Below are positions 1 through 39,240 of a DNA stretch of 39,240 bases, in pieces (the stretch's first letter is position 1; each line of letters opens with the position of its first letter). The DNA is from Candidatus Roizmanbacteria bacterium (lineage in GTDB: Bacteria > Patescibacteriota > Microgenomatia > UBA1406 > GWC2-37-13), in contig JACQCK010000005.1 of NCBI GenBank assembly GCA_016201695.1, positions 1 to 39,240 on the forward strand, read 5' to 3'. The notes under the pieces are model-generated. The model was not told the origin of the DNA. It saw only the letters and a list, made by a program, of their open reading frames with translations, and made no database searches. The translations under genes were made by a program, and so were the position numbers.

Positions 1-275
1 ATTTGCTTTTTTCTTCTGGCGTAAAGATTTATTGCAAAACTGCTTCCGGCGCTATTACCAATAATCGAAACCCTTGCCTTTTTGTTTGTTATTAAATCTA
101 TTAAACTTATGGCTTTCTCAAGTTTTGGCTGGAAGCCGTTTTCTTCGATCCTCCATTTTGCGTCGAAAACATGGGGAATAATGCCCAATTTTTTCCAACT
201 GCTTAAAACCCATATATGTTCTCTTACCCAGTTTCCCAATCCAGGAATAATAATAACATGATTATCCGCACTCAT
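1..275 (-). CDS. Alpha/beta hydrolase, N-terminal part (runs off the window)
   Basis: An open frame starts at the ATG at 275-273 and runs left out of the window, giving 91 residues. The start reads MSADNHVIIIPGLGNW, a hydrophobic first strand followed by a glycine turn as in alpha/beta hydrolases. Near residues 80-86 there is a GNSAGS nucleophile elbow (GxSxG form), which would hold the catalytic Ser. The acid and His residues lie outside the window. The short, soluble N-terminus without signal peptide suggests a small cytoplasmic hydrolase of the RBBP9/YdeN kind, but substrate cannot be told. No Shine-Dalgarno sequence is seen before the ATG. Confidence 0.7.
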   Translation of the reverse strand, partial: MSADNHVIIIPGLGNWVREHIWVLSSWKKLGIIPHVFDAKWRIEENGFQPKLEKAISLIDLITNKKARVSIIGNSAGSSFAINLYARRKKQ

Positions 276-305
276 TTAAAATATGACATCTAAATTATCG
301 AGTAA

Positions 306-349
306 GGTTTAGCTAAACCGACCTTGGTTCGAGTCAGTAAAAGACTGAC
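306..349. repeat. Two small inverted repeats between genes
   Basis: A perfect 14-bp palindrome (GGTTTAGCTAAACC, 306-319) is followed by a second hairpin with arms GTCAG (333-337) and CTGAC (345-349). They lie in the gap between the hydrolase start and the end of the 275-aa gene. No T-run follows, so a terminator role is not shown. The second hairpin resembles a sequence at about 3558-3593. Confidence 0.4.
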
Positions 350-399
350 AACCTCAACTGCTCTTAACCTACTAAGTAAAAATATACCCTTATTGTTCA

Positions 400-1227
400 T
401 TAATCAAATTTTTTTACAATCTTTGCGGCGCTGGTTAGCAAGGCACGTACGCTACCAAAAGCGGGCAGTTTCAATCTTTTTGGATTGAGGTACGGTAAAC
501 AGTAGTTTTTCCAGAGCGTGTCTGCATCGGCTGTTATAATATCGGGGTGCTTCTTTAATAATTTTTCAACATCGCCCTTGAATTCGGCAAGTAAATGCAA
601 CGTGGCGATTTGAGGCAAATGGTCGAGAAATACCTGAGACAGATTTTCGTTTTCACTCCAATCATGATCTAATTCCTGCCAAGCATAATCCAAGTACTCC
701 TGACCGAAAAGAAGAGTGTTGCCCAAGGGGGGAAAGAACTCGTTCATGTTGACCCTTATATATTTACCCTTCGAATTGCTAATTACTTTTCGGGCCGCTT
801 CCCCTACAGTTTTTCTTAGACTGATGGAGAGGCCTGTCAACTCTGCTTTTAGAACATTAAAACTGCCGTAGGGAAAGTTGCACATCGCGTGGGTTGTCTC
901 TTCTCCCAGTGCAAACTTTGCCTCTGTCGTGTCTAACTTTGATTCAGGAACGACAATACAGTGCGAATTTAAATAAGAAAAAGTTTTGTCCATTCCCTTT
1001 TGTCCGTGGAGTATGATTAAGACCAAACCGTGTTGGTCGACACTTCTCGTATCCTGTGGGTAAACGTAAATTGAATCACTCATTACCGGTAAAGAATATA
1101 TGGCGATATGGGGAATTTGACTATATAATTTTTTCTTTCCGAATAACGGTAATAGACGATTCCAGTAGTCTGCTACTTTACCATATGCACTGGCTGCTTT
1201 CACTTCTTGCGCTGAAGCTGTCTCCAT
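400..1227 (-). CDS. Unknown soluble protein, 275 aa
   Basis: I do not recognise a family. The protein is 275 residues with no signal peptide or membrane segment, so it is probably cytoplasmic. It has a mixed alpha/beta look, with a hydrophobic strand LVLIILHGQ near residue 70 and a GEETTHAM stretch near residue 107 that vaguely recalls a metal-binding ExxH pattern, not enough for a metallopeptidase call. The C-terminus is basic (AAKIVKKFD). The start is the ATG at 1227-1225; a TATCAT box at 1243-1238 lies 10 nt upstream, and no Shine-Dalgarno sequence is present. Codon use and length support a real gene. Confidence 0.6.
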   Translation of the reverse strand: METASAQEVKAASAYGKVADYWNRLLPLFGKKKLYSQIPHIAIYSLPVMSDSIYVYPQDTRSVDQHGLVLIILHGQKGMDKTFSYLNSHCIVVPESKLDTTEAKFALGEETTHAMCNFPYGSFNVLKAELTGLSISLRKTVGEAARKVISNSKGKYIRVNMNEFFPPLGNTLLFGQEYLDYAWQELDHDWSENENLSQVFLDHLPQIATLHLLAEFKGDVEKLLKKHPDIITADADTLWKNYCLPYLNPKRLKLPAFGSVRALLTSAAKIVKKFD

Positions 1228-1289
1228 TTCAGCAATAATGATAACAAATCGAGCAATTCTTCATTTGCAGCAGACTAATCGCAGAAAAG

Positions 1290-1319
1290 AACAAACATTC
1301 AAGATTTTTTGAATTTGTT
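1290..1319. repeat. Hairpin in intergenic region
   Basis: Imperfect inverted repeat with arms AACAAACATTCAA and TTGAATTTGTT around a T-rich loop. It lies between the divergent 275-aa gene and the next plus-strand ORFs. Some Ts follow on the plus strand, but no gene ends just before it, so its role is unclear. Confidence 0.35.
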
Positions 1320-1420
1320 TTAATGCTTTGCTATACTAAAATAATTAGCATTAATGCCGTTATATTAAATGTATTAAATGCAATATAGACTTGACACCTG
1401 GTAGATTGTTAAATAACGGA

Positions 1421-1576
1421 ATGGTCTGGACGGGTAACGAAAAGTTTCTCGGAAAGGAATTTTATGACGTTAACGTAAAGGGTTGCGAGGCTTTGCCCGC
1501 ATTTGGGGTAATGGTTTACCGATGTTCTTTGTGTAATCTTTTGTCTTTTTATACTTCGAATAAAGAAAAAGCGTAA
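1421..1576 (+). CDS. Possible small zinc-ribbon-like protein
   Basis: A short open frame of 51 codons from ATG 1421 (61 codons if a TTG at 1391 is used). The second half contains a Cys, then about 14 residues later a CxxC pair within VYRCSLCNLL, followed by an aromatic FY. This looks like half of a small metal-binding ribbon, but the fourth ligand is not obvious. The rest of the 1240-1750 region shows no other coding signal. It could be chance or the remnant of a longer gene. Confidence 0.25.
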   Translation: MVWTGNEKFLGKEFYDVNVKGCEALPAFGVMVYRCSLCNLLSFYTSNKEKA

Positions 1577-1738
1577 TAATTCTAAAGGCTGTACTCAGAA
1601 CTTAGACTTTTATAGGATTAAACCGGAAAAAAAATGAGCCCCTTGTACAACAAGAAATTAATATTAGATTATGGCTACTTCTAAAGTAGACAATATATTT
1701 CATCATTTAAGCCCAGTATTTAAGATTGCCACGTTTGA

Positions 1739-1744
1739 TATACT
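1739..1744 (+). promoter_or_regulatory. -10 box for the ABC exporter gene
   Basis: TATACT ends 6 nt before the ATG at 1751, so transcription would begin at or next to the start codon. No clear -35 is seen and there is no Shine-Dalgarno sequence. Confidence 0.45.
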
Positions 1745-1750
1745 TTTGTA

Positions 1751-3541
1751 ATGAGGATTGATCAAGCGGTAAGATTTGTTTTTAACAAAGCATATAGAGC
1801 TGCTCCTTTTCTCGTCTCTTTGTATTTATTCCTTATCGTTGTAACTTCAATCGGATCCGTCTTTAATATTTTATTTTTGAAACTCGCTATAGACAGCGCA
1901 GCCAATCAAAAGTCTTTCTTCGATCTATCTCTTCTTTCAGTATTGATACTAATGACCATTTTCAATATTATTTACACTTCTTTGCAAAAACTAACTGAGT
2001 ATATTTGGAATCTAATTGATTTAAAACAAACCGTCTACAGCACAGTTACATTTGTTGATAAACTTTCGACTTTTGACCTTTCCAATTTTGAAAATCCGCA
2101 AAGCTTCGATAAGATCTGGAGATCTTTTAACAGATTAGCTTGGCAACTCAAATTCTATTTAGATGCTGCCATAAAGTTTTTATGCAGTATCATTGCTCTT
2201 TCGGTATCTATCTTGATCTTCTTCTTCGCCTCTCCCCTTAATGCCTTAATCATTATTGTTGCTAATATTATCCCAATAATCGTGAGGTCAAAAATAGGCA
2301 ATCAAACTTTTAATATTTATAAAGCTGATTCCGAAACGAGAAGAAGGTATGAATATACGTCCGGATTGGTAACTAATAGAGAGATGCTTACGGAAATAAA
2401 ACAATATCAAGGATTCAATTTTGTAAAAAATAGGCTACTTTTAATCTACGATGCATTTATTAAAAAACAAACCAAACTATTCAAAAAGGCATGGATTTTA
2501 TTAACTTTAGTCGAGCAGCTACCTATACTGGCAGTATTCTTTTTTCTCATCAATATGGCTTTTCAACTACAGAGCAAGGGGACTACTACTGGAACCTTCG
2601 TATTTCTATTTACAAATATCTTTCTCTTTAATAATGCATTAGGTCAACTGGGGATTTACTTAACAACATTAATTTCTGATAGCTATTTTATTCACGACGC
2701 GATAGATTTTTATAATATTAAACCCAATATCCAATTTCCGATATTGGAAACTAAGGAGGAGAAAAGAGTATTGTCGACAATAAAAAAACCAACTATTGTT
2801 ATTAAAAATCTTTCTTTCCATTATCCAAACTCTGAAAAAAAAGTACTCACTAATATTAATTTGACCATTCCTTTTGGACAAAATATCGCTCTAATTGGAG
2901 AAAATGGGGCCGGAAAAACCACTTTAGTCAAACTTCTATTAAGGGTTTACGATCCATCTGAGGGAAGAATTTTAATTAATGGAATAGATTTAAAAACCAT
3001 CCCTGAGCAACTGTTATTTAAGATTTATGCAACGTTGTTTCAATCATTTGGCAAATTTTACTTAACTATTCGTGAAAATATGGAGTTAGCTTCAGGTAAA
3101 AAACTCTCGGATGAAGAATATATTGATTCTCTAAAAAAATCTAATGCTTGGAATTTTATTAAGAATTTTCCAAAACAATTAGATCAACAACTTGGCCCAA
3201 CCTATACAGATGGAACTGATTTGTCAGGCGGACAATGGCAACAACTGGCAATAGGACGTGCCTTAGTTAGAAAAACGCCAGTTTTAATTCTTGATGAACC
3301 AACATCTTCAGTCGATGCAAAATCGGAAACCGAAATATTTGACAGATTGAACAGGGAAACCAAAAGTTCCACCGTTTTGTTTATCTCCCACAGATTTTCA
3401 ACTATTAAGGAGGCTCAAAGAATCATCGTTCTTGATAAGGGAAAAATAGTCGAAGACGGAGATCATGAATCACTACTGAAAAACAAGGCTAAATACGCAA
3501 CTTTATATACCCTTCAGGCAGAACGTTATATTAGAGAATAA
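1751..3541 (+). CDS. ABC exporter, fused membrane and ATPase domains
   Basis: A 596-residue half-transporter of the ABC exporter type, expected to work as a dimer in the cytoplasmic membrane and pump a substrate outward using ATP. Residues 1-320 hold about six hydrophobic segments. The nucleotide-binding domain begins near 345 with Walker A GENGAGKTT (about 383-391), signature LSGGQ (about 491), Walker B VLILDEP (about 511-517) and the H-loop His in ISHRFS. All ATPase motifs are intact. The family includes lipid, peptide and drug exporters, and substrate cannot be assigned. It stands alone, followed by a weak hairpin and an APH-type kinase gene. Confidence 0.93.
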   Translation: MRIDQAVRFVFNKAYRAAPFLVSLYLFLIVVTSIGSVFNILFLKLAIDSAANQKSFFDLSLLSVLILMTIFNIIYTSLQKLTEYIWNLIDLKQTVYSTVTFVDKLSTFDLSNFENPQSFDKIWRSFNRLAWQLKFYLDAAIKFLCSIIALSVSILIFFFASPLNALIIIVANIIPIIVRSKIGNQTFNIYKADSETRRRYEYTSGLVTNREMLTEIKQYQGFNFVKNRLLLIYDAFIKKQTKLFKKAWILLTLVEQLPILAVFFFLINMAFQLQSKGTTTGTFVFLFTNIFLFNNALGQLGIYLTTLISDSYFIHDAIDFYNIKPNIQFPILETKEEKRVLSTIKKPTIVIKNLSFHYPNSEKKVLTNINLTIPFGQNIALIGENGAGKTTLVKLLLRVYDPSEGRILINGIDLKTIPEQLLFKIYATLFQSFGKFYLTIRENMELASGKKLSDEEYIDSLKKSNAWNFIKNFPKQLDQQLGPTYTDGTDLSGGQWQQLAIGRALVRKTPVLILDEPTSSVDAKSETEIFDRLNRETKSSTVLFISHRFSTIKEAQRIIVLDKGKIVEDGDHESLLKNKAKYATLYTLQAERYIRE

Positions 3542-3549
3542 GAAACTCG

Positions 3550-3570
3550 AACCAAGCTCGCCTGGTTTTT
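3550..3570 (+). terminator. Weak terminator-like hairpin after the ABC exporter gene
   Basis: Arms AACCA (3550-3554) and TGGTT (3563-3567) around an 8-nt loop, followed by three more Ts. The 5-bp stem is short, so function is doubtful. Confidence 0.3.
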
Positions 3571-3645
3571 AGTCACTAAACGGACTGACACCTTCCATTG
3601 CCCACAACTTATTTTACACCGACGTAGAGCTTCGGTTTCTTTTGG

Positions 3646-3651
3646 TATAAT
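3646..3651 (+). promoter_or_regulatory. -10 box just before the APH-type kinase start
   Basis: A perfect TATAAT ends 8 nt before the GTG at 3660, placing the expected transcription start on the start codon. No -35 consensus is visible at 17 bp spacing. Confidence 0.5.
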
Positions 3652-3659
3652 TATTTTCG

Positions 3660-4775
3660 GTGAATAAGTTAATTGATAAGAAAGAGTTTGATCAAATCAA
3701 TCAAAAAATCACAGATAGGACGAATGTATTTTACTGGCAGACTGATAGAGCGGTCACTCCTCAACAAGCCGGTCAAATCTGGGCAGATCGGCATAGATAC
3801 TTCACCGCTGATGAGCTTATAAAAAAAGCGAACGAGGTATTGGAAAATAATTCTGTTGTAAGTATTGAGCCTTTAGATCCTAACGCTCAGACAAATCTCG
3901 GCAATGTTAATTCTGTCAGAATTGCTCACCTTGCTTCCGGTCAAGAGGTAGTCATACGATCTCATCCCAAAGGAATCAAGAACGATTATTTTCATGCCGA
4001 AGCTTTAGCCGCGTCCTATGCCAAAGATAATGGAGTGCCGAGTTATACGACCCTTGCTATTCATGATTTTGAAGGAAAAGATGATTTTGCTTTTCATATT
4101 ACCGAGAGACTCCCAGGCACCGCAATCTCTAAATGGTTAGAAACTCACCCTGAAGATGAGTCCCGTCTTTTAATAGCAGTCGGAAAAGTCCTCGCTGGAA
4201 TTCATCAACTAAGAGTAAAGGGTTTTGGACCATTTGACAATGAAAAAGCAAAAACCGGAAAGCTCATTGGACTTCATGGCTCTTATGTCGGCGCCATCCG
4301 AGCAGGACTGACGTTTAATCTAAAAGTTTTACAGAAAGAGGAAATTTTGACTCCAGCGCAAGCCGCTTCTATAGATAAACTGCTTCAGGCCGATAACTAT
4401 CGTTTAAAATGTGACAATCCTGTCCTCATCCATAACGATTTTGCCGACTGGAATTTGTTAACTGACGGTAAAGATGTTACCGGTGTTTTGGATTGGGATG
4501 AATGCGTCGGCGGCGACTATGTATCCGACATTGCCTGCTGGAGTACCTTTTTTGATCCTGATCGGTTAGAAGGTATGCTTAAGGGATACTTTGCAAATAG
4601 AGAAAAACCGGCAGATTTTGAGGAAAAGTTTCAGCTGCTTCGACTTCGCTACACGATATCAAAAATGACTCTTAGAGTAAGACGATATATTTGGGAGCCA
4701 TCAGAAAGTATAAAGAAAAAAATAATAATCGGCAAAAATCATCTCACAAAGTCCCTTGAGCATTTTAAAACGTAA
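3660..4775 (+). CDS. APH/choline-kinase-type phosphotransferase
   Basis: 371 residues of the aminoglycoside phosphotransferase (APH) superfamily, soluble. The ATP-site strand VVIRSHP with a basic residue lies near 98-104. The catalytic loop is HNDFADWNLL near 258-267 (HxDxxxxN form), and the metal-binding motif is VLDWDECVGGDY near 276-287. These show an active small-molecule kinase fold. The family covers antibiotic, choline, homoserine and sugar kinases, so resistance should not be assumed. The GTG start is chosen because a TATAAT lies 8 nt upstream and no earlier in-frame start is plausible. Confidence 0.85.
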   Translation: MNKLIDKKEFDQINQKITDRTNVFYWQTDRAVTPQQAGQIWADRHRYFTADELIKKANEVLENNSVVSIEPLDPNAQTNLGNVNSVRIAHLASGQEVVIRSHPKGIKNDYFHAEALAASYAKDNGVPSYTTLAIHDFEGKDDFAFHITERLPGTAISKWLETHPEDESRLLIAVGKVLAGIHQLRVKGFGPFDNEKAKTGKLIGLHGSYVGAIRAGLTFNLKVLQKEEILTPAQAASIDKLLQADNYRLKCDNPVLIHNDFADWNLLTDGKDVTGVLDWDECVGGDYVSDIACWSTFFDPDRLEGMLKGYFANREKPADFEEKFQLLRLRYTISKMTLRVRRYIWEPSESIKKKIIIGKNHLTKSLEHFKT

Positions 4776-4967
4776 ATTTTGTACGCAATATGTACAAACT
4801 TCGCCCGCACCAAACAACGGGTCCTAACGATGGCCTTTTGTGTAGTAATCTTATCCAAAACTATACTCAACATAATAAATTCTAGCGTCTGCGATTTAGC
4901 TTCACAAGGATAAATCCGCGCACCTAGACTCATAAAGACTCGACACATTAATATTACTTCAGAAAAC

Positions 4968-5603
4968 CTACTGCTTTGGTGGCAAAGTAGCCTGTGTCGT
5001 TGGTTTAGTAATTTCCGTAAAAAGTTTTATCGCTCCCATAATGGCCGCATTGACACCCACCCTTTCTAAGGGAAGGTAGGGCTGTTTTAAGTCCTCTGCT
5101 TGTACTTTCTTTTCTAGCCACGCCTTTCGATCAGTCTCCAAGGAATGTCTAATCTCATTAGAGGTTAGGTTTGCTGTCGCATGTTCCGCTGCTAATTCAG
5201 CCATAATTTCGTTCATCATGTTATTAGTTATAGGAACCGTCAATCCTGTATCTACTACGGTCTGCTGTTTTGGCGCCATTGCTCTTACGATCTCAGAATA
5301 CCAATGGGCTTCAACCAGTTGAAAACCCGATCTAAAATCGAGAGATCTTGCTAATTCCTCTTCTATCTCATAGAGATTTAGAATATCTTTAGATAAAGGA
5401 AAGGTCGATTTAGATAATAAAGAACGCTCCCAATAATCAGCCAACGTCGTTGCGTCATCCTCAAGGACACTCGCAATAACCGTATACGGAGATTCACCTT
5501 TTACTATTCTTTCTCTTAAATCTTTGATTTATTGACGAATAACTACTATTAGTGGCTCCCTTATTTTTGTGGAAGTTACTCCTTTGGGTATCTCATCTAC
5601 CAT
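4968..5603 (-). pseudogene. Unknown protein gene broken by an in-frame TAA
   Basis: The intact part (TTG 5444 to stop 4968) gives a 158-residue helical, soluble protein of no family I recognise, with residues such as MMNEIMAELAAEHATANL and a Pro/Thr/Gln-rich tail. The same frame stays open upstream past that TTG and, through a single TAA at 5531-5529, back to an ATG at 5603 preceded by AAGAG. The upstream 24 codons (MVDEIPKGVTSTKIRE...) and the 28 codons between the stop and the TTG both read like normal protein. The simplest view is one gene of 212 codons interrupted by a stop. A shorter real gene with a non-standard start is the alternative. Confidence 0.5.
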
Positions 5604-5727
5604 ATCTCTTAAATTATACGAAATATTGACTATTAATCGAGAATAAAAATTATTTCGTCGCTACACTAATCTAACTAAGCTTTTAAATAGTCTACGCTTC
5701 ACAGGGAAAAAACCACTAAACTCTTGA

Positions 5728-5733
5728 TATAAT
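5728..5733 (+). promoter_or_regulatory. -10 box for the cupin-GNAT gene
   Basis: TATAAT about 35 nt before the ATG at 5769; preceded by TTG within CTCTTGA, giving an extended -10 look. The leader would be about 29 nt with no Shine-Dalgarno sequence. Confidence 0.4.
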
Positions 5734-5768
5734 TATAAGATTGGCGTAGTCGTTTAGGCTAGTAAAAT

Positions 5769-6641
5769 ATGAACGTTTTAAAGATAGTAAATGGGTTAAA
5801 GAAAGACTATCCCGGCAAAAATATTATCAGGAATGGTAAACCGGTAACCGAAATCATTTGCGAAATAGATCCAACAGGACGTCATCCAGATTTTAGTCGG
5901 GCAATAGCGGTCGTAGATAAAATCGCTCCCCATTACCACTTAAAGACAGCAGACATTTATAAGATTTTAAAAGGTACGCTGATTTTATATAAAAACGGCA
6001 AAAAGAATACGGTAAAAAAGGGTAAAGCTATAACAATTAAGCCAGGAACTATTCATTGGGCAAAGGGCAAACAAACTCGGCTTGAAGTTATCTCTTCGCC
6101 GGGATGGACTGTAGAGGATCATATTCTGATTAAAATTATTCAAAATACCGATAAAGCAATTGCCGTCATTTACAAAGCCGGCCAGTGGCTTGAGAATGCT
6201 GATAAACACCCTTCCAAATGGTGGCAACCAAAAAATCTTAACAAAGTTTTTTTACTTAAATATGCAAAATCGAATGAATTTTATGTAGCAACCGCCGGTA
6301 ATAATCCTGTTGCCGCAGCTGTTTTTCAAGTCAACCAGCATGCCCAAGATTGGGGGTATATTGACAAAAAAAAGTCACAGTCGGCTTTATATATTCATTG
6401 GCTTTGCGTTGATCGAAGGTTCGCCGGGATGGGCCTACCTAAAATTATGGTTGATTTCGCCAAGCAATACGCAAGAAGTAAGGGCATTGATTTACTCCGG
6501 GTCGACACAAACGGGCAGAAGCTTAGATTGCGGAAAATTTATGAAAATCTCGGCTTCAGATTGATAGGTGTTAGGCAGGAAGACTATCGTGAAACCGCCT
6601 TTTATCAACAGGAAATTGGACCGGCAACCGATTTTTTATAA
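5769..6641 (+). CDS. Cupin-GNAT N-acetyltransferase fusion
   Basis: 290 residues in two domains. Residues about 20-118 form a cupin barrel: the metal-binding motif is PHYH (His55, His57) followed by DIYKILKG, with the second-motif His in KPGTIHWAKG (His96). Residues about 128-290 are a GNAT acetyltransferase with the acetyl-CoA loop VDRRFAGMGL (214-223) and the typical end YENLGF (258-263). Cupins of this shape often bind a small ligand or sugar nucleotide; GNATs acetylate amines. A combined sensing-and-acetylating or two-step role is inference. The stop overlaps the convergent signal peptidase gene through TTATAA. Confidence 0.8.
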   Translation: MNVLKIVNGLKKDYPGKNIIRNGKPVTEIICEIDPTGRHPDFSRAIAVVDKIAPHYHLKTADIYKILKGTLILYKNGKKNTVKKGKAITIKPGTIHWAKGKQTRLEVISSPGWTVEDHILIKIIQNTDKAIAVIYKAGQWLENADKHPSKWWQPKNLNKVFLLKYAKSNEFYVATAGNNPVAAAVFQVNQHAQDWGYIDKKKSQSALYIHWLCVDRRFAGMGLPKIMVDFAKQYARSKGIDLLRVDTNGQKLRLRKIYENLGFRLIGVRQEDYRETAFYQQEIGPATDFL

Positions 6642-7136
6642 TCTTCGCAAATATTTTTTTACCTTATTCAACTCATGAAGAATAATTAAAGATGCCGGAA
6701 AATAAATGAATAGGAAAAGACCGATCGGGCTTTTGATAAACGCGATATAATCGCCGACATAAGGAATAACAAAAAAGACTTTACCGATTATCAATCTTGG
6801 CAAGATAATGGTTGGATCTATGGCCAGATTATTGTCTCCTTTAGCCAGGTATACGTTGCCGCCAATACGATATATCCGATGGCTAATGATTTCCTCGTGA
6901 TTATTGATAACCGTACGATAAATAATGATGTCTCCCTTATCATAATACGGAAATTTCATTGCCATACTTAAGCTTCCTTTTGGTACGGCCGGCGCCATTG
7001 AAAATGATCGGTTGGTGAAAAATCGTACACCACCCAGACTCAAGGAAGACAGTATCGACAAACTGGTATTAAATACAAAAAAAAGCAGAAAAAATAAATA
7101 GCCGCTCTTATAGATTGTCTTACTCATAATTATCAT
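6636..7136 (-). CDS. SipW-like signal peptidase I (second copy)
   Basis: 166 residues of the S26 signal peptidase family, membrane bound. An N-terminal membrane segment (about 10-35) precedes the nucleophile motif SFSMAP (Ser46 in SM). The second catalytic residue is His86 in ISHRI rather than the Lys of the usual bacterial enzyme, and AKGDNN (98-103) gives the conserved GD. A hydrophobic C-terminal segment follows near 130-155. The Ser-His form marks the ER/archaeal/SipW type. It is the last gene of the cassette and starts one base after the stop of the preceding TasA-like gene. The start may be the second ATG at 7127. Confidence 0.85.
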   Translation of the reverse strand: MIIMSKTIYKSGYLFFLLFFVFNTSLSILSSLSLGGVRFFTNRSFSMAPAVPKGSLSMAMKFPYYDKGDIIIYRTVINNHEEIISHRIYRIGGNVYLAKGDNNLAIDPTIILPRLIIGKVFFVIPYVGDYIAFIKSPIGLFLFIYFPASLIILHELNKVKKYLRRL

Positions 7137-7137
7137 T

Positions 7138-7722
7138 TTACCAATTTCCGGACGTGATATTATTACTTAGTGTTCGTTGCGCGTGTAGACCGACCGGATT
7201 TTCATCCGACTGATTGCGGAAGGTATTGAATAAAAAGTCAAATTCACAGTTTTTATTTTTTAGATTGACGCTGTTGTCATCCAAACTAACGGTTATAATC
7301 CAGTCGTTACGAGCATTATCGGAAAATGTAACGTCCGTCGACAAGTCCAATAAAGGCCCCTTGAACAACGTTTTTCCTTCTTTTAAAGTCACTTCGGCGA
7401 TTAACGAACGGCAGAAATCATCGTCACCGGCTTTTTTTACCGTCTTGATGTGATACTTAAAATCGAGCTTACCATCGTTAATTATTCTTACCGGCTTAAT
7501 ATCGAATCCGCCCGGAAGCATTCCGCTGACATTGAAAAAGTTAAAAATTTGGATATTGTTGGTTGTTTGCCGGTTGGAAAAAGAAAGGGTGGTAGCTTGA
7601 AACCGATTTTGGGAAACTGTTCTTTCAGCAAAAATATCGGCGCTTGTAGTTTCAGTAACAGTCAAAAAATAGCCAATCAAGATCATAATTATAAAAATTA
7701 CTCTTGTTTTTGAACTAAGCAT
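7138..7722 (-). CDS. TasA/camelysin-like secreted protein (minor copy)
   Basis: 194 residues. An N-terminal signal segment (VIFIIMILIGYFLTV, about 8-22) is followed by AERTVSQNRFQATTLSF, which matches the region after the cleavage site of SipW-dependent proteins (S-x-N-x-F then T-L). The remainder is beta-rich with few Cys and no known catalytic motif. In Bacillus such proteins are cut by SipW and form surface fibres or act as proteases; a structural surface role is inferred here. The gene starts inside the end of the upstream signal peptidase gene (8-bp overlap), so it is translated in the same operon. Confidence 0.7.
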   Translation of the reverse strand: MLSSKTRVIFIIMILIGYFLTVTETTSADIFAERTVSQNRFQATTLSFSNRQTTNNIQIFNFFNVSGMLPGGFDIKPVRIINDGKLDFKYHIKTVKKAGDDDFCRSLIAEVTLKEGKTLFKGPLLDLSTDVTFSDNARNDWIITVSLDDNSVNLKNKNCEFDFLFNTFRNQSDENPVGLHAQRTLSNNITSGNW

Positions 7723-8212
7723 TTTTCGAAAATACTTTGGTTATTTCATCAAATATGATGATCGCTATCGGCCCCAGAACCAGCAATATAAAACCCGGCA
7801 AGGATTTGGTAAACGCGACTAAATAACCGAGCTTTGGCACAATAAATATCACTTTCCCGATGATATTTTTTTCGCCGATCTGGTCGCCGTCTTCGGCACG
7901 ATTAGCGTCACCTTTTGTCGTAATCTGTAGCTCGTTGTTTCCGGCTGATACACCGATAATTCTATGGGTGACTATTCTTTGCTCTTTATCGACGAAAGTG
8001 ATCACGTCATTTTTTACGTACTGGGTTGGTTTATGATCAATAATAATGTCGCCGATCATAATTGTCGGCTCCATTGACCCCGACTGAACCAAATACGATT
8101 TATAACCGCCTAAAATATTAGTATTAGAGCCAACGGTAAAGACTACAAGCAGTATGAATAATCCGATAAAAACCCACGATAGCAAATTAAACACTGATTT
8201 AAATATTTTCAT
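7715..8212 (-). CDS. SipW-like signal peptidase I (first copy)
   Basis: 165 residues. N-terminal membrane segment (about 8-30), nucleophile motif VQSGSMEPT with Ser46, THRI with His83, and TTKGDANRAEDGDQI (about 98-112) carrying the conserved GD and later Asp, then a C-terminal membrane segment near 130-155. The Lys of standard bacterial signal peptidase I is replaced by His, as in SipW and the eukaryotic/archaeal enzymes. It sits between two TasA-like genes and most likely cleaves both. It follows a strong hairpin, so its expression may be lower than that of the upstream substrate gene. Confidence 0.9.
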   Translation of the reverse strand: MKIFKSVFNLLSWVFIGLFILLVVFTVGSNTNILGGYKSYLVQSGSMEPTIMIGDIIIDHKPTQYVKNDVITFVDKEQRIVTHRIIGVSAGNNELQITTKGDANRAEDGDQIGEKNIIGKVIFIVPKLGYLVAFTKSLPGFILLVLGPIAIIIFDEITKVFSKNA

Positions 8213-8233
8213 GTCGTAAAAATATAAAAGTCA

Positions 8234-8266
8234 AAATGGGTGAGAGATATTTTCTCTCACCCATTT
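8234..8266 (-). terminator. Strong hairpin between TasA-like gene and signal peptidase gene
   Basis: A perfect 14-bp stem (arms 8234-8247 and 8253-8266, core GGGTGAGAGA) with a 5-nt loop. Read on the minus strand it is followed by TTTTGACTTTTATATTTTT, a T-rich tail. It lies 25 nt after the stop of the major TasA-like gene and 21 nt before the ATG of the signal peptidase gene. Confidence 0.75.
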
Positions 8267-8291
8267 ATATTCTTCATCCCACCCGCTCTAC

Positions 8292-8927
8292 TCATTGATT
8301 GGCTGGAGTTGGTCCGTTGATCAATTGAATTAGCCGAACATTAAGATCGTAACTCAATGAATCACCCTGGATCTCGTTTCCATAGCCGGTCTCCGCAGTT
8401 GCCCAGTGTACAGTTACCGTTCGTTGCTCATTCGGTTGAAGAATGACTGGGGCTAAGGCATTCCAGTCGTTTCCAATCTTTGACTGGTTGGCCGTTGCCA
8501 AAGTTGAAGAGACCACATCTGTTCCATCTAGTGAAACATTGGCGGTAATGACACCCCCCAAATCACCTTCTTTATTCGGATCGTCACAGTTAGGCTCTGC
8601 CGTTTTTTCCTGATCGTTGGCGCAGCCATTCTCTTGATTTTGCAGATTTTGTAATCTAACTAATAACCGACCCGGTAAAGACCCGGTATTTTTTACGGTC
8701 CAGGTCTTGGTACCCGATATATTAGCGTTGTCGCCCAAATTTTCGATGACGAACGGCTCATTGACTTGACCGTTACTGTCTACATTAAGATCTAACGTCC
8801 CGACCTGGAAGCGGTTACTCGCCGCTGTCCTCGTTGCCACGAAATACGCGAGTGTCGCACCGACACCTAGCGCCAGTACTACCGAGATTACGGCAATGCT
8901 GACCCACAATCTTTTTTTATTCCTCAT
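8292..8927 (-). CDS. TasA/camelysin-like secreted protein (major copy)
   Basis: 211 residues. A basic N-terminus (MRNKKRLW), a hydrophobic segment (about 8-30, GVGATLAYF) and then AASNRFQVGTLDLNV (35-49) match the SipW-dependent signal sequence and mature start of the TasA/CalY/camelysin family. The mature part is beta-rich, with KTWTVKNTGSLPGRL near 75-90, as in these fibre-forming proteins. It is exported across the membrane and trimmed by the neighbouring SipW-like peptidase (inferred). It is the first gene of the cassette and has a clear promoter; a terminator-like hairpin follows, consistent with more substrate than enzyme being made. Confidence 0.8.
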   Translation of the reverse strand: MRNKKRLWVSIAVISVVLALGVGATLAYFVATRTAASNRFQVGTLDLNVDSNGQVNEPFVIENLGDNANISGTKTWTVKNTGSLPGRLLVRLQNLQNQENGCANDQEKTAEPNCDDPNKEGDLGGVITANVSLDGTDVVSSTLATANQSKIGNDWNALAPVILQPNEQRTVTVHWATAETGYGNEIQGDSLSYDLNVRLIQLINGPTPANQ

Positions 8928-8968
8928 AAAAATATACCTATAATTAATAACAAAATAGTAATAAATTA

Positions 8969-8997
8969 TGTATATATAATATATAGTATCTTGTCAA
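8969..8997 (-). promoter_or_regulatory. Sigma-70-type promoter of the TasA/SipW cassette
   Basis: On the minus strand TTGACA (8997-8992), 17-bp spacer, TATACA (8974-8969). The expected transcript start near 8962 gives a leader of about 35 nt with a weak AGGT ahead of the ATG at 8927. Confidence 0.7.
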
Positions 8998-9000
8998 GGG

Positions 9001-9368
9001 GTAAATAAAAATCGTGTTTATTGGTAAAAAAAGACGTTCATCGTAAACTGATAAATTTACCTGTCATTACAAATAAATTTATTAATACAATTAGCTTTAT
9101 CCTTGGTAAAATAAACTTGTCGGCAACACTTCGTAAACTAATATTACTTATAGTAGATTTAATCGGTATATTACAATTAACGTTATAATCTTTCTGTATC
9201 TTAGCTTCCTTTTTAGGCTAGGCGACCAAAAAATCGGGAAACCATAATTCTTACGTTGCCACAAATCAACTCGAGTTTTTAAATCACTGTCCTTTTTCAT
9301 TTCAGCTATTGAGTTAACTGCAATACAAGCTGTCACAGCAATCTGTTTTATTAAATATACTATAATAT
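9001..9368. other. AT-rich intergenic region, no gene supported
   Basis: About 370 bp upstream of the TasA cassette. A minus-strand frame crossing it is of odd composition and lacks support. A small inverted repeat GTAAA...TTTAC is seen near 9044-9061. No RNA gene is recognised. Confidence 0.5.
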
Positions 9369-9569
9369 ATGAATATTTTTCATGATAGAATTCGCTTTCT
9401 ACTCTCACAAAAACTTTTTTTGGATTCTTTAAATCGAGGGGGTGTCGAGCTCAACGACGGTTACTTGTCGTTTTACTTTAATGCACAATATGAACAGATT
9501 GAAAAAGAAAAGTTCAACCTGGCCGTGTTAACCGTAATGGACAACTTAGCGAACTCGAAGACAAGGTAA
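9369..9569 (+). CDS. Possible small protein, 66 aa
   Basis: A 66-residue open frame starting MNIFHDRIRFLLSQKL and ending LTVMDNLANSKTR. It is soluble and helical, with no family I recognise. A TATACT box (9356-9361) ends 7 nt before the ATG, the same arrangement seen before several larger genes in the window, which raises the chance that it is real. Its end faces the convergent PPDK-like gene with a 13-bp gap. Confidence 0.4.
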   Translation: MNIFHDRIRFLLSQKLFLDSLNRGGVELNDGYLSFYFNAQYEQIEKEKFNLAVLTVMDNLANSKTR

Positions 9570-9582
9570 GCATCAAGATATC

Positions 9583-12116
9583 CTAAACCTTACTTACCTC
9601 GTCAATATTAATGCCGTAAATAAACACCCAGTTCGATCCGTTTTCACTAATTCTTGCCTGGCCTTCAAGAGTAGGCGACGCATACTGCGAATGAGGAAAA
9701 ATCCCTTCCAAGGCGGCCAACCTTGCCCTCAAATCATATTTTTCTTCCCACTCCCTAATTTTTGTATTTATCAAAACTAAGAATTTAGTCGCTCCTTCAT
9801 CCTTATCTGCTTCGTCAGAGCTTCGAGTCTCATACTCGGTCCGGGGATCGTTTGGAGAAAAATGACTTCTTATTGGACCGACCGTTAGCGATAAGACACT
9901 CCCCGCCTCTGCTTCTCCGAGCAGTCTGAGTTTGGCTGTGCCCGGCATAACGGTCAGCGTTACCGATCCATCATTAACGGTATAGTTCCAAGCCGCATGT
10001 TCCTTCTCTTTATCCTTATTTAATTTATCCTTAGGAAATCGGCCGACAAATAGTTCGGTGACCACATGGTTATCGATTGGAGCACGAAGTGCCCGATACC
10101 CGTCGCTTTGGAAAAAAGCCGCCACTTCATCAGCCGTCGTAAACACTTTATAGGGTTCTTTTCCAGTCAATTCCGGAGAAAAACAAGTCCGAATGGAGAC
10201 ATCGTCTCCCGTCTTTAGACCGTTCAAAAGGAGATTCCTCACTGTTTCAGCATCGTCCGGCTTTACTACTTCGTAAGGTTCACAAATCGCCGCCGGTAGA
10301 ACCTGACTTTTTACATATTCCTGTCTCGCCTTCTCGGACTGATATAATCCCTTGGCATCAGTCAGCGCTTGCTTCGCAATTTGATGAAACTGATCGTACT
10401 TATCTTCACTAATGAGTCGGCGCCATTGATTAAGTTGCATGAATTGTAATATATTCTGTAACCTGTTTATTTCTTCGGCTGTCAGATCATAGGCATTTGT
10501 TCCTTGAGCATCGGGAATATCACCCGGAAAAAGTCTGACGGTGGAAGAAGAGGCGTCAAAAGTGACTGGCTGATAGTCGGTCAGACTGTCAATAACGCTT
10601 GTTGGGACGCCAATCGCAATCGGTATACGTCTGCGAAGACCAATCGCTTCAAGATGCCGGGTCAGATGTGAGCCGGGGCTGCCTACCGACGAAATAATGC
10701 CTAACAACTCGTGATCGGGAAAATCCGTATCGGTCACCGCGTCAAGACTTAAGGGGCCGGCGTAAATATAGCTTCCTCCATCTTTTAAAGAATGAGAAAT
10801 AGGGCCGCGGCTGATCCCTGGCGCGATTCTGCCTTGCCGACTGTTAAAAATCTCTGTTACTTTGGCAACCGCCAACGGGTCCAGGCCCGGGATTAATAAT
10901 CCTTCGACGTCAACCGGTGCCAGTATTTTTGTCATATCAGTTGAAGTAATCCCTAAGCCTATCATTTGTCTTACCCTGGCCAGATTTGAAAGCGGCGCCA
11001 GTCTTTTCTGTAACAACCCCAGACTCTTCTGGCGATATCAACACTAAATTCCAGATCAAAAACTCCGTGTGGACTTTTATTTTTAAAATGGCTAAGAACA
11101 TTCTCGATCTGGTCTTTGATGTCATCAGGAAAGTTGGCCAGTGTCACTGTAGTGTTGGTATTATCGCCAACGACTGATTTGCCTTGAGCGGCAGACCGGT
11201 AAGTGATTACCGGCTCATCACTAAATGTTTCCGGATCACGACTGATAATAACTCCCGATCCGCCTCCTACAACGTTCCCGAAAATTATTTCTGCAATAAT
11301 ACAGGCGGTTCCTTCTGAATCAGGAAGATTATTTTTGCTTCTAAAATCTTGCGCGTTTTTTGAGTCATAGGAAGTAAGAACCAGCCCAATTGCCATGTTG
11401 AGTTGCATATTCACGTCCTGTGGAAAGGCGACGCCGAATTTATCGTGATAAACACGTTTGGCCTCGTCTACCAAACTCATAAGCTGCGTCTCGCTCATTG
11501 CTTCCAACGGTAATCCTGCCTTTGTCTCGCTTATTCTTTCGTCCGACGTTATGCCTTGGCCCTCACTAATGTCGTTAATTAAATGGTAGTAAGCCTGAAG
11601 CGCCGGTTTTTTCCCGATTTTGTTCATCAGGGCTTTGATGGTTTTATCGTTTATGCCAACGTTAGTCACCGTCAGCATCGCCCCGGGCATTGAACGAATC
11701 GGAGAGCTTCTTACCGCTAAGATTAAGGGATTGTCGGGATTACCCAATTGCCGACCGATCGTCGTTTCAAGCCAGTCTGCCCCTTTTTCAAATTCAGCCT
11801 TTACCCGATCAGCCTTGTCCGCCGGCAGATTGCCCTGCGCTGACGAGTCTTGCCAGTATTGGCGGGTAAGAACAAAACCCGGCGGAACCGGTAGTCCGTC
11901 CGCCTTCATTTCGACTAATCCCAGGCCTTTTCCTCCGAAGAGTAAATGGAGAAAGCCGCCGGAATCACCCCAGTTTCGGCAAAGCGAAACGGCCTCGTCC
12001 AACGTTAAGACATATGGAAGGTCTCCCGTTTCCACTGCCTCTCTCGTCCGATCAACGTTTGCATCCGAAGGTAATTGTAGTTTTTCGTCGTTAACTAAAG
12101 GCTTTCGCATACGCAT
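9583..12116 (-). pseudogene. PPDK/PEP-synthase-like phosphotransferase, frameshifted
   Basis: Two overlapping minus-strand frames (12116-10971 and 11016-9583) together make one protein of about 844 residues. The first has the PPDK-type ATP-grasp region: FGGKGLGLVEMKADGLPVPPG (60-80), LAVRSSPIRSMPGAM (133-147) and IFGNVVGGGSGVIISRDP (278-295). The second holds a swivelling phosphohistidine domain: GSPGSHLTRH (phosphate-carrying His at residue 117 of that frame) followed by IPIAIGVPTS. Restoring one G in the G-run at 11020-11017 joins them as VWGLLQKR, the usual end of the ATP-grasp part. The last 300 residues do not resemble the PEP/pyruvate barrel, so the acceptor is unknown. The break may be real or a homopolymer sequencing error. 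Confidence 0.7.
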
Positions 12117-12229
12117 ATAAAGTCAGTTTCCCTGATATCAACGATTTTACCCACTATCATACTATAGGAACATAAATATAGCAACAGTCTGGCCTAATTC
12201 TGTTTTTTCTTACCCAGTATAAGAAGAGT

Positions 12230-13492
12230 TTAGAAAGAAATCGCGTCAAAAATGCGACTCATAAACGACTCGTCTATTTTTCTGATCTCACCCGTCTCGG
12301 CCGAAGTCAGTATTGTCTTTGGCAAAGCGACATTAAATATTCCTAATAATCTCTTATTGGCCACTCCTTGTATCTTAAATACCGCCTCGCCGTTTACTTG
12401 TGTCAGTTCGGTCTTTTGTTGAGCCTGTTCTCTGGCTGTCTGCGGATTTTTAGCTATCTCTGTTTGAACGCTGGTAATAATTTTTTTTGACAGCAGATTC
12501 TGGACCGCTTGTTTAGGTAAAACAGTGACTTTTTTGACGCCTGTTTCTGTCTCAACGGTCAGTTCGTTTGTCTGCGGATCAACCGAGAGAGGCAAATGTG
12601 TCTCTGCCTCAACTTCACCGTTTTTTAGTGCTATCGTATCGCCGGTTTTGTGCAGTTCCACCTCGCTTTTTTTTAAGGCTTCATTTACTTTTTCTAAGGC
12701 GTCATGCTCGTCGAGTTCGACTTCATTTTTGTCACCCTGTTTTGCCTTTATGATCGCTTTATCTCCCTCCAGCTTTATTCTAATTTTTGTGCCGGTTTTA
12801 CCAATATCGACCCGCAACTTGTTTTCCGTTTTGACCTCAAGCTTATCCTCAATTTTCATGCCGCTTATGCTTTTCTCTACTTTTTCTTTTTTTATCTCGT
12901 TTTCCTGGTTGATCGTATTGGCTTTTTGTTGTTCAGTCGTGTCAGACGCGGGTTGATTCAAAACGGTAAAAGTCACCGGATGACTCCAGGCACTGTTTAA
13001 CTCTGAACAGTGTTTGAAGTCTGCCTGGAACTGCTTGCCATCGGGTCCGGTACAGAGGACCCTCTTGTTGTCCGGGACCGGCGCGGCCGAGTTGCCTGCA
13101 CCAGTATTATCAACCGAACTGCCGTTGCCCGATGAAGAACCGGAGTTATTGCTGGTTGTATTGGAGGAGGAACCGCCACCACCTGGGCCACCGCCGGCTG
13201 GCGAGCCGGCGTTGCTTGAACCGCTGTTACCTGAATTATTGCTGGAACCGCCCGAATCGCGATGATCATCCCCGCCTTTACCTGATCCGCCATCGTCGCC
13301 TCCCTTGGCGAGGAATATCGGCCCGGTCGTTGTCCCCAAAACCTTGCTTTCAGCGCTAGATTTGTAGTTAGCCAGGACCGATAGAAATAAAAGAATCAAC
13401 GGCAGAATAATGACTAAGTAATGAAGGGAAAACTGATTACGGGAAAGCGGTCGTTGTCTGGTACGCCTTTTGTTTCGTGTTTTTCTTTGCAT
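12230..13492 (-). CDS. Membrane-anchored Gly/Ser-rich surface protein
   Basis: 420 residues. A very basic N-terminus (MQRKTRNKRRTRQR) precedes one hydrophobic segment (about 25-43), so the rest should lie outside the cell. Residues about 64-137 are low complexity, rich in Gly, Ser, Asn and Asp. A short part with two Cys (VLCTGPDGKQFQADFKHC) follows, then a charged Lys/Glu/Thr-rich region (about 185-330) with repeated beta-like KTGTKIRIKLEGDKAIIKA patterns and a compact end. No enzyme motif is seen. The function is unknown; a wall or surface linker is a guess. The start ATG directly follows a TATAAT with TTGACA upstream. Confidence 0.75.
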   Translation of the reverse strand: MQRKTRNKRRTRQRPLSRNQFSLHYLVIILPLILLFLSVLANYKSSAESKVLGTTTGPIFLAKGGDDGGSGKGGDDHRDSGGSSNNSGNSGSSNAGSPAGGGPGGGGSSSNTTSNNSGSSSGNGSSVDNTGAGNSAAPVPDNKRVLCTGPDGKQFQADFKHCSELNSAWSHPVTFTVLNQPASDTTEQQKANTINQENEIKKEKVEKSISGMKIEDKLEVKTENKLRVDIGKTGTKIRIKLEGDKAIIKAKQGDKNEVELDEHDALEKVNEALKKSEVELHKTGDTIALKNGEVEAETHLPLSVDPQTNELTVETETGVKKVTVLPKQAVQNLLSKKIITSVQTEIAKNPQTAREQAQQKTELTQVNGEAVFKIQGVANKRLLGIFNVALPKTILTSAETGEIRKIDESFMSRIFDAISF

Positions 13493-13497
13493 ATTAT

Positions 13498-13527
13498 AAT
13501 ATGCCCATAATCACTCAAATTTGTCAA
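13498..13527 (-). promoter_or_regulatory. Promoter of the Gly/Ser-rich surface protein gene
   Basis: TTGACA (13527-13522) and, 18 bp on, CATATT (13503-13498); alternative -10 boxes TATTAT and TATAAT follow at longer spacing. With the 18-bp spacing the transcript would start about at the ATG at 13492. Confidence 0.5.
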
Positions 13528-13582
13528 GTTAACTTATAACCGACATGGTACTTGCGGTTTTAGCCTTGATCTATCAGTTTGC

Positions 13583-13588
13583 TATAAT
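13583..13588 (+). promoter_or_regulatory. -10 box before the Nudix remnant
   Basis: TATAAT ends 10 nt before the ATG at 13599; no clear -35. Confidence 0.35.
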
Positions 13589-13598
13589 TTCTTAAATC

Positions 13599-13828
13599 AT
13601 GAATACCGATCCCATTAATATAAGTACGGCGGACAATCCCGTCGGCCGTTTTATGGTCGCGGCCGGGGCAGTCATCGAGCTAAACTCCACAAAAAAAAAT
13701 TCTGATTTTACAGCGCAGTCGCCAACTGGACTGGCAACCCTCTCAATGGGAAATCAGTTACGGTAGAATTGACCAGTTTGAAGACGCCGAAACCGGACTA
13801 AGGCGGGAACTATACGAAGAACTCGGGC
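13599..13828 (+). pseudogene. Nudix hydrolase remnant (frameshifted and truncated)
   Basis: From ATG 13599 the frame reads MNTDPINIS...GRFMVAAGAVIELNSTKK, the first strand of a Nudix domain. At a run of nine A (13691-13699) the coding frame shifts by one and continues as ILILQRSRQLDWQPSQWEIS and then a complete Nudix box, G at the start of GRIDQFEDAETGLRRELYEELG (Gx5Ex7REUxEExG). The similarity stops right after the box, where the sequence enters the 3' end of the opposite-strand PsbP-like gene. So the gene has lost its C-terminal half and carries a frameshift. It was probably an (d)NTP or related pyrophosphohydrolase. Confidence 0.7.
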
Positions 13829-14434
13829 CTACTCCACCGTTTCTTCGCCTTCGTCAACGACACTGTCTCCACCGCCGACTGAAGCGTTGTCGCCGGCCGC
13901 TGCGGGCGCCGTGAAGGTAAAAGAAGAAATAATCTTGTTGGTGGCGTCGAGCCAAACTGATTTATTACTCTGGTAATCGGTTGTCAGCAAAAAGATGACG
14001 CCCTGATCGATGGCGGCGGTCACCAGTTTGCCGTCAAGCGTTGTTTGCACAGCGTCAGCGCCACCGAGCTTCAACTTTTCCGGCTTAACCGGTTTCAGAT
14101 TGTTTTTTTGCAACCAATCGTCCAGTGATTTATATTTGCTGGTTTCGACATCAACCGTGATCGAACCTAAAAAATCAGACGAGCCGATGACCATTTTTGC
14201 GTAGACGTCTTCGTTTGCAGCTTCTTTTTTTTCAAGCTCAAGATTGTCAGGATACTGAAAGCTAAAACCGGACGGATCGGTAAATTCTTTAACCGAAGCT
14301 GATAAACGATTAACCGGAGAAACAACCGGCGTGGTTTTCTTCCCCTCCGGCACCCGGCGATATGTTTTTATTAGTAAGAACAGTACAACGGCCAGACTAA
14401 CGCCGATGGCCGGAATGATGACTTTCTTTTTCAC
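13829..14434 (-). CDS. Membrane-anchored PsbP-like protein
   Basis: 201 residues. One hydrophobic N-terminal segment (about 4-23, VIIPAIGVSLAVVLFLLI) anchors the protein, then a Pro/Thr linker and a domain starting FTDPSGFSFQYPDNLELEKK (about 51-70), a pattern common in bacterial PsbP-like/lipoprotein-type domains. The end is acidic and Gly-rich (VGGGDSVVDEGEETVE). It probably sits outside the membrane; function unknown. Start is the GTG at 14434, chosen because a TACTAT box lies 8 nt upstream with TTGTTT 17 bp before it. Confidence 0.65.
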   Translation of the reverse strand: MKKKVIIPAIGVSLAVVLFLLIKTYRRVPEGKKTTPVVSPVNRLSASVKEFTDPSGFSFQYPDNLELEKKEAANEDVYAKMVIGSSDFLGSITVDVETSKYKSLDDWLQKNNLKPVKPEKLKLGGADAVQTTLDGKLVTAAIDQGVIFLLTTDYQSNKSVWLDATNKIISSFTFTAPAAAGDNASVGGGDSVVDEGEETVE

Positions 14435-14442
14435 TAATTTTC

Positions 14443-14471
14443 ATAGTACGATATACCTTGTGAAAAAACAA
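14443..14471 (-). promoter_or_regulatory. Promoter placing the PsbP-like GTG start at +1
   Basis: TTGTTT (14471-14466), 17-bp spacer, TACTAT (14448-14443), then 8 nt to the GTG at 14434. This would give a leaderless transcript. Confidence 0.55.
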
Positions 14472-14491
14472 CTCGTATGTTACATTTTTGT

Positions 14492-14908
14492 ATGGCCCGA
14501 AAAAATCTGCTCGCCGTTTTTTTATTTTTTTTTATTTTTGTTTTCCAAGCCGAAGCCAAAGTCCTCCCGCGCTTTAAAACTACCAAGCGGGCGGCGGGCT
14601 ATGCCGGCGTCGTCGTCTCGCCTCGACTCCGAGCCGATCACCATGCCCTTGAAATATATTTCGGCAATGTCAATCGAGCCAAATCAATCGCCTATACTTT
14701 AAGTTACCAGACAAACGGCGTCGAACAGGGCGTAATTGGTTCAATCGATACGGCTTCGGGGGCAACGGCCAACCGTGAACTTTTATTTGGTACCTGTTCA
14801 AGTGGTGTCTGCCGCTTTCACGAAAATCTGGCCAATATGAAGCTCGAAGTTACCGCCGAACTGACGACGGGTAAAAAATCCATCCGCCGCTTCCGGATTA
14901 AGATATAA
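14492..14908 (+). CDS. Small secreted protein, unknown
   Basis: 138 residues from ATG 14492 (143 from ATG 14477). The N-terminus MARKNLLAVFLFFFIFVFQAEA is a classic signal peptide with an AxA-like cleavage site, so the protein is secreted. The mature part is beta-rich, basic and includes a close Cys pair in GTCSSGVC. I recognise no family. ATG 14492 is preferred because it gives a standard signal peptide with the basic residues directly before the hydrophobic core. Maf follows 5 nt downstream but has its own -10 box overlapping the end of this gene. Confidence 0.6.
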   Translation: MARKNLLAVFLFFFIFVFQAEAKVLPRFKTTKRAAGYAGVVVSPRLRADHHALEIYFGNVNRAKSIAYTLSYQTNGVEQGVIGSIDTASGATANRELLFGTCSSGVCRFHENLANMKLEVTAELTTGKKSIRRFRIKI

Positions 14909-14909
14909 T
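14904..14909 (+). promoter_or_regulatory. -10 box overlapping the stop of the secreted-protein gene
   Basis: TATAAT ends 4 nt before the GTG of maf (14914) and overlaps the preceding stop codon. Confidence 0.4.
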
Positions 14910-14913
14910 TACA

Positions 14914-15489
14914 GTGAAACGCATAATCCTTGCCTCCTCTTCGCCGCGACGGAAACAGATCCTGGAAATGATCGGGTTGAGCTTTGAGGTTGACCCAAGT
15001 AAAATCGCGGAAAAAATGGACGCCAAGATTGACCATCATTTATTGGCAAAACAACTTTCCCGTCAGAAAGCCCGGCACGTTGCCGAAAAATATAGTAACG
15101 CCCTGGTCATTGCCGCCGACACCTTTATTGTTTGTCAAAACGAGCGTCTCGGTAAAGCCCATACAGCCAGAGAGATACGCCGGATGCTAAAAAAACTAAG
15201 CGGCAGAGTTCACCGGGTCATCACCGGCTTTACTCTCATTGAGAAACCAAGCAACAAAAGCCTTTCCGATTCGGTCGAATCGCAAGTGTCGATAAAACCG
15301 TTGACCGACGACGATATCGAAGCTTATCTTAAAACTAAAGAACCGTTCGAAAAAGCCGGGGGTTATGCCATTCAAGGATACGGAGCATTATTTGTCGAAA
15401 AAATCGCCGGTGACTACTTTAATATTGTCGGACTACCGGTGTACCAGCTCGCCAAACGCCTGGCTGAATTTGGCATTAACGTTTTATAG
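14914..15489 (+). CDS. maf: Maf-type nucleoside triphosphate pyrophosphatase
   Basis: 191 residues, cytoplasmic. Maf proteins hydrolyse dTTP, UTP or modified nucleotides to monophosphates and PPi and are linked to septum control. The signature SSSPRRKQIL (8-17) is present at the N-terminus. The catalytic region IAADTFIV (about 67-74) and the AGGYAIQGYGA loop (about 147-157) follow, and the protein ends at the normal family length. The start is GTG 14914. The stop interlocks with the convergent metallo-beta-lactamase gene in TTATAG. Confidence 0.92.
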   Translation: MKRIILASSSPRRKQILEMIGLSFEVDPSKIAEKMDAKIDHHLLAKQLSRQKARHVAEKYSNALVIAADTFIVCQNERLGKAHTAREIRRMLKKLSGRVHRVITGFTLIEKPSNKSLSDSVESQVSIKPLTDDDIEAYLKTKEPFEKAGGYAIQGYGALFVEKIAGDYFNIVGLPVYQLAKRLAEFGINVL

Positions 15490-16293
15490 CTCAATCTGCC
15501 GACCGTCTTTCGTAACGATGACTGTTGACGGAGAGTTCTTTTCGATATATCTTGCCATTTCTTGTTCTCGACCTGAACACTGCGGATACATATGGGTCAG
15601 GGCGACCTTTTTAAAACGGCCAAGATTGGCCAGTTTGGCGATATCCTGCGGACATAAATGTAATCCGCCCCGCAACGTGCGCCGATCAGGAAACGAGCAT
15701 TCGACGGCGACGAGATCGGCATTCTTACCGAGGATTGATAAATTCTCGTCATAGCCCATGTCGCCGGAATACACAAATGACTTTCCTTCTGCGTCAAGCC
15801 GGAAAGCCACGCCGTCGTAGTGTCTGACCGGAAGGCAACTTACCCGCCATGACTTCTTCTCGAGAATCCGGCCGGTAGCCACTTCGTGCATATCCAAGAC
15901 TTTATCGACTTGCAGCATACCGGCCATATAACGCCAACGTTCGGTCTTTCGAAAAAGATCGTCGCTCCATTCCCGAAGATGCGCCGGTCCATAGACCGAG
16001 ATACCTTTGCCTTTCCCTATTTTTCCTGTCTTGATATCAAATAACCGGCTTTTCAAAAGGGCGATATAGTCCTGACAGTGGTCAATATGGTAATGAGAGA
16101 TAAAAAGATAGTCCGGGTGAAGACGCGTGTCATGACCCATCTGCTGCATCTTGGTCAGAGTACCGGGACCAATATCAAAAAGAAGCGTTTCCTTTTTTAA
16201 TTCAATGAAAAGCGAGGCGTAAGAACGGAATGCCTGACCCTTTTTCCGGGGATCAGGCATAATTGATCCGGTGCCAAGAAAAGTGATCTTCAT
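15484..16293 (-). CDS. Metallo-beta-lactamase-fold hydrolase, RNase Z-like
   Basis: 269 residues, cytoplasmic. The metal site is complete: SHYHIDH (His67, His69, Asp71, His72), LPVRHYDG (His near 157), YSGDMGYD (Asp near 178) and LTHMYPQC (His near 234). The N-terminal KITFLGTGS is typical of the RNase Z/ElaC and phosphodiesterase branch. RNase Z trims tRNA 3' ends, and several tRNAs here lack an encoded CCA, but the long exosite arm of RNase Z is not evident, so a cyclic-nucleotide or other phosphodiesterase is possible. It starts 4 nt after the groEL stop and is probably co-transcribed with groESL. Confidence 0.8.
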   Translation of the reverse strand: MKITFLGTGSIMPDPRKKGQAFRSYASLFIELKKETLLFDIGPGTLTKMQQMGHDTRLHPDYLFISHYHIDHCQDYIALLKSRLFDIKTGKIGKGKGISVYGPAHLREWSDDLFRKTERWRYMAGMLQVDKVLDMHEVATGRILEKKSWRVSCLPVRHYDGVAFRLDAEGKSFVYSGDMGYDENLSILGKNADLVAVECSFPDRRTLRGGLHLCPQDIAKLANLGRFKKVALTHMYPQCSGREQEMARYIEKNSPSTVIVTKDGRQIEL

Positions 16294-16297
16294 CGGT

Positions 16298-17968
<1,671 letters not shown>

Positions 17969-18277
17969 TTAATTGACAACAGCCATAACGTCTTTTTGTT
18001 CTATCAGAAGCCACTCTTCCCTCCCAACCTTGACTTCATTTCCGCCCCATTTTTTATAGAGAACCTTCTGCCCGACTTTGACTAGTATCGGCATGGTTTT
18101 TCCCTCGTCGTTAATAGCGCCCGGACCAACCGCCATTACTTCGCCCATCTGGGGTTTTTCTTTGGCGCTATCGGGAAGAACGATACCGGAAGCGGTCTTT
18201 GTCTCGCCTTCCAGAGGTTTGACCAATACATAATCGAAGAGAGGTTTGATTGAAAAACCGGTCGTGGTTTTTGCCAT
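17969..18277 (-). CDS. groES: Co-chaperonin GroES
   Basis: 102 residues, family-typical length. The protein caps the GroEL ring as a heptamer. Hallmarks are IKPLFDYVLVKPLEGETKTASGIVLPDSA (the last part being the mobile loop, about 18-35) and the C-terminal region KVLYKKWGGNEVKVGREEWLLIEQKDVMAVV. It is first in the groES-groEL-MBL operon. The 100 bp upstream show AT-rich -10-like stretches but no CIRCE repeat, so HrcA control is not supported here. Confidence 0.97.
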   Translation of the reverse strand: MAKTTTGFSIKPLFDYVLVKPLEGETKTASGIVLPDSAKEKPQMGEVMAVGPGAINDEGKTMPILVKVGQKVLYKKWGGNEVKVGREEWLLIEQKDVMAVVN

Positions 18278-18374
18278 AGACTTTTGTTAAATGAACTTAT
18301 AAAATGAAATTAGCTCTACTATTTATAATAAATAAAAACGATTTTGTCAAGTGGAAGTTTAGTCTGCTAATGAT

Positions 18375-19421
18375 ATGGACACCGGAAATAGTCTATCAGA
18401 AATAGAAAAACTCAAAGTTCAGTTGCAGAAAGGAGAGTTGCCTGCTAACCTTCGCGAGAAAGCCCAAGAGCAAATCGAACGGGTTTCTCTGGCGTTAAAA
18501 TACGGCGGCAACCTCGCCCAACTCGATATCACTATCAAATATATTGATTGGGTCACTTCGCTGCCCTGGAACAACGCTTCTCCCGATTCGCTCGATATCA
18601 AAAAGGCCAAGCAAATTCTTGACATCAATCACTATGGTTTGGAAAAAATAAAGCAGCGCGTGCTCGAGTACCTGTCGGTTCTTATCGTCCAAAGGCAAAA
18701 GATGAACAGTCTGGTTTTTCACGCGCCTTCTCTTTTTTTTGTCGGACTGGCCGGCACTGGCAAAACTACTTTTGCCCATTCGGTCGCCCAGGCCCTGGGG
18801 CGGAAATTTGTCCGGATTCCTTTCGGCGGTCTGTCGTCTGCCTTAGATCTTCGCGGACAGACAAAAACCTCGCCGGCGGCCGAACCGGGAGCAGTCCTAA
18901 AAGCGCTAAGAAGAGCGGGCGTCAAGAACCCGGTGGTTCTTCTTGACGAACTTGACCGTATCACTCCTGAGTCGCGCGCCGCAATCATGGGTGTTCTCAT
19001 CGAACTTTTAGACCAGCAACAGAATGCGGCTTTTACCGATTACTTTATTGACTATCCCTTCGACTTATCGCAAGTACTGTTTATCGCCACCGCCAACAAC
19101 ACCAACAACATTTCAACTGCGGTTATGGACCGCCTTGAAGTCATTCAGATGCCTTCTTATACCGATGAAGAAAAAATTGTGATTGCCAAAAATTATGTGC
19201 TGCCGAAATACTTAACCGAGATTGGGCTGACTGCTCAAAATCTGACGATCGAGGACACGGTTTGGGCCAAACTTACCCGACCCCTCGGCTTTGACGCCGG
19301 TATCAGGACTTTGGAACGAACCATTGAAGGCATTGTCAGAAAAGCCGCCTTTAAGATGGTCAACGGCCAAGGTTCGGCCTTCGTCGTTAACGACGCCAAC
19401 TTAAATGAATTCATAAGCTAA
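18375..19421 (+). CDS. Lon-like AAA+ ATPase without protease domain
   Basis: 348 residues. It matches the middle of Lon: a helical stretch with YIDWVTSLPWN (57-67) and LDINHYGLEKIKQRVLEYL (82-100), Walker A GLAGTGKTT (124-132), Walker B VVLLDELDR (187-195), the sensor/arginine finger region AVMDRLEVIQMPSYT (about 257-271) and GIRTLERTI (about 306-314). It ends right after the AAA+ helical subdomain, so the Ser-Lys protease domain and the large N-terminal substrate domain are both absent. It would act as an unfoldase or chaperone, alone or with a separate peptidase (inference). It is divergent from groES. Confidence 0.85.
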   Translation: MDTGNSLSEIEKLKVQLQKGELPANLREKAQEQIERVSLALKYGGNLAQLDITIKYIDWVTSLPWNNASPDSLDIKKAKQILDINHYGLEKIKQRVLEYLSVLIVQRQKMNSLVFHAPSLFFVGLAGTGKTTFAHSVAQALGRKFVRIPFGGLSSALDLRGQTKTSPAAEPGAVLKALRRAGVKNPVVLLDELDRITPESRAAIMGVLIELLDQQQNAAFTDYFIDYPFDLSQVLFIATANNTNNISTAVMDRLEVIQMPSYTDEEKIVIAKNYVLPKYLTEIGLTAQNLTIEDTVWAKLTRPLGFDAGIRTLERTIEGIVRKAAFKMVNGQGSAFVVNDANLNEFIS

Positions 19422-19424
19422 GAC

Positions 19425-19439
19425 ACCCCTTGGAGGGGT
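19425..19439. repeat. Small hairpin after the Lon-like gene
   Basis: ACCCCT-TGG-AGGGGT just after the stop at 19421. No T-run follows, so it is only a possible weak terminator between two convergent genes. Confidence 0.3.
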
Positions 19440-19511
19440 AACAGAAGATCATGACGATTTAGAAAAAAGTTAAATTATTCTTTGTCATCGTCATCAATAG
19501 GAGGTTTTTTA

Positions 19512-19985
19512 TCAGGTATATTTATCGGCGACTTTCGAGGCACCGTAAGAGTAGGGCTTGATCTTGACTTCGTATCCGCTTCCGCGGATCATACCGACAA
19601 CTTCGGTAATCAAGTCACGAGTCTCGCCATTGTGTCCGATATCGACATGGATCTGAATATTATATTTTGAGATGCCGTTAGTCCAGAAAAAGTCGACAAA
19701 ATTTTCAGAAGTTTCAAGCGACATCGTGGCTTCACGATAAATTCGTTCCTTCAAACTCATTTTCTTGTCGAAAACCTGCTGCTTCCAGAAGTAAATTCCC
19801 CCGCCGCCGACTCGATGGACAATGAGTGCCGAGACAAAGTCGTAAATATTCGTGCGGACTTTTTGCGAATCGCTCCCGACAATTATCTCATAACGGGCCT
19901 TTTTATCCTGACCCATATAGACGGAGATGATTTCTTTCAGTTTTTCGAGATCGACTTTGCCGTACGTTGGACTGTGATAAGACAT
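19512..19985 (-). CDS. YkuK-type RNase H-like protein (DUF458)
   Basis: 157 residues, cytoplasmic. The N-terminal IIVGSDSQK (34-42) with Asp39, then FVSALIVHRVGGGGIYFWKQQ (about 50-70) and IHVDIGHNGETRDLI (about 111-125) match the YkuK/DUF458 family, which has an RNase H-like fold and is of uncertain function. The Asp and Glu residues needed for a metal site can be seen. It starts one base after the stop of the VOC gene on the same strand, so they form a two-gene operon. Confidence 0.75.
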   Translation of the reverse strand: MSYHSPTYGKVDLEKLKEIISVYMGQDKKARYEIIVGSDSQKVRTNIYDFVSALIVHRVGGGGIYFWKQQVFDKKMSLKERIYREATMSLETSENFVDFFWTNGISKYNIQIHVDIGHNGETRDLITEVVGMIRGSGYEVKIKPYSYGASKVADKYT

Positions 19986-19986
19986 A

Positions 19987-20358
19987 TTATTTTTTTCCGA
20001 TCAGCTGCACTAAATTATTATCCAAATCGTAAAATGTCGCAAAATAGCTGTTCATCGTCGGCGCCTTAAAAGGAACCGCCAGAAATTTTACCCCTTTTGT
20101 TTTTAGGCTTTCGTATTCGCGACTTACCGAGTCTACCTGAATATTGAACATATGCCTGTACTTGTCCTTATTTTTTCCGGTTACTTCTGAATGTCTACCA
20201 ATCCAGAGGTATACTTTACCAATCCGATAAAGAATTCCGGTGTCTTTAGGATGAGTTAGCTTTTCTACTGTTTGTAAGTTAAGTTTATCCTGATACCATT
20301 GCGCCAGTTTTTGATAATCACTTGACCAGATCAGTACGGCCGTAATTGCTTTAAGCAT
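19987..20358 (-). CDS. VOC/glyoxalase-superfamily protein
   Basis: 123 residues with the two beta-alpha-beta-beta-beta modules of the vicinal oxygen chelate fold. The first module begins ITAVLIWSSDYQKLAQWYQDKLNL; the second has HMFNIQVDSVSREYESLKTKGVKF and ends FYDLDNNLVQLIG, the usual closing strand. Such proteins include glyoxalases, dioxygenases and ligand-binding resistance proteins, so the reaction is unknown. Metal ligands are incomplete (the first His is replaced), which favours a binding role. Co-directional with the YkuK-type gene. Confidence 0.75.
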   Translation of the reverse strand: MLKAITAVLIWSSDYQKLAQWYQDKLNLQTVEKLTHPKDTGILYRIGKVYLWIGRHSEVTGKNKDKYRHMFNIQVDSVSREYESLKTKGVKFLAVPFKAPTMNSYFATFYDLDNNLVQLIGKK

Positions 20359-20457
20359 ATCTTATTAAGAAGCTTCAATGATACCAGATTTTTTGATTTT
20401 TTCCAGTTTTAAAGAATTGTTATTTAGACAATTGTCGGGTACAATATAAACTGATTT

Positions 20458-20530
20458 GGCGCGTTGGCGAAGAGGAAACGCAGGTGTCTGCAAAACACCT
20501 ACTGCGCCGGTTCGATTCCGGCACGCGCCT
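20458..20530 (+). tRNA. tRNA-Cys (GCA)
   Basis: Acceptor arms GGCGCGT (20458-20464) and ACGCGCC (20523-20529) pair fully. The anticodon stem GGTGT/ACACC holds CTGCAAA with anticodon GCA. The T-arm is GCCGG-TTCGATT-CCGGC. Discriminator base is U, as in tRNA-Cys. CCA is not encoded. Confidence 0.93.
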
Positions 20531-20589
20531 CAACAAAATTAAAGCATCCAAAGCACATTGAGAGGTTTCTTGTCTATCGATTTACCCAA

Positions 20590-20681
20590 GGAGGCGTGTC
20601 GGAGTGGTTGAACGAGCTGGTCTTGAAAACCAGTATCCCGATTTATCGGGATCAGGGGTTCGAATCCCTTCGCCTCCGCCA
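20590..20681 (+). tRNA. tRNA-Ser (TGA), CCA encoded
   Basis: Acceptor arms GGAGGCG and CGCCTCC (20671-20677), anticodon loop CTTGAAA with TGA, a long variable arm (ATCCCGATTTATCGGGAT, typical of class II tRNA-Ser) and T-arm GGGGTTCGAATCCC. Discriminator G and CCA (20679-20681) are encoded. Confidence 0.95.
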
Positions 20682-20848
20682 GTTAGGAAATGAAGTCATT
20701 GGCTCGCCAGCCATTTTTCGGGGAAATTTCAAGCCGTTTTGAATTCAGTAAGGCCAAAAGCGGGCTTTTCTTGAAAGAATTAAATAATTTTGCTATCATA
20801 GTATTGTAATCAGTATAACACAAGTAATGATATCAAAGTATTGAAACT

Positions 20849-21046
20849 ATGGCAACGATTGGCGAAAATATAAAAAAGGCACGCAATAAACTTGGCTTGA
20901 CCCAAGATGATTTAGTGAGGAAATCCGGCGTTAAGCACACTACTCTTACAAAAATTGAAAGTAATGTGGTCGTCAAGCCAAGCGTACAAACGGTCGCCCA
21001 AATTGCTAAAGCGTTAGGTGTTCCAATGGAGGAACTTTTGAAATAA
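20849..21046 (+). CDS. XRE-family HTH regulator
   Basis: 65 residues, essentially one Cro/C1-type helix-turn-helix domain: IGENIKKARNKLGLTQDDLV (4-23), recognition helix around HTTLTKIES (30-38), and VAQIAKALGVPMEELL at the end. It would bind DNA as a small dimer. It is the first gene after tRNA-Ser and sits 4 nt before a nuclease-like gene on the same strand, so it may regulate that gene, as in many accessory or defence modules (inference). Confidence 0.85.
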   Translation: MATIGENIKKARNKLGLTQDDLVRKSGVKHTTLTKIESNVVVKPSVQTVAQIAKALGVPMEELLK

Positions 21047-21050
21047 TTTT

Positions 21051-21779
21051 ATGCTTACCAAACAAGAAATTATCAACGAAATTCAAAAAACCGCCAAACA
21101 AAATGGTGGCGTTCCTCTTGGCATTGATAGGTTTGCAAAAGAAACAGGAATTAGTCCCTGGGAAACTGGTAAACATTGGGCGAGATTTGGTGATGCACAA
21201 CGAGAAGCGGGTTTTAGCCCAAATCAAAAAAAGATCGCTTATGACGAGGAGCTTCTTTTAAGTTCCTTTGTCGATCTCATGCGCGAATTAGGTCAATTCC
21301 CCACAAAAGGAGAAATGAGATTAAAAAGATCTAAACAACCAGATTTTCCTTCCGACACGGTTTATTACCGTAGATTTGGCGGTAAAAAATCATTGGCGGA
21401 AAAAATCTCCGAGTATGCCGAGAAAAAAAGATATGACGATGTTGTAAAAATTTGTCAGCCGATTATTGAAAGTCCTGAAGAAGAACAGGATGAGGATGAG
21501 GACGAGGGCACGGGAATGGCTATTGGCGAAGTTTATCTTTTTAAATCCGGCCGTTATTACAAAATTGGCAAAACGAACGATACTGTAAGGCGTGGAAACG
21601 AACTTCGAATTCAATTACCGGAAAAAATGGATTTAATCCATTCCATCAAAACCGATGACCCTAGTGGAATTGAAGCATATTGGCACAGGCGTTTTGAAAG
21701 CAAGAGAATGAAAGGAGAATGGTTTGATTTAAGTTCTGCCGATATAAAAGCATTCAAGCGCTGGAGGCGGATAGTCTAA
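21051..21779 (+). CDS. GIY-YIG/MUG113-type nuclease with homing-type repeats
   Basis: 242 residues. Residues about 20-60 and 73-115 are two repeats of the type found next to homing endonucleases (VPLGIDRFAKETGI...RFGDAQREAGFSP; QFPTKGEMRL...RFGGKKSLAEK), likely DNA-binding. An acidic linker (about 143-153) leads to a C-terminal domain with GEVYLFKSGRYYKIGKTND (159-177), then EAYWHRRFESKRMKGEWFDLS, which matches the T5orf172/MUG113 branch of GIY-YIG nucleases. The sequence shows the KIGKT core and the conserved Glu and His. Cutting DNA is the expected role. It is 4 nt after the XRE gene. Confidence 0.75.
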   Translation: MLTKQEIINEIQKTAKQNGGVPLGIDRFAKETGISPWETGKHWARFGDAQREAGFSPNQKKIAYDEELLLSSFVDLMRELGQFPTKGEMRLKRSKQPDFPSDTVYYRRFGGKKSLAEKISEYAEKKRYDDVVKICQPIIESPEEEQDEDEDEGTGMAIGEVYLFKSGRYYKIGKTNDTVRRGNELRIQLPEKMDLIHSIKTDDPSGIEAYWHRRFESKRMKGEWFDLSSADIKAFKRWRRIV

Positions 21780-21789
21780 ATCAAAAAAT

Positions 21790-22287
21790 ATGAGAGATTT
21801 TTTAACACAAATTAAAAATGGATTAGATGCAAATTTATACCTTCTTTCCCTTTTTTCAGCATTAGCCATTCCTGATTTATGCGGTGCTATGAGTTCGGAA
21901 AATGGAGAGGCAAGCAACGAAAAATATAAAGCGTGGTTTGATAAGTATGTTGCGCCAAAATATAACAGCTTTTTAAGCGGAGAGGATTGTTATTTTTTCC
22001 GTTGCTCGTTATTGCATCAAGGTAGTTCGCAACATCCCAGAAGCAACTACAAAAGAGTGCTTTTTGTAGAACCCTCGGCCACGACAAATGTATTTCATAA
22101 CAACATTATGAATAACGCTTTGAATATTGATGTTAGAATATTTTGTAATGACCTTATTTCTGGTGCAGAAAAATGGTTAAATGAAAATGGAGAAACGGAA
22201 TTATACAAAAATAATTACGATAAATTTATGAGGCGATACCCAAACGGATTGAGTCCCTACATTGTTGGGGTTCCAGTTATCAGCTAG
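21790..22287 (+). CDS. Unknown accessory protein, 165 aa
   Basis: 165 residues, no signal peptide. The stretch ALAIPDLCGAMSS (about 24-36), then YKAWFDKYVAPKYNSFLSGEDCYFFRCSLLHQG (about 46-78), is strongly patterned with Asp, Cys, Arg and His, like a conserved family of unknown function that occurs in accessory regions of many bacteria (from memory, not searched). It starts 10 nt after the nuclease stop on the same strand, so it may belong to the same unit. No function is assigned. Confidence 0.65.
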   Translation: MRDFLTQIKNGLDANLYLLSLFSALAIPDLCGAMSSENGEASNEKYKAWFDKYVAPKYNSFLSGEDCYFFRCSLLHQGSSQHPRSNYKRVLFVEPSATTNVFHNNIMNNALNIDVRIFCNDLISGAEKWLNENGETELYKNNYDKFMRRYPNGLSPYIVGVPVIS

Positions 22288-22658
22288 AATAGAATTTGCC
22301 GCCAAAGAAAAACTTGAGATCGTCCTTTCTGCTCCGGTTCCCGTCTTCACTCAAGAGTTTCGGTCGGGCAGACCCGTCTCGCCCAGCCAGTTCCGTTCGG
22401 ATATTTTCAAACAGACACCGCATTTTGATCGAAAGTTCTACACGTCCCTTCTACCCTCCCAGTTTGGTTTGTTAGTACTTGCTGAAAAATCAGAGGAAAA
22501 GCTCATACTCCAAATAATCCTGGAGAGTGAAAGATCACCTAAAACCCCTCAAGGTATTTGTTGTTGGTTCTAAGTTTTCAAATTTTTCTATTCTTTTTGT
22601 TTTGTTGATCTTGGATTTATTGCTATTACTGGATATAATAGGCTTATTTTCAGTAAAC
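22288..22658. other. 370-bp gap without supported gene
   Basis: The plus-strand frame here (22262-22573) starts inside the preceding gene and has poor composition. A 47-codon minus-strand frame (22423-22280) reads MRCLFENIRTELAGRDGSARP and overlaps the end of the 165-aa gene; its reality is doubtful. The segment about 22310-22400 is richer in GC than the island around it. The right end holds the promoter of the TIR gene. Confidence 0.4.
22611..22639 (+). promoter_or_regulatory. Promoter of the TIR gene
   Basis: TTGGAT (22611-22616), 17-bp spacer, TATAAT (22634-22639). Expected start near 22646, 13 nt before the ATG at 22659. It lies within a longer upstream extension of the reading frame, which argues against that longer start. 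Confidence 0.6.
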
Positions 22659-23321
22659 ATGACCAAAATTAATATCTTTATTTGCACTGCCGATGAGGAT
22701 GTTAAGATTGCTGATATATTTCGAGAAACTTTTTCAGATTGTTACGGACTTAAAGTTTTTCTGTACAAACATAGTAATGTAGGTTCACAAGATTATTACC
22801 AAAAAATCATAACAGGATTAAATAACTGTGAAATATTTGTGCCGCTATTATCAAAAAACTTAGTCAATTCTCATTTCAGTAATCAAGAAATCGGATACGC
22901 TGTAAATAAAAAGGTTAAGCAAGAAATAATAATATTTCCAATATCGTTGGATGGTCAAAAATCCTTTGATCTTATAGATCATATTCAACCGACGGACTGC
23001 AAACCAAAAGAAGAATATGGAGTGTTAAAAACAGCCACGTATTTTTTTCGATTAATAATTTGTCATAAAGATTTCGTTAAATTCAAAGAGCGCGCAATAA
23101 GTGGATTAATTTATGTACTTAATTCTTGTCGTGGTTGGAAATCAATCAGTAGTATAGTATTTTTACTTGAATCTACAGTAAATGATTTAAACCTATCGAG
23201 AAAACAAATAAAACAGATTGTTAGTGCAGCAAAAAGTAATGCCGAGATAAAAAAACTAGACCAACTATATGACAGGCTTAAGCAATTTCTCAATGATAGG
23301 TATAAAATTTCTATTGACTAA
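22659..23321 (+). CDS. TIR-domain protein, likely defence-type
   Basis: 220 residues from ATG 22659. Residues 1-130 form a bacterial TIR domain: KINIFICTADEDVKIADIF (3-21), then GLKVFLYKHSNVGSQDYYQKI (30-50), ITGLNNCEIFVPLLSKNLVNS (51-71) and SNQEIGYAV (74-82), where Glu77 is in the place of the catalytic Glu of NAD-cleaving TIRs. Residues about 150-220 are helical (LSRKQIKQIVSAAKSNAEIKKL) and may sense or recruit a partner. The frame is open upstream to a GTG at 22527 and would add a hydrophobic stretch, but the promoter at 22611-22639 favours 22659. An anti-phage NADase role is inference. Confidence 0.75.
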   Translation: MTKINIFICTADEDVKIADIFRETFSDCYGLKVFLYKHSNVGSQDYYQKIITGLNNCEIFVPLLSKNLVNSHFSNQEIGYAVNKKVKQEIIIFPISLDGQKSFDLIDHIQPTDCKPKEEYGVLKTATYFFRLIICHKDFVKFKERAISGLIYVLNSCRGWKSISSIVFLLESTVNDLNLSRKQIKQIVSAAKSNAEIKKLDQLYDRLKQFLNDRYKISID

Positions 23322-23348
23322 TCAAAAAATAATAATTAAAATCAAATT

Positions 23349-23676
23349 ATGACAAAAAAGAAAGGTCAAAAGAATAAATTGAAAGAAATGAGAAAGATAG
23401 AAAAAGTGATGAAAGAAGCTTTTGATGATGCTGATAGATTTCTTAAGAAAGAAGCATTTAAAAAAACCTCCAACTTCCAGCTTAATTTCTCTTGACTATA
23501 TTATATATAGACTTCTTGATTTTAATTTAAAACGTGATGTTGGCCCAGCTAATATTTTTTTCTTTTTTCAGGAGTTCCAAATTAAAGAATATGCATTAAA
23601 TATTCTTTTAACGTATCCAGCTTTTCTTCCGGATTACAGGATAGAGCCCTTTAGAATATTCTATAATATTAGGTAA
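23349..23676 (+). pseudogene. Unknown small gene, probably frameshifted
   Basis: From ATG 23349 a Lys-rich frame of 48 codons (MTKKKGQKNKLKEMRKIEKV...) ends at 23495. A second frame shifted by one continues from the run of seven A (23460-23466) to 23676 and reads SLISLDYIIYRLLDFNLKRD...IKEYALNILLTYPAF, which looks like normal protein. Joined at the A-run they give about 108 residues. The first part is basic and helical, the second hydrophobic and helical. No family recognised. It follows the TIR gene by 27 nt. A pair of unrelated small ORFs is the alternative. Confidence 0.35.
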
Positions 23677-23751
23677 GTATCCTGAAGAAGGATTGACGCT
23701 ATAAGGATTAATTGGTTCCAGACCAGGATACGCCGCTTTCGCTTCGCCGTA

Positions 23752-23770
23752 GTCCCGACTTAGTCGGGAC
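23752..23770. repeat. Perfect palindrome in a non-coding gap
   Basis: GTCCCGAC-TTA-GTCGGGAC, perfect 8-bp arms, within a 227-bp gap (23677-23903) that holds further GC-rich short inverted pieces (GCTTCGCC, GGCGAAT-like). No T-run. It resembles REP-type intergenic palindromes. No gene is seen in the gap. Confidence 0.55.
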
Positions 23771-23858
23771 GAAGACGAGATTCGCCGTGAAGCTTCGGTG
23801 AGACAAGTCCGTAGTTGAAAAATATGATGTTAGGTATTTAACCTAATGAAAGTATTTG

Positions 23859-23864
23859 TATAAT
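23859..23864 (+). promoter_or_regulatory. -10 box upstream of the VOC gene
   Basis: TATAAT 39 nt before the ATG at 23904; the leader of about 33 nt has no clear ribosome binding site. Confidence 0.35.
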
Positions 23865-23903
23865 TAAAGTATTAACTTTAGTTAAGTTAACCAACAAAAT
23901 ACT

Positions 23904-24284
23904 ATGAAATTAAAAAGTGTTGCCGGTATGGTCTGCTATGTTAAGGACATAAACAAAACGGCTAAATTTTACGAAGCACTCGGCTTCCGATTTGAAAAAC
24001 GCGAACCTGATCATGTATCGATCCGCTTAAATTGGTTTTGGCTGGACTTTCATCCGCAAGATAAGGAAGATAAGCCTGATTTTCAAAAAGAGGCAAATCT
24101 TAGCAATAAAGGCGCCGGTTTATTTTTATATATAAGTGTCGAAAATGTCGATGACTTTTATAAAGGTCTTCTGGCAAAAGGACTAAAACCCTCAAGCGAG
24201 CCACGGGATTGGCCGTGGGGCAACCGCGAATTCGTCATCCGCGATCCTGACGGTTATAAATTAGTAATTTTTAAAAGAAAATAG
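23904..24284 (+). CDS. VOC/glyoxalase-superfamily protein
   Basis: 126 residues, cytoplasmic. Two VOC modules: VAGMVCYVKDINKTAKFYEALGFRFEK at the start, and LFLYISVENVDDFYKGLLAKGLKP, ending NREFVIRDPDGYKLVIFKR, the typical closing motif with Glu. Family members bind a divalent metal and act on glyoxals, aromatic diols or drugs; the substrate cannot be named. A clear terminator follows at 24390. Confidence 0.85.
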   Translation: MKLKSVAGMVCYVKDINKTAKFYEALGFRFEKREPDHVSIRLNWFWLDFHPQDKEDKPDFQKEANLSNKGAGLFLYISVENVDDFYKGLLAKGLKPSSEPRDWPWGNREFVIRDPDGYKLVIFKRK

Positions 24285-24389
24285 GTTAGGATTAGCGTTC
24301 CATACTTCGGCTGGCAAGCGATTTTCGATAATTTTAACAATGCTCGCCAAGAAAAAGACTAATCTAGAATTTTAACAGAATTTTAACTT

Positions 24390-24413
24390 AGATTGTTATA
24401 ACAATCTATTTTT
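24390..24413 (+). terminator. Rho-independent terminator
   Basis: Stem AGATTGTTA/TAACAATCT (24390-24407, fully paired palindrome) followed by ATTTTT. It is AT-rich but well placed between the plus-strand VOC gene and the convergent beta-propeller gene. Confidence 0.55.
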
Positions 24414-24440
24414 CCCAAGAGCGGCGTAAGTCACCGCAAT

Positions 24441-25571
24441 TTAGTACTTAGTTGCCGTGAATATTTCTCTCGGACCTTTTTCAGCAGAATAATTATTAGC
24501 GTCAACAAAAGGACTAGTATAGTCCCAAACAATGTTTCCTAAACGATCAACTTCAAAAATCCTTCCGTAATATCCCTGGCAGACTAGCGTGTTTCCGTTT
24601 AGCAATCTTTGGGCAGAACCAACTATTGGAGTGAAAAAAACAGGTTGTCCGGGTTTACTTTCATATGACCATACTATTTTTTTTGTTTTAATATCAATTT
24701 CGATCACGCGCGAACCTCCTAGAGGGGTTCTTTTTTCGTGATTGTTTTGATTATCAAAAACAAGCAAATTATTTTCACCCGGTAATCCAGATTCAATAAT
24801 ATGAGCGTAATGCTGGCCTTTTGTCGTATTGTCTAATTCGAATAATATTCTGCCTGTATTTTGACCAACAAAAAAAACCAGATTCATATTTCTTGAACTT
24901 AATACGATGATTGGCTCACCAAACTCTTTTATTACAAACTCATTATTTACATATTGAACTGTATTAACATGGAAAGGATTATTGGTTTCTTTTTTTTCAA
25001 TCGCCGCCTGTACCTGATTATAATTCCTAAATTCTGCTAAATGACCCAATACAGACCAACTCCACTTAATACTTCCTTCTTTATCCATTAGAACTATCAC
25101 GTTATTTGACACTTTAGTTTCGCCATCAGAAATTTCGTCCTTTCTGAGAATCGTATAAATACGATCCTTCACCATATCAAAATCGTGAGAAAGCGGCAGA
25201 GGTTTTGTCGCCCAAACAACTTGTCCTTTTTTGTCTACGAGACCGATCGACCTTTTTTCTTTCGGATTATCCAAGTGACTTAGCGTACATAAGAAACCGT
25301 CTGCGGCAGGCTTACAGGGACGATAGAAAACAAGATTCAAGCTATCACTTCTTGGCCTTGATACTTCATTTGTAATATTACCGGCCGGATCAACGGTAAC
25401 AATTTTATTACCGGCAAAAGTAAAAAAAACGACAGTTCCCGGGTAAACCTTCTTGGGTTCATGAGTGACTAAACCAGTTGGGCAATCTATACTTCGATAA
25501 GCATCGTATGGATCGTGAATAGAGGGTGCTTGGCGAGTTGAAGCGGCGGGTTTGAGTTCACTAAGCCCCAT
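24441..25571 (-). CDS. Arylsulfotransferase-like beta-propeller protein
   Basis: 376 residues with repeated propeller strands: FTFAGNKIVTVDPAGNITNEV (about 50-70), GLVDKKGQVVWATKPL, VIVLMDKEGSIKWSWSVLGH, HYAHIIESGLPGENNLLVFDN, RVIEIDIKTKKIVWSYES and QRLLNGNTLVCQGYYGRIFEVDRLGNIVWDY near the end. These are the signatures of the ASST/PQQ-like propeller group. An in-frame TAG sits just upstream of the ATG, so there is no signal peptide, unlike periplasmic ASST. The catalytic His cannot be fixed; HVNTVQ near 210 and the later YAHI are candidates. A binding rather than enzymatic role is possible. Confidence 0.65.
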   Translation of the reverse strand: MGLSELKPAASTRQAPSIHDPYDAYRSIDCPTGLVTHEPKKVYPGTVVFFTFAGNKIVTVDPAGNITNEVSRPRSDSLNLVFYRPCKPAADGFLCTLSHLDNPKEKRSIGLVDKKGQVVWATKPLPLSHDFDMVKDRIYTILRKDEISDGETKVSNNVIVLMDKEGSIKWSWSVLGHLAEFRNYNQVQAAIEKKETNNPFHVNTVQYVNNEFVIKEFGEPIIVLSSRNMNLVFFVGQNTGRILFELDNTTKGQHYAHIIESGLPGENNLLVFDNQNNHEKRTPLGGSRVIEIDIKTKKIVWSYESKPGQPVFFTPIVGSAQRLLNGNTLVCQGYYGRIFEVDRLGNIVWDYTSPFVDANNYSAEKGPREIFTATKY

Positions 25572-25584
25572 ATTCTATGGGCTA

Positions 25585-25599
25585 CAGTATAATATACTG
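25585..25599. promoter_or_regulatory. Palindromic divergent -10 region
   Basis: CAGTATAATATACTG is a perfect 15-bp palindrome. On the plus strand it holds TATAAT (25588-25593), 7 nt before the ATG at 25601. On the minus strand it holds TATTAT and TATACT, about 14 nt before the ATG at 25571. One symmetrical site may therefore start both genes. Confidence 0.5.
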
Positions 25600-25600
25600 C

Positions 25601-26164
25601 ATGAAAACAGTGCACATTGTCCACGGATGGTATGGAAATCCTGACGGTGAGTGGAGACCGTGGCTTAAAAAAATTCTTCTTCAAAAAGGCTGGCGGGTCG
25701 AGATTCCGGCTATGCCAAACAGCAGAAAACCCGAGATGAACGCCTGGGTAAAACACTTGAAAAAAACTATTCCGGCTCCGGATAAAAATACCGTTCTCAT
25801 CGGTCACAGCCTGGGCGTCATCACTATTCTTCGCTATTTGGAGAGTTTAAAGCCGGCCGAGAAAATCGGCGCGGCGATCTTGATTGCCGGATTCAGTTAT
25901 GACTTGGAATATGACGGATATCATCAGGAACTGGGAACCTTTTTTAGGACGTCGGTCAATTTTGCCGCCGTTAAAAAACACTGCCATAACTTTACTGTCC
26001 TACATTCACAGGACGACCCCTGGGTGCCGATAAAGCACGCCTATCTTTTCCGGGAAAAACTGGGCGCTCGGATAATCATTCAAAACGGCATGAAGCATTA
26101 CAGCGGTGACGACGGCGTCTACTCCTTGCCTATCGTCGCCGAACTTCTTGAGACTATTTTCTAG
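25601..26164 (+). CDS. RBBP9/YdeN-type small serine hydrolase
   Basis: 187 residues from ATG 25601. Alpha/beta-hydrolase features: VHIVHGWYGNPDGEW (4-18), nucleophile elbow IGHSLG (67-72, Ser70), acid residue in SQDDPWVP (near 138), His in NGMKHYSGDDG (near 165). The compact size and HGWxGxPxxEW start are typical of the RBBP9/YdeN family of cytoplasmic hydrolases of unclear substrate. The longer start at 25577 lies upstream of the predicted transcript start, so 25601 is preferred. The stop shares CTAG with the convergent TMTC-like gene. Confidence 0.85.
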   Translation: MKTVHIVHGWYGNPDGEWRPWLKKILLQKGWRVEIPAMPNSRKPEMNAWVKHLKKTIPAPDKNTVLIGHSLGVITILRYLESLKPAEKIGAAILIAGFSYDLEYDGYHQELGTFFRTSVNFAAVKKHCHNFTVLHSQDDPWVPIKHAYLFREKLGARIIIQNGMKHYSGDDGVYSLPIVAELLETIF

Positions 26165-27798
26165 TGTTCTTCCTTAGCCCGCTTTAGACCTTGTTGTGCA
26201 ATCTGATTATCCGGCGCAAGCAGAACGGCCCTTTGGAAAGCGTCTTGTGCCGATTTTTTTTCGTTCAATCTTAAATAAATCACGCCAAGATTGATATAGA
26301 GTTCCGGCGCTTTGGGGTTAACCGCGATCGCTTTTAAGGTATAGTCTTTGGCCAGCTCAACCTTACCCGCCTGGTAATAAATGCCCCCGATATTCTGCAG
26401 CGACTTCCATAATTTTGGGTTAAGCTTAACTGCTTGCAAATACATGGTCAGTGCCTGTCTTAGCTGATGAAGACTGTGATAGTTGGCGGCCAAATCCTGA
26501 TAGACGTCGGCATAATTTGGCGCCAGGGTGGCGGTTTTTTCCAGTTCCAAGATGGCTTCTTTATACTTCGCCTGTCTCATGTAGATCGTCCCAACGTTAT
26601 AGTGGGTCTGAAAACTATACGGCGAATTTTTGACTTCGGCCAGCCAAAAACTCTCGTGTGTTTTCCAGTCGTTGTTCCGGACATACGTTCTTAGCGAAAG
26701 TAAAAGCAGGATGACTCCGAAAGCGACAGCTTTGATAAGCCCGTTTTTCAGCCAACGGCCGATCTTTTCCAAGACGATCGCCGCCGCAAAGAACAATCCA
26801 ATACTACCTAAGTACATATATCGTTCGGCAAACAACGAAGAAAGGCCCAACGGATTAAGCGTCACCGAAATCGCGATAAGAAAAAATCCCAGTCCGAAAA
26901 AAAGCAGCCGGTTTTTTTTATAAGCGATTGCAAGTATCGTAAAAAAAACCAGTGTCATCACGACGCGAACGATATATTCAGGAACGCCAATGACCTCGCT
27001 ATGATAAAGCGTCAGAATCGCCGGCCAGACAACCAGTTGGAGATAATAAGTAATCGCCACCGGAATTTGAAAAAAGGGATTGTACGCGGTTACTTTCTGA
27101 TAAAAATCGGTTGTAAATGCATTCGCTCGGCCCTGAATTCCGGCAATGACGATCGATCCGTATGCTAATGCAATGCCGAAGAAAGGGAGAAAACTCATCA
27201 GTATTTTTTTTCGCCGCCACTGTTTCGGCGGCGTAAACGCGAAGTGATATAAACCAACTAACGGCACCAGAACAAGTGCTTTTTCTGAAATCGAGGCGCT
27301 CAAAAGAAAGCAAACGACAGACAAAACAAAGGCAGCTCTTTTTTGCCGACGAAACCAAACGATATACACAACAAGCGACAGGAGAAGAAAAAAACTATAC
27401 AGCGGATACCCGCCGGCCGAAATCCAGGTCACCGCTTCGGTCAGTACCGGGTGAACGGCAAATAAGCTGGCGGCGACCAGAGCCAACAGTTCAGAGCTAA
27501 GAAGAAGTATTAAAATATAGATTAGGACCGTCGTTCCGACGTGAAAAAAGATACTGCTGAAGCGAAAGAAAAACGGCTGAATCCCGCCCAGTTTAAAAAT
27601 AAAAAAATCAAGAAGCGGTTTGGTCGCAAAAAGCGGGTGCTGCCAGACGACACGGATATTGCCAAGATCTTTGTTAAGAACTATTCCCAGATCGTCATCG
27701 GCGACAAAGGTATTATTGATAAAAGGCAGATACACAGCAAGGACCAGCGTCAAAAGAAATACCATACTGATACCGTGTTTTCTGATAAATTCTTTCAT
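26161..27798 (-). CDS. TMTC-like GT-C membrane protein with TPRs (copy 1)
   Basis: 545 residues. About ten membrane segments fill residues 1-375, then TPR repeats run from about 395 to 545 (for example YNVGTIYMRQAKYKEAILELEKTATLAPNY). Near the N-terminus, NNTFVADDDLGIVLNKDLGN carries the acidic pair expected of a GT-C glycosyltransferase; FAVHPVLTEAVTWISAGG and FAERYMYLGSIG match motifs of the TMTC/DUF1736 proteins, which in animals are O-mannosyltransferases using a lipid-linked sugar. A protein or surface glycan glycosyltransferase role is inferred. It overlaps the preceding paralogue by 4 bp (ATGA), so both are in one operon. Confidence 0.8.
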   Translation of the reverse strand: MKEFIRKHGISMVFLLTLVLAVYLPFINNTFVADDDLGIVLNKDLGNIRVVWQHPLFATKPLLDFFIFKLGGIQPFFFRFSSIFFHVGTTVLIYILILLLSSELLALVAASLFAVHPVLTEAVTWISAGGYPLYSFFLLLSLVVYIVWFRRQKRAAFVLSVVCFLLSASISEKALVLVPLVGLYHFAFTPPKQWRRKKILMSFLPFFGIALAYGSIVIAGIQGRANAFTTDFYQKVTAYNPFFQIPVAITYYLQLVVWPAILTLYHSEVIGVPEYIVRVVMTLVFFTILAIAYKKNRLLFFGLGFFLIAISVTLNPLGLSSLFAERYMYLGSIGLFFAAAIVLEKIGRWLKNGLIKAVAFGVILLLLSLRTYVRNNDWKTHESFWLAEVKNSPYSFQTHYNVGTIYMRQAKYKEAILELEKTATLAPNYADVYQDLAANYHSLHQLRQALTMYLQAVKLNPKLWKSLQNIGGIYYQAGKVELAKDYTLKAIAVNPKAPELYINLGVIYLRLNEKKSAQDAFQRAVLLAPDNQIAQQGLKRAKEEH

Positions 27799-29189
27799 GG
27801 CGAGATATTTAATATGGCATAAAGTCTCTTCATGTTTTCATACACGTGCTCTCGTCCCGGGTCAATTTGCAAAGCTTGCTTATAACTGAAAAACGCCAGA
27901 TCATACCGTTTATCCAAAAAATAGCTGTCGCCCAATTTTTCATGATACTCCGCGTTGGTCGGAAAAAGTTCAATCGCCTGCTTTAATTCATCCTGCGCCG
28001 ATTTGTAATTTTTTTCCTCCGAATAAACAGCCGCTAAATCAAGGTGTGGCTGGACACTCAACGGCGACTTACCGGCCGAGACTGCGGCAAATAGTTTTTG
28101 ATTTCGCCACTGTGAGTTTCGCCACTGACTGCCAACGCCAAGAACGACTATTAATCCGGTCAAAATCATAAGCGCCGACTGACGCATGAACCGACCGGTA
28201 AACCAATTTAGAAAATAACCGAGACAGGCAAATAGACCAACGCTCCCTAAATATACATATCTTTCCGCCAGAAACGTATTGACCCGAAAAGAAGTCAGCG
28301 TCGGAATAAGCGTGATAAGAAAAAAACCCAGCCAGAAAAAAATATATTTGTTTTTTTTAAACGAACCGACCAATACCGCCACAACTCCAAGAAACGCCGC
28401 CGCCCGGACTAGATACTCGCCAACTGATACCAGCTTAGTGTGATAAAGACTGATAAGAGTCGGGGAAAAAAACAGCTCCAGATAAGTCGTCACCGCGACC
28501 GGAATCCGAAAGAACGGATTATAATCAGTTACCTCTTGATAATTACTCCGAAACGATTCATACCGCCCGCCAACCCCGCCAAGAAATAACACCGTATAGA
28601 TAAGCGACAACAAGTAAAACGGCGCCAGTTTTCTAAACATATTTTTATTTTTTCCGAATACCATCTGCCATCCGGTCAAAACTAAAGGAAAAACAACTGC
28701 TTTTTCCGATGACAGTAAAGAAAGGATAAAAAAAAGGAGCGAAGCGATATAAAGCTTTCGTTTAGAAGAAGCGCTAATATATAGGTATAAAGCGGTAAGG
28801 AAAAAAAAAGAATACATCGGGTATGAGCCGGCAGAAATCCAGATCACGCTTTCGGTAACCAAAGGATGAACGGCGAAAAGGGCGGCGGCGAGGAAACCGA
28901 TGCGCTTAATTGTCAGTCTCGAAACCAGCAAAAATACCATCAGTACGCTTCCGGCGTGAAACATGACGCTGGGAAGGCGAAACCAAGCCGGGTTGTAACC
29001 GGCAAGATGATAAGTGAGATAGTACAGCAGTGGTCTTAAGAATGACAATTTCGCTTGAAGAACGGAAGAGAAATTACCAAGGCCCGGGTTGTGAAGAATT
29101 CCGGCAATGTCATCAGCGACAAACCCGTTCCCTAAAAAAGGCAGATAAATAATTCCGACCAGAAAAAGAAGAATTACGGAATATGACAT
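27795..29189 (-). CDS. TMTC-like GT-C membrane protein with TPRs (copy 2)
   Basis: 464 residues, the same family as copy 1. GNGFVADDIAGILHNPGLGN near residue 20, FAVHPLVTESVIWISAGSYPMYSF near 108, and TFLAERYVYLGSVGLF near 315 are the shared motifs. There is a multi-spanning region to about 370, then only about two TPRs (LAAVYSEEKNYKSAQDELKQ; LGDSYFLDKRYDLAFFSYKQ) to the end. The shorter TPR tail suggests a different partner or acceptor. Its promoter shares a -10 region with the divergent Nudix gene (TATAAT on the minus strand at 29212-29207). Confidence 0.8.
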   Translation of the reverse strand: MSYSVILLFLVGIIYLPFLGNGFVADDIAGILHNPGLGNFSSVLQAKLSFLRPLLYYLTYHLAGYNPAWFRLPSVMFHAGSVLMVFLLVSRLTIKRIGFLAAALFAVHPLVTESVIWISAGSYPMYSFFFLTALYLYISASSKRKLYIASLLFFILSLLSSEKAVVFPLVLTGWQMVFGKNKNMFRKLAPFYLLSLIYTVLFLGGVGGRYESFRSNYQEVTDYNPFFRIPVAVTTYLELFFSPTLISLYHTKLVSVGEYLVRAAAFLGVVAVLVGSFKKNKYIFFWLGFFLITLIPTLTSFRVNTFLAERYVYLGSVGLFACLGYFLNWFTGRFMRQSALMILTGLIVVLGVGSQWRNSQWRNQKLFAAVSAGKSPLSVQPHLDLAAVYSEEKNYKSAQDELKQAIELFPTNAEYHEKLGDSYFLDKRYDLAFFSYKQALQIDPGREHVYENMKRLYAILNISP

Positions 29190-29206
29190 ATGATATACTG
29201 AAAATC

Positions 29207-29214
29207 ATTATAAA
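29207..29214. promoter_or_regulatory. Shared divergent -10 region
   Basis: ATTATAAA reads TATAAT on the minus strand (29212-29207), for the TMTC-like gene starting at 29189, and TATAAA on the plus strand (29209-29214), for the Nudix gene starting at 29230. Confidence 0.4.
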
Positions 29215-29229
29215 GTAACTCTTCTTTTT

Positions 29230-29676
29230 ATGAAAGTCCGGACTGAAATCTCGGCCGGCGGCGTTGTCTATCAAAAAACCGCCGATAATACTCTCTGGTT
29301 GATTACACAACACTCGAAACATAAAGGATGGAGTTTTCCCAAGGGACTCGTTGGCGATACTGATAAAGGAGAAAAAAAAGAAACCGCGGCCGTCCGCGAA
29401 GTCGAAGAGGAAGGAGGTGTTAAGGCTAGAATAACCGACAAAGCTTCAGTTTCTGCACAATATAAATATAGATTCGGTGATTTTCTCGTAAGAAAAACGG
29501 TTCACTACTTTTTGATGGAGTATCTATCCGGTGACCCAAAAAATCATGATTGGGAAGTATCGGACGCAAAGTTTGTGAGCGAAGCGGAAGTCAAGAACAC
29601 GCTTTCTTTCCGGTCTGACAAAGACGCATTCAGTAAAATACTCAAGCTCTACAAAACGTTATGTACTCAATACTAG
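29230..29676 (+). CDS. Nudix hydrolase
   Basis: 148 residues, cytoplasmic. The Nudix box is complete: GDTDKGEKKETAAVREVEEE (42-61) then GG, matching Gx5Ex7REUxEExGU. The first strand ISAGGVVYQK and KGWSFPKGLV (32-41) are typical of the MutT/Ap4A-hydrolase branch. It would cleave a nucleoside diphosphate linked to another group; the exact substrate is unknown. The stop interlocks through CTAG with the convergent unknown gene. Confidence 0.88.
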   Translation: MKVRTEISAGGVVYQKTADNTLWLITQHSKHKGWSFPKGLVGDTDKGEKKETAAVREVEEEGGVKARITDKASVSAQYKYRFGDFLVRKTVHYFLMEYLSGDPKNHDWEVSDAKFVSEAEVKNTLSFRSDKDAFSKILKLYKTLCTQY

Positions 29677-30122
29677 AAATTACCGCTGGGAAAATAAGCA
29701 CGAACTGAAAATTTAGGATCTCGTAACTCAATCATCTCCTCACCGGAAGATATCAATAAAAAATGTGGCTTAGATAAATATTTTTCCTTAAATTTTTTAT
29801 AGTTTTTGACTTCAAAGTCAATGTAACCTCTCTCGGGATGGTCATCATCAAATACTCTGACACGACAATGGGATATTGTTATAGCAGATATTTTTAGAGG
29901 CTCCGTAAGTTTATAGTAATCACCAGATGATCGCTGTAAAGCTACCGTTCCATTATCTTTCAATTCTCTAGCAACGCTACTGAATTCTTCCTGAGTTTGA
30001 GCATAAATAGATACATAGTTTATGCCCTTTGCCAAATCCTCTTTATCCACGTTTAGAGAAACCATCTCTATCGCTTCAGAGGCAATATCGCTAAAAGTCG
30101 TACGAAGCCGTTCACTCAACAT
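29673..30122 (-). CDS. Unknown protein, 149 aa
   Basis: 149 residues, soluble, mixed alpha/beta. Features include an N-terminal helix (MLSERLRTTFSDIASEAIEMV), YVSIYAQTQEEFSSVARELKDNG (about 36-58) and ISHCRVRVFDDDHPERGYIDFEVKNYKKFKEKY (about 83-115). The alternation of strands and helices recalls a VOC- or ferredoxin-like fold, but the match is too weak to name. It sits between a Nudix gene and tRNA-Gly. A CATAAT box lies 4 nt upstream of the ATG. Confidence 0.55.
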   Translation of the reverse strand: MLSERLRTTFSDIASEAIEMVSLNVDKEDLAKGINYVSIYAQTQEEFSSVARELKDNGTVALQRSSGDYYKLTEPLKISAITISHCRVRVFDDDHPERGYIDFEVKNYKKFKEKYLSKPHFLLISSGEEMIELRDPKFSVRAYFPSGNF

Positions 30123-30169
30123 ATAAATTATGTAACTTCTTATGCATTTATAGTTACTTCTGTCATATT

Positions 30170-30244
30170 TGGAGCGGGCGAAGGGAATTGAACCCTCTGT
30201 CTTCTCCTTGGCAAGGAGACATTTTACCGGTAAACTACGCCCGC
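30170..30244 (-). tRNA. tRNA-Gly (GCC), CCA encoded
   Basis: On the minus strand GCGGGCG pairs with CGCCCGC; the anticodon loop is TTGCCAA with GCC; T-arm GAGGGTTCAATTCCCTT. TCCA follows the acceptor (30173-30170), so CCA is encoded. Confidence 0.93.
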
Positions 30245-30278
30245 ATCAAGAAGAATTATATCAGAAAACTCCGATCGT

Positions 30279-30307
30279 TTGACAACCCAGAACGAGCTAT
30301 TCATAAT
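30279..30307 (+). promoter_or_regulatory. Promoter of TMTC-like copy 3, leaderless GTG
   Basis: TTGACA (30279-30284), 17-bp spacer, CATAAT (30302-30307). The GTG at 30314 lies 6 nt after the -10 box, at the expected transcript start. It begins 35 bp past the 5' end of the divergent tRNA-Gly. Confidence 0.65.
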
Positions 30308-30313
30308 ATAGTT

Positions 30314-31900
30314 GTGTCCCTACTGCTTTTTATCCGCAACTGGCTGGCAAAAAACCGAAAATACCTAGTCGTTTTAATCGGAGTCACTTTTTTTGCCTAT
30401 TTCCAAACACTGCGAAACGGTTTTGTCGCCGACGATATCCGCGGTGTTCTAAAAAATAACGATCTTGGCAATTTCCGCCCGGTGTTGAGCCAACCGTTTT
30501 ATTTTGTTCAGCCGCTTCTTTATTATTTCCAGTATATTTTTTTTGACAAAAGTCCATTGGTCTTTCATCTCGACAACTTACTTTTTCATACGGCAAACGT
30601 GTTGGCGGTTTTTGCTCTGGCACAACATTTTGCCGGCAAACGGACGGCCTTTTTGACCGCACTGCTTTTTGCCGTTCACCCCCTTCTTTCCGAAGCGGTC
30701 ATTTACGTCTCGGCCGGCTCCTTTGTGAGGGCGACTTTTTTTCTCCTGACTGCCTGGCTGTTACACCTTGCTTTCCGCAAAAAAAAGATCGCCGCGTACC
30801 ATTATCTGGCTACCGGTCTATTTGTCCTGGCGGCCGCTTCATCAGTACAGGTGCTTGTCTTTCCCTTTATACTTGTACTGTACGAACTGCTTAAGAAAAA
30901 ATCGTCAAGAGAAATTCTGCTTACGACACGCCTTTTTTTTCTAATAAGTTTTATTTGGGGAAGTAAGCTGGCTTTTTCTGTTCCCGCCCGGCTCCGCGAT
31001 TTGAACATGCTTTCTCCCCAACCCTCGGTTTTTTACTATCCTTGGTTACAGATTCCGTACGCAGTCTCGACCTACCTCAAGTTATTCTTGTCTCCGTTAG
31101 TCTTGACGATTAATTATCAGGCTTTTGACAACGCTTCGCTTATGTCGTTTTTCTTGACAATTATATTCATCGCCAGTTTGGTCGTCGCTTTTTTCAAAAA
31201 TAAGACTATCTTTTTCTTTCTCCTTTCTTTCCCTCTTATGCTTAGCCCCACCTTACTGCCGGTTCGTCTCGCTTCGGTTGTCGCCGAGCGCTATTTTTAT
31301 CCCGCCGCCTTCGGCCTGTGTTTTATTGCCGGATATTTTTTTGACTCTTTTATCAGCCTCCATAATTTAACGGCCAAACTAACTTTTGTATTGCTGGTAA
31401 TTCTTTTGGCTGATCGAACCGGTATGCGAACCCGCGACTGGCAAAACGAACATATCTTTTGGACAAAAACAGTTAACGCCTCACCGCTTAGTTTTGCCGG
31501 CCACTATCAGCTCGCCAAGGTATACTTCGCCGAAAACAACTATGAGGACGCAAAAACCGAGCTGGAAACGGTCATCCGCCTGGCCCCCCGTTTCGCCAGC
31601 GCCTATGAAGATTTAGGACTTGTTTATGAAAAATTTGCCGACAATGCCAGGGCCTATCTCCTTTACCTGACCGCGCTATCCTTAAACCAATCGCTGATAA
31701 AGTCACCGCAAAATATTTCTTCTCTCCTCTATCGTCGCGGCAATCTGTCCGAGGCAGAGCGATATGCGCGAATCGCCCTAAGCAACAGTCCGAACTCACC
31801 CGATCTTTTACGTAATCTGGCAACAATCCTTTTCAAGGAAAATAAAGTCGGGGAAGCCCAAGCGCTTCTTTTCCGAACCGCAACTATCGCTGTTCCTTAA
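30314..31900 (+). CDS. TMTC-like GT-C membrane protein with TPRs (copy 3)
   Basis: 528 residues from GTG 30314. The open frame runs back through tRNA-Gly to 30188, but that start would put the coding region inside an antisense tRNA and before the promoter. Shared family motifs: RNGFVADDIRGVLKNNDLGN (near 31-50), FAVHPLLSEAVIYVSAGSF (about 120) and VVAERYFYPAAFGL (about 325). Membrane segments extend to about 380; about four TPRs (LAKVYFAENNYEDAKTELE onward) follow. It would transfer a lipid-linked sugar, as inferred for the paralogues. It diverges most in the second motif (YVSAGSFVRATF). Confidence 0.75.
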   Translation: MSLLLFIRNWLAKNRKYLVVLIGVTFFAYFQTLRNGFVADDIRGVLKNNDLGNFRPVLSQPFYFVQPLLYYFQYIFFDKSPLVFHLDNLLFHTANVLAVFALAQHFAGKRTAFLTALLFAVHPLLSEAVIYVSAGSFVRATFFLLTAWLLHLAFRKKKIAAYHYLATGLFVLAAASSVQVLVFPFILVLYELLKKKSSREILLTTRLFFLISFIWGSKLAFSVPARLRDLNMLSPQPSVFYYPWLQIPYAVSTYLKLFLSPLVLTINYQAFDNASLMSFFLTIIFIASLVVAFFKNKTIFFFLLSFPLMLSPTLLPVRLASVVAERYFYPAAFGLCFIAGYFFDSFISLHNLTAKLTFVLLVILLADRTGMRTRDWQNEHIFWTKTVNASPLSFAGHYQLAKVYFAENNYEDAKTELETVIRLAPRFASAYEDLGLVYEKFADNARAYLLYLTALSLNQSLIKSPQNISSLLYRRGNLSEAERYARIALSNSPNSPDLLRNLATILFKENKVGEAQALLFRTATIAVP

Positions 31901-31952
31901 GCGCAGTGACGTCCGGTCAATTTTTGGCGCACGATCTCAGCGGTTAGTCGTG

Positions 31953-31958
31953 TATAAT
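31953..31958 (+). promoter_or_regulatory. -10 box of tRNA-Phe
   Basis: TATAAT 20 nt before the tRNA 5' end, a normal distance for a short precursor. Confidence 0.4.
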
Positions 31959-31978
31959 TATTTGCTGGATTAGAATAA

Positions 31979-32051
31979 GCCGAGGTAGCCAAGGCGGTCA
32001 CGGCGGAGGTCTGAAAAACCCCAGATGTCAGTTCGATTCTGACCCTCGGCA
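31979..32051 (+). tRNA. tRNA-Phe (GAA)
   Basis: Acceptor arms GCCGAGG and CCTCGGC (32044-32050), discriminator A. The anticodon loop CTGAAAA (32011-32017) gives GAA at 32013-32015. The T-arm is GTCAG-TTCGATT-CTGAC. The anticodon stem has one mismatch (A opposite C). CCA is not encoded. Confidence 0.85.
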
Positions 32052-32176
32052 CAAAGCGATAACCACCAGCTTTCATTATTTATGAACTTATTTGCTATGC
32101 AAAAAGATTTTATAAAACCTTTAATTTGGAAAGAAATCGATAGAATAAAATATCTACCCGAAGCGGGACAAATATG

Positions 32177-32248
32177 TGCGTCCGCTTGGGGTCGAACCAA
32201 GGACATCCACTTTATAAGAGTGGCGCTCTACCGCTGAGCTACGGACGC
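32177..32248 (-). tRNA. tRNA-Ile (TAT)
   Basis: On the minus strand GCGTCCG pairs with CGGACGC. The anticodon stem CCACT/AGTGG holds CTTATAA with anticodon TAT, reading AUA. The T-arm is CTTGG-TTCGACC-CCAAG. CCA is not encoded. Confidence 0.9.
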
Positions 32249-32375
32249 GTAATAATATCTTGTCACTTACCTTCCTTATTTCAAACCGATTATAGTTCAA
32301 TACGTCGCTACAATCAAACGGTGAGAAAGTCTGACACTGTGGTAAATATCGGCTTAATTTAAATATATTTCTCGC

Positions 32376-34382
32376 TTAAGCCAACGACCGGGGTTTCCTA
32401 CCGGTAATTAGTTCGTATTCTTGGGCAAACTTACCATCGCTATCTAACGCTTCAGCGACCTGTAAAAATGAATGTACCGGCTCCTGCCGCAATTTCTCAA
32501 TAATCGGCCGTATGACTAAACGTTGTGTATCAGGTAACTTATTTATATAATTGCCAACTATACTGTGATTATCATCCTCACCAAGAAATTTTGCCACATC
32601 TTTTGTTGTCTTACTTTTTCTTTCTATAGGATTGTTAGGCAGATCGTTATTAAAGTAACCAACATCATAAAGGGCGATTCGCGGAGGGTACTGATCAGGA
32701 GAAAAACCAGCCAGATTTTGAGTCCTCGCTGACTGATAATTAGGGTTATCCTTTGCTAAATCCACATGTGAAATACCATAATAATGGTACGCCTGAAGTA
32801 CCATAAATATTTGAAACAAAACGCGCTTATGATCTTCCAAACTGCATAAATCAAGCTGATCACCCCGCCCTTCCTCCATCAGTACTGCGACTTGACCTGA
32901 TTCTAATAAATAGGGATCAGAAACAGCTACGGCAAATTCAGCTATTCCCGGTAAGCGCGCCGCTATGCTTTCGTGTATAACTGCTTCTGAACGCGTTGTA
33001 TTTCCGCCTTCTTCATTCGGCTTTGAAATCTTAGCAAATAGACGAGAAGAAACGCGTCTGCCTTTATTAGTAGAAAGCCGATGTGCGCTAGACACATCAC
33101 CGACAAAGGCAACAATCGACTGTGTGCCTTTCAAAAATACCGGCTCTTTCACTCGACTAAGTAATTTAGCTATTTCCGCTTCGGGCAGAATATCATTTAA
33201 ACTCTTTTTTAAAGAAACTTTTTTAAGACTGTCTCGACGCGGATCGGCTGGTTCCAATTTGTGTCTGATATGGGGCAGAGCCGCTTCTCTTTGTCCGTCA
33301 GGTAAACTGTCAAAAGGTACTTCGGAAAAGGTGGTTTCTTGACGTAACCGATCACTTGCCGCAATAATATCATTGTAGGCGGCTTGACTTATCAATCCGG
33401 CCGACAGAAACATTGCTAATGTTCGGCTATCATCACCGTCTAATTGTCTTCCGCTAAAATCTCTGAGCATGGCTTTGTCTCCTTCAGAATAATCCGGTCG
33501 CACAGGAATAGACGGTTGAGTCTGTTCAATTGTCGGCGGACCGCCGGTTTTAGCCGGGACACCGGCCGTTCGTGACTCATCAGATAATAGTGCCCGCTTA
33601 GCTGCCGCATAAACGGTTTCATCAAATTCAGTATCAATATATGCCCCTCCTACTCCTACAGTAAAGTTGGCCTTACGTGCTGCTATGTCAGCAACAACTT
33701 TTTTATTACGTTGTGCCGGTTCGCCGAAAATGAATTGAGGCGTTTTTTTACCGTCTTTGTCTACAATTTCCCATAGCATTACTCCTTTTTTGGCACGATC
33801 ATCAATATTACGAGCGCTAATTAATACAAATGTTCGCCCTTTATATTCAATTTTTTTCATATTAGAAGAAAGCACGCCCGATTGGATAAACTTTGTTAGA
33901 TCTTGCTTAAGGTTAGGTGAAACGATATAAACCTGATTTCTTTGTTCGGAAGGAGCGCAACCTGATTTTACCGCCTCATCATCCAAAAAAATTACTCCAT
34001 TTACAGGATTGATGTAACGTTTTTTGAAATCAATCCGTGAACCGGCTTGTGCTGACTGTACATAAAGACTGGTATTGTCTGATAAGGTACACGCTCCTTG
34101 GAATCTTTGAATTGAAGCGGAAGCCTCATTTTCTAATTTAATAGTTCCGTTATTTTCGCTTATCTCTCCATTTGTAGAAGACTGCAATACGGTCTCACCG
34201 TTATTCATCCCCAGTATCGCCCGCGGTCCATAAACTGTCAACCTCACTCCTTTTGGCACTTCCCCAACTGTTACACTTTTATCAGCCACTCCGACATACG
34301 TAATATTCCCGTCCAGACGACCTAATGTTAGTGACTTAGTAAATACATCTTCTCTTTTTTCAGGAGAAGGATTAGCTGACAT
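32376..34382 (-). CDS. Beta-rich protein fused to a kinase-like domain
   Basis: 668 residues. The N-terminal 110 residues have short repeating beta strands (GNITYVGVADKSVTVGEV, GVRLTVYGPRAILGM, GETVLQSSTNGEISENNGTIKLENEASASI), like a FapA/bactofilin-type beta-helix. A middle region of about 300 residues has no recognised fold. Residues about 425-668 look like a protein-kinase-type domain: RLFAKISKP (ATP Lys), HESIAARLPG (helix C Glu), a catalytic-loop motif HVDLAKDN (His539, Asp541, Asn546) and LYDVGYF (metal Asp573). There is no signal peptide. No G-loop is seen clearly, so activity is uncertain. Function unknown. TAAAAT ends 7 nt before the ATG. Confidence 0.65.
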   Translation of the reverse strand: MSANPSPEKREDVFTKSLTLGRLDGNITYVGVADKSVTVGEVPKGVRLTVYGPRAILGMNNGETVLQSSTNGEISENNGTIKLENEASASIQRFQGACTLSDNTSLYVQSAQAGSRIDFKKRYINPVNGVIFLDDEAVKSGCAPSEQRNQVYIVSPNLKQDLTKFIQSGVLSSNMKKIEYKGRTFVLISARNIDDRAKKGVMLWEIVDKDGKKTPQFIFGEPAQRNKKVVADIAARKANFTVGVGGAYIDTEFDETVYAAAKRALLSDESRTAGVPAKTGGPPTIEQTQPSIPVRPDYSEGDKAMLRDFSGRQLDGDDSRTLAMFLSAGLISQAAYNDIIAASDRLRQETTFSEVPFDSLPDGQREAALPHIRHKLEPADPRRDSLKKVSLKKSLNDILPEAEIAKLLSRVKEPVFLKGTQSIVAFVGDVSSAHRLSTNKGRRVSSRLFAKISKPNEEGGNTTRSEAVIHESIAARLPGIAEFAVAVSDPYLLESGQVAVLMEEGRGDQLDLCSLEDHKRVLFQIFMVLQAYHYYGISHVDLAKDNPNYQSARTQNLAGFSPDQYPPRIALYDVGYFNNDLPNNPIERKSKTTKDVAKFLGEDDNHSIVGNYINKLPDTQRLVIRPIIEKLRQEPVHSFLQVAEALDSDGKFAQEYELITGRKPRSLA

Positions 34383-34449
34383 ATTGTATATTTTATCATT
34401 ATTTTTTTACTGGTTTTTTCCTCTTCTTTTTGGTAATTAATTTCTGGTA

Positions 34450-34965
34450 TTATTTTTCGCTGATTATATCTTTTGAGGATGTGAGCCGATCAAGAAAAAT
34501 GACTCCCTCCAAATGATCATACTCATGTTGAAAGATACGGGCAACAAAATCAGTAAATTCCCGTTCGATTGACTTTCCGGTACGCGTTGAGTAACGGACT
34601 TTCACAACTTTATGACGGGGAACAAGCGCTCGTATTCCAGGAACGCTCAAGCAGCCCTCCCAATCTTTTTTCTTATCTTTTGACCGATATATAATTGTAG
34701 GGTTGATTACGGCTGTGGGCTTCATTGTAGGCGCGTTTGGATAACGCGGGTTGGGATGTGAAGCGATAATAAATAAACGTATCGGTTGATAGACCTGCGG
34801 TGCCGCAATGCCTACTCCATCGGCATCCATAACAGTAGCTATCAGGTCGTCAATAAGACTTTGTAGACGAGGATCATCAACATTTTTTACTTCTTGCGCT
34901 TTTTCTCTTAAGACCGGATGCCCGAGTTGTGCAATTTGCAGAAATACGCCGTTTTGTTTTTTCAT
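34450..34965 (-). CDS. def: Peptide deformylase
   Basis: 171 residues. It removes the formyl group from the N-terminal Met of new proteins and uses a bound metal ion. All three motifs are intact: GVGIAAPQV (about 51-59), EGCLSVPG (about 103-110, metal-binding Cys) and QHEYDHLEG (about 145-153, two metal-binding His and catalytic Glu). The protein is of normal family length. It is downstream of tRNA-Ala on the same strand, 10 nt from the tRNA 3' end. Confidence 0.96.
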   Translation of the reverse strand: MKKQNGVFLQIAQLGHPVLREKAQEVKNVDDPRLQSLIDDLIATVMDADGVGIAAPQVYQPIRLFIIASHPNPRYPNAPTMKPTAVINPTIIYRSKDKKKDWEGCLSVPGIRALVPRHKVVKVRYSTRTGKSIEREFTDFVARIFQHEYDHLEGVIFLDRLTSSKDIISEK

Positions 34966-34974
34966 AAGTTACGG

Positions 34975-35046
34975 TGGACCGGAGGAGACTTGAACTCCCA
35001 ACCCCTGCAATGCGAATGCAGTGCGCTACCATTGCGCCACCGGCCC
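34975..35046 (-). tRNA. tRNA-Ala (CGC)
   Basis: Minus-strand acceptor arms GGGCCGG and CCGGTCC, with one G-U pair. The anticodon stem CTGCA/TGCAG holds TTCGCAT with anticodon CGC. The T-arm is GGGAG-TTCAAGT-CTCCT. Discriminator A; the next bases read CCG, so CCA is not encoded. Confidence 0.9.
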
Positions 35047-35055
35047 GGTGCTCGT

Positions 35056-35280
35056 TTATGGAAAATGTTTGAAAAAAGAACAGTTGCAAACTTCTTTGTT
35101 CCCGCAGAAGAAAGCAAGTATGCCGTTATGTCGTTCCATTACTTGATGACCTGATTGTCCTTTAGGTGGATATTCACACACTTTTCTAAAGTTCAATTTA
35201 CCGTAAAAATCCTTTATGATATTGAAATCGGGTACATGAATTTCAATGATTATATCTGATAGAGAAGCGTTTTTAGACAT
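35056..35280 (-). pseudogene. Truncated VOC-family protein
   Basis: 74 residues containing only the first module of a VOC protein: IIIEIHVPDFNIIKDFYGKL (about 10-29) and GHQVMERHNGILAFFCGN (about 44-61). The frame ends at a TAA just 9 nt before the 5' end of tRNA-Ala. Full members have two modules and about 120-140 residues, so the C-terminal half is gone. It begins 3 nt after the stop of the methyltransferase gene on the same strand. A short single-module functional form is less likely. Confidence 0.55.
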
Positions 35281-35283
35281 ATT

Positions 35284-36012
35284 TTATTTAGTCGCTGTCA
35301 TTAACGTATATTGCCATGGCATTTTAGCTAATTTTCCCGCAGCAAAATCATCTTGCAGTCTCGCGATTCCTTCCTGAAAACTTTTTTTGTCTATAAAACC
35401 CAATACAGAGTGCGATTTTGTTCTTACTTGATTCATAATTGCTTCGTCCATGGCGACTGGATCAGACAAAGTCTCGGTTTCAAATTTTGAAAAACCAGCC
35501 TCTCTTGCTGCTTTTTCTATTTTTACTAATGAATGATATCTTGCCAAATCAACTTCTAACACGCCAGGAAAGTAAACTGAGGTAAATTTTACTCGTAGGT
35601 CATTTTCTGTTTCTGTCCCGATCAACAAAACTCCACCATCCGTTAAGTGATGATTTGAATTTGCAATAAAAAACTGTGGCCGTTTGAGATGATGTAGTAA
35701 ATCGTGGGCATAAATACAAGGAAAAATTCTATCAAAGGGAAATTCTTTGTCTAAATCTGCTATTCGAAGTTCAGAAGCACAATCTTTTACTTTTGCTTTT
35801 GCCAACATATCATCTGATTTGTCACAACCATAACCTCTAAATCCAGAACGTCTATAAATTTCTAAAAGATCATGTCCAGTTCCACAACCAGCATCAAGGA
35901 AATTATTGCTTTTTATGTGGCTTAGAAAAAAATCTACGACACCCGTATATGCTTTCCTGTGTTCTTCATAAGCTGTTGCCTCTTTCCCGCCATGAGTATA
36001 AGAATTATCCAT
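35284..36012 (-). CDS. SAM-dependent class I methyltransferase
   Basis: 242 residues, cytoplasmic. Motif I is FLDAGCGTGHDLLE (about 38-51), which binds S-adenosylmethionine. GYGCDKSDDMLAKAK (about 61-75) carries the acidic ribose-binding residue, and CIYAHDLLHHLKRPQFF (about 99-115) is the post-motif region typical of UbiE/Coq5-like enzymes. The substrate is unknown. It lies upstream of the truncated VOC gene; tRNA-Arg is further upstream. Confidence 0.85.
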   Translation of the reverse strand: MDNSYTHGGKEATAYEEHRKAYTGVVDFFLSHIKSNNFLDAGCGTGHDLLEIYRRSGFRGYGCDKSDDMLAKAKVKDCASELRIADLDKEFPFDRIFPCIYAHDLLHHLKRPQFFIANSNHHLTDGGVLLIGTETENDLRVKFTSVYFPGVLEVDLARYHSLVKIEKAAREAGFSKFETETLSDPVAMDEAIMNQVRTKSHSVLGFIDKKSFQEGIARLQDDFAAGKLAKMPWQYTLMTATK

Positions 36013-36087
36013 ATTTTCAGTTTAATTATACAAGTTTTAAGACTTTTAGAGAGGCCTAAAGTTGAACCGATATTGTTTCCTCTTGCA

Positions 36088-36119
36088 GCGCTCGCATCGG
36101 GCGGCGGCGTTGCGAGCGC
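36088..36119. repeat. GC-rich inverted repeat between genes
   Basis: Arms GCGCTCGCA (36088-36096) and TGCGAGCGC (36111-36119), perfect 9-bp pairing, around a GC-rich loop. No T-run follows on either strand, so a terminator is doubtful. The GC content is well above the surrounding intergenic DNA. Confidence 0.5.
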
Positions 36120-36148
36120 CGCACCCAACGATTTCGCCATTTCCCAAA

Positions 36149-36223
36149 TGGTGCGCCTGGAGGGAATCGAACCCCCATCAAAGGCTCCGGAAGCCCTTAT
36201 TCTATCCATTGAACTACAAGCGC
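36149..36223 (-). tRNA. tRNA-Arg (CCG), CCA encoded
   Basis: Minus-strand GCGCTTG pairs with CAGGCGC, including a G-U pair. The anticodon loop TTCCGGA gives CCG. The T-arm is GGGGG-TTCGATT-CCCTC. Discriminator A and CCA (36151-36149) are encoded. Confidence 0.92.
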
Positions 36224-36260
36224 GGTTCTCCTATTATAGCACCCGTCATCCAATCTAAAG

Positions 36261-36266
36261 TATAAT
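36261..36266 (+). promoter_or_regulatory. -10 box for the GT4-mutM operon
   Basis: TATAAT ends 7 nt before the ATG at 36274, so the transcript should start at the ATG. No clear -35. Confidence 0.5.
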
Positions 36267-36273
36267 AAAACCT

Positions 36274-37416
36274 ATGAAAGTTGCGCTGGTCCACGATCAA
36301 CTGCAGGAATTTGGCGGCGCCGAGCGCGTGCTGATTGCCCTTAAGGGCATTTTTCCCGCCGCCGATGTTTTTACTTCTTTTTATAGCCCGGCGTCGTTGG
36401 GAAAGCAACGCGGCCAATTCGCCGACTGGAATATAACCGAATCGCCGCTGGCCAAAATTCCCTATTTAAAAAAATTTTACTCGCCTTTTCGCTTCATCAC
36501 TCCGCTTATCTGGAAGGGATTTGATCTTTCCGCTTATGATGTTGTCATCTCTTCATCCGGTTCATATATGTCCAAAGGTGTTTCTGTAAAACCGGGCGCC
36601 CTGCATATCTGTTATTTACATCATCCCCCCCGTTACCTTTACTACTATGAAACCGCGCTTGAGTGGCAGAAATACTGGCCCATAAAACTCTACGCGCATT
36701 TGATAAATCGTGATTTGAGGATTTACGACTATCTTTCTTCGCAAACAGTCGATTTTTTTATTACCAATTCCGAAGAAACTAAAAAACGCATTAATAAATT
36801 CTACCGCCGCGACGCTACTGTTATTTACCCCCCTGTTTCCATCCCTGATAAGAAATCTCTCTCTGATAATTTATCACTTCCCGACCACTACCTGACTGTT
36901 TCCCGGCTCGCCCGCGCCAAACACATTGACGTTCTGATTCGGGCCGCCGGCCGTTTCCATTTTAAGCTGAAAGTGGTCGGACGAGGGCGCGATCTTGACT
37001 ACCTTCGCTCGCTGGCCGGTGATACGGTGGAATTTCTGACCGACGTCGCCGACGATGAGTTACCCGAACTTTATAAAAAAGCCAGGGCATTTCTTTTTGC
37101 CGCTGTTGATGAGGAGTTCGGTATCGCACCGGTTGAGGCGATGGGGTGGGCGCTGCCGGTTATCGCCTTAAAAAGCGGCGGCGTTCCGGAAACTGTTCGG
37201 GAAGGTTTCAACGGTTTCCTGTTTAACAAATTATCACCCCTCTCGCTCGGGGAAGAAATCAAAAAATTGGAATCCTTAGCGGCTAGAGACTATGAGACGC
37301 TCAAAAAAAACGCCCGTAAGACAGCGGAAAAATTTTCGCCGGCGGTCTTTAAACAAAGAATTAGCAATTTCGTTGATGAGAAATTAAAATCAAATGCCCG
37401 AACTTCCAGAAGTTGA
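36274..37416 (+). CDS. GT4-family glycosyltransferase
   Basis: 380 residues, two-domain GT-B enzyme in the cytoplasm or at the membrane face. The N-terminal domain starts KVALVHDQLQEFGGAERVL (2-20), with the GGAE donor/acceptor loop. The C-terminal domain has YLTVSRLARAKHIDVLIRA (about 205-225) and the donor-sugar motif DEEFGIAPVEAMGWALPVIA (Glu-x7-Glu, about 277-296). It resembles mannosyltransferases of the WbaZ kind used in polysaccharide assembly, but the exact sugar cannot be told. It overlaps mutM by 23 bp, so the two are co-transcribed. Confidence 0.9.
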   Translation: MKVALVHDQLQEFGGAERVLIALKGIFPAADVFTSFYSPASLGKQRGQFADWNITESPLAKIPYLKKFYSPFRFITPLIWKGFDLSAYDVVISSSGSYMSKGVSVKPGALHICYLHHPPRYLYYYETALEWQKYWPIKLYAHLINRDLRIYDYLSSQTVDFFITNSEETKKRINKFYRRDATVIYPPVSIPDKKSLSDNLSLPDHYLTVSRLARAKHIDVLIRAAGRFHFKLKVVGRGRDLDYLRSLAGDTVEFLTDVADDELPELYKKARAFLFAAVDEEFGIAPVEAMGWALPVIALKSGGVPETVREGFNGFLFNKLSPLSLGEEIKKLESLAARDYETLKKNARKTAEKFSPAVFKQRISNFVDEKLKSNARTSRS

Positions 37417-38230
37417 GACCATACGCCGCGCACTGATTAAAAATATTCTCCATAAGAAAATTAAGGATGTGGAAATATTCTCGCCAAAACAATTTCACGG
37501 CGATATCACGAGAGTGGGCGGGGCCAAAATAACCGGCCTCCGGCGAAAAGGCAAAGTACTCTATCTTGAGTTAGCGAATGGCCTATACCTGAATTTTCAT
37601 CTTAAAATGTCAGGAGAACTGCTGTTTGGAAAAAAGCGAAATGTTACCCTGAAAGAGTATCTGCCGCGAACCGGCACTAAATCGTTACCGAACAAACACA
37701 CCCGGATAATCCTCAATTTCGACGACGGCTCGGCATTATTTTTCAATGATCTTCGCTTGTTTGGCTGGATCAAACTCACCAATAAACCGGCTGTTCCCGG
37801 CGGCGTTGACGTTCTCTCAAAAGAGTTTACCGCGCCGTACCTCTTGACAGTTGGCCGATCGACGACGAGACCCATTAAGATTTTACTGATGGATCAGGAA
37901 AAAATCGCCGGAATCGGCAATATCTACGCCAACGATTCGCTTTGGGAAGCAAAAATTAACCCCTTAAGAAAGGCTAAAACCCTAACTGAGGTCGAAATAA
38001 ATAATTTATACAAAGCGATCAAAAAAATAATAGCGGAAGCGATAAAATACAAAGGATCATCGGCCCAAGACGAAATGTATGTAATGCCGGACGGCCAAAA
38101 AGGAAAATACCAAAATCATTTCCGGGTTTATCACCGGACAGGAAAACCATGCTTTCGGGACAAAAAAATAATTGTCGCCATTCGTATGAGCGGTCGAGGA
38201 ACATTCTATTGCCCGACATGTCAAATATGA
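37394..38230 (+). CDS. mutM: Formamidopyrimidine-DNA glycosylase
   Basis: 278 residues. It removes oxidised purines such as 8-oxoguanine and nicks the DNA. The N-terminal MPELPEVETIRR gives catalytic Pro2 and Glu3; RRKGKVLYLEL (about 51-61) holds the conserved Lys; GIGNIYANDSLWEA (about 175-188) is the helix-two-turn-helix region. The C-terminal zinc finger keeps Cys253, Cys273, Cys276 and the GRGTFYCPTCQ end, but the second ligand is Asp256 instead of Cys. The start overlaps the end of the GT4 gene. Confidence 0.93.
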   Translation: MPELPEVETIRRALIKNILHKKIKDVEIFSPKQFHGDITRVGGAKITGLRRKGKVLYLELANGLYLNFHLKMSGELLFGKKRNVTLKEYLPRTGTKSLPNKHTRIILNFDDGSALFFNDLRLFGWIKLTNKPAVPGGVDVLSKEFTAPYLLTVGRSTTRPIKILLMDQEKIAGIGNIYANDSLWEAKINPLRKAKTLTEVEINNLYKAIKKIIAEAIKYKGSSAQDEMYVMPDGQKGKYQNHFRVYHRTGKPCFRDKKIIVAIRMSGRGTFYCPTCQI

Positions 38231-38269
38231 AAAATTATTGTCGTAATTCTTGAGTACGTTATAAAAAAA

Positions 38270-38281
38270 GGGTAAATTTAC
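38270..38281. repeat. 12-bp palindrome GGTAAATTTACC
   Basis: Perfect palindrome about 40 bp after the mutM stop. No T-run follows; could be a weak terminator or protein site. Confidence 0.3.
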
Positions 38282-38313
38282 CTTGCTTTAACTAGAAAAC
38301 ACCACGCAGTGTC

Positions 38314-38333
38314 ATCCTCGCAAAAGCGAGGAT
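38314..38333. repeat. REP-like palindrome before the GIY-YIG gene
   Basis: ATCCTCGC-AAAA-GCGAGGAT, perfect 8-bp arms, preceded by GTGTC and followed 5 nt later by the ATG of the GIY-YIG gene (38339). Such GTCAT-stem-ATC palindromes are common REP-type intergenic repeats. Confidence 0.6.
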
Positions 38334-38338
38334 CTAAT

Positions 38339-38498
38339 ATGAAAAATAATTTCTTCGTCTATATTTTCGGCAATAGTCGGCCGACTTTATATATTGGCGT
38401 TACTAACGATTTAAAGCGGAGAGTGTATGAACATAAAAAACATTTAGTCGCCGGGTTTACTAAGAAATATAATATCGCCAAGCTTCTATATTATGAAT
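38339..38498 (+). pseudogene. GIY-YIG nuclease-like gene cut by an IS
   Basis: The ATG at 38339 opens [20 protein letters not shown], then [14 protein letters not shown] and [15 protein letters not shown]. This is the YhbQ/UvrC-type GIY-YIG domain: VYI and LYIG strands and the catalytic Arg and His/Tyr helix. At YYEW the coding match stops exactly where the IS begins (38499), and the frame then runs only 5 codons into the IS. Full-length relatives have about 80-95 residues, so the C-terminal third is lost. The other half, if kept, would lie right of the window. Confidence 0.75.
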
Positions 38499-39240
38499 GG
38501 GTCTTGTCTAGATAACGGTTGAAAAACTGTTAAGATGGATTGTAATGATAAGAAAAACGATCAGACCTAATCGAGCTAAAATTAGTACTAGTAAATTTCA
38601 TCTTATAGTTTCCTGTTTTTGCGATGATTTGACGGCATTTGGAACAAGTAAGGTCATTAAGGTTAACCGGCATACTGTTGAGAACTATTTTAACAGATTT
38701 CGTCATCTCATATATCTTGATTCACAAAAAGATAAGAAGCTTGAGGGAGAGATTGAGATAGATGAGGCATATTTTGGTCCAACAAGAGTGCGCGGTAAAC
38801 GAGGACGTGGAGCGGGAGACAAGATACCGGTAATTGGACTTTTGAAACGTAATGGTAAAGTGTATACGAGGATTATCTTAGACTGTACAAAAGAAGAGTT
38901 GCTCCCGGTAATTAGAGGCAGAGTACTGACAGGATCGACAATCTATACCGATGGATGGACAAGCTATGACAGTTTGATATTTTATGGATACAAACACCGC
39001 CGTATCCACCATCAGGTAAATGAATTTGCCAGAGGAAGAAATCATGTCAACGGCATTGAGTCATTCTGGTCTTATGTGAAACGAAGGCTAAGGAAATTTA
39101 ACGGAGTACCTAAAGCAAAGTTCTTGTTATACTTGAAAGAATCGGAGTGGAGATTTAATCACCGCAGAAACATGAAAATATCGTTTCAGAAACTCATGAG
39201 AAAATATGTCTTATAGTTAGAAGTTTGCTAGACTAGACCC
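38499..39240 (+). mobile_element. Complete IS1595-family insertion sequence
   Basis: Length 742 bp. The left end is GGGTCTTGTCTAGATAAC (38499-38516). The right end, read inward on the minus strand, is GGGTCTAGTCTAGCAAAC (39240-39223); 15 of 18 positions agree. The element holds one transposase gene and ends at the last base of the window. The target duplication cannot be checked because the right flank is missing. Confidence 0.85.
38545..39216 (+). CDS. IS1595-family transposase (IS1016-like, short form)
   Basis: 223 residues. It carries the ISXO2/IS1595 DDE-type core: GEIEIDEAYFGPTRVRGKRG (about 68-87, first Asp/Glu), TIYTDGWTSYDSL (about 132-144, second Asp) and NHVNGIESFWSYVKRRLRKF (about 171-190, Asn/Glu in the usual ENxH-like place). 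The N-terminus has an HTH (KVNRHTVENYFNRF) but lacks the zinc ribbon of long IS1595 transposases, like the IS1016 group. All catalytic residues appear intact, so the element may be active. It lies within matching inverted repeats. Confidence 0.9.
   Translation: MIRKTIRPNRAKISTSKFHLIVSCFCDDLTAFGTSKVIKVNRHTVENYFNRFRHLIYLDSQKDKKLEGEIEIDEAYFGPTRVRGKRGRGAGDKIPVIGLLKRNGKVYTRIILDCTKEELLPVIRGRVLTGSTIYTDGWTSYDSLIFYGYKHRRIHHQVNEFARGRNHVNGIESFWSYVKRRLRKFNGVPKAKFLLYLKESEWRFNHRRNMKISFQKLMRKYVL

Follow-up and report, generated by a model that had tools for sequence, protein, structure and literature searches.

A probable divergent protein-kinase-like domain joined to a repeat-containing N-terminus in an accessory gene of a Candidatus Roizmanbacteria bacterium

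Within the protein-kinase-like superfamily, some families perform chemistry other than phosphorylation, such as AMPylation and polyglutamylation, and the glycine-rich loop is not universal among its members. Many protein-kinase-like families are missing from standard domain databases: KINtaro lists 72, of which 32 are not recognised as such elsewhere (PMC10870513). Unrecognised superfamily members are thus common, which tempers the surprise of the case described here, a 668-aa protein encoded in a 39,240-nucleotide stretch of DNA from a Candidatus Roizmanbacteria bacterium (the window).

Three described groups offer points of comparison. Like the Hanks Ser/Thr kinases (PF00069), the 668-aa protein carries a beta3 Lys, an HxDLxxxN motif and a DxG motif, in that order and at roughly the right spacing; unlike them, it has no glycine-rich loop and no APE or DxWxxG motif, and ~14 extra residues separate its catalytic loop from the DxG. 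The ABC1/ADCK/UbiB atypical kinases, which occur in the relatives at three loci (L050, L051 and L052), resemble it in a catalytic-loop Asp and Asn and in VAVKIQRP, superficially similar to LFAKISKP, but their KxGQ and HADPHPGN motifs are absent from the window protein. We rejected a link to ABC1, as those motifs are missing and hhalign against the three proteins gave a probability of 0.3%. The third group, PF24078 (the second beta-solenoid region of PIC/HAP1/IgA0), resembles the window protein's N-terminus in what look like short, regularly spaced beta rungs with much G/N/S/T. The window region differs in scoring under the curated cut-off, in lacking a secretion signal and passenger context, and in having 17-residue rungs with only about three clear copies.

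The gene lies on the minus strand between a peptide deformylase gene and a tRNA gene.

34450..34965, minus strand (same strand as the 668-aa gene): peptide deformylase, upstream neighbour (PF01327, E 7.4e-52)
32376..34382, minus strand: gene of the 668-aa protein, an intact ORF with gene-like codon-position composition, missing at the equivalent junction in three relatives
32176..32248, minus strand: tRNA-Ile(TAT), downstream neighbour, adjoining the deformylase in relatives without the 668-aa gene

The ORF starts with ATG and contains no internal stops. Its G+C content by codon position (GC1 0.545, GC2 0.404, GC3 0.316) follows the pattern typical of a real gene, and overall it equals that of the window (42.2% vs 41.8%). 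We compared the family members in which an orthologous deformylase (65-72% identical) stands beside these tRNAs, namely genomes G006, G035 and G059. In each, tRNA-Ile follows the deformylase within ~20-50 nt and tRNA-Phe comes next, with no intervening gene. The 668-aa gene is therefore an accessory gene, an extra ~2 kb at this junction. Its ATG lies 16 nt past the relic of the deformylase's former C-terminal coding tail. No convincing direct repeats that would mark mobile-element borders were found at its ends, and none of the ten scanned neighbours encodes an integrase. Since inspection of the protein start (MSANPSPEKREDVFTKS) revealed no evident signal peptide, we read the product as cytoplasmic.

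Several further observations concern this part of the window and its counterparts. At 34399-34452, the window deformylase stops at TAA where the relatives have GAG and 9-13 further codons (EYQKLMKRQMSKK in G035); past the window's stop, the former tail remains readable (YQKLITKKKRKKPVKK, then TAA). The surrounding tRNA-Arg / tRNA-Ala / deformylase / tRNA-Ile / tRNA-Phe block (31979-36223) resembles an insertion hotspot: in the window, a methyltransferase gene separates tRNA-Arg from tRNA-Ala and the 668-aa gene follows the deformylase, while in G006 the interval from tRNA-Ala to the deformylase is occupied instead by a Nudix-like gene and one for a 624-aa protein of secreted appearance. G059 has a tRNA-Ile(TAT) gene (L038:1276-1451, minus strand) that is split at its anticodon loop (CTTA^TAA). 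The 104-nt insert contains, as its body, an entire second tRNA-Ile(TAT) (1332-1404), and its two ends can pair with each other. With the insert removed, ARAGORN accepts the 72 nt left over as tRNA-Ile(TAT). This tRNA nested within a tRNA, seen in a single MAG, may reflect either a genuine intron-like arrangement or a quirk of assembly. Close together at 26161-31900 lie genes for three multi-pass membrane proteins (545, 464 and 570 aa), each with TPRs at the C-terminus; one matches PMT_2 glycosyltransferases, and the three are probably paralogous O-mannosyltransferase-like proteins. Because a minus-strand tRNA-Gly (30170-30244) shares ~57 bases with the beginning of the 570-aa ORF as called from TTG (30188-31900), that gene probably has its true start further downstream.

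The initial annotation, made from the sequence, had described a C-terminal domain with the motifs HVDLAKDN and YDVG and no clear glycine-rich loop. Both statements hold for the window protein. The following features were assigned to this domain.

32394..33152, minus strand: divergent protein-kinase-like domain, residues ~411-663, homologous to residues ~34-286 of a Candidatus Daviesbacteria protein; its PDB profile matches are kinases only, with a negative reversed control
33030..33032, minus strand: K451, candidate beta3 ATP-binding lysine (LFAKISKP), kept in the relative (LLKVAKPG)
32745..32768, minus strand: HVDLAKDN catalytic-loop motif, residues 539-546 (D541, K544, N546); the relative keeps D541 and K544 but not H539, and its Asn is shifted
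32658..32669, minus strand: YDVG metal-binding motif, residues 572-575 (D573), within YPPRIALYDVG; the relative keeps D573 and YPPRI and has Ala for Gly

The protein thus carries H539, D541, N546, D573 and G575. The pattern H.D[LIVM]...N followed at a suitable distance by D.G arose in 5 of 200,000 shuffles of the protein (2.5e-5), and among the other window ORFs longer than 60 aa none has the pair. While the motifs themselves had been noticed correctly, the initial annotation missed K451 and the 27-residue stretch from N546 to D573, which is unusually long for the step from catalytic loop to DxG and is common to the relative; in PKA the same stretch takes about 13 residues. In the ~95 residues past D573, inspection of the translation found neither APE nor DxWxxG, and the segment past the DxG is short. 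The absence of a glycine-rich loop counts against normal ATP handling more than against the fold.

The remainder of the protein divides into a repeat region and a middle part.

34023..34334, minus strand: beta-solenoid-like N-terminal region, residues ~17-120 (17-residue repeat; sub-threshold PF24078; G+N+S+T 38%)
34053..34205, minus strand: three 17-residue repeat units, residues 60-76, 77-93 and 94-110 (self-match)
33588..33995, minus strand: region without family match, residues 130-265 (no Pfam match, no credible PDB match, no relatives)
33486..33587, minus strand: Pro/Ala/Ser/Thr-rich stretch, residues 266-299 (composition)
33198..33485, minus strand: probably helical region, residues 300-395 (no Pfam match; helices from a low-confidence model)

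In an ungapped self-match of residues 17-125, the best lag was 17 with a score of 43; the 95th percentile of shuffles was 31, and none of 500 reached 43. The consecutive units in residues 60-110 read NNGETVLQSSTNGEISE / NNGTIKLENEASASIQR / FQGACTLSDNTSLYVQS, and no repeats occur elsewhere in the protein. Scanned alone against Pfam, the region matched the beta-solenoid PF24078 at E 0.0053 (17 bits; cut-off 27). The repeat-like beta region that had been proposed is borne out by these results, and the N-terminus is likely, although not proven, to be a short beta-solenoid. The middle (residues 130-395), originally left without assignment, has indeed no Pfam match and no credible PDB match. Its composition suggests a flexible linker at residues 266-299, and the low-confidence model indicates that residues 300-395 are probably helical.

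The protein as a whole had no above-threshold match in Pfam, NCBIfam, PHROG or PADLOC at E-values up to 10, in agreement with the original view that no named family fits. The sub-threshold matches were limited to AcaB/TIGR03761 (E 0.009-0.14), an ECF sigma model (E 0.16) and PF24078. AcaB/TIGR03761 was rejected as a chance match, confined to one helix and far under its cut-off. PF00069 did not match the protein at any reported E-value, a PDB search with the single sequence returned nothing, and the literature library searched held nothing on the protein or on bacterial solenoid-kinase fusions. Across the host genome, no PF00069 kinase was detected at E<=0.001. Separately, one relative's bin (G046, contig C93) contains a full MAP-kinase-like frame (L049:126-992; best PDB match E 5e-110 to MAPK) that is open only if TAA encodes an amino acid (6 TAA); it is apparently a ciliate contig contaminating a bacterial bin.

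Relatives were sought in several hundred genomes of Patescibacteria, for a total of 1,895 genome-searches whose sets overlap. The family of the host (72 genomes), its order (83) and two draws of ~370 genomes from its class yielded a single relative, and two draws of ~380 genomes from the phylum yielded no credible one. A peptide-pattern scan of an 84,980-species collection, which reaches near relatives only, recovered the same protein, and viral contigs, phages and plasmids held none. Weak matches at L003, L005, L008, L009 and L010 were dropped because they fall in unrelated reading frames, are interrupted by stops or concern proteins of another kind; that at L009, for instance, leads to an unrelated metallo-hydrolase-like protein.

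The relative is a 487-aa protein from a Candidatus Daviesbacteria MAG (JAUSKZ010000041.1; L006:3629-5092), found at E 1.5e-8 in the search of its own genome. Similarity is confined to the C-terminal ~250 residues of the window protein, with 28% identity over 195 residues and a pairwise E of 5e-12. In Smith-Waterman comparisons with 1000 shuffles, the kinase-like region scored z 22.7, whereas residues 1-384 scored z 0.8. The two proteins share the kinase-like domain, the insert before the DxG, YPPRI and a C-terminal GKF..EY..I.G motif; the Daviesbacteria protein differs in having neither solenoid nor middle, its kinase domain being N-terminal and followed by ~190 unlike residues. Its gene also has other neighbours (a transglutaminase-like protein and UvrA), which are unrelated, and gene context therefore gives no function. 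The joining of a beta region to a divergent kinase domain, as initially described, is thus supported by the window sequence but not shared by the one relative, which has the kinase-like domain only. Because the relative lacks this architecture, the solenoid-kinase combination is, as far as the sequences compared indicate, not conserved and known from one gene.

Conservation of the motif residues, whose absence across homologues the initial annotation had named as refuting its reading, was partial. The alignment pairs LFAKISKP (K451) with LLKVAKPG, D541 with the Asp of SPADVGKN, and YPPRIALYDVG with YPPRIILFDLA. The Lys and two Asp (K451, D541 and D573) are therefore kept in both proteins, but in the relative the HxD His is replaced by Pro, the loop Asn is shifted and the DxG Gly is replaced by Ala. 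Conversely, the Daviesbacteria protein carries a good glycine-rich loop, GFGASANVY, ahead of LLKVAKPG, at the place where this element is missing from the window protein, so that each protein is without a different accessory motif. Catalysis is accordingly uncertain for both: one has no glycine loop, and the other is missing the HxD His and the DxG Gly. These losses, together with the absence of a clear conserved helix-C Glu, would suit a pseudokinase, a kinase-like fold that has lost phosphotransfer and, together with the solenoid, works in binding or as a scaffold, in a family that tolerates the loss of catalytic motifs. We regard this as unlikely but a serious prospect, given that the most important charged residues, K451, D541 and D573, persist in both proteins and that the window protein also retains H539, N546 and G575.

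The two sequences were joined in one profile for comparison with known folds. Searched against 177,635 distinct PDB sequences, this profile returned 28 chains at E<=10, all 28 of them protein kinases (best E 0.049), although many of the matches rest on ~40-60 residues near the catalytic loop and the ULK/CHK2 entries, being redundant, do not count as independent. The chains are kinases of several kinds, 9emy, ULK1/2/3, CK2, CHK2, CaMK1 and SRK2E among them, and align through helix E and the catalytic loop; the ULK1 matches span profile positions 52-189. The reversed profile gave one match, to a non-kinase, at E 0.37. None of the matches is individually significant, but they amount to good collective evidence for a kinase-like fold. 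hhalign against one MAPK was weak (probability 1%, E 0.05), though the right segment was aligned. The 27-residue stretch and the lack of APE and DxWxxG point to an atypical protein-kinase-like domain rather than a PF00069 member. Structure prediction, one of the checks initially proposed, was run with AlphaFold2 on one and on two sequences and failed because there are too few homologues (pLDDT 34 and 38, both models unusable). A Foldseek search with the second model found no match, and given the failed prediction it carries no weight. With no family matched and both models failed, we infer the kinase fold from the sequence.

The same results bear on whether the domain is a kinase at all. A helical domain of another fold in which HVDLAKDN and YDVG occur by chance would accord with the absence of family-level and fold-level confirmation and with the other weak matches in the same helix (TIGR03761/AcaB, E 0.009-0.14). 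We consider this improbable in view of the paired-motif frequency in shuffles (2.5e-5), the retention of K, D and D in a 28%-identical relative that bears its own glycine-rich loop, and the profile search, in which 28 of 28 PDB matches were kinases, none a known non-kinase fold, and the reversed control was clean. A small-molecule kinase of the same superfamily, acting on a sugar, lipid, nucleoside or antibiotic, would account for the short post-DxG segment without APE, as is usual in aminoglycoside-phosphotransferase-like kinases, and for a genome with no recognisable PF00069 and hence no other sign of signalling by protein kinases. Against it, no small-molecule kinase in Pfam or NCBIfam matched at E<=10, the PDB profile matches are protein kinases only, and fusion to a solenoid better suits a macromolecular partner. 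Such an enzyme thus appears decidedly improbable, and nothing specific emerged for the lipid or sugar kinase that had originally been suggested.

We see about an even chance that the 668-aa protein, an accessory product of one Microgenomates-type (Patescibacteria) lineage, is instead a soluble, atypical protein-kinase-like phosphotransferase, or a transferase of another ATP-derived group, on a solenoid docking scaffold. The C-terminal domain would be a highly divergent superfamily member that binds ATP-Mg via K451, N546 and D573, and D541 would act as catalytic base in the transfer of phosphate or possibly another ATP-derived group. The putative beta-solenoid would dock the enzyme to a partner or oligomerise it, thereby choosing the substrate. 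The sequences directly show the intact gene, the repeat, the homology of the C-terminal domain to one other protein, the retention of the Lys and two Asp, and the lack of the gene at this junction in relatives; besides the fold, we infer ATP binding, catalysis, a protein substrate and the docking role. A bolder reading, which we hold to be rather unlikely, is that the two proteins found a very rare family of active protein-kinase-like enzymes, present only in scattered Microgenomates-type bacteria; here it would be solenoid-fused accessory cargo, perhaps directed at a partner protein of a host or phage, in a genome without a recognisable Hanks kinase.

The 668-aa protein lies outside all libraries searched and may represent a variant within the protein-kinase-like superfamily, possibly a new small branch. 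A two-member family outside these libraries, in a reduced-genome lineage in which no Hanks kinase was found, would be such a branch. Even a pseudokinase would still contribute a scaffold architecture that did not appear in any library searched. The family would offer a concrete candidate for regulation of the kinase type, or for the manipulation of a partner, in Patescibacteria.
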